Shown one piece after another: positions 1-32,387 of a stretch of DNA of 32,387 nt (its first letter is position 1; the number at the start of each line of letters is the position of its first letter). The translations under genes were made by a program, and so were the position numbers. The notes beneath the pieces were generated by a model. It had not been told where the DNA came from. It saw only the letters and a list, made by a program, of their open reading frames with translations, and made no database searches. Source of the stretch: an uncultured Anderseniella sp. (GTDB lineage: Bacteria; Pseudomonadota; Alphaproteobacteria; Rhizobiales; Aestuariivirgaceae). The stretch covers positions 1 through 32,387 of the forward strand of contig CALHUA010000006.1 of assembly GCA_938039915.1 (NCBI GenBank). The letters run 5' to 3'.

Positions 1-22
1 AATCAAAAATCATGCTGATCTA

Positions 23-1888
23 ATGGAGAATTTCAAAGTGCCAAAATCCAGGACCGTCATCATCGACAAACACCCCGGTCGCAGCGCCCAGGCCTTCGGT
101 ATTGCGCGGGAACTTGGAACCGACCCTGATCTGATCCATAACCCGTCTGTCGGCGTGATTGGAAACAAGGGCGACAGCCAGTGTTATATCGGGGTGCAGG
201 GCAAGGTTGAGGCCATCCATCAGAACCTGCTTGCCAATATAGGCAGCGGGCCGGGCCAGATGCCGATGCGCCTGGTCCAGCCGGAATACACCGTTGCCAC
301 ATCAGACGGCATCCGCAACGGCACCCGCGAAATGCGCTACTCCTTGATCGGGCGCGAGGTCACCCATGACTCGGTGTGCGAACACCTGAGCGCCAGCGGG
401 CTGGCCGGAACCGTTGCCGTAGTGGCATGCGACAAGCCGCCGGTCGGGACGCTCGCCGCCCTGCTTGAGCACAACCGGCCCGCCATCATGATGTCTGACG
501 GGTCCATCCACCCCGGCTTTGACCCCAAATCCAACAGTCCGGTTGACCTGGTTACTGCCTACCAGGCGGCCGGTAACAAGGATGAAGAAGAGCGCATGCA
601 TATCTCGTGTGTGGCGTGCCCCGGATATGGCAGTTGCGGCGGCATGTTCACCTACAACACCATGCAGACCTTTATCGGGGTCGCCGGCATGCAGCCGCTG
701 CACATGGTGGCACCGGCGTCCGACGATCCGCGCCGCCTGGAACAGTTTCCGGCCGAACTCGTCGGTTATCTGCAGAAGCTGATCGAAACCGATACCACGC
801 CAAGAGACATTGTCGGACGCGATTCAATCCGCAATGCACTGATTGTGGCAATGGCCGTTGGCGGCTCGACAAACGTTGTGCTGCATGCGCCGGAGATCGC
901 GCGCGCTGCGGGCTTCGGAAACTTCTGGAAAGACATCATCACGCCGGAAGAATTCAACCACATCTCGCAGAACGTCGTGCCGGTACTCACCGACGCCCGG
1001 CCTTACGGGCGCTATTCGATGGTCGACATCGACGGAGTTGGCGGGGTGCAGGTGATCGTCAAGGAACTGCTGGATGCGGGCCTGCTCAACGGTGATGTAC
1101 CAACATGCACCGGAGAAACCCTGGCCGAACAGGTCGCCCGGCTCGACACGCCGTCTGCCGACGGGCGCGTCATTTATCCGGTTTCGAAACCCTACAAGCC
1201 AACAGGTGGACTGCGGGTTCTGGGTGGTAATCTGTCGCCTGAATTCAGCGCGGTGCTGAAACTGGCAGGCGTCGAGGGTGGCCTTGAAGACAACATGTTC
1301 CGCGGTACCGCCCGGGTATTCGACGGCGAGCAGGGCTTGCTGGACGCACTCGATCACGACCCCGACAGCTTCAAAGATCATGACATGATCATCATGCGTT
1401 ATGAGGGGCCCAGTGGCGGACCGGGCATGCCGGAGATGCTTGATTCAACCTCGCGTATTACGACCTTGTGCCGCGAGCGCGACATCGTCGTGGCCCTGAT
1501 GACCGATGCACGCTTTTCCGGCGGTTCGGTCGGGCTGGTGATCGGGCACGTCGGGCCGGAAGCAGCTCTTGGCGGGCCCATCGCGTTTATTGAGGACGGT
1601 GACGAGATCACCGCCGACCTGAACAGCAACGAGCTCAACTGCACCCAGTTGAACGATCCGGCCACACTGGCAGCGCGCAAGGCGGAGTGGACAAAAGCCG
1701 TCGAGGCAAATGGTGGTCTGCACCCGTCTTGCGGCGATGCCGATACCCGGCTGCTCAATCGCATGCGCCGGTCTGCCGTTCCCGCCATTCAAGGCGCCGG
1801 CATGCACCCCGACCGGCAACTGTGGGTCAACGAGCCGCGCGACCCGGTCGTGTCATCGTTCACGCCAAGCAACAAGTTCCATGCCTGA
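23..1888 (+). CDS. IlvD/Edd-family Fe-S dehydratase (dihydroxy-acid or sugar-acid dehydratase-like)
   Basis: The 621-aa protein has the full length of the IlvD/Edd family, whose members dehydrate dihydroxy acids or aldonates using an iron-sulfur cluster in the cytoplasm. Three cysteines sit where the family places its cluster ligands: C54 (in SQCY), C136 (in ACDK) and C205 (in GSCGGM). K138 follows the second one. MAVGGSTN, EGPSGGPGMPEM and DARFSGG are further family signatures; S499 of the last is the expected catalytic serine. The usual PCN around the first cysteine reads QCY, so this is a divergent member and true IlvD activity is not assured. Xylonate or arabinonate dehydratase roles are possible. 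The ATG at 23 overlaps an upstream in-sequence TAA (TAATG), which hints at coupling to a gene outside the window. Family call is firm; substrate is unknown. Confidence 0.85.
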   Translation: MENFKVPKSRTVIIDKHPGRSAQAFGIARELGTDPDLIHNPSVGVIGNKGDSQCYIGVQGKVEAIHQNLLANIGSGPGQMPMRLVQPEYTVATSDGIRNGTREMRYSLIGREVTHDSVCEHLSASGLAGTVAVVACDKPPVGTLAALLEHNRPAIMMSDGSIHPGFDPKSNSPVDLVTAYQAAGNKDEEERMHISCVACPGYGSCGGMFTYNTMQTFIGVAGMQPLHMVAPASDDPRRLEQFPAELVGYLQKLIETDTTPRDIVGRDSIRNALIVAMAVGGSTNVVLHAPEIARAAGFGNFWKDIITPEEFNHISQNVVPVLTDARPYGRYSMVDIDGVGGVQVIVKELLDAGLLNGDVPTCTGETLAEQVARLDTPSADGRVIYPVSKPYKPTGGLRVLGGNLSPEFSAVLKLAGVEGGLEDNMFRGTARVFDGEQGLLDALDHDPDSFKDHDMIIMRYEGPSGGPGMPEMLDSTSRITTLCRERDIVVALMTDARFSGGSVGLVIGHVGPEAALGGPIAFIEDGDEITADLNSNELNCTQLNDPATLAARKAEWTKAVEANGGLHPSCGDADTRLLNRMRRSAVPAIQGAGMHPDRQLWVNEPRDPVVSSFTPSNKFHA

Positions 1889-1906
1889 CCAGGCCGGCCA
1901 CACAAC

Positions 1907-2386
1907 TTGACCTCAGACCGGACAGCGAGCCTGAGCGTCTACCAGCCCAGAGCAGTGTCAAGTCTCGGCATCTGGCGGGTTGGTCATCTGCGTCTGAAGG
2001 TCTACGGGGTCACGGCTGGTGGACAAGATCTCACAGACAGCATTGTGGGCAAGGCGCAGGTTTTTGCGCAGCGCGACCTGCTGCCGCTGGTCACTGCCGA
2101 AGGTGATGATGACGGTCTGGGGTTCGTCATCATTCACCCGGGCGAACTTGGCGTTTCCGTTCTGCTGCACTGGTGGATACAGGGCTCGGTACTGTGCCAG
2201 CATATTGAACGGACCTTGTGGGGAAATGACACGCCCTTGGATACTGCCTCGAGGCCGGTCATCGCCTGTGTCTGGGAATTGGGCCTGATCAACGCCGAGC
2301 AGTGCATCTGGCGCAACACCATGATGGTGCCGGAACCGGATCCCGACACTTACCTGGATACACGGGCATCGATGACCGAAGTGTGA
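1907..2386 (+). CDS. Conserved hypothetical protein
   Basis: The frame encodes 159 aa with no membrane segment or signal peptide. It is rich in Trp and aliphatic residues in the middle (LLHWWIQG, ACVWELGLI) and has an acidic, proline-containing tail (PEPDPDTYLD). The pattern of a KVYG-type strand followed by these motifs resembles a small family of uncharacterised proteobacterial proteins I recall, but I cannot name a domain. The start is a TTG just 18 bp after the dehydratase stop; no good ATG exists in frame and no clear ribosome site is visible, so the exact start is uncertain. It may be cotranscribed with the dehydratase. Function unknown. Confidence 0.6.
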   Translation: MTSDRTASLSVYQPRAVSSLGIWRVGHLRLKVYGVTAGGQDLTDSIVGKAQVFAQRDLLPLVTAEGDDDGLGFVIIHPGELGVSVLLHWWIQGSVLCQHIERTLWGNDTPLDTASRPVIACVWELGLINAEQCIWRNTMMVPEPDPDTYLDTRASMTEV

Positions 2387-2509
2387 AGCCAGAACTGTGC
2401 CATGGCGTGGTTGATCTGTCCCGACACCCTGCTGTCAAAATAACCCACTAACATGCTTGCCGGGAAGGCCAGTCCGGTTTTCCATGCTCTGGTGGTTCGG
2501 GCAAAACAG

Positions 2510-2977
2510 ATGGAAACTGTCGTGTTATCAGCCGCAAAAAAACCGGTAATTCATTTCTTCGTCCTGCTCACGCTGATCATGGCGGCTCACATCCCCCATG
2601 CCGGAGCCCAGTCCGACGCTGACCGTAGTGCGGTTCTTGCCGTCAACTCTGAGTTCTACCGGGCATTCCGGGAAAGTGACACCGCTGCCATGGCAAATGT
2701 ATGGGCCAGCCAGGAACCAGTGGCCGTGCAACACCCGTCAACCGGACGTATTGACGGGCGGGAGGCGGTTTTGAACAGTTGGGGGCAAATGATGCGGCGG
2801 CCACCTGACATAAGCTGTGACGTTGAATCAGTGCGGTTTTCTGATGGAGGCTGGGCGGTGATCTGCCTTGAAAAACTCAATCCGGGAAGTGTGCGAATGA
2901 TCAATATCTTTCGCAAGGACGCCGGCGAATGGAAGATGATCTACCATGGGCCAGCCCCGGAAGCCGAAAACGTATAA
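2510..2977 (+). CDS. Secreted SnoaL/NTF2-like protein
   Basis: From the ATG at 2510 the protein is 155 aa and starts with a typical export signal: short basic n-region, hydrophobic stretch FFVLLTLIMAA and a likely cleavage after AGA. The ORF track starts 19 codons earlier, but the later ATG puts the signal peptide at the N terminus. The mature part has the layout of the SnoaL/DUF4440 (NTF2-like cone) fold: an N-terminal helix with VNSEFYRAFRESDTAAMANVW, then HPSTGRIDGREAVLNSW and alternating strands ending in MINIFRKDAGEWKMIYHG. Such proteins bind small ligands or act as enzymes; nothing here fixes the ligand. It lies downstream of a hypothetical gene and converges on the EF-hand gene. Confidence 0.7.
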   Translation: METVVLSAAKKPVIHFFVLLTLIMAAHIPHAGAQSDADRSAVLAVNSEFYRAFRESDTAAMANVWASQEPVAVQHPSTGRIDGREAVLNSWGQMMRRPPDISCDVESVRFSDGGWAVICLEKLNPGSVRMINIFRKDAGEWKMIYHGPAPEAENV

Positions 2978-2990
2978 GGCGGTTGAAACA

Positions 2991-3027
2991 CCCGGATCGG
3001 GGCCGCCAGCGCGATCCTCAATCCGGG
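2991..3027. terminator. Possible hairpin between convergent genes
   Basis: CCCGGAT and ATCCGGG form a perfect 7-bp stem around a 23-nt loop, between the stops of the SnoaL-like gene and the EF-hand gene. A short CCCTTT follows on the plus strand. The T-tract is weak and the loop long, so a terminator role is only likely. Confidence 0.35.
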
Positions 3028-3043
3028 AGCCCTTTAACTGCTG

Positions 3044-3262
3044 CTAGTTTTTCATGCTGGCGAACTCATCTGGCGTAAGCGCACCATCTGCATTTGCATC
3101 TGCTGAAAGGAAGGCATCTTCGGTAAGGTCAGGCATCATGGACACAGCCTCGTCGAGCGACACGGAACCGTCAGCATCAGTATCCACTTCAGCGAAATCC
3201 GCAGCCTGTGCAGCACCAACGGCCAGCACCGAAACAGCCAGAACAGCAAAAAATCTTTTCAT
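3044..3262 (-). CDS. Small secreted EF-hand protein
   Basis: The 72-aa product from the second in-frame ATG begins MKRFFAVLAV, a clean signal peptide ending at AQA-AD. The ORF-track start 14 codons upstream would bury that signal. The mature part of about 50 aa contains two canonical 12-residue EF-hand loops: DTDADGSVSLDE (27-38) and DANADGALTPDE (55-66). Each has Asp/Asn at positions 1, 3 and 5 and Glu at 12, so both should bind calcium. It is therefore a minimal exported single EF-hand pair. Its partner is unknown. It stands alone, convergent with the SnoaL-like gene and downstream of the FMO-like gene on the same strand with about 190 bp between. Confidence 0.85.
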   Translation of the reverse strand: MKRFFAVLAVSVLAVGAAQAADFAEVDTDADGSVSLDEAVSMMPDLTEDAFLSADANADGALTPDEFASMKN

Positions 3263-3453
3263 TGCACCCTCCAAAATTAGACAACCCGTCATTGTGACGG
3301 GCATTAATGTATCTGGTGAGGTCGTTTTCCCAACGCCTCGCCGACACGCATATAGGACCTTCCACGGTTGGTTTTTGTTGGGCCAAAAGCGGTTGAATTG
3401 TGGGATTTTTGCGTCAGAAACAGGCGCCTGTCCGCAGGTTTGCCCGCGGTCAC

Positions 3454-4590
3454 CTAGCCTTGCGCCAGTATGCCATCGGCAATCCGCCTCGCACTTGCCG
3501 CAGCAGCATGGAAATAACCCTGGAATACCGGCCGGTAACCGGTGAACCAGAGCCCCTTGTTGCCCGGGTCAACTGCACCGTCTGGATGCAAAGGAACACC
3601 GCAGTCGTTGAGCACCGACAGGTGCCCGAGCAGCGGTTCCAGCCCGGTGCGATAGCCGGTCGCGCAGATCACCGTGTCGGGTCTGAAGGTGCGGCCATCC
3701 TCGAACACGACCGTGTCCGGCCTGAACTCGGCAATATCGCCCGCAACCTTGAAACGCCCGGCCCGGACGGCAGCCACAAAACCATCATCCATGGCGAAGG
3801 CAACGCCGTCGCGCAACAACCGTGTGCCGCCGCCGTCCGGGTGACTGGTCAATCCGTATCGGGCCAGGTTGCCGAAAAACAACCACTGCATCAGCCGGAA
3901 TGCCGGGTCAAGCGCGGTGACCGGGAGCGCTGCAAACAGGCTTGCCGCCCGATGCAGCGGAAAACCAAAAACCCGGGTTGGGACGATGGCCGGACCATGG
4001 CGGACGGAAATGAACACCTCTGCGGGATCACTCTGCGCCAGATGGTTCAACACATCGCCGCCCGAATTCCCAGCGCCGATCACCAGCACACGCTTGGTAC
4101 TCAATCGCGCGACATCTCCAAGATCAGCCGCATGGATCAAGTCGCCTTTGAAATGTTCCCGGCCTTTCCAGACCGGCATGTGCGGGACGCGGTCGCGCCC
4201 GGTGGCAAAGATGATCTGGCCTGCCTCATAGGTCTGGTCGTCAGTGGTCAGCCGCCAGATCGCCCCCGCGCGCTCGACACCGGTCACCCTGACCCCGAAA
4301 CGAACCGGGACCTTAAGGTCGGCAGCACAACTCTCAAGATAATCCACAACCGTGTCGCGGCGCAGAAAGGCGCCGTCCCTGTCTGGCACCTGATGCCCCG
4401 GCAACCTGACAAAGTGTCGATGAATATTCAGGCGCAGTTGCGGATGGCGTGCGCGCCAGGGTTCAGCGACACGGTCACCGGCTTCAAGAACCGTTACCGG
4501 AATACCTCGTTGTGCAAGTTCGTGCGCGGCGGCCAGGCCGGACAGCCCGGCGCCGATTACAATGACATTTTGGGTCGATGAGTGCTGCAT
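3454..4590 (-). CDS. FAD/NAD(P)-binding monooxygenase-like oxidoreductase (FMO/YUCCA type)
   Basis: The 378-aa protein has two dinucleotide-binding motifs: VIGAGLSG at 11-18 for FAD, with an acidic strand end (VLEAGD), and VIGAGNSG at 170-177 for NAD(P)H. Between them FKGDLIHAADL (147-157) resembles the FMO fingerprint FxGxxxHxxxY, with Leu at the Tyr position. A late ICATGY closes the family pattern. Class B flavin monooxygenases oxygenate soft nucleophiles (N, S) or ketones; this size is like plant YUCCA and its bacterial relatives. Substrate is unknown. It lies 85 bp downstream of the lysE gene on the same strand and could be cotranscribed with it. Confidence 0.85.
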   Translation of the reverse strand: MQHSSTQNVIVIGAGLSGLAAAHELAQRGIPVTVLEAGDRVAEPWRARHPQLRLNIHRHFVRLPGHQVPDRDGAFLRRDTVVDYLESCAADLKVPVRFGVRVTGVERAGAIWRLTTDDQTYEAGQIIFATGRDRVPHMPVWKGREHFKGDLIHAADLGDVARLSTKRVLVIGAGNSGGDVLNHLAQSDPAEVFISVRHGPAIVPTRVFGFPLHRAASLFAALPVTALDPAFRLMQWLFFGNLARYGLTSHPDGGGTRLLRDGVAFAMDDGFVAAVRAGRFKVAGDIAEFRPDTVVFEDGRTFRPDTVICATGYRTGLEPLLGHLSVLNDCGVPLHPDGAVDPGNKGLWFTGYRPVFQGYFHAAAASARRIADGILAQG

Positions 4591-4675
4591 GGTTCTGCTT
4601 CATTGATTACAATCCCATGCGGAAGAGACAAGTGCAGTTCCTCACACTGCGGCCCGGCTTGCGGTGCCTCACGAC

Positions 4676-5287
4676 CTACCTCTCGGACAACGCAAGCCGC
4701 AGACCCAGAAATCCGAATGTGCCGGCGAACGTTCGCTTGAGCCATGTCATGACCACCGGGCGTGAAATCACATAGTCACGGGCCATGGCAGCGCAGGCAC
4801 CGTATCCGACAAAGATGATGAAGGTGAGCGCCATGAATACGCCCGCCAGCAATACGAGGCTCGCCGTCGCGCCTTGTGCATCAAGCGGTACAAATTGCGG
4901 CAGAAAGGCCATGAAGAACAATGACAACTTGGGGTTCAGAACATTAAGCAGCATGCCGTTCAGGATCGTCCGGCCCGAGGAAACCGGGGCCTTGTCCTCG
5001 GTAACGTCAAGCGTACCACCGTCCTTCATGATGCTCCAGGCCATGTAGAACAGGTAGGCGACACCCAGATACTTCACGATCTGAAAGGCCAGCGCGCTGG
5101 TGTGCAGTATGGCAGCCAGCCCGACAATGCTGGCAATCGCTGCAGGCAGGATGCCCAGCGTGCATCCGAAAGCGGCAGCGATGCTGGGCCTGAACCCCCG
5201 CCCCAGCCCGACGGCCAGTGTATAGAGCACACCGGTGCCCGGCAGCAGAACAACGACAATTGATGTCAGCAGGAATTCAACACTCAT
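4676..5287 (-). CDS. LysE/RhtB-family amino-acid exporter
   Basis: From the ATG at 5287 (MSVEFLLTSI) the protein is 203 aa, the normal LysE/RhtB size, and the AAGGGG ahead of it is a good ribosome site. The ORF-track start adds 20 hydrophilic residues. About six hydrophobic segments are visible. The N-terminal LLPGTGVLYTLAVGLGRGF corresponds to the family's first-helix PGP region, here with PGTG. NGMLLNVLNPKLSLFFMAFLPQF is the conserved central motif. The family exports amino acids such as homoserine, threonine, lysine or leucine; the substrate cannot be told. It precedes the FMO-like gene. Confidence 0.9.
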   Translation of the reverse strand: MSVEFLLTSIVVVLLPGTGVLYTLAVGLGRGFRPSIAAAFGCTLGILPAAIASIVGLAAILHTSALAFQIVKYLGVAYLFYMAWSIMKDGGTLDVTEDKAPVSSGRTILNGMLLNVLNPKLSLFFMAFLPQFVPLDAQGATASLVLLAGVFMALTFIIFVGYGACAAMARDYVISRPVVMTWLKRTFAGTFGFLGLRLALSER

Positions 5288-5378
5288 TTCAGGGCCCCTT
5301 GATTTAGTCGTGCTGACATCATTGCCCGAAATCGGGAAGTGATCCACTTTTTCTGGTTGAAAAACTCTGTGTTAATGT

Positions 5379-5455
5379 CGCTCACGCAAACAGCCTTCGG
5401 CTGCACTCCGCTAGGGCGCACTTCGTGCGGCGCGCAGTCGCGCTTGCCTCAGCAC
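5379..5455. repeat. Dispersed hairpin-rich repeat, copy 1
   Basis: This 77-bp block, from CGCTCACGCAA to TGCCTCAGCAC, recurs at 32270-32347 with a few substitutions and a one-base indel. It contains nested small stems: CAGCC-TTC-GGCTG and GCGCAC-TTC-GTGCG(G). Both copies are intergenic and follow a transport gene locus. The form resembles REP/BIME-type or other palindromic intergenic repeats. A CGG-containing tail continues weakly beyond the end. Confidence 0.85.
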
Positions 5456-5703
5456 TGACGTGCTTCGGTGGGGAGTTCATCTCTAAGGTTGTTCAGGGTC
5501 GGAGAACGGCCCGAGCGAAGCGAGGATAAGCTGTTCGGCAAAGATAAGACCCTACTGTGGCAAATAGGACACAGTTTTCAAAAAAGTGCAGTCACGCCAA
5601 CAAAACAGATTGTCCTGTTGTCTCCCGGCATCTACCGTAAGGAAGAGCTCGGGGCGGGCCAGGGGAACTGAGGGAATTGCGGAGACAGGGGCAACTGTTG
5701 CGT

Positions 5704-5739
5704 CGCCGATATCGACAGAGTGAATTGTCGATATCGGCG
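5704..5739. promoter_or_regulatory. 14-bp perfect inverted repeat (operator or hairpin)
   Basis: CGCCGATATCGACA and TGTCGATATCGGCG are perfect 14-bp complementary arms separated by GAGTGAAT. Each arm holds the palindrome CGATATCG, so it could also be read as two operator sites 22 bp apart. No T-tract follows on either strand. It is about 200 bp upstream of the PNPOx-like gene. Confidence 0.55.
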
Positions 5740-5941
5740 CCTGCAGTTACCTTGAATTGTCAGCGAGCCGTTTAACAATCGGCAGTGTAAATCCAACAAC
5801 TCTCGGATCAAACCTGGTTGCAGACAAGGCGACCGGAGCCACAATCTATCCCGGTGATTGACCGCAATACTGCATGGGGATTTGGCCTGCGGGCTGAAAC
5901 GCGCCCGTCAGGATATACCGGGTTGCAGGGAACAATGCCGC

Positions 5942-6556
5942 GTGAACACACGCCAACCGCAGATAAAACCCGTCACCGGCAATACCGGACTTGAACAGGT
6001 TCTCGCAACTGTCTGGACCTGCCTGCGCGAAGGTGCGGCACCAGGCCGTTCGCCGTTCAGTATCGCGCAACTGGCAACTGTCGGCATCGAGGGCACGGCA
6101 AAGGTGCGCTATGTCATACTGCGCCGGGTGTGTGAAGAGACCGGCGAGATCACCTTTCACACCGATGTGCGCTCGGCCAAGATTGCCGAGATCAACGCCA
6201 ATCCAAATGTCTCGCTTGTGGCAGCCGATCTTGAGAAGAACATCCAGATCAGGCTGGAGGGCACCGCCTCCATCATCACTGACGGCCCCGTCAAAAGATC
6301 AGCCTGGGATGCCAGCCGAGACCGCTCGCTGGTATTGTATCGCAACCCGCTGGTGCCGGGCACCGTGATAGACAACCCGGCAGACGGCCAGGCCGGAAAC
6401 CAGCCGACCGACCGCGACGATGGCTACGAGAATTTCTGTGTAACCGTCATCTCGGTGACCTGTATCGACTGGCTCGACCTGTCAGCGGACGGCCATGAAA
6501 GGGCGAGTCTGATGCGCGCAGGATCAGGCTGGCGCGGCACCTGGGTAGCACCGTGA
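5942..6556 (+). CDS. Pyridoxamine 5'-phosphate oxidase-like FMN-binding protein
   Basis: The recognisable protein begins near the GTG at 5942 (204 aa), preceded by AGGGA; the TTG chosen by the ORF track adds 28 residues that look noncoding. The body follows the PNPOx-like split barrel: an opening helix, ATVGIEGTAKVRYVILRRV strands, FHTDVRSAKIAEINANPNVSLVAAD and a QIRLEGTASII strand, ending in VTVISVTCIDWLDLS and a WRGTWVAP tail. This matches the Alr4036-type PNPOx subgroup rather than PdxH itself, whose C-terminal RLxPxxxEFW signature is missing. FMN binding is expected; the reaction is not known. It converges on the SDR gene with only 5 bp between stops. Confidence 0.75.
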   Translation: MNTRQPQIKPVTGNTGLEQVLATVWTCLREGAAPGRSPFSIAQLATVGIEGTAKVRYVILRRVCEETGEITFHTDVRSAKIAEINANPNVSLVAADLEKNIQIRLEGTASIITDGPVKRSAWDASRDRSLVLYRNPLVPGTVIDNPADGQAGNQPTDRDDGYENFCVTVISVTCIDWLDLSADGHERASLMRAGSGWRGTWVAP

Positions 6557-6561
6557 CCTTG

Positions 6562-7269
6562 TCACACTGACCGCGTAATACCGCCATCCACACGGATGTT
6601 CTGACCCGTAATGTAAGCTCCTCCACTTGACGCGAGGAAGGCGACAACCGACGCGATTTCACCCAGCGAGTCGCCATAACGCTGCATCGGGATCTGCTCG
6701 AGAAATTCCTGTTTTTCCGGCAGGGAGTTGATGAAGCCCGGCAGCACATTGTTCATCCTGATATTCTCGGCTGCATATTTGTCGGAAAACAGCTTGGTGA
6801 AGGCGGCCAGGCCTGCACGAAACACACCGGATGTCGGAAACACCGGGTTGGGTTCAAAGGCGGCAAAAGTCGAGATGTTGATGATAGTGCCGGATTTCTG
6901 GGTCTGCATGATCGGGGTCACGAGACGGGTCGGGCGCACGACGTTCAGGAAATACACATCCATGCCGGTATGCCAGTCTTCGTCGCTCAACTCCAGGACC
7001 GGCGCGCGCGGGCCGTGACCTGCGCTGTTAACAAGCACGTCGACGCGGCTCCATTTTTCCATGGTCGCATCAACCAGCCGCTGCAGATCGTCAACCGACT
7101 GGTTGGACCCGGTGATGCCGATGCCGCCCAGTTCATTGGCCAGCGCTTCGCCCTTGCCAGACGATGACAGGATGGCCACATGAAAACCGTCAGCCGCCAG
7201 CTTGCGGGCCGAGTCCGCCCCCATGCCGCTGCCGCCTGCTGTTATGATTGCTACTTTTTGTTCGGACAT
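6562..7269 (-). CDS. SDR-family protein with altered catalytic Tyr/Lys
   Basis: The 235-aa protein (start MSEQKVAI, four codons inside the track ORF) has classic short-chain dehydrogenase architecture: nucleotide loop TAGGSGMG (10-17), NSAG (81-84), Asn109, Ser133 in INIST, and a C-terminal NVLPGF and GQNIRVDGGITRS. The active-site YxxxK, however, aligns with S147-GVF-R151, so both the catalytic Tyr and Lys are absent while the Ser and Asn remain. Similar sequences may form a subfamily; I recall SDRs with this end sequence. Ordinary ketoreductase chemistry is thus doubtful. It is divergent from a LysR regulator that probably controls it. Confidence 0.85.
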   Translation of the reverse strand: MSEQKVAIITAGGSGMGADSARKLAADGFHVAILSSSGKGEALANELGGIGITGSNQSVDDLQRLVDATMEKWSRVDVLVNSAGHGPRAPVLELSDEDWHTGMDVYFLNVVRPTRLVTPIMQTQKSGTIINISTFAAFEPNPVFPTSGVFRAGLAAFTKLFSDKYAAENIRMNNVLPGFINSLPEKQEFLEQIPMQRYGDSLGEIASVVAFLASSGGAYITGQNIRVDGGITRSV

Positions 7270-7358
7270 GCCGGACCTCATTTACTGAGTTGATGAAAAT
7301 CTGTAAGTGCCGAAAAAGTATCGTCCGGACGCGTGCTTGACCAACCACAAAAACACTC

Positions 7359-7371
7359 TCTAGACTATAGA
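7359..7371. promoter_or_regulatory. Candidate LysR box (T-N11-A dyad)
   Basis: TCTAGACTATAGA has the LysR-type T-N11-A form with TCTA/TAGA arms. It lies in the 129-bp gap between the divergent SDR and LysR genes, 28 bp before the LysR start, where autoregulatory sites are common. Confidence 0.4.
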
Positions 7372-7398
7372 AAATCTACTGCTTAGCGGAGAGAACCC

Positions 7399-8307
7399 TT
7401 GGCCCGCCTGCCAGCCCTGAATGCATTGAAGGCATTTGAAGCCTCCGGCCGCCACCTGAACTTCCGGCTGGCGGCTGAGGAAGTCGGCGTCACCCAGGGT
7501 GCCGTTGCCCAGCATGTGCGCGCGCTGGAAGCCGACTTTCAGGTCAAACTGTTCGACCGCCTGGCCAGAGGGCTGGCGCTGACCGAAGAGGGCCGCAAAT
7601 ACCATGCACCCGTGCAGCGGGCCTTTGACCTGATACGTGATGCGACCGACGACCTGCGCCCGCAACAAGGCGTGGTGACCATCTCCGTCACGCCGTCTTT
7701 CGCGACGAAATGGCTGGTGCCGCGTCTGGCGAAATTCACCGATGCCAATCGGGACCTGAATGTGCAGATTGTGGCATCACCTGAACTGGCCAACTTCCAG
7801 GATGACGGCATTGACCTTGCAGTCCGCCAGGGCCATGCCCCAAAAGGGTCTGGCCTGGTTTCGGCGGCATTGTTCCCATCTGAGTTTTATGCCGTCTGCA
7901 GCCCTGCCCTGCTGGAAGGAAACCATCCGCTGCTGACGCCGGAAGACCTTGACCACCACACCCTGTTGCTCGACGGGCACGGGCTGTGGCCACTGTTTAT
8001 CGAAGAGGTACTTACCGGCAAGCCGATGCCGACGTATCGCACCATCAAGTTCAGCCAGACCGCCCATGCGGTCGACGCGGCACTTGCCGGTCAGGGGGTG
8101 GCACTTGCCAGTGATCTGTTCGTCGCCGATGAACTGACCTCAGGCAGACTGGTCCGGCCATTTCCGCAGACGGTACAAAAGGATCTCGGATTTTTCATCG
8201 TGGCTCCGCGCAAAACAAGGAATGCCGTCTCGGTCAGCCGAATGTGGGACTGGCTGATCGAGCAAAGCCGTACCGAACCCTCCGGTCCGATGGACGGGTC
8301 AGCGTGA
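7399..8307 (+). CDS. LysR-family transcriptional regulator (GcvA-like)
   Basis: The 302-aa protein starts at TTG behind GCGGAGAG. Residues 5-65 form the winged HTH of the LysR family (ALKAFEASGRHLNFRLAAEEVGVTQGAVAQHVRALEA pattern), followed by a type 2 periplasmic-binding-like effector domain starting at about 92 (VTISVTPSFATKWLVPRL). The LPALNALKAFEA opening and the TKWLVPRLxxF motif are typical of the GcvA subgroup, members of which regulate amino-acid or beta-lactamase genes. Its effector is unknown. The divergent SDR gene with a candidate LysR box between them is the likely target. Confidence 0.92.
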   Translation: MARLPALNALKAFEASGRHLNFRLAAEEVGVTQGAVAQHVRALEADFQVKLFDRLARGLALTEEGRKYHAPVQRAFDLIRDATDDLRPQQGVVTISVTPSFATKWLVPRLAKFTDANRDLNVQIVASPELANFQDDGIDLAVRQGHAPKGSGLVSAALFPSEFYAVCSPALLEGNHPLLTPEDLDHHTLLLDGHGLWPLFIEEVLTGKPMPTYRTIKFSQTAHAVDAALAGQGVALASDLFVADELTSGRLVRPFPQTVQKDLGFFIVAPRKTRNAVSVSRMWDWLIEQSRTEPSGPMDGSA

Positions 8308-8578
8308 CAGGAATTCGCTGGATGATCTCAACAACACCATTTCTTGACGTCCTGTATGTCGCAGTTAGGTGGTGCGCAGTTTCAGCTGTTCTTGGGACGG
8401 GCCGTGCGTCAGGAGGCTTGCGTCTGTTCCGCCGTTGCAGCCTTGCTTTTGGATGTCACCATAACGTCAGTTGACGAACAATGCTGCCGTGGAGAAAAAC
8501 TGTTCTGCAAGTTTGTGATCAACGGATAGGCGGCACCATCTGCCATCCGGAACACTGCAGCCAGTCCAAGGACCGCAA

Positions 8579-9124
8579 ATGAAACTGGAACTCCATGCCG
8601 TGGGATCTGAACGCTGGGCGGATATGGAAGCCTTGTTTGAGAGCCGTGGTGGCCCGCATAACTGCTGGTGCATGGTGTGGCGCCGCAATGAATTCAAAAA
8701 AGGGAAATCCGGCAAGGCCGGCAGAAAAGCGTCCATGAAACGCCGCGTTGAAAACGGCATCCCGGTCGGGCTGCTCGGCTATCTGGACGGATACCCGGTC
8801 TCATGGTGTTCCATAGCGCCAAGATCCACATACCGGCAGCTCGGTGGAAGCGAGATATCGGACAAGACCTGGTCATTGATGTGTTTTTTCGTGAAACGGG
8901 AACACCGGGGCCAGGGTTTCACTCAACAACTGGTCGCAGCGGCAACCGACTATGCCAGGAACAATGGCGCACTGTGGCTTGAGGCCTACCCGGTGGCAGC
9001 GGATTCTCCCAGCTACCGGTTCATGGGCATTTGCGACACGTTTGCCGCAATGGGGTTTGAGTTTGTTGAAACGGTTGGCACAAGGAGAAACCTGATGCGG
9101 CTGAAGTTGGTACCTGGTGCGTAA
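8579..9124 (+). CDS. GNAT-family N-acetyltransferase
   Basis: The 181-aa protein carries the acetyl-CoA-binding motif A of GNAT enzymes: a strand (SLMCFFVKREHRGQGF) with the R-G-Q-G-F turn at about 109-113, then a helix (TQQLVAAATDYARNNGA). Later strands (LWLEAYPVAAD, FVETVGTRRNLMRLKL) complete the fold. A cysteine/tryptophan-rich N-terminal piece (HNCWCMVWRR) is shared by a group of uncharacterised GNATs. The acceptor substrate is unknown. It stands alone between the LysR gene and the transglutaminase-like gene, about 270 bp after the former. Confidence 0.85.
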   Translation: MKLELHAVGSERWADMEALFESRGGPHNCWCMVWRRNEFKKGKSGKAGRKASMKRRVENGIPVGLLGYLDGYPVSWCSIAPRSTYRQLGGSEISDKTWSLMCFFVKREHRGQGFTQQLVAAATDYARNNGALWLEAYPVAADSPSYRFMGICDTFAAMGFEFVETVGTRRNLMRLKLVPGA

Positions 9125-9292
9125 GCATTTATCTGGGAGCCCACCAAAATGGCGGGACCGGCAAATTTCTGATGATTGGAAGCCGGTTTGCTCCGTCAAC
9201 GGACACCCAGTACTGTTCCTGATCATGTCCCCTGCGACAGTCGGAGACGATCATGACCTCAAACAGCGGATGGCGGAAAGGTATGGCCTGAG

Positions 9293-10165
9293 TTGAGCTA
9301 TTCACAGCATACAGCCTGGTCGGATCCGGGACCGTTTGCCGACAGCCTGGATGATCTTCCCGCGCACCCCAGCGAGTTGACCGACTGTCTGGAGAACTTT
9401 CTGATACATCATGCTGCAGCAAGGTCTTTGAACTTTGGCGTTCCCGACCACGCAGAAACAGACCGCAACTTGCGCACGGTTGAGCGGTTGTTTCAGACAG
9501 CAAAAGATCGGGACAACCGGCCATTTACCGAGCACCGGAAATTGTCGGCATACCTGTACGGAAGCTGCCATGACTTTACCCTGATCGCGGCAAGTAAATT
9601 CCGGTCACAGGGTATCGAAGCACGGCTCCGCGTTGGCTTTGTCGATTATTTCCGAAAAGGCAGATGGGAAGATCACTGGCTTTGCGAATATCGCAAAGAC
9701 GGCGAATGGCAGCTTCTGGACGCGCAGTTGGGCATGCGGGCACGGCAGGGCCATGGCATTGAATTTGACGTCACCAATGTCCCACGGTCACGGTTCAAAT
9801 CCGGCAGTGAATTGTGGCTGGCCATTCGCGGTGGTGAGATCGATGCACAGACTTGCGGTCTTTTCTATGCCGGTATCAGTGGGCATTGGTTTCCGGCGTC
9901 CAACGTCCTGAAGGATGTCGCCACGCTGGCAGGCATTGAACCCTTGCCATGGGATTACTGGGGTCCGGCCCGTGAGTTCAGTCGGAACCAGGCCGTGAGC
10001 GAAGACGCGCAGGTACAATTGGAGCAACTGGCGCACTGCTTCGTTCCAACACCCGACTCGCCTGGAGAAGCAAGCTCGATCCTTGATGGTTTCGAATGGG
10101 CAAAACCGACCAGGACAGTGCTGAGCTTTGTCGACGGCGGACTTCGTGAGCGCCCTCTGATCTGA
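9293..10165 (+). CDS. Transglutaminase-like protein
   Basis: The 290-aa protein has a transglutaminase-like cysteine-protease fold core. The probable catalytic triad is C92 in GSCHDFTLIAASKFRSQG, H128 in EDHWLCEYRKDGEWQ and D143 in LLDAQLG, in the family order and spacing. No signal peptide or membrane helix is present, so it should be cytoplasmic. Such bacterial proteins may be peptidases, amidases or crosslinking enzymes; the reaction is not clear here. The start is a TTG at 9293; a nearby ATG is followed at once by a stop in another frame. The next gene converges on it. Confidence 0.75.
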   Translation: MSYSQHTAWSDPGPFADSLDDLPAHPSELTDCLENFLIHHAAARSLNFGVPDHAETDRNLRTVERLFQTAKDRDNRPFTEHRKLSAYLYGSCHDFTLIAASKFRSQGIEARLRVGFVDYFRKGRWEDHWLCEYRKDGEWQLLDAQLGMRARQGHGIEFDVTNVPRSRFKSGSELWLAIRGGEIDAQTCGLFYAGISGHWFPASNVLKDVATLAGIEPLPWDYWGPAREFSRNQAVSEDAQVQLEQLAHCFVPTPDSPGEASSILDGFEWAKPTRTVLSFVDGGLRERPLI

Positions 10166-10216
10166 ACGCAGACGCCCGGCTGCCAATAGGCTCAGAGCTG
10201 ATTTACGGTGTTCATT

Positions 10217-10933
10217 CTACCCGGCAACCTGCCGCATGAAGTTGTGATAGATCGTCTCGGCGCTGGACAGGAATGCCGGCATCTGCCCATCAGCCGCTGC
10301 TTGCATCTGGATCAACCCGTTATCTCCAAGCGCGGCCAGAAGCGCGTTGTGATAAGCTGGAACCTCACCCCAGTTGGCCACCGTGTCGGGTTCTATTTCC
10401 GCATGATACTGCATCGACCAGGCATGTTTTCCGACCCGCATGGCCTGCACCCTGCAAATATCGGAGCTGGCCAAAACGGTTGCGCCGTCAGGCGGTTGCG
10501 CAACATTGACGGAATGCCACTGCAGAAATTTCTGCCGGCGAGGCAGACCTTCAAACAGCGGATCTTTTTGACCTGCTTCGGTCAGGTCGACATCAAGAAT
10601 GCCAATTTCGGGCGGACGCTGCGGCCCGCATGTTCCGCCAAGCGCATCGGCCAGCAACTGATGTCCGAGGCACAGGCCCAGAAACGGTCTTTCAAGATCG
10701 CGCACCCACTTTCGGATCGCCGCCTTTTCCGGCACCAGCCAGGGATTTTCATCCACGTCCCAGACATCCATCGGCCCGCCCATGACCCAGAGTACGTCAT
10801 AGTCCTCAAGTGCGGGAACAGGCTCACCGGCATAAAGATTGACTGCGTCCCAGTCTACCTGGTCATCAGCCAGAAATCGCCGCAACGATCCGGGATGCTC
10901 GCAGTCGATATGTTGAAAGACCAGAAGTCGCAT
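10217..10933 (-). CDS. Class I glutamine amidotransferase-domain protein
   Basis: From the ATG at 10933 (MRLLVFQHIDCEHPG), behind GGGAG, the protein is 238 aa. The track start adds 35 residues without family character. It is a stand-alone class I amidotransferase (GMP synthase GATase-like): nucleophile elbow GLCLGHQLLA with its Cys, oxyanion strand VMGGPMDVWD, and a late MQYHAEIE giving the His-x-Glu of the triad. Free-standing homologues act on gamma-glutamyl compounds or are uncharacterised. No synthetase partner is adjacent, so glutaminase/hydrolase use on a small glutamyl substrate is one possibility. Convergent with the transglutaminase-like gene. Confidence 0.88.
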   Translation of the reverse strand: MRLLVFQHIDCEHPGSLRRFLADDQVDWDAVNLYAGEPVPALEDYDVLWVMGGPMDVWDVDENPWLVPEKAAIRKWVRDLERPFLGLCLGHQLLADALGGTCGPQRPPEIGILDVDLTEAGQKDPLFEGLPRRQKFLQWHSVNVAQPPDGATVLASSDICRVQAMRVGKHAWSMQYHAEIEPDTVANWGEVPAYHNALLAALGDNGLIQMQAAADGQMPAFLSSAETIYHNFMRQVAG

Positions 10934-11105
10934 TGCATTCTCCCATTCCCGACGACGGATGCCAGCATCAAAGTGCGGTCTGAAACATACAGGTTTGTTT
11001 GCTGCTGGCCATACTAGAGCCGGTTGCGGCAGCCACATATGCCCAATCGGAGGTGACGTTACAGGTCCACCCGGCCCCGCAGTCTGCTCCGGCGCCTGGC
11101 GGATT

Positions 11106-11558
11106 TCAGGCTCGTTCGTCCTTGGGCGACGCCATCACGATATGGGAGGTGATACTGCTCACCTGCGACACCATACCCAGCACTTCGGTGTGAAAGTGCT
11201 TGTAGGCAGCCAGGTCAGCAACCTCGATGCGCAACAGATATTCGACAGTTCCCGAGATGGAGTGGCATTCACGTACTTCCGGCGCGTTTGCCATGACCTT
11301 TTCAAATTCGACCTGGTCGGACTTCAAATGACGCGACAGGCCGACGGCCACCATCACCACAAAACCACCGCCGAGCACTTTCCGGTTCAGAACAGCCCGA
11401 TAACCTAGAATTGTGCCGTTTCGCTCAAGTTCCTGAACACGCCTCAGGCACGCTGAAGCTGAAAGCCCGACCTTGCGCGCAAGTTCGATATTTGTGAGCC
11501 GCCCATTGCGTTCCAGCTCGCGCAATATTGCCCTGTCAATTTTATCTAATTCGCTCAT
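11106..11558 (-). CDS. Lrp/AsnC-family transcriptional regulator
   Basis: The 150-aa protein has the typical family plan: an N-terminal winged HTH (LDKIDRAILRELERNGRLTNIELARKVGLSASACLRRVQELE) and a C-terminal RAM/AsnC ligand domain (from about 65; VMVAVGLSRH, VRECHSISGTVEYLLRIEVADLAAYKHFHTEVL). Such proteins form octamers that bind amino acids. It is divergent from a LysE-type exporter with a 73-bp gap containing repeated ATTGCRC half-sites, the classic arrangement of an amino-acid-sensing regulator and its exporter. It probably controls both genes. Confidence 0.95.
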   Translation of the reverse strand: MSELDKIDRAILRELERNGRLTNIELARKVGLSASACLRRVQELERNGTILGYRAVLNRKVLGGGFVVMVAVGLSRHLKSDQVEFEKVMANAPEVRECHSISGTVEYLLRIEVADLAAYKHFHTEVLGMVSQVSSITSHIVMASPKDERA

Positions 11559-11620
11559 TTATTGCACATATTACCAAATATATGAACCAATACGCAAACA
11601 CATTGCGCCTGAACTCTCAT

Positions 11621-11636
11621 ATCATTGCGCAATGAT
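11621..11636. promoter_or_regulatory. 16-bp perfect palindrome over the lysE start (putative Lrp-type operator)
   Basis: ATCATTGCGCAATGAT is a perfect 16-bp palindrome that includes the ATG of the exporter gene. CATTGCGC occurs again 22 bp upstream and a related ATTGCAC about 41 bp further, at roughly helical-turn spacing, as expected for an Lrp/AsnC multi-site array. Confidence 0.6.
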
Positions 11637-12243
11637 TACGCTTGACCTCACCATTGCCCTTGCCGGATTTGCCTTTGTCTCTCAGATCTCACCGGGACCC
11701 AATAATTTCATGTTGATGGCTTCAGGCATGAACTATGGATGGCTCCGAACACTGCCGCATATGCTGGGAATTGGGCTCGGCTTCCCGGTTATGGTCGTCC
11801 TGGTCGGACTGGGCGTTATGCAAGTGTTTGACATCGTTCCGTACAGCTTCAATGTCTTGCGGATATTGAGCGTGGCCTATCTTGTCTATCTGGCCTGGAA
11901 GATCGCGACGGCGCTGCCAGCAGACACTGATAGCATCAGCGAAAACACCCGGCCACTTTCATTTATCCAGGCTGCGGCATTTCAATGGGTTAACCCGAAG
12001 ACATGGGCGATGGCAGTAACCGCCATCACCGCTTACTCACCACCCGAGCGGTCACTGACCAGCGTGTTCTTCATCGCACTGGTTTTTGCGGTCATCGGAA
12101 CCGTGACAATCAACTCGTGGACCATGCTGGGACGGCAATTGCGGCACCTGCTTCGAACGCCCGCGGCCTATCGCAGCTTCAATATCTGTTGTGCGCTGGT
12201 GCTGGTGATGTCGGTATACCCGCTGCTGACCAGGAGCATGTAG
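11632..12243 (+). CDS. LysE-family amino-acid exporter, Lrp-linked
   Basis: The real start is the ATG at 11632 (MITLDLTIALAG), giving 203 aa; the track ORF runs upstream through the regulatory region. Features are the first-helix motif ISPGPNNFMLMASGMNYG with intact PGP, about six hydrophobic segments, and the central AAAFQWVNPKTWAMAV motif of the family. It belongs to the RhtB/LysE superfamily of efflux carriers for amino acids. The divergent Lrp/AsnC regulator suggests induction by the exported amino acid. It differs clearly from the LysE at 4676-5287, so the two are not recent duplicates. Confidence 0.92.
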   Translation: MITLDLTIALAGFAFVSQISPGPNNFMLMASGMNYGWLRTLPHMLGIGLGFPVMVVLVGLGVMQVFDIVPYSFNVLRILSVAYLVYLAWKIATALPADTDSISENTRPLSFIQAAAFQWVNPKTWAMAVTAITAYSPPERSLTSVFFIALVFAVIGTVTINSWTMLGRQLRHLLRTPAAYRSFNICCALVLVMSVYPLLTRSM

Positions 12244-12338
12244 CAGACGCTGACGGCGGATAGAGCGCGTATTTGCCTATACTGCCAAACGCAAGGTACA
12301 TACGCCCATCACAATATCAACCACAGGAAATCGAACCT

Positions 12339-12626
12339 ATGTCACTGACAATTGTTGCACAGATCACAGCGGTTCCGGGCAAGGAGGCACTGGTGCGAAG
12401 TGAGCTGGAGAAACTCGTGGACATCACCCGTGCGGAAAATGGCTGCGAGCAATACGACCTGCACCAGGATAACGAGAATCCGGGTCTGTTCCTGTTTTAT
12501 GAAAACTGGACAAGCCGCGACCTGTGGCAACAACACATGGGTGCCCCGCATCTGGCGGCTTATGCGGCAGCAACCGAAGGTGCGGTCAGTAATTTCGTCC
12601 TGAATGAGATGACCAGGATCGCCTAG
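12339..12626 (+). CDS. ABM-domain monooxygenase (putative quinol monooxygenase, YgiN-like)
   Basis: From the ATG at 12339, behind AGGAAA, the product is 95 aa, the standard size of a single antibiotic-biosynthesis-monooxygenase (ABM) domain. The dimeric ferredoxin-like pattern is clear: AQITAVPGKEALVRSELEKL, then TRAENGCEQYDLHQDNENPGLFLFYENW and a final HLAAYAAATEG helix. Proteins of this kind oxidise quinols without cofactor, or degrade heme or polyketides; the substrate is not evident. The stop codon shares CTAG with the stop of the convergent azlD gene. Confidence 0.88.
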   Translation: MSLTIVAQITAVPGKEALVRSELEKLVDITRAENGCEQYDLHQDNENPGLFLFYENWTSRDLWQQHMGAPHLAAYAAATEGAVSNFVLNEMTRIA

Positions 12627-12925
12627 GACATGAATGAAAAGGCTGCTGCTGTAACTATACCACCAGACATGGCGATAAGGGGGTTTTTGAATGCAAGCAT
12701 AGTGATGCTCGCGACGGTAACTGCAGCAGCAACCCGCAAATCGCCACTGGCGCATTCAGACACCACGATCGCGACCAGCACGGAAGACGCCATCGCCTTC
12801 AGGATGGCTTCCAGGCGTGGGGTCAGGTCAAACAGGCTCATGAGCTCTGATCCGGCAACCCGGGTTGCATAGACAATCAGCCCCATCAAAATGATGATGA
12901 AAAATCCATACAGGCTAGCGTCCAT
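12623..12925 (-). CDS. azlD: AzlD-family branched-chain amino-acid export subunit
   Basis: The 100-aa protein is a small membrane protein with three to four hydrophobic segments (FFIIILMGLIVYATRVAG, ILKAMASSVLVAIVVSECA, AAAVTVASITMLAFKNPLIAMSGGIVTAA). The YATRVAG start region and the LPxxxxALKYV-like segment in altered form fit the AzlD family, the small partner of AzlC in branched-chain amino-acid export. Its start overlaps the end of azlC by 11 bp, implying coupled translation. Its stop lies on the stop of the convergent ABM gene. Confidence 0.88.
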   Translation of the reverse strand: MDASLYGFFIIILMGLIVYATRVAGSELMSLFDLTPRLEAILKAMASSVLVAIVVSECASGDLRVAAAVTVASITMLAFKNPLIAMSGGIVTAAAFSFMS

Positions 12926-13622
12926 GGATTAATCCGCCAACGGCACCGCCAGCCATAGCCGCGCAGACGATGTTCCATCCCGGCGGGAGAACATGCATAC
13001 CAGTGATCGCAATGAGCGCAGCCATGATCGCCGGCAGCCAGGTCCGGGCACCTTCCCATTCGCTACCCCACCCGGCCAGCAGCAATGCGGCAAAGTATGA
13101 AGGCATCAGAACATCGATGCCGAAGCGGTGCAGGTCACCAAAGGCCTGGCCAATGACCACACCAATTGCGGTGCCGATGATCCATGCCGCCCACAGGACC
13201 AGTCCTCCCCCGACCAACCTGCCAATGTCGCTCTCGCCATTTTGAAATGCGTTCCTGCAATCTGCAAAATTCGGATCACTCAACATTGTGAGGGCTGCAA
13301 GCCGTTGCGGGCGATTGAGCTTGTTGACCCAGGGCGACAGGGATGCGCCCAACAGAATGAAGCGTGCGCTTACCGCAAGCACCACCAGCAACAGCGAGAT
13401 GGTGGATGCAGACGACCACAATTCCAGCGATGCAAACTGTGCCGCACCAGAGAATACAAAGACACTCATGGTGACAGCGTGTGCGGCCGACATGCCACTG
13501 TCTATTGCCGCCGCACCGAACGCCATTCCGTATGGAACGATGAACAAAGCCAGGGCAAACATTTTGCGCATGCCCCTGCGGATACCGCGAGCGGACAACA
13601 GAATTTCACTTGTCACCAGCAC
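12915..13622 (-). CDS. azlC: AzlC-family branched-chain amino-acid export subunit
   Basis: The 235-aa protein starts at GTG 13622 behind AAAGGA. It has the AzlC pattern: VPYGMAFGAAAIDSGMS, then VFVFSGAAQFASLELWSS, AVSARFILLGASLSPWV and late hydrophobic segments including AALLLAGWGSEWEGARTW. AzlC with AzlD forms an exporter of branched-chain amino acids and analogues in the inner membrane. It is divergent from a CGNR/ABATE regulator with 85 bp between, and that gap carries two copies of a 17-bp dyad. Confidence 0.92.
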   Translation of the reverse strand: MLVTSEILLSARGIRRGMRKMFALALFIVPYGMAFGAAAIDSGMSAAHAVTMSVFVFSGAAQFASLELWSSASTISLLLVVLAVSARFILLGASLSPWVNKLNRPQRLAALTMLSDPNFADCRNAFQNGESDIGRLVGGGLVLWAAWIIGTAIGVVIGQAFGDLHRFGIDVLMPSYFAALLLAGWGSEWEGARTWLPAIMAALIAITGMHVLPPGWNIVCAAMAGGAVGGLIHGR

Positions 13623-13638
13623 GGTTGAATTCCTTTAT

Positions 13639-13655
13639 AACCATCACAAGGGTTA
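13639..13655. promoter_or_regulatory. Putative operator site 1 (AACC-N8-GGTT dyad)
   Basis: AACCATCACAAGGGTTA is an inverted repeat inside the longer TTATAACC-N8-GGTTATAA (13635-13658). It lies between azlC and the CGNR gene, just upstream of the azlC start. Confidence 0.6.
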
Positions 13656-13680
13656 TAATATTCACCGTCACTTGCGAGTC

Positions 13681-13697
13681 AACCATAACAACGGTTA
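13681..13697. promoter_or_regulatory. Putative operator site 2 (AACC-N8-GGTT dyad)
   Basis: AACCATAACAACGGTTA matches site 1 at 15 of 17 positions and begins exactly 42 bp later, about four helical turns. It lies just ahead of the CGNR gene start. Confidence 0.6.
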
Positions 13698-13707
13698 GAA
13701 TTGAAGT

Positions 13708-14280
13708 ATGAGCTATCAAAACCATCCGGTTCGTCTGGTAGGCGGTCGCATCTGCCTTGACTTCCTGAACACGGCCAACTGGACATCTGACGGCGCAATT
13801 GCGGACGAACGATTGGCATGTGCGCAAGACCTGGTCGCCTGGTGCACTGCGACCGGCCTGCAGGGTCTTGCCCTACCTGGCGAGGAGCGGCTGCAAAAGG
13901 ATGTGCTGGAGTTTCGCAAAACGCTTCGCACCATCGTCATAGCGGTCATTCACGGCAATCAACCGGCCACTCCGGACGTCGAGGATTTCAACAGGACCAT
14001 AACCCGCACAGAAACCTATCAACTTATGAAGCCTGCCTTACATGGACTGGCATTCGGTTCACAAACCACGTTCAGCAAAGCCATAGGCCTGCTTGCCGTT
14101 TCGCTGCTCGGCGACAACCACGAAATCAACCGTGTCAAAATGTGCCCGTCAGACAATTGCGGCTGGCTGTTTCTCGATGAGAGCAAAAACCGGCGCCGGC
14201 AGTGGTGCGCCATGGACCTGTGCGGCAACCGGGCAAAGGCGCGGCGGCACTACCAGCGGCAACAATCGAAAACGTCCTGA
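13708..14280 (+). CDS. CGNR zinc-finger / ABATE-domain putative transcriptional regulator
   Basis: The 190-aa protein has an N-terminal ABATE-type region (VRLVGGRICLDFLNTANW, then DLVAWCTATGL and the LEFRKTLRTIV helix) and a C-terminal zinc finger MCPSDNCGWLFLDESKNRRRQWCAMDLCGNRAKARRHYQR. Four cysteines in CxxxxC...CxxxxCGNR order bind zinc, with CGNR at about 174-177. Proteins of this plan are common, scarcely studied, putative stress-related regulators. The divergent azlCD genes and paired dyads in the gap make it the likely regulator of azlCD and of itself. Confidence 0.9.
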   Translation: MSYQNHPVRLVGGRICLDFLNTANWTSDGAIADERLACAQDLVAWCTATGLQGLALPGEERLQKDVLEFRKTLRTIVIAVIHGNQPATPDVEDFNRTITRTETYQLMKPALHGLAFGSQTTFSKAIGLLAVSLLGDNHEINRVKMCPSDNCGWLFLDESKNRRRQWCAMDLCGNRAKARRHYQRQQSKTS

Positions 14281-14316
14281 TCCAGGGTAAGTTCCTGCAA
14301 GTCCATATATATCACA

Positions 14317-14742
14317 TTACGCAGCAACCGCTTCGCGCAACGTGCCAAAATGCCGGTCCCAGCCTGCATCTATGGCCGTCAGCAGGCCAAGCGCATCATC
14401 GCCTGCCGCTTCGAAGCCTTCATGGTGCAATGTCAACCTGGTGCCACCAAGCATCTCCTCCAGTTGCCAGGTGACGGTTGTCATGTGTCCGCCCAGAGGC
14501 TTGATGGTGAAGGTGTACTTGAGCGTCGAAGGCGGGGTCATCTCAAGAACCGAGCCCCAGCAGATTTTCTCTGTCTGGCCGTCCTCTGCCGTGCCGAGCA
14601 GGGCAAATTCCGCGCCCTCGGCCAGATCTGCATCGGCCGGATGAAACCAGATGGCGAGTTTGTCCTTTTCGGTCAGAAACCCCCACACGGTTTCGCGCGA
14701 CGCGGTGAACATGACTGTTTTTACAATCGTGGAGCTGGTCAT
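14317..14742 (-). CDS. AHSA1/SRPBCC-family protein
   Basis: The 141-aa protein has the START-like SRPBCC fold of the AHSA1 group: opening KTVMFTASRETVWGFLTEKDKLAIWF, middle strands WGSVLEMTPPSTLKYTFT and VTWQLEE, and a final helix with GWDRHFGTLREAV. These small proteins have a hydrophobic pocket, and several occur as second genes of ArsR operons. Its ATG overlaps the arsR stop by four bases (ATGA), so translation is coupled. The ligand is unknown. The convergent CGNR gene ends 36 bp away. Confidence 0.9.
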   Translation of the reverse strand: MTSSTIVKTVMFTASRETVWGFLTEKDKLAIWFHPADADLAEGAEFALLGTAEDGQTEKICWGSVLEMTPPSTLKYTFTIKPLGGHMTTVTWQLEEMLGGTRLTLHHEGFEAAGDDALGLLTAIDAGWDRHFGTLREAVAA

Positions 14743-15080
14743 TTGCTGTTTCCTTCCGCGGCTTCAACCGCTGTTTGGAGTCGGTTGAGTTTGTCATCCC
14801 AGAATGTGCTGAAGTAATCGAGCCAGCCGGCAACATCCTTCAGGGCGGCAGGCTCCAGGCGGTTGATGCGCTCGCGACCCCTTGCATGAACAGAAATCAG
14901 CCTGCCCTGTTCGAGTATGGTGAGGTGTTTTTTGACCGCCGCGCGGGTCATGGGGAAATGCCCGGCCATGTCACCGATGGTCATGTCGCCATCGCGCAAC
15001 CGGGTCAGCATTTCACGCCTGCTCGGATCGGCCAGGGCACGAAAGGCGCCCTGCAGGTCTGACGGCATGGTCTGAATCAT
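14739..15080 (-). CDS. ArsR-family HTH regulator
   Basis: I favour the ATG at 15080 (MIQTMPSDLQGAFRALADPSRREML), 113 aa, because GGAG lies six bases before it; the track start would lie in the operator. The core is a winged HTH: ALADPSRREMLTRLRDGDMTIGDMAGHFPMTRAAVKKHLTILEQGRLISVHARGRERINRL. No metal-binding CxC motif (such as ELCVCDL) is present, so it belongs to the non-metal ArsR group, often paired with SRPBCC genes. It sits beneath a 44-bp palindrome and is likely autoregulated. Confidence 0.93.
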   Translation of the reverse strand: MIQTMPSDLQGAFRALADPSRREMLTRLRDGDMTIGDMAGHFPMTRAAVKKHLTILEQGRLISVHARGRERINRLEPAALKDVAGWLDYFSTFWDDKLNRLQTAVEAAEGNSK

Positions 15081-15094
15081 GAGGTTCTCCATTA

Positions 15095-15138
15095 TAATAC
15101 CATTTGGTATCATGTATATATGATACCTTTTGGTATTA
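15095..15138. promoter_or_regulatory. 44-bp near-perfect palindromic operator upstream of arsR
   Basis: The sequence holds two 18-bp dyads, TAATACCATTTGGTATCA and TGATACCTTTTGGTATTA, each ATACC-N4-GGTAT, set head to head around TGTATATA. The whole 44 bp is nearly self-complementary, with mismatches only in the loops and centre. It lies immediately upstream of the arsR start. Confidence 0.8.
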
Positions 15139-15155
15139 CGTCAAGGAGATTCGAA

Positions 15156-15749
15156 TCAAACTTGAACTTCAACTACCGGCGATGAACCTGCCGGACCCAA
15201 CAGGTCTTCCAGCACCGGACCTATGTCGACCTTCTGCGCCCTGGCCCAATCGGGCTGGTAGGACGGTTTTCGGACCGGAAACACGGTTGCGGTTCCATCG
15301 CTCGACCAGACACCGTCGAAGAACAGGTCCCGTTCCTTGCGCCGGCGCGGAATTATCGATGGTGGTTTCGACCAGTTCATGAATGTGGCCCGCGCAGCGG
15401 CGATATCGCCTGCCTTCCAGCGCTTTGCCCAGGTGGCCCGGCGAATGCCGCCTGTATTGTAGTGAAATGACAAGGCGGCACCGAACTGTTCTTCTGTCAG
15501 CAAGAAGCCGTCGAACACCTCTGCGACAGCCGGCACATAGGTGGTGCGCAGCACCCATTCGAACACTTCGAGACAGCGCCTGATGGTTTGCGGATTGTCC
15601 TTGTATCTGGGAAAAACCGTATGTCCGGATGAGTTGGTGATACCCACGCTCCAGGTCCACACGCCGACACTGTCCAGATAGGCTTCGCGCACAATCGCCT
15701 CGTGGGAAACAATTTCCTGCGCAACTTTGACTGTGGTTCTCGTGCTCAC
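15156..15749 (-). CDS. GH24 phage-type lysozyme (endolysin-like)
   Basis: From the GTG at 15749, behind GGATGGAAAA, the product is 197 aa. The track start lies over a terminator hairpin, which supports the later start. The catalytic pattern of T4-type lysozyme is exact: E17, eight residues, D26, five residues, T32 (SHEAIVREAYLDSVGVWTWSVGIT). The body has LTEEQFGAALSFHYNTGG and a C-terminal arm of about 60 aa (PSIIPRRRKERDLFFDGVW) known in lysozymes of prophages and gene transfer agents. No holin or spanin, and no signal peptide, is seen. It hydrolyses peptidoglycan if active. It is isolated and may be a prophage remnant or a domesticated cell-wall enzyme. Confidence 0.85.
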   Translation of the reverse strand: MSTRTTVKVAQEIVSHEAIVREAYLDSVGVWTWSVGITNSSGHTVFPRYKDNPQTIRRCLEVFEWVLRTTYVPAVAEVFDGFLLTEEQFGAALSFHYNTGGIRRATWAKRWKAGDIAAARATFMNWSKPPSIIPRRRKERDLFFDGVWSSDGTATVFPVRKPSYQPDWARAQKVDIGPVLEDLLGPAGSSPVVEVQV

Positions 15750-15872
15750 TTTTTTCCATCCGGGCTGACGCCGGTGCGGCGACTGACCCGGAACAGACTG
15801 GTCTTGCTTGGTGATGAAGATGGGGCTGCACGATGGTCGTTTGATTGAGAAAGTATGACGTCGACTGTCTTT

Positions 15873-15915
15873 GCCAAAAACAACCGACGCCATCACCCCA
15901 GGTGCGGCGTCGGTT
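15873..15915 (-). terminator. Intrinsic terminator of the P-loop gene
   Basis: On the minus strand AACCGACGCC pairs perfectly with GGCGTCGGTT around a 14-nt loop, followed by GTTTTTGG. It lies just after the stop of the P-loop NTPase gene. Confidence 0.75.
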
Positions 15916-15936
15916 CAGTGTGACGTGCAGCCGTGT

Positions 15937-17019
15937 TCACGCCGCGCGGCTGGTATGCTGAACCACCTGAGGTGCCGGGCTGCGCAGCAGATGAGCGACT
16001 GCCGGGAGAAGCTGTTCCGGGTTGATCAGGTCGTTGCGGGACAGAAGCCTCGTGCCGGTGACGGTTTCTGCTTCACGTACAGCCAGGGGCGAACAGGTCA
16101 CCATGCCGGAAACGGCAAACGGGGCCAGACCGTGCTTTTGCAAGATGGAAACGCCACCCACTGCGCCCAGAGCGTCAGGTGCGGCAAACAGGCTTGCATC
16201 AAAACGATCCTTGATGCGGCTGCTCTTCATGATTTCAGCCGTTTCAGCCTGAAATACGCCATCAGCGATTTCGACAACAACTATTTCGGCACCACGCGCG
16301 GCGGCACCGCCGACAAGGGCATCAAATCCGTCTTCGATACGCTCCAGCGGCACCTTGTAGGTGGATGCCATTCCGGCATCGGTAAAGTCGGTAACCGGCA
16401 CGCCTGCATCCAAAAAGGCATTGAAGTCTCCGAACGCACCGGTTCCGGTTGCCTTGACACCCTCCACGGCATATCCGGCCCGGCTCAGGCCATGGGCAAG
16501 ACTGACGGCCGCGGTTGTCTTACCGGCGTTCATCGACGCGCCGAACACGCCGATAACGGTTACCTGGGGCGGAATGGACGAGCCGGGAATGGCATAGGAG
16601 TCAATATTGATCACCTGGCCGTGCTTGTCTGTCAGAAGACCCAGAGGGCGCAGTCTGGTCGGCGGGGCCATCTTGTCGTGCGCAGCCTCCATACGCCCGG
16701 CAATGCCGCCGCCCGCCAGCATGTCACAACCGTCATAATCAATCTCGGCAAAGCCCTCAAACTGATCCGGCGCATAACGGTTGCCGCATACGACAACCAG
16801 CAGGTCGCCCTTGTAGCTCACCGAGTAGCGGCCTTCCGCCAGTTGCAGCTTCTTGTGCTGGCCAATGGTGTCCACCTCAACAAGCACAAGATCGCCTGCC
16901 CTGGCATTGTACAGGTCGCCGCCATAGCCCACAGCATCGCTACGGTTTACCCGTCGCGCGGTGAACGCCCATTTTGCACTGGCCGGGACGACCTTCTGAT
17001 TGAAGATGATCTGTTTCAT
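15937..17019 (-). CDS. P-loop NTPase with dethiobiotin synthetase/CobQ-like domain, unknown role
   Basis: The 360-aa protein has two parts. Residues 1-145 form a domain rich in strands (GDLVLVEVDTIGQHKKLQL, YSVSYKGDLLVVVCGNRYAP) of unknown type. From about 152 there is a P-loop NTPase: Walker A GVFGASMNAGKTTAAVSLAHGL (G160-T169), then VEGVKATGTGAFGDFNAFLDAG and the Walker B-like EIVVVEIADGVF near 250. The ATP-dependent ligase group with MinD/DTBS fold (BioD, CobQ, DUF1611-like) fits best; I do not recognise a named family. No biotin or cobalamin genes are nearby. It ends in its own terminator and appears to be monocistronic. Confidence 0.7.
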   Translation of the reverse strand: MKQIIFNQKVVPASAKWAFTARRVNRSDAVGYGGDLYNARAGDLVLVEVDTIGQHKKLQLAEGRYSVSYKGDLLVVVCGNRYAPDQFEGFAEIDYDGCDMLAGGGIAGRMEAAHDKMAPPTRLRPLGLLTDKHGQVINIDSYAIPGSSIPPQVTVIGVFGASMNAGKTTAAVSLAHGLSRAGYAVEGVKATGTGAFGDFNAFLDAGVPVTDFTDAGMASTYKVPLERIEDGFDALVGGAAARGAEIVVVEIADGVFQAETAEIMKSSRIKDRFDASLFAAPDALGAVGGVSILQKHGLAPFAVSGMVTCSPLAVREAETVTGTRLLSRNDLINPEQLLPAVAHLLRSPAPQVVQHTSRAA

Positions 17020-17272
17020 GTCGGTTCCTCTGCTTTCGTGTTTATCGCTGTTTGAGGCTGCGGATGCAGACCCGACAACGAGTGCGTTACTGCCGTCACG
17101 AGCAGAGGATGCACACCGAAATTTCGATGCGCAATCAGCTTAACTTACTGTTATTTCTGACTTAACCGGCAGTTCAGCCAGTTGTTATGCTGACTTCACA
17201 GCCGGTTCATTTGCCATTCATGGCAGGGAACGAATTTCGCCGTAATCGCTGCTGAAAGAGGAGAACCACCCG

Positions 17273-17956
17273 CTAAATCGTACCGAACCGATAGCCGCGG
17301 CCGCGGACTGTGTTGATCAGCTTGATATGTGCACCATCGTCAATCTTGGCACGCAGTCGCCTGATATAGACGTCGACCACATTGGTGAGCGGGTCCTGCG
17401 ACACGCCCCAGACGTTCTGCAAAATCCTGGCACGGCTTAAAACCTTGCCGGTTTCAACCATCATGAATTCCAGAAGAGCGTACTCCAGGGAGGTCAGCTC
17501 GATGGTCCGGCCGGCACGCCTGACGACAAGGGCATCACGATCAAACGTGAGGTCCCCGGCCTCCATCAAGCCCTTGGCCTGTTTCATCTCGCCCGCGTCT
17601 GCCCGCCGGTCGAGGCTTTCAAGCCGGGCCAGCAGCTCATCGAAGGCGAACGGCTTTGTCATGTAATCGTCGGCACCGAGCCTTAAGCCGCGGACAATGT
17701 CGTCAGTGCTGTCCAGGGCGGTGAGCATCAGGATCGGGGTGCGGTTGTTGTCCAGACGCAATGACCGGCATACCTCACGCCCGTCAAGCGCGGGCAGCAT
17801 GACATCAAGGATGATCGCATCCCAGGCGCCGTTGCTGGCCGCATCGAAACCGGACTTGCCGTCGGTCTGAATGTCAACCGTGTGACCTTCAGCCTTCAGC
17901 CCGCGGCCGAGGAACTCCACAATCCGAATATCATCCTCAATAAGCAACAACCTCAA
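17273..17956 (-). CDS. OmpR/PhoB-family response regulator
   Basis: The 227-aa protein has a receiver domain with acidic pocket E8/D9, phosphoacceptor D51 (AIILDVMLP), T79 and K101 (YMTKPF), and a C-terminal winged-HTH (Trans_reg_C) domain from about 130 (LTFDRDALVVRRAGRTIELTSLEYALLEFMM, ending TVRGRGYRF). Both are complete. Its ATG overlaps the histidine-kinase stop by 4 bp, so it is the second gene of a two-component operon. The signal and target are unknown. Confidence 0.95.
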   Translation of the reverse strand: MRLLLIEDDIRIVEFLGRGLKAEGHTVDIQTDGKSGFDAASNGAWDAIILDVMLPALDGREVCRSLRLDNNRTPILMLTALDSTDDIVRGLRLGADDYMTKPFAFDELLARLESLDRRADAGEMKQAKGLMEAGDLTFDRDALVVRRAGRTIELTSLEYALLEFMMVETGKVLSRARILQNVWGVSQDPLTNVVDVYIRRLRAKIDDGAHIKLINTVRGRGYRFGTI

Positions 17957-19584
17957 TTCACAGTCTCCATTTCAACGTCAGCGACAGGCACAGGCTCATC
18001 GGGATGGTCTTCGACAACCGGAAGTGCAATCCGAACTGCCGTGCCACCGGAAAATTCCGTATCAATCCAGATGCGTCCGCCATGGGCATTGGTTATCGAG
18101 CGCGCAATGGGTAAGCCAAGGCCGGTGCTCCGGCGCTGGTCCGGTCCGGCTTCCACTGCGCCGCGATAAAACCTCTCGAATGCATGACTGGCATCGTCAT
18201 CCGATATGCCCGATCCGTCGTCTTCCACGCTCAGCCACCATTCATCATCGTGACGGACCAGTGAAACCTCAATGCTTACGCCTGCCGGTGAGTGTTCGAT
18301 CGCGTTGCTGATCAGGATCAGCAGCAACTGGCACAGGCGCTGGGCATCGCCCTCTACCGGCACTATCTGATCACCAAGATCCATGGACAACCGGCATTGA
18401 TCCTGCTCGAACTTCGAATGCAGTTGTTCAGCCGCCGCGACCACAGGCCCGCGCAGGTCAATGACGCTCTGGCGCATGTCCACAACACCTGCCTGCTCGC
18501 GCGCAATCAGGAAGATGTCATTGACGAACCGGGTCAACTGGTCGGAAATGGCAATGATCCTGTTCAATGCAGAGTGATAGGTCTCGCGCTGTTTCTGGCG
18601 TGCCCTGAGCGCGACTTCGGCCTCGCCGCGGACGGCCGTAATGGGGGTGCGCAGTTCGTGGCCGATGTCGGCAAAGAACTGCCGCCTGGTTTCATCGCGC
18701 CGCGTTAGTTCATCATTGGCGACCTGTAATTCGTCGGTCCGCTCCATGACCCGCTGTTCGAGCTTATCCCTGGCCTCTTCCAGCGCATTGCGCTGGGTCT
18801 GCAACTGACCGGCCATGGCGTTAAACCTGCCTGACAGCTTGGCGAACTCATCTCGCCCGGTTATCGGAATGGTATGGTCCAGCTTGCCGGATGCAAACAG
18901 CTCCGCGCCGCTTTCAAGATTGCGCAGGCTGTTAGACATTCTCAACGCAAGAGCATACATCACCCAGCCCGCCACCAGGACACCGACCAGCGACGCAAGC
19001 AGTGCTGCCCAGTACGCCACGGTGTTGTAATACTCGATCTCCCGCAGCGCATCGTCCAGTTCGGAACGCTCGTCTTCAACTGCATCATTGATAATACCCG
19101 TGACAACATCGTCGAGCCGGGTTTTAAGGCTCTTGTCGAGAAATTCGCGGGCTTCGTCGACCCGGCCATTCTTCACAAGCAATTCAGTCTGGCGCACATC
19201 GGCAAACGCGTTCTCGAGCTCCCTGGCCAATTTCCTGGCGCGTTGTTGATCTTCATCAACTTCACCGGCACGCAGCCCGACTTCATCCTCATTGATTGTC
19301 GTTTCAGTAATATCCGCAACAATCTTGAAAACCCGCGCCTGGGCTTCGCCGAGATCGAAGCTCAGGCTGCTGCCTTCGTTGAGCAGATCACGGCGCACAC
19401 GCTTGAACGTGCCCAACACCTCGCTGGACAGGCTCAGATATCCGGTCAGTTCCTCATAGGCCAGGCTGGTGCGCTTCTGATTGTATGTTGCGCTATAGGT
19501 GTACCAGAGCAGCAATACCGAACATGCGACGACAACCGCCGCAAGAGTACTGACGCTCATGACGAGTTTGGTTCTGATCTGCAT
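17953..19584 (-). CDS. Sensor histidine kinase (HAMP, HisKA, HATPase)
   Basis: The 543-aa protein has TM1 at 8-29, a periplasmic helical region to about 187 (acidic/Glu-rich, no recognised sensor domain), TM2 at 189-213, HAMP at 214-265, a coiled coil (TQRNALEEARDKLEQRVMERTDELQ), HisKA with H309 in ADIGHELRTPITA, and a HATPase domain with N-box LLILISNAIEHSP, DDGSGISD and STGLGLPIA. All needed motifs are intact. It is the first gene of the operon with the response regulator. The divergent MFS carrier may be a target; an 18-bp palindrome lies between them. Confidence 0.94.
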   Translation of the reverse strand: MQIRTKLVMSVSTLAAVVVACSVLLLWYTYSATYNQKRTSLAYEELTGYLSLSSEVLGTFKRVRRDLLNEGSSLSFDLGEAQARVFKIVADITETTINEDEVGLRAGEVDEDQQRARKLARELENAFADVRQTELLVKNGRVDEAREFLDKSLKTRLDDVVTGIINDAVEDERSELDDALREIEYYNTVAYWAALLASLVGVLVAGWVMYALALRMSNSLRNLESGAELFASGKLDHTIPITGRDEFAKLSGRFNAMAGQLQTQRNALEEARDKLEQRVMERTDELQVANDELTRRDETRRQFFADIGHELRTPITAVRGEAEVALRARQKQRETYHSALNRIIAISDQLTRFVNDIFLIAREQAGVVDMRQSVIDLRGPVVAAAEQLHSKFEQDQCRLSMDLGDQIVPVEGDAQRLCQLLLILISNAIEHSPAGVSIEVSLVRHDDEWWLSVEDDGSGISDDDASHAFERFYRGAVEAGPDQRRSTGLGLPIARSITNAHGGRIWIDTEFSGGTAVRIALPVVEDHPDEPVPVADVEMETVN

Positions 19585-19635
19585 GTGAACAGTAATAGGC
19601 CTTCAGGCGGCGCGAGAACAGATGTGTCACATTAA

Positions 19636-19653
19636 CGCCAGATTAATTTGGCG
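19636..19653. promoter_or_regulatory. 18-bp near-perfect palindrome between kinase and MFS genes
   Basis: CGCCAGATTAATTTGGCG pairs at 16 of 18 positions with its reverse complement. It sits in the divergent intergenic region about 50 bp from the kinase start, where an operator would act on both promoters. Confidence 0.5.
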
Positions 19654-19730
19654 CGCGCAGGTGGCTCGCGGAAATTCGGCTGATATGCATAATGCCTAGC
19701 CTTGATGCTGGTTGTGGAGTTCGCCTGAGC

Positions 19731-20897
19731 ATGCACGTAAATGACACATCTCGGGTCGAGCGGAAAAACGGCACCCGAGTGATTGCTGCAGCAGGTCTGT
19801 TGTGCCTGGTATTGGGCTCCGTACATGCATTCTCGGTGTTTCTGGTACCGCTGGAAACCGCCTGGTCGGCATCCAGGGCCAAGGTCAGCCTGATTTATTC
19901 TTTTGCGCTGATCACACTGACAATCTCGGTGCTCGTCGGCCCAAGATATTTTCATCGCCTGCCCGCCGGTTCCATTCTGCTGGCGTCCGGTCTCGTCGCT
20001 GCCAGTGGAACCTTGATTACGGCTTTTGCGCCCGGGTTTATCGCAGCCGTGTTCGGGTACAGCGTGCTGTTCGGGGCGGCCAACGGTATTGGGTACGGCT
20101 TCGGTCTGCAGGTCGCAGCAAAAGCCAATACAGGTCGCGAAGGCATGGCCATGGGCATTGTGACTGCGTGTTATGCCACCGGTGCCATGATCGCGCCGGC
20201 CTGGTTTCAGTGGGCGTTGTCGCATGGCGGGTTCCAGACCGCCATGACCGGCCTGACCATTGCCCTGATCAGCGCGTCTGTTTTCGGTTCCATGATCGTC
20301 AGCGGTACGGGCGCGCGGCTGGATCCGCCGGAGTTGCAAACCGCACACAACAAGATCAGCCCAGGCGAAATGGCACTGCTGTGGACCGGTTTCGGTGCAG
20401 CTGTATTCTCCGGCCTGATGGTCATCGGCCATGCCGCCGAGATCGCCAGGTCGGATCAGCTTGCCCACCTGATCTGGATTGCCCCTACCCTGATCGCCGG
20501 TTTTAACCTGGCAGGCAGCCTGTCGGGTGGGCATCTGGCAGATGCCATGGCACCGAGACTGTTGCTGTCAGGCCTTGCTGTGGTCTTGTCCGGCGTGCTT
20601 GCGGTACTGGCCGTCAGTGCTCCCGGCCTGCCGGTCCTGGCCGGCATTGCATGCGTCGGGTTTTGCTATGGTGCCATCATCTCCATCTACCCGGCCATCA
20701 TTGCCAAACGCTATGGCATGACCAACAGCGCGCGTATTTATGGTCGAGTGTTTACGGCCTGGGGCACAGCCGGACTGGCCGGCCCCTGGCTGGCTGGCGC
20801 ACTGTTTGATGCAACGGGCGGTTACACAGTCGCCCTTACGGTTGCTGCCGGGCTGAGCCTTATGTCTGCACTGGCGGTGCATGTGCTGTTTCGGTAA
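19731..20897 (+). CDS. Major facilitator superfamily transporter (OFA-like)
   Basis: Counted from the ATG at 19731 the protein is 388 aa; the ATG at 19692 used in the track has no ribosome site, while 19731 follows GTGGAG at a long spacing, so the start is uncertain. Twelve hydrophobic segments are visible, with typical MFS spacing and a short central loop after residue 200 (GARLDPPELQTAHNKISPGE). HAFSVFLVPLETAWSASRAKVSLIYSF at the N terminus resembles the oxalate:formate antiporter subgroup (OFA), which moves small carboxylates. The substrate is unknown. It is divergent from the histidine kinase. Confidence 0.85.
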   Translation: MHVNDTSRVERKNGTRVIAAAGLLCLVLGSVHAFSVFLVPLETAWSASRAKVSLIYSFALITLTISVLVGPRYFHRLPAGSILLASGLVAASGTLITAFAPGFIAAVFGYSVLFGAANGIGYGFGLQVAAKANTGREGMAMGIVTACYATGAMIAPAWFQWALSHGGFQTAMTGLTIALISASVFGSMIVSGTGARLDPPELQTAHNKISPGEMALLWTGFGAAVFSGLMVIGHAAEIARSDQLAHLIWIAPTLIAGFNLAGSLSGGHLADAMAPRLLLSGLAVVLSGVLAVLAVSAPGLPVLAGIACVGFCYGAIISIYPAIIAKRYGMTNSARIYGRVFTAWGTAGLAGPWLAGALFDATGGYTVALTVAAGLSLMSALAVHVLFR

Positions 20898-20972
20898 TCC
20901 CCATAAAGTTGCCGTGACAGGCTGAAAGCGATATTCAATAGGACCGAATGCAAAAACCAAGGGGCATGTGCC

Positions 20973-21572
20973 ATGAGACTGACTATCGCTGCTTCCATCA
21001 TGTTTCTGGCCTGTATTCAACCCAGCCTTGCCGAGCCTTGCCAGGAGAAATTCGCTCAGTTGCTGATCCACGGGAACGGACCGGATCCGGTGACGATCCG
21101 CATCACGTCGGAACCGAAGGGTGGCAAGGTTTCAAAGAACGACTTCTTTTTCAAAGCTACCGGTCACTGGATGACGGTGATGACGGATCCGGCAAATCAG
21201 CCCATTACACTGGCCTACAACAACAAGATGTACACTTCCTCAGACGAGGGTAAGTCCTGGAAAAAAATCCGGGAGATGGATAGCGAACAGAACCGGCTCG
21301 ACAACATCAAAAACCAGCAGGAGAATGCAAAAACAATCAGGAATGCCGCATGTGGGGAGGAAATGCTCGACGGCGTGCCGCATGACACGGTCGAAGCCGA
21401 TTTTGATACCGTGCAGCAGTACAAGTCCTCAAACCACTACAAATACTGGGTCAACCGTGAAACCGGTTGGATAACCAAAGTCACCTATGCGTCCAAGAGC
21501 AGCGGATATGAGAGCTTTACAACCCAGTTGCTGGAAAAGACGCCGGACCTGACATTGCCGATGCCCGAATAG
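20973..21572 (+). CDS. Secreted protein of unknown function (LolA-like pattern)
   Basis: The 199-aa product has a signal peptide (MRLTIAASIMFLACIQPSLA, cleavage before EPC) and a hydrophilic, lysine-rich mature part. AAGGGG precedes the ATG. Alternating strands (MTVMTDPANQPITLAYNNKMYTSSDEGKSWKKI) and later YKYWVNRETGWITKVTY with a closing FTTQLLEKTPDLTLP resemble the open beta-barrel plan of LolA-type periplasmic carriers, but I cannot confirm that family. Two cysteines (in EPC and AACGEE) might form a disulfide. It is followed 44 bp later by another exported protein on the same strand. Confidence 0.65.
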   Translation: MRLTIAASIMFLACIQPSLAEPCQEKFAQLLIHGNGPDPVTIRITSEPKGGKVSKNDFFFKATGHWMTVMTDPANQPITLAYNNKMYTSSDEGKSWKKIREMDSEQNRLDNIKNQQENAKTIRNAACGEEMLDGVPHDTVEADFDTVQQYKSSNHYKYWVNRETGWITKVTYASKSSGYESFTTQLLEKTPDLTLPMPE

Positions 21573-21622
21573 GCCCGAATGGATATGTTCCCGCCGGTCA
21601 GCCATAGCGAAAGCAAGTGATC

Positions 21623-22486
21623 ATGTTCCGGTTCAAGGATTGGGATCAAAAACGGCATACCGGCCTGACAGGCCTCGCGACCGTGGCAGCCGTCTTCCTG
21701 GTGTCATTGCTCAGCCACGCAAAGGTATTTGCAGAAGCTCCTTTCGAGTTCAAACATCCCGTCGCCAACCAGACCTATGACACGCTCCCGATCCCGTTGC
21801 AGATCATCCGCCGGCCGGGAACGGCGGTTCCTGAGGCTGAAGCCATCGACGTACATTTCGAAATCAGGCAGTGGCCGCACCCTTATGGCTTTGTGACGCC
21901 GGTGAGAAACGCAATTATGCCCGGTGAGAAAGACCATGCCGCGAGTCTGGTATATTTCTGGACAACCACGCCGGGCACCTATTCGATCCGTGCCCGTGCT
22001 GACGGTTTCAAGGACCATCCGGTCGAAATCACCTTCACCACGACATTTACCCTGGAACGCCCGCTTTACCGCATCGTCAAACCGGACAACCGGATTTACC
22101 AGGGTGCAAAGGTGCCTTTGGTCGTCGATTGGGATCCGTTCTGGGCGACCGTCCCGCACCGGCCCTACGGAACACTTTACGCCGAGGTTGAGCGTTGGGA
22201 CGAAGACAAGCAGGCCTGGCGACCGGAATGGAGGTCAGGAAATCTGACCGGATTTCAACTGCCGATCATTCTGCCGGGGCATTTTCCGATGGGTGTCCAG
22301 GTCCCCGGAAAGCCGACTGCCAAGCGCGTCCGTGTGCGTCCGTCGTTCAGCAAGAAGGCTTATGCCCGGCCGACCGGATGGCACTATTTCTGCCATGCAC
22401 GCCGGGGCAAGACTAACGTTGGATCGGCACAGGACCGTGAACCGTGCAAGGACATCAGCGTGGAAGCCGGATCGCCTTCAGAATGA
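21623..22486 (+). CDS. Secreted protein with two related beta-domains, unknown function
   Basis: From the ATG at 21623 (a GTG lies two codons earlier) the protein is 287 aa. It begins with a positively charged n-region and the hydrophobic segment TGLATVAAVFLVSLLSHAKVFA, an export signal or anchor. The mature part seems to hold two similar units: FEFKHPVANQTYDTLPIPLQI (from about 44) and YRIVKPDNRIYQGAKVPLVV (from about 150), each followed by strands like VHFEI and LYAEVERW, as in Ig/Fn3-like sandwiches. Near the C terminus there are two Cys (YFCHAR, EPCKD). The family is not recognised. It probably forms a unit with the preceding secreted protein. Confidence 0.6.
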   Translation: MFRFKDWDQKRHTGLTGLATVAAVFLVSLLSHAKVFAEAPFEFKHPVANQTYDTLPIPLQIIRRPGTAVPEAEAIDVHFEIRQWPHPYGFVTPVRNAIMPGEKDHAASLVYFWTTTPGTYSIRARADGFKDHPVEITFTTTFTLERPLYRIVKPDNRIYQGAKVPLVVDWDPFWATVPHRPYGTLYAEVERWDEDKQAWRPEWRSGNLTGFQLPIILPGHFPMGVQVPGKPTAKRVRVRPSFSKKAYARPTGWHYFCHARRGKTNVGSAQDREPCKDISVEAGSPSE

Positions 22487-22599
22487 AGGCAAGTCGCATC
22501 CGATACCCAGGCGACCAATCAGCCCCGGCCGCAAGCAGGCGAACTAAGCTGGTCAGAACGAAAAGGGTTACCGGTTTTGACTAAAAACAAGGAAGCAAC

Positions 22600-22676
22600 T
22601 GGTGATCCCGGCAGGATTCGAACCTGCGACCATCAGCTTAGAAGGCTGGTGCTCTATCCAGCTGAGCTACGGGACC
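22600..22676 (-). tRNA. tRNA-Arg (anticodon TCT)
   Basis: The minus strand folds as a 77-nt cloverleaf: acceptor GGTCCCG/CGGGATC, D arm GCTC...GAGC, anticodon loop CTTCTAA with TCT at 22640-22642, T arm GCAGG-TTCGAAT-CCTGC, discriminator A and an encoded CCA. The outermost anticodon-stem pair is a C-A mismatch (27-43). T-rich sequence follows the CCA. Confidence 0.95.
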
Positions 22677-22870
22677 GTTGTTCAGCAGTTGCGGCATCCT
22701 GTTTGCCGCAAGTGCGTGCGTCCCGCAAGTGTTAGATGTCGCTCTGGATCGTTCACGGCAGTCTCATTTCATTCGACGCCTGCGCGGGGGCGAGCACGGC
22801 TCGCCTCGCGGTCGCTCGGTTTTGAAACTTAATCAAACCAGTTGTGCGGAATTACGTGAACTGTCTAAGC

Positions 22871-23176
22871 CTAGTGCGTCCAGTTATCCGTCCGGCCCCA
22901 GCGGAAATTGTCGGAATAGGACTTGGATTTGGCGGACGGCTTTTTCGGCTCGATGACCTGGTAGGCATGGCCTTTGCGCCTGGCGTAGTTTTCCGCTTCT
23001 TCACGGGTGGCAAAGGTCAGCTTCAACTGCTGCTTCATGTCACCGGATGATGTCCAGCCCATCAGCGGGTCGGTTTCACGCGGGGCTTCTGCTTCAAATT
23101 CCAGCACCCAGTTTTTTGTTTTGGCTTTGCCGGACTGCATGGCATTGCGCGACGGCTGGTAAATGCGTGCAGGCAT
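22871..23176 (-). CDS. Complex I accessory subunit, NDUFS4-like (ETC complex I subunit)
   Basis: The 101-aa protein is a soluble NDUFS4-type (18 kDa) accessory subunit. It opens ARIYQPSRNAMQSGKAKTKNWVLEF, contains PLMGWTSSGDMKQQLKLTF and a helix EEAENYARRKGHAYQV, and ends SYSDNFRWGRTDNWTH. These match the conserved core shared by alphaproteobacteria and mitochondria. It helps stabilise the NADH-oxidising arm of complex I at the membrane. As in many alphaproteobacteria, it lies apart from the nuo operon, here between two tRNA genes. Confidence 0.95.
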   Translation of the reverse strand: MPARIYQPSRNAMQSGKAKTKNWVLEFEAEAPRETDPLMGWTSSGDMKQQLKLTFATREEAENYARRKGHAYQVIEPKKPSAKSKSYSDNFRWGRTDNWTH

Positions 23177-23238
23177 GGTTGTCGCCTCCAGTGTTGCCGG
23201 TTGGCTTCAATCTCGTTTCAGGGCGGCCCGGTGGCCGG

Positions 23239-23315
<77 letters not shown>

Positions 23316-23424
23316 AATGCCGTTGCCGGACAAACCATCCCTGACTGGTGAGAGGGTGGTTACAGGAAAACACACCTGCTCGGCAAGGGGGTAAGTGTCC
23401 AGACAGGAATGTTTTTTGATGGCC

Positions 23425-23886
23425 CTAGGAACCATTGAAAAATCGATGCTTCAACTTGCTGCCCGGCCTGATGCCAAGTTGCGCAGCCGTGCCGGCAACA
23501 ACCTCCATCACGGCAGTCACCTCCCGGCCCGCACTGAGGACATCAAGCGACTGTGGAACCGTGTTGGCCTGAACATGCACAACGGTGCCGTCCGCGGTCA
23601 CAAACAGCATGTCGAGAGACAGATAGGTATTGCGCATCCACATGGAGACGACGCGGGGGCTGGGCCAGTGAAACAGCATGGCCTCGCGTTCACCCATGGA
23701 TCGGCGAAACATCAGTCCGCGCGAGCGGGTGTCGTCATTGGTGGCAAGTTCGGTGGCAAATGCAATGTCACCGCGGTCAGTGGTCACGACCACCTGCTCA
23801 ACCGGCAGGCGAACCACTTCTTCCGACGCCAGCGATGGCCCGGCAAGAAACAACAAGGAAAACAGGACTGACGCCAATATCCGCAT
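23425..23886 (-). CDS. DUF192 exported protein
   Basis: From the ATG at 23886 the protein is 153 aa with a signal peptide (MRILASVLFSLLFLAGPSLA). The track start is a TTG overlapping the upstream stop. The mature part has DUF192 signatures: IAFATELATNDDTRSRGLMFRRSM, then FHWPSPRVVSMWMRNTYLSLDMLFV and TAVMEVVAGTAAQLGIRPGSKL. DUF192 proteins form a compact beta fold of unknown role. It immediately follows the double-CSD gene on the same strand; this pairing is common in Rhizobiales as far as I recall. Confidence 0.93.
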   Translation of the reverse strand: MRILASVLFSLLFLAGPSLASEEVVRLPVEQVVVTTDRGDIAFATELATNDDTRSRGLMFRRSMGEREAMLFHWPSPRVVSMWMRNTYLSLDMLFVTADGTVVHVQANTVPQSLDVLSAGREVTAVMEVVAGTAAQLGIRPGSKLKHRFFNGS

Positions 23887-23918
23887 GGCATGTCTTGTAC
23901 GCCGTATCCGGCAGCGGA

Positions 23919-24545
23919 TCAATTCGTGCCGGGCAACCGGTCGTCATCGAGGCTGAGACGAACTTCAGCAGCCATCTTGCCCTTGGCACCGTCACCAAAA
24001 CGGACATAGATCCACTGGTCCGGTTCTATCTCAGCGATCGCGGTTTTGCGCAGCACCTCCATGTGAATGAAGATGTCGGGCTCACCTTCGCCTTCACTGG
24101 CAAATCCGAAGCCCCGGGTGCGATTGAACCACTTGACCTTCACGCGGGTCCATTCACTGCCGGCCTCAACATTCTGGTGAGTGCGCGGTACGCGCTCAAC
24201 CGGATGAATCGCGGTGGTGGTATCGACATCGAGCACGCGCAGGCATTGGATACCCTTTTGACGCTGCACGGCTTCGCAAACCACGCGCGTGCCTTCCAGA
24301 GGCGCGTCAAAACCATCGCGCTTGAGGCAGCTCAAATGCAACAGCACATCAGGAATGCCGCTGTCGGGTATGATGAAGCCATAGCCGCGCGCTACGTCAA
24401 ACCACTTGACGAAGCCTGCCACTTCGAAAATTTCAACATTAGATTCCAGCTCTGATAGTGAAGATTGGCGCACTTGTCCGGTCTGTGCCGGTGTGTTGTT
24501 TCTTAAGTCAGCCCCATCGTCCACTGGCCCGCCATCACCAGCCAT
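23919..24545 (-). CDS. Double cold-shock-domain protein
   Basis: The 208-aa protein has two cold-shock domains separated by a linker of about 30 aa. Domain 1 (about 42-105) has [15 protein letters not shown] and the RNP2-like DVLLHL; domain 2 (about 133-200) has [15 protein letters not shown] and DIFIHM. These are the RNP1/RNP2 surfaces that bind single-stranded nucleic acid. The N-terminal 40 residues are acidic and unstructured. Such double-CSD proteins are typical of Rhizobiales. TTAGGAG is the ribosome site. It is likely transcribed with the DUF192 gene downstream. Confidence 0.95.
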
Positions 24546-25072
24546 AATAACCGCTCCTAACCTCTACTCAATCCGCCGCCTACAGTTGTCCTCAACCAAA
24601 TGATGGTCAAACAACGGCGATTTGTACAGCCATCCCACGGGGAAATTTTCGGATATACACAAAGTTGATCGATGTTGGCGCAAGCGCTGCAATCACCGGT
24701 TGTCTTAACGCCCGGTTAACCGTTTGAAAATCCGGCTTTTTTGTGATTTTTTTGTGACTCTCATGTTTTTCCGGTTTAATTTTTTTTCTTGGCAAACCTG
24801 TGCGCAACCCGGTCTGATCCCCGGCATCGGCGACCTTTCCGGCGGATGCGACTGCCAGAAACCGGCATGTAAGACCGCGAATCAACACCGGAAGAGAGAC
24901 CTTGCAGTCTCAATACCAGGCCGTATCCGGGGTCTAAATTCTCATTTTTTGAATAACAATGCTCCGCTGTGGGCAACACATGATCGCAACACTGCAATTT
25001 TGCATTTTTTATAGTCAATTTGTCGCACGTCTGTACAGTGTTGATCAAGGAAGCAGAGGAGGGAACCATATC
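24546..25072. other. Intergenic region, 527 bp
   Basis: It separates the divergent CSD and BCCT genes. The middle is unusually T-rich on the plus strand (CTTTTTTGTGATTTTTTTGTG, TTTAATTTTTTTTC). No coding frame looks convincing; the 93-aa minus frame has no family features. Promoters for both genes should lie here. I looked for a riboswitch-like pattern near the T-rich part and saw none that fits. Confidence 0.6.
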
Positions 25073-26734
25073 ATGGCACTGAAGCCAGCACTTACTGATC
25101 TTCCGATCAAGACGGCGGATGCCGGATTTTACAAAGGGTTCAGTAAGGACGTTACCATCGCGTCCAAATTCATTATTGGCGGACTTGTAATCTGGGCAGT
25201 GGCGTTTCCGGAACAGGCCGGAGCGGTACTCAACAAGTTCAATTCATTCATTCTGAGCAATTTCGCTACCTGGTATATCTGGGTGGTGGCGCTGTTTGTC
25301 CTGGTGTGCATTCTGCTGGCCATCTGGCCTGCGGCGGGCAAGCTCAATCTGGGCCAGGACGGGGAAAAGCCGGAGTTTTCCAACTTCTCCTGGTTCTCCA
25401 TGATGTTCGGCGCCGGTATCGGCGTCGGCATGCTGACCTGGGCGGTGGCAGAACCGGTTTATCATTTCGGCAATAACCCGGAGGTGATCAAGGGCCTGAC
25501 CAATGGCGGCACTGCGGACAATATCCGCATGGCCTATAAGTGGTCGTTCCTGCACTGGGGGCTTGGTGCGTGGGCGTGTTATGCCATCGCCGGACTGGCG
25601 CTGGCGTTCTTCAGCTATCGCCGCAACCTGCCGCTGACCATCCGCTCATCGCTGACGCCTTTGTTCGGCAAGACGCTGTCCGGCCCGTTCGGCAACGTGA
25701 TTGATATTGTTGCCGTGGTGGCCACCATTTTGGGTGTGGCCCAGACGCTGGGCTTTGGCGTCGAGCAGTTTGTGTCCGGTCTTGCCCGCATCGGCATTGG
25801 CGGCCTGCAGACCGCGGAAGGCACGGCCAGTTCGGCCGGCATCATCGTGGCCATCGTAGCGATCATGGGGGCCTCGACGCTGTCAGCCCTGTCGGGTGTC
25901 GGCAAGGGCATCAAGTGGCTGTCCAACATCAACATGGTGCTGTCCATTGCGCTGCTTTCGTTCTTCCTGCTGTTCGGCTCGACATTCTTCGGCCTGCAGG
26001 CACTTGTGGTCGGCATCTGGGACTATCTCATTGCCATGCCGGACATGATGTTCCGGGTCTGGCAGGGTGACGGCAATCCGGACAGCGTGGCGACGAAGCT
26101 GGCTGGCTGGCAGGGCGCATGGTCTGTGTTCTACTGGGCCTGGTGGGTGGCGTTTGCACCGTTTGTGGGTTTGTTCCTGGCGCGTATTTCCAAAGGCCGG
26201 ACGATCCGCGAGTTTGTGCTCGGTGCCATGATCGTACCGTCACTGATGTGCTTTGTGTGGTTCACCTGGGCCGGTGGCACCGCCATTGATCTGGAGCTGA
26301 ACGGTGGTGCCGGCGGCGTCATCACCTCGGCACCTGACGGTGACAAGATCTTTGCCATGACCAACTTCATGCTGTCACCGATTTCCGAAGTGCTGTCGTG
26401 GCTGATGTCGTTCATGATCGTGGTGTTGCTGATGACCTACCTGGTCACCTCGGCTGACAGTGCGGTGCTGATTGTGAACACCATCAATGCCGCCGGTGAT
26501 GAGGGCCCCAAGGCGCGTCCGCACATCATCTTCTGGGGTGTCGCGCTTGGCGCCGTGGTTGCCGCTTTGCTGCTGGTGGGTGGCCTGAAGGCCATTCAGA
26601 CGGCCATGGTGATCGGGGCACTGCCGTTTTCCATTGTGATGATGTTGATGTGCTTTGCGCTGATCAAGGCCATCTACAATGACAGCCGGCGTGAAAAGGC
26701 CGGCATGGACACGGTCGTCAACGCGGCCGAATAG
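25073..26734 (+). CDS. BCCT-family betaine/carnitine/choline-type transporter 1
   Basis: From the ATG at 25073, behind GGAGGG, the protein is 553 aa; the track start lies in leader sequence. About twelve membrane segments are visible. The glycine-rich TM3 stretch GAGIGVGMLTWAVAEP (113-128) and the TM8 region FYWAWWVAFAPFVGLFLARISKGRT are BCCT hallmarks. Three aromatic-box tryptophans are kept; the position of BetP W377 is Phe. These carriers move quaternary-ammonium compounds by Na+ or H+ symport in the inner membrane. The short tails argue for nutrient uptake rather than osmosensing. It is followed by a strong terminator. Confidence 0.95.
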   Translation: MALKPALTDLPIKTADAGFYKGFSKDVTIASKFIIGGLVIWAVAFPEQAGAVLNKFNSFILSNFATWYIWVVALFVLVCILLAIWPAAGKLNLGQDGEKPEFSNFSWFSMMFGAGIGVGMLTWAVAEPVYHFGNNPEVIKGLTNGGTADNIRMAYKWSFLHWGLGAWACYAIAGLALAFFSYRRNLPLTIRSSLTPLFGKTLSGPFGNVIDIVAVVATILGVAQTLGFGVEQFVSGLARIGIGGLQTAEGTASSAGIIVAIVAIMGASTLSALSGVGKGIKWLSNINMVLSIALLSFFLLFGSTFFGLQALVVGIWDYLIAMPDMMFRVWQGDGNPDSVATKLAGWQGAWSVFYWAWWVAFAPFVGLFLARISKGRTIREFVLGAMIVPSLMCFVWFTWAGGTAIDLELNGGAGGVITSAPDGDKIFAMTNFMLSPISEVLSWLMSFMIVVLLMTYLVTSADSAVLIVNTINAAGDEGPKARPHIIFWGVALGAVVAALLLVGGLKAIQTAMVIGALPFSIVMMLMCFALIKAIYNDSRREKAGMDTVVNAAE

Positions 26735-26758
26735 GCCTGGCAGACAAAAACCAAGGAA

Positions 26759-26786
26759 CCCCGCTGCTCGCGCAGCGGGGGTTTTT
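26759..26786 (+). terminator. Intrinsic terminator after BCCT gene 1
   Basis: CCCCGCTGC and GCAGCGGGG form a perfect 9-bp stem with loop TCGC, followed by GTTTTTG. On the minus strand a T-rich stretch also follows, so it may serve the convergent LysR gene. Confidence 0.9.
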
Positions 26787-26799
26787 GTTTGATCTGATA

Positions 26800-27687
26800 T
26801 CAGGTTTCGTCGGCAGTTCGGGCCGCGAGCGATCTTACAATCGACTGGAAGTTGTTTGTTACGGGAGACAAGCGGGTACGGGTTCGCCGCAGAATATCGA
26901 TACGCCGTCTAGCCAATGGTCTGGCGACCGGCAAGAACTTGATGTCGCCTGCTGCATTGTCCACCACCAGGCGCGGCAATACTGTAATACCGACATCGGC
27001 ACGAACCATTGCCATAAGCGATGTGGTATTTCGAACCATCAGTGTGGAGTTTCGGATAATACGCTGAATGGTGTCATCGGAAATTTGCGCACACAGTCCA
27101 TTTGCAATGAACGGCCATGCCGCAAGATCATTCCAGGCAAGCGGACCGGTTGATTTTGCCAGCGGGTGATCTGCCCGGCAAACGATCCCGAATGCGTCCG
27201 AAAACAGTTCTTCACTTTCAATCTCGCTGTTCTGCCCGGGGCCGGTTGCAATTCCGATATCTACGCGTTCACGTTCCAGTTCACGCAACACGGCTGCCGA
27301 ATCCATATCCTGGATATCAATATGAACGTTGGGATGATCCCGCAGAAACTCCCGGACGATCCCCGGCAAGATGGTTTCCGCGACGGACGGTACGACGGCA
27401 ATGCGCACGACGCCGGACCTGCCTTTCGCATAGTTTTCCATCGCCGTAACGGCACGCCCGAAATGATCGAGCTCACGTGCGGCCTCGTCGAGCGTAAACA
27501 GGCCCAGGGCTGTTAGCTTGCTCTTGCGCTCGGATTCAAACAGGGGAGCGCCGAGATGGTCTTCCAGTTGTTTGAGCATCATGGAAACAGCAGACGGCGT
27601 GCGCCCGAGATTATGTGCGGCATCCGCAAGGTTGCCGTTGCGGGCAACAGTCACGAAGCACCTGAGCATCTCAGTTTTTATAGCCAA
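26800..27687 (-). CDS. LysR-family transcriptional regulator
   Basis: The 295-aa protein starts at TTG (MAIKTEMLRCFVTVARNGNL), with AGGA nine bases ahead. An ATG six codons in would cut the first helix. The N-terminal winged HTH (NLADAAHNLGRTPSAVSMMLKQLEDHLG) is followed by a helix and an effector-binding domain from about 92 (VVRIAVVPSVAETILPGIVREF). It is divergent from the aldehyde dehydrogenase/M19/BCCT genes and convergent with BCCT gene 1, so it probably controls this locus in response to the transported compound or a breakdown product. Confidence 0.95.
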   Translation of the reverse strand: MAIKTEMLRCFVTVARNGNLADAAHNLGRTPSAVSMMLKQLEDHLGAPLFESERKSKLTALGLFTLDEAARELDHFGRAVTAMENYAKGRSGVVRIAVVPSVAETILPGIVREFLRDHPNVHIDIQDMDSAAVLRELERERVDIGIATGPGQNSEIESEELFSDAFGIVCRADHPLAKSTGPLAWNDLAAWPFIANGLCAQISDDTIQRIIRNSTLMVRNTTSLMAMVRADVGITVLPRLVVDNAAGDIKFLPVARPLARRRIDILRRTRTRLSPVTNNFQSIVRSLAARTADET

Positions 27688-27698
27688 TTACAGTTTTC

Positions 27699-27714
27699 CT
27701 GAAATTAACTTCAG
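27699..27714. promoter_or_regulatory. Candidate LysR-type dyad
   Basis: CTGAAATTAACTTCAG has perfect 5-bp arms (CTGAA/TTCAG) around an AT-rich 6-bp centre. It lies 12 bp upstream of the LysR start, in the gap shared with the ALDH gene, and a similar CTGAAATC motif follows. Confidence 0.45.
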
Positions 27715-27806
27715 AAATTTGACTTTGACTGAAATCAATGGCCGTGTCCATACTTGCCGCTGGTAGCGCCCTGCCCGGCTGGTGGGACCTGGCGCAAGGA
27801 GGGGAT

Positions 27807-29255
27807 ATGACGAACCGGAATTTCAGCTTCATCGGCGGCGAATGGGTTGCCGGTGACAGCGAGATCGAAAACAGGAATCCATCCGATGTTTCCGACCTTA
27901 TCGGCACCTATGCTCAAGCCGGCGTGGACCAGCTTGAATCCGCGCTGGATGCCGCCCGCGCAGCACAAATACAATGGCGCAGCACAGGCATAGAGCAACG
28001 GTACAATGCCTTGATGGCAATTGGTCAGGAAATGATTGCCCGCTCCGGCGAACTTGGCGAGTTGCTGTCCCGCGAGGAGGGCAAACCCCGTGCCGAAGGT
28101 GTCGGAGAGGTTTATCGTGCCGGCCAGTTCTTCACCTATTACGCCGCCGAGACACTGCGCCAGATAGGCGATACCGCCGATTCGGTACGCGACAATATCG
28201 AGATAGACATACGGCGCGAACCTGTTGGTGTCGTAGCAATCATTTCACCGTGGAATTTTCCCATCGCAACTGCGAGCTGGAAAATCGCCCCTGCACTCGC
28301 TTTCGGTAATGCAGTTATCTGGAAGCCCGCGAACCTGACGCCCGCATCTGCTGTCGCCTTTGCTGAGATCGTGGAAAAACAGGATCTCCCGCGTGGGCTT
28401 TTCAATCTTGTAATGGGTTCGGGCAACGCTGTCGGCCAGCACCTGGTGGAAAGCTCCAAGGTGGATGCGATATCGTTTACCGGTTCGGTGCCGGTCGGCA
28501 AATCCATTGCAGCGGCAGCCCAGAACTTCACCAAGATACAACTTGAAATGGGCTCGAAGAATGCACTGGTAGTGATGGATGACTGCGATCTCGATCTTGC
28601 CGCTTCCTGCGCGCTGAACGGTGCGTTTGGCAGTACTGGCCAGAAATGCACAGCATCATCCAGGTTGATCGTACACCAGAACGTGCATGATGAATTCGTG
28701 GACAAGCTGGTGGCGGGTGCGCAGGCCTTCAAGGTCGGCCACGCATTGGAAGAAGGCACCCAGATCGGCCCTGTGGTCAGCGCAGGACAACTGCAGAGCA
28801 ACCTCGACTACATCGAACTCGGCAAGTCCGAAGGTGCCGACCTGCTATGCGGCGGCGGCCGGCTGGAACTCGCAACCGACGGCTACTTCATGCAGCCGGC
28901 CGTATTTGCCGGCACCGACAACTCCATGCGGATCAATCGCGAGGAGATGTTCGCCCCCATTGCCTGCGTCATCAAGACTGGCTCGTATGAGGAAGCGCTG
29001 CACTGCGTCAACGACACCGCGTTCGGCCTGACGTCAGGCATTGTCACCCGCTCGCTGTCGCGCGCTTCGCATTTCCGGCGCAACGCCAGAACCGGCTGTG
29101 TGATGGTCAACCTGCCCACGGCGGGAACAGACTACCATGTTCCCTTTGGAGGGCGCGGTGACAGCTCGTACGGACCACGCGAACAAGGCGGCTATGCGAA
29201 GGAATTCTATACAACTGTCAAAACCGCCTATATCGCATCCGGCGACCCGACATGA
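27807..29255 (+). CDS. Aldehyde dehydrogenase (alpha-ketoglutarate semialdehyde dehydrogenase-like)
   Basis: The start is the ATG at 27807, behind the strong AAGGAGGGG; the product is 482 aa, full family length. Catalytic residues are N150 (SPWN), K173 (WKPAN), E247 (LEMGS) and C281 (GQKCTASSR). The C-terminal VNLPTAGTDYHVPFGGRG and SSYGPREQG stretches resemble the alpha-ketoglutaric semialdehyde dehydrogenases of hydroxyproline and pentose pathways more than betaine aldehyde dehydrogenases; this is from memory. It oxidises an aldehyde to an acid with NAD(P)+. It is coupled to the M19 gene by a 4-bp overlap. Confidence 0.92.
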   Translation: MTNRNFSFIGGEWVAGDSEIENRNPSDVSDLIGTYAQAGVDQLESALDAARAAQIQWRSTGIEQRYNALMAIGQEMIARSGELGELLSREEGKPRAEGVGEVYRAGQFFTYYAAETLRQIGDTADSVRDNIEIDIRREPVGVVAIISPWNFPIATASWKIAPALAFGNAVIWKPANLTPASAVAFAEIVEKQDLPRGLFNLVMGSGNAVGQHLVESSKVDAISFTGSVPVGKSIAAAAQNFTKIQLEMGSKNALVVMDDCDLDLAASCALNGAFGSTGQKCTASSRLIVHQNVHDEFVDKLVAGAQAFKVGHALEEGTQIGPVVSAGQLQSNLDYIELGKSEGADLLCGGGRLELATDGYFMQPAVFAGTDNSMRINREEMFAPIACVIKTGSYEEALHCVNDTAFGLTSGIVTRSLSRASHFRRNARTGCVMVNLPTAGTDYHVPFGGRGDSSYGPREQGGYAKEFYTTVKTAYIASGDPT

Positions 29256-30283
29256 GCAATCCTGGCCATAGCCCGCGTATTGATTGCCTGCAATATGCCA
29301 ACTGGTCGGAGAAGATCTTCCGCCAGATGCGCAGCGGCAACGTGGACGCGGTGCATGTAACGATTGCCTACCATGAAAACTTTCGCGAAACGGTCCACAA
29401 TATCGAACGCTGGAACCGGTGGTTCGAGCAACTTCCCGAACTGATATTCCAGGGCCGGACCGCGGAGGACGTGCAACTGGCACGGGAAACCGGCAGGACT
29501 GCAATTTTCTTCGGATTTCAAAACCCCTCGCCAATGGAAGACGACATTGGCCTTGTCGAAGTCCTGCACACCCTTGGCGCCCGCTTCATGCAACTGAGCT
29601 ACAACAATCAGTCCCTGCTCGCGACCGGATGCTATGAGGCCGATGATAGCGGCATCACCCGCATGGGCCGCCAGGTCATCAGGGAAATGAACCGTGTCGG
29701 CATGGTTATCGACATGAGCCATTCCGCTGAGCGTTCCACCCTCGAGGCAATTGAAATTTCTGAACGCCCCATCGCCATCACCCATGCAAACCCTGCCTTC
29801 TGGCACCCGGCTCTGCGAAACAAGTCTGATGATGTTCTGCGCGCCCTGGGACAATCCGGCGGCATGTTGGGATTTTCGGTCTACCCGCATCATCTTAAAG
29901 GCTCCTCAGACTGCTCTCTGCAGAGCTTCTGCGATATGATAGCCCGCACGGCCGACCTCATGGGACCGGACCGGATCGGGATCGGCACCGACCTTTGCCA
30001 GGATCAGCCGGACACGGTCGTCGAGTGGATGCGGGTCGGTCGCTGGACCAAGGAAATCGACTATGGCGAAGGCTCCCGCGAAAATGCCGGGTTTCCCGAA
30101 ATGCCGTCATGGTTCGGTGACAACACCGATTTTGCAAACATTGAGACAGGGTTGCGTGCTGCCGGTTTTGATGCCGAAGGGGTCGCAGCCGTCATGGGTA
30201 ACAACTGGCTACGGTTCTATGGTCAGAGTTTCGGCACACACACATCGTCGGTCACCGACGGTCGAGTACAAGCTGCGCAATAA
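29252..30283 (+). CDS. M19 (renal dipeptidase)-family protein with altered metal site
   Basis: The 343-aa protein has the amidohydrolase-type fold of M19. Compared with human renal dipeptidase, the HxD at the N terminus is replaced (IDCLQY, so L13 and Y15), the bridging Glu is Gln90 (GFQN) and the active-site His is Tyr117. The second-site His157 (DMSH), His178 (ITHANP), Arg189 and Asp247 (IGIGTD) remain. I recall a group of bacterial M19 proteins sharing the IDxLQYxNW form, so this may be a subfamily rather than damage. Some are found near dimethylglycine/betaine catabolic genes in pseudomonads (from memory). Its ATG overlaps the ALDH stop. Confidence 0.85.
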   Translation: MSNPGHSPRIDCLQYANWSEKIFRQMRSGNVDAVHVTIAYHENFRETVHNIERWNRWFEQLPELIFQGRTAEDVQLARETGRTAIFFGFQNPSPMEDDIGLVEVLHTLGARFMQLSYNNQSLLATGCYEADDSGITRMGRQVIREMNRVGMVIDMSHSAERSTLEAIEISERPIAITHANPAFWHPALRNKSDDVLRALGQSGGMLGFSVYPHHLKGSSDCSLQSFCDMIARTADLMGPDRIGIGTDLCQDQPDTVVEWMRVGRWTKEIDYGEGSRENAGFPEMPSWFGDNTDFANIETGLRAAGFDAEGVAAVMGNNWLRFYGQSFGTHTSSVTDGRVQAAQ

Positions 30284-30370
30284 GCAGTAGAACGGCGGCA
30301 TTTCCCGGGAAGTGTCACTGCTAAAAAACATCTGCAACAATCACTGGGATAGGAAACTGGGATCAAGAAC

Positions 30371-32209
30371 ATGACAATAAAAGCACCTTTTACGGAACTT
30401 GAGATCAAGAAGTCTCCGGCAGGCTTCTATGAAGGCTACAGCATACCCATCGCCCTGATCAGCAAGCTGACAATGGTATTGCTGGTGATATGGGCGCTGG
30501 TCTGGCCGGCCAACGCAAATGGCGTACTGGGCAGTGTTAATTCATCACTGCTGCAGGGATTCAACGGGTTTTACATTATCATTGTCGGGCTGTTTGCTGT
30601 GTTCCTGGCAGTTATAGCAATCCTGCCACAAACCGGGAAGCGCCTGATGGGGCGCGCCGGTGAAGCACCGGAGTTTTCAAACTTCTCCTGGTTTTCAATG
30701 ATGTTCGGTGCCGGTCTCGGCGTCGGCCTGATGGTGTTCGCCACCGCTGAACCACTCGGGCTTTGGGGATCGAACCCCGAAACTGTTTCAGGTGCGGTGA
30801 AGGGCAACAGTCCGGAAGCGCTGACCAGCGCCTACAGGTACACTTTCCTGCACTACGGTTTTCATGCCTGGTCCATCTATGTCGTGACCGGCCTGTCACT
30901 GGCCTATTACGCCTATACCCGCGACATGCCGCTGACCATCCGCTCGGCTCTGACGCCGTTGTTCGGCAAACTCCTGAACGGTCCGCTTGGCCACATCGTC
31001 GATGTTCTCGGTGTTGTAGCTACAATTCTGGGTGTGTCGGTGACCATCGGTTTCGGCGTCAGCCAGTTCATTGACGGCATGTACGCCATTACCGGGATGG
31101 ACTGGATGATGGATCTGACAGGCGATGCGCCCAAACCGGGTACTGTCGGTCTGATAGTCGGCCTGGTGTGCATTATGGGCATGTCGATCATTTCGGCTGT
31201 CTCAGGCGTGGGACGCGGAGTGAAATACCTCTCCAACCTCAATCTGGTGCTTTCACTCATCCTGTTGCTGACATTCGTCATCTTCGGCTCGTTCCTGTTT
31301 GCCATGACGACGTACGCCACGGCACTGGCAGATTACATCTGGAACTTCCTGTCGCTGTCGTTCGGCGCCTACGGACCACAGTCAGCAGAAGCCTATGCAG
31401 CGGCCCTGCCGGCAGAAGCCAAGGCAGTTGCCAGCGAACTTTATGGCGGTGCCACCAATGCCTGGGGATCACTGGAAGGCTTCCAGAAGGGCCTCACAGG
31501 AACCGCAGCAGCACTGGCGCCTGAGGTTCAGACCGCCGCGTACAATGCAGGTACCCAGGGCCGTCAGTTCGGATGGCAATCCGGCTGGACCACGTTCTAC
31601 TGGGCATGGTGGATTGCATTCTCGCCATTCGTGGGCCTGTTCCTTGCACGCATCTCGAAAGGACGCACGGTTCGTGAGTTCATCCTGGGTTGTGTCATTG
31701 CACCATCGCTGGTGTGTTTTGCCTGGATGACCATTCTGGGCGGCACTGCAATTGACCTGGAACTGACCGGCGATGCCAATGGCGCGATCATAGCAGCGTC
31801 CAACACAGCCAAGCTGTTCGTCACGCTCGGCCAGATGATATCAGGCGGGTTCCTGACGGCCATCACCATCATGTGTGTGGTGCTGATCATGACATTCCTG
31901 GTTACCTCGGCCGACTCCGGCATCCTGGTGATGAACACCATCATGTCCGGCGGCGAACAGGAAACCGGCATCAAGCACCGCATTGTGTGGGGTGTTATCC
32001 TGACACTGGTGATCGGTACCCTGCTCGTTGCAGGCAAAACCAACGGCGGAGCAGATCCGATGGAGGCCCTGAAGAGCGCCATGATCATCGGTGCGCTGCC
32101 GTTCACCATGGTGATGGGACTGATGTGCGTGTCGCTGACCAAGGCCCTGTATCGCGACGGGCTGCGGGACAAGCACGCAGCAGCCACCGAGGCAGCCCCG
32201 GCTGAGTGA
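30371..32209 (+). CDS. BCCT-family transporter 2 with enlarged loop
   Basis: The 612-aa protein has the BCCT core: GAGLGVGLMVFATAEP (TM3) and FYWAWWIAFSPFVGLFLARISKGRT (TM8), again with Phe at the BetP W377 position. Compared with BCCT 1 it carries about 50-60 extra residues at 337-396, an Ala/Gly-rich helical loop (AEAYAAALPAEAKAVASEL) in front of the Trp box, on the outer side in the expected topology. Its closeness to the ALDH and M19 genes, 87 bp downstream of the latter, suggests uptake of the same compound. It ends in a strong terminator. Confidence 0.95.
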   Translation: MTIKAPFTELEIKKSPAGFYEGYSIPIALISKLTMVLLVIWALVWPANANGVLGSVNSSLLQGFNGFYIIIVGLFAVFLAVIAILPQTGKRLMGRAGEAPEFSNFSWFSMMFGAGLGVGLMVFATAEPLGLWGSNPETVSGAVKGNSPEALTSAYRYTFLHYGFHAWSIYVVTGLSLAYYAYTRDMPLTIRSALTPLFGKLLNGPLGHIVDVLGVVATILGVSVTIGFGVSQFIDGMYAITGMDWMMDLTGDAPKPGTVGLIVGLVCIMGMSIISAVSGVGRGVKYLSNLNLVLSLILLLTFVIFGSFLFAMTTYATALADYIWNFLSLSFGAYGPQSAEAYAAALPAEAKAVASELYGGATNAWGSLEGFQKGLTGTAAALAPEVQTAAYNAGTQGRQFGWQSGWTTFYWAWWIAFSPFVGLFLARISKGRTVREFILGCVIAPSLVCFAWMTILGGTAIDLELTGDANGAIIAASNTAKLFVTLGQMISGGFLTAITIMCVVLIMTFLVTSADSGILVMNTIMSGGEQETGIKHRIVWGVILTLVIGTLLVAGKTNGGADPMEALKSAMIIGALPFTMVMGLMCVSLTKALYRDGLRDKHAAATEAAPAE

Positions 32210-32230
32210 ACGAGGCTGATCTACACGACT

Positions 32231-32262
32231 GGCCCCCGCTGCTTGCGCAGCGGGGGCCTTTT
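32231..32262 (+). terminator. Intrinsic terminator after BCCT gene 2
   Basis: GGCCCCCGCTGC and GCAGCGGGGGCC form a perfect 12-bp stem with loop TTGC, followed by TTTT. Its core stem is the same as that of the terminator after BCCT gene 1. Confidence 0.92.
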
Positions 32263-32269
32263 AGTATTC

Positions 32270-32347
32270 CGCTCACGCAAGCAGCCTGACGGCTGCGCTC
32301 CGCTAGGGCGCACTTCGTGCGGCGCGCGGTCGCGCTTGCCTCAGCAC
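32270..32347. repeat. Dispersed hairpin-rich repeat, copy 2
   Basis: The 78-bp match to 5379-5455 (CGCTCACGCAA to TGCCTCAGCAC) keeps the CGCTAGGGCGCACTTCGTGC core unchanged. It follows the terminator directly and reaches near the window end. Confidence 0.85.
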
Positions 32348-32387
32348 CAAGGTGCATCGGATTCGAGTTCAGGACGAATATTGTGAT

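Follow-up and report, generated by a model that had tools for sequence, protein, structure and literature searches.

The window, by which we mean the entire 32,387-nucleotide stretch that was analysed, comes from a draft genome of an uncultured Anderseniella sp. and contains an 85-bp gap (13623-13707) between two divergent genes, azlC on the minus strand and a gene for a CGNR/ABATE protein on the plus strand. The features at this locus are as follows:

12623..12925, minus strand: azlD, overlapping the end of azlC (PF05437, E 6.6e-12)
12915..13622, minus strand: azlC, with a GTG start and the Shine-Dalgarno sequence AAGGAA as the complement of 13630-13635 (PF03591, E 3.6e-30)
13639..13655, no strand: candidate distal operator, a TAACC-N8-GGTTA dyad (TAACCATCACAAGGGTTA at 13638-13655) lying over the azlC promoter/leader
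13654..13682, minus strand: possible azlC promoter, -35 TTGACT (complement of 13677-13682), 17-bp spacer, -10 ATTATA (complement of 13654-13659)
13672..13701, plus strand: predicted CGNR promoter, -35 TTGCGA (13672-13677), 18-bp spacer, -10 TAGAAT (13696-13701), 6 nt from the ATG
13681..13697, no strand: candidate proximal operator, AACCATAACAACGGTTA, with an AACC-N8-GGTT core, overlapping the predicted CGNR -10
13708..14280, plus strand: CGNR/ABATE regulator of 190 amino acids, with an ATG start (PF11706, E 3.1e-19; PF07336, E 8.6e-13)

The identities that an earlier note had assigned to these proteins agree with Pfam. AzlC and AzlD form an adjacent, overlapping pair with PF03591 and PF05437 matches above cut-off, and the regulator consists of an ABATE domain and a zf-CGNR finger, with scores above the curated cut-offs for both PF11706 (68.9 bits, cut-off 24) and PF07336 (49.5 bits, cut-off 24.4). 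The family names of AzlC and AzlD suggest that the substrates of the exporter are branched-chain amino acids. The zinc finger of the regulator spans residues 142-185, with cysteines at C146, C151, C167 and C172 and the CGNR sequence at 172-175; these four cysteines, G173 and N174 are invariant in 35 aligned members, and R175 is nearly so. The AlphaFold2 model of the protein (pLDDT 93.6) has a sole significant match in the PDB, 3h0n (Foldseek E 2.1e-7, TM about 0.62), which is the only solved family member we found. 3h0n is Jann_2411, an ABATE and CGNR zinc-finger protein from Jannaschia sp. CCS1, and is a dimer with a treble clef of the DNA-binding type and a deep cavity at the interface, proposed to be a transcription regulator (PMC2954205). 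The window protein has the same two-domain fold, but Jann_2411 has CQNR in place of CGNR and no reported DNA target, whereas the window protein is paired with azlCD and with defined candidate operators.

The gap contains exactly two copies of AACCATnACAAnGGTTA, at 13639-13655 and 13681-13697, both with 0 mismatches to AACCATNACAANGGTTA and 42 bp apart from start to start, as the earlier note had claimed in describing two 17-bp sites between azlCD and the CGNR gene. The two copies (AACCATCACAAGGGTTA at 13639-13655 and its counterpart at 13681-13697) match at 15 of their 17 positions. When the 85-bp gap was subjected to 2000 dinucleotide shuffles, neither a 15/17 direct repeat nor a pair of AACC-N8-GGTT dyads was obtained even once (0/2000 for each). 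The proximal dyad is asymmetric beyond its core (GTCAACC...GGTTAGAA), and some of this asymmetry must be promoter.

Within the 3.37-Mb draft genome, no site outside the gap matches with fewer than 2 mismatches, and each of four further matches has 2 mismatches to the full pattern. A wider regulon was considered and rejected; since these near-matches stand at 2 mismatches and a looser pattern gave fewer matches than its reversed control, we claim no additional targets. The absence of other close copies in the genome fits a local regulator. Two more AzlC-domain matches occur in the same genome 0.6 kb apart (G000 C44:6924-7340 and 7930-8349), and the one of these that was examined has neither a CGNR neighbour nor a dyad.

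Homologous loci were gathered by protein similarity, and the DNA motif played no part in their selection; they were found by an alignment-based scan of contigs, while a scan with a single protein as query gave none. The earlier note named as one refutation a lack of conserved dyads in relatives that share this gene pair, and the dyads passed: a perfect AACC-N8-GGTT precedes the CGNR gene in all 35 divergent azlC-CGNR loci, which are from Alphaproteobacteria, and a second dyad precedes azlC in 32 of the 35, the distal dyad being absent by a strict test in the remaining 3. The proximal dyad is 25-27 bp before the CGNR ATG in 34 of the 35 loci and 53 bp before it in the other (L051). With up to 1 mismatch allowed, TAACC-N8-GGTTA is found in 43/43 upstream regions of CGNR genes in the near group, compared to 0.1% of 1632 control windows. 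The CGNR proteins of the divergent azlC-CGNR loci are ∼35-80% identical to that of the window, and thus the dyads stand out from diverged flanks.

The distance between the two dyads is more variable than had been proposed. The earlier note had described sites exactly 42 bp, or four helical turns, apart; this holds for the window and its nearest relative, but not across 37 loci, in which the distance is 39 bp (5 loci), 40 bp (15, the commonest), 41 bp (1), 42 bp (7) or 43 bp (9). This range corresponds to about 3.7-4.1 helical turns, with no set number, and rules out a fixed four-turn spacing as a conserved feature.

Both dyads are placed on sequences that resemble promoter elements. Most of the proximal dyad falls within the 18-bp spacer of the predicted CGNR promoter and enters its -10. 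This overlap with the -10 is invariant in 41 loci, for which the consensus on the CGNR side is TTG-N3-GTC-AACC-N8-GGTTAGAAt. In the logo of these loci, the three positions of the -35 TTG are found in 38, 38 and 34 of 41, GGTTAG in 40-41 of 41, and the GTC at 13678-13680 in 39-40 of 41, and in 37 of 41 the distance from the first A of AACC to the ATG is 26-27 bp. TTGnnn together with TAGAAT can be read as a sigma-70 type CGNR promoter, and since the -10 would then be only 5-6 nt from the ATG, the CGNR mRNA is probably leaderless. On the other strand GTCAA reads TTGAC, plausibly the azlC -35. The azlC -35 candidate thus lies within the proximal operator and its -10 candidate at the edge of the distal operator; an alternative azlC -10, the complement of 13634-13639, lies in the outer arm, and so two placements are possible. 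The geometry of dyads and promoters suggests repression of both azlC and the CGNR gene.

Such an arrangement could in principle arise if the sequence were conserved merely as two overlapping core promoters (TTGAC and TAGAAT), with the dyad as a by-product, and the regions outside the dyad core are both promoter-like and conserved. However, AACC and GGTT are separated by N8 in 41/41 loci and lie mostly in the spacer, which sigma-70 promoters leave free. Moreover, other groups hold the half-sites one helical turn further apart, at N17-19, and azlC promoters without a CGNR gene have no dyad. We therefore regard a by-product of promoter conservation as very improbable.

If the sites belong to the CGNR protein, they are expected to follow the CGNR gene, but if they belong to another regulator of azlC, they are expected at azlC irrespective of CGNR. 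As a control we used 30 azlC loci from the same taxonomic order. In 29 of them the fetched DNA contains no CGNR gene; the remaining one, which has it, is the window. No dyad was found at any tested spacing in the 29 loci without CGNR (0/29). Conversely, twin dyads are kept at CGNR genes of the same clade in which the divergent partner is a GST (L036, L043) or a LysE exporter (L072). The absence of dyads at azlC loci without CGNR, together with their presence at CGNR loci without azlC, ties the sites to the CGNR protein.

The most obvious other owner is the Lrp/AsnC-type protein encoded at 11106-11558, about 1.4 kb from the end of azlC, with the CGNR gene as a bystander, and Lrp-type proteins govern branched-chain amino-acid export in other bacteria. 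Nevertheless, the 0/29 result and the dyads at CGNR genes without azlC are the reverse of what such ownership requires, and the half-site precedes CGNR genes in several phyla; we rejected this candidate as extremely unlikely. The suggestion of the earlier note that the sites are CGNR operators is thus supported, by conservation (35/35 and 32/35), by the azlC-only loci and by retention of the dyads without azlC, and we infer that the dyads are very probably docking sites of the neighbouring CGNR protein.

The Lrp/AsnC-type gene is on the minus strand and, with a LysE-type translocator at about 11635-12243 (plus strand), forms a second divergent pair of regulator and exporter, 0.4 kb from azlD, with a small ABM-domain gene (12342-12626) in between. 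On the other side of the locus, an ArsR-type HTH protein followed by an AHSA1/START-type protein (14317-15113), a common operon layout, is convergent with the CGNR gene, and a 360-aa protein with a P-loop-like GASMNAGKTT motif is encoded at 15937-17019, without a Pfam match at E 0.001.

The same half-sites extend well beyond the azlC-linked clade. CGNR genes of other phyla have TAACC and GGTTA upstream at N8-9 or at N17-19, one helical turn apart. Among 133 CGNR upstream regions, a gap of 8 was found in 48, of 18 in 30 and of 19 in 11, with each expected in <0.1. Outside the azlC-linked clade, where the genes are from Chloroflexota, Acidobacteriota, Bacillota, an archaeon, other Proteobacteria and Actinomycetota, the half-sites are mostly at N18 (18/38, compared to 0.1% of control windows). 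Since the initial set was where the gap of 18 had been noticed, loci fetched later served as a check. In the 55 later-fetched loci with a canonical CGN finger, 27 have a dyad at 8, 9 or 17-19, compared to 3 of 338 control windows (∼1%), and 13 have it at a gap of 18, where none were expected. By contrast, no dyad was found in the 16 later-fetched loci that encode a CQNR, CANR or CSNR finger (0/16). In a larger set, with a looser test (control rate 3.4%), 103 of 125 canonical CGNR genes have a dyad, compared to 0 of 9 altered ones, although the spacing class is clustered on the tree, such that the counts across the family are not independent and the Fisher p for this comparison overstates the evidence. 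Some of the 22 canonical genes without a dyad by this test are accounted for by a degenerate half-site, as in Kribbella.

Spacing classes cluster strongly on a FastTree tree: every member of the azlC-linked clade has N8, and the tree requires about 8 changes between short and long spacing. It is probable, although less certain than the local reading, that the whole CGNR/ABATE family, from Alphaproteobacteria to Chloroflexota, Acidobacteriota and an archaeon, reads TAACC/GGTTA via the CGNR helix, at N8-9 or N17-19 with several switches on the tree, and that specificity has changed in proteins with CQNR, CANR or CSNR. Among the divergent partners of CGNR genes at other loci are MFS and LysE exporters, GST, glyoxalase-type and DinB-type proteins, and local ligand-responsive regulators usually have targets of this kind.

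Several variants were noted in this wider set. In Kribbella (L075, L079, L091, L094, L100, L110), the gene pair is the same but the layout and half-site are different: azlC follows the CGNR gene in the same direction, and a single TAACA/TAACG-type dyad at N18-19 precedes the CGNR gene. Upstream of three actinobacterial CQNR genes (L186, L190, L197) are twin TnACT-N18-AGTnA repeats, which may be a half-site altered in step with the CQNR helix; this N18 variant is found at only 3 of the 16 altered-finger genes, by a degenerate test with a high background. Genes with a CGNK finger (L015, L016, L018, L027) have GGTTAAACC-like sequences upstream, in which the order of the half-sites is everted.

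The presence, conservation and position of the dyads, their dependence on the CGNR gene rather than on azlC, and the family-wide half-site, all of them computational observations, are jointly best explained if the CGNR protein is a dimer with the dyads as its operators, represses azlCD and itself, and is released by a ligand; we give this reading a probability of roughly 85%. Binding, dimeric recognition, repression and the ligand are the parts that we infer. Each zinc finger of the dimer would contact one of the inverted TAACC/GGTTA half-sites, which explains why the repeats are inverted. A dimer on the proximal dyad would cover the spacer between the CGNR -35 and -10, the CGNR -10 and the probable azlC -35, and one on the distal dyad would cover the azlC -10/leader. 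Since elements of both promoters would be covered, we propose that occupation of both dyads shuts off azlCD and the CGNR gene together. Export would be turned on when a ligand, perhaps the substrate of AzlCD or a toxic analogue, occupied the ABATE cavity and released the dimer.

The sign of this regulation is read solely from the overlap with predicted promoters, and the dyads could be CGNR operators for an activator or dual regulator that, with ligand bound, activates azlCD from one dyad and represses its own gene from the other. LysR-type local regulators of exporters behave in this way, activating their target and repressing themselves, and two sites 39-43 bp apart, differently placed on the two promoters, could allow opposite effects. 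However, activators usually bind upstream of the -35, whereas the proximal dyad lies within the core CGNR promoter and, under both promoter models, the distal dyad overlies the azlC -10/leader. In Kribbella, moreover, one operator stands before the co-directional CGNR and azlC genes, as fits autorepression of an operon. We thus consider activation unlikely, although less so than the other alternatives above.

Repression by the CGNR protein would resemble that by TetR/MarR-type autorepressors, in which a small dimeric regulator is divergent from an exporter, has dyads over both promoters and has few or no other targets, but here the regulator is a treble-clef zinc finger rather than a helix-turn-helix protein and its sensor is the ABATE domain. 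Similarly, Lrp/AsnC- or AzlB-type regulators control AzlCD/BrnFE exporters of branched-chain amino acids. The likeness is in a neighbouring regulator and the same kind of transporter; the differences are in the regulator family and in the lack of the dyads at azlC loci without CGNR.

CGNR/ABATE proteins occur in several phyla, and we found one solved structure, none of a CGNR finger with DNA, and, in the open-access papers searched (for CGNR, ABATE and DUF1470), the structure paper and passing mentions, with no operator or other DNA target described for the family. With a conserved operator and a defined half-site, these ‘possible regulators’ would become open to testing by gel shift, and the target of each CGNR member could be read from the adjoining sequence. 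For azlCD, it would provide a concrete set of regulator, operator and target in Alphaproteobacteria. If correct, two spacing classes that differ by one helical turn would be a clean case of a flexible dimer adapting to the distance between half-sites, and the half-site would amount to a testable DNA code for the family.
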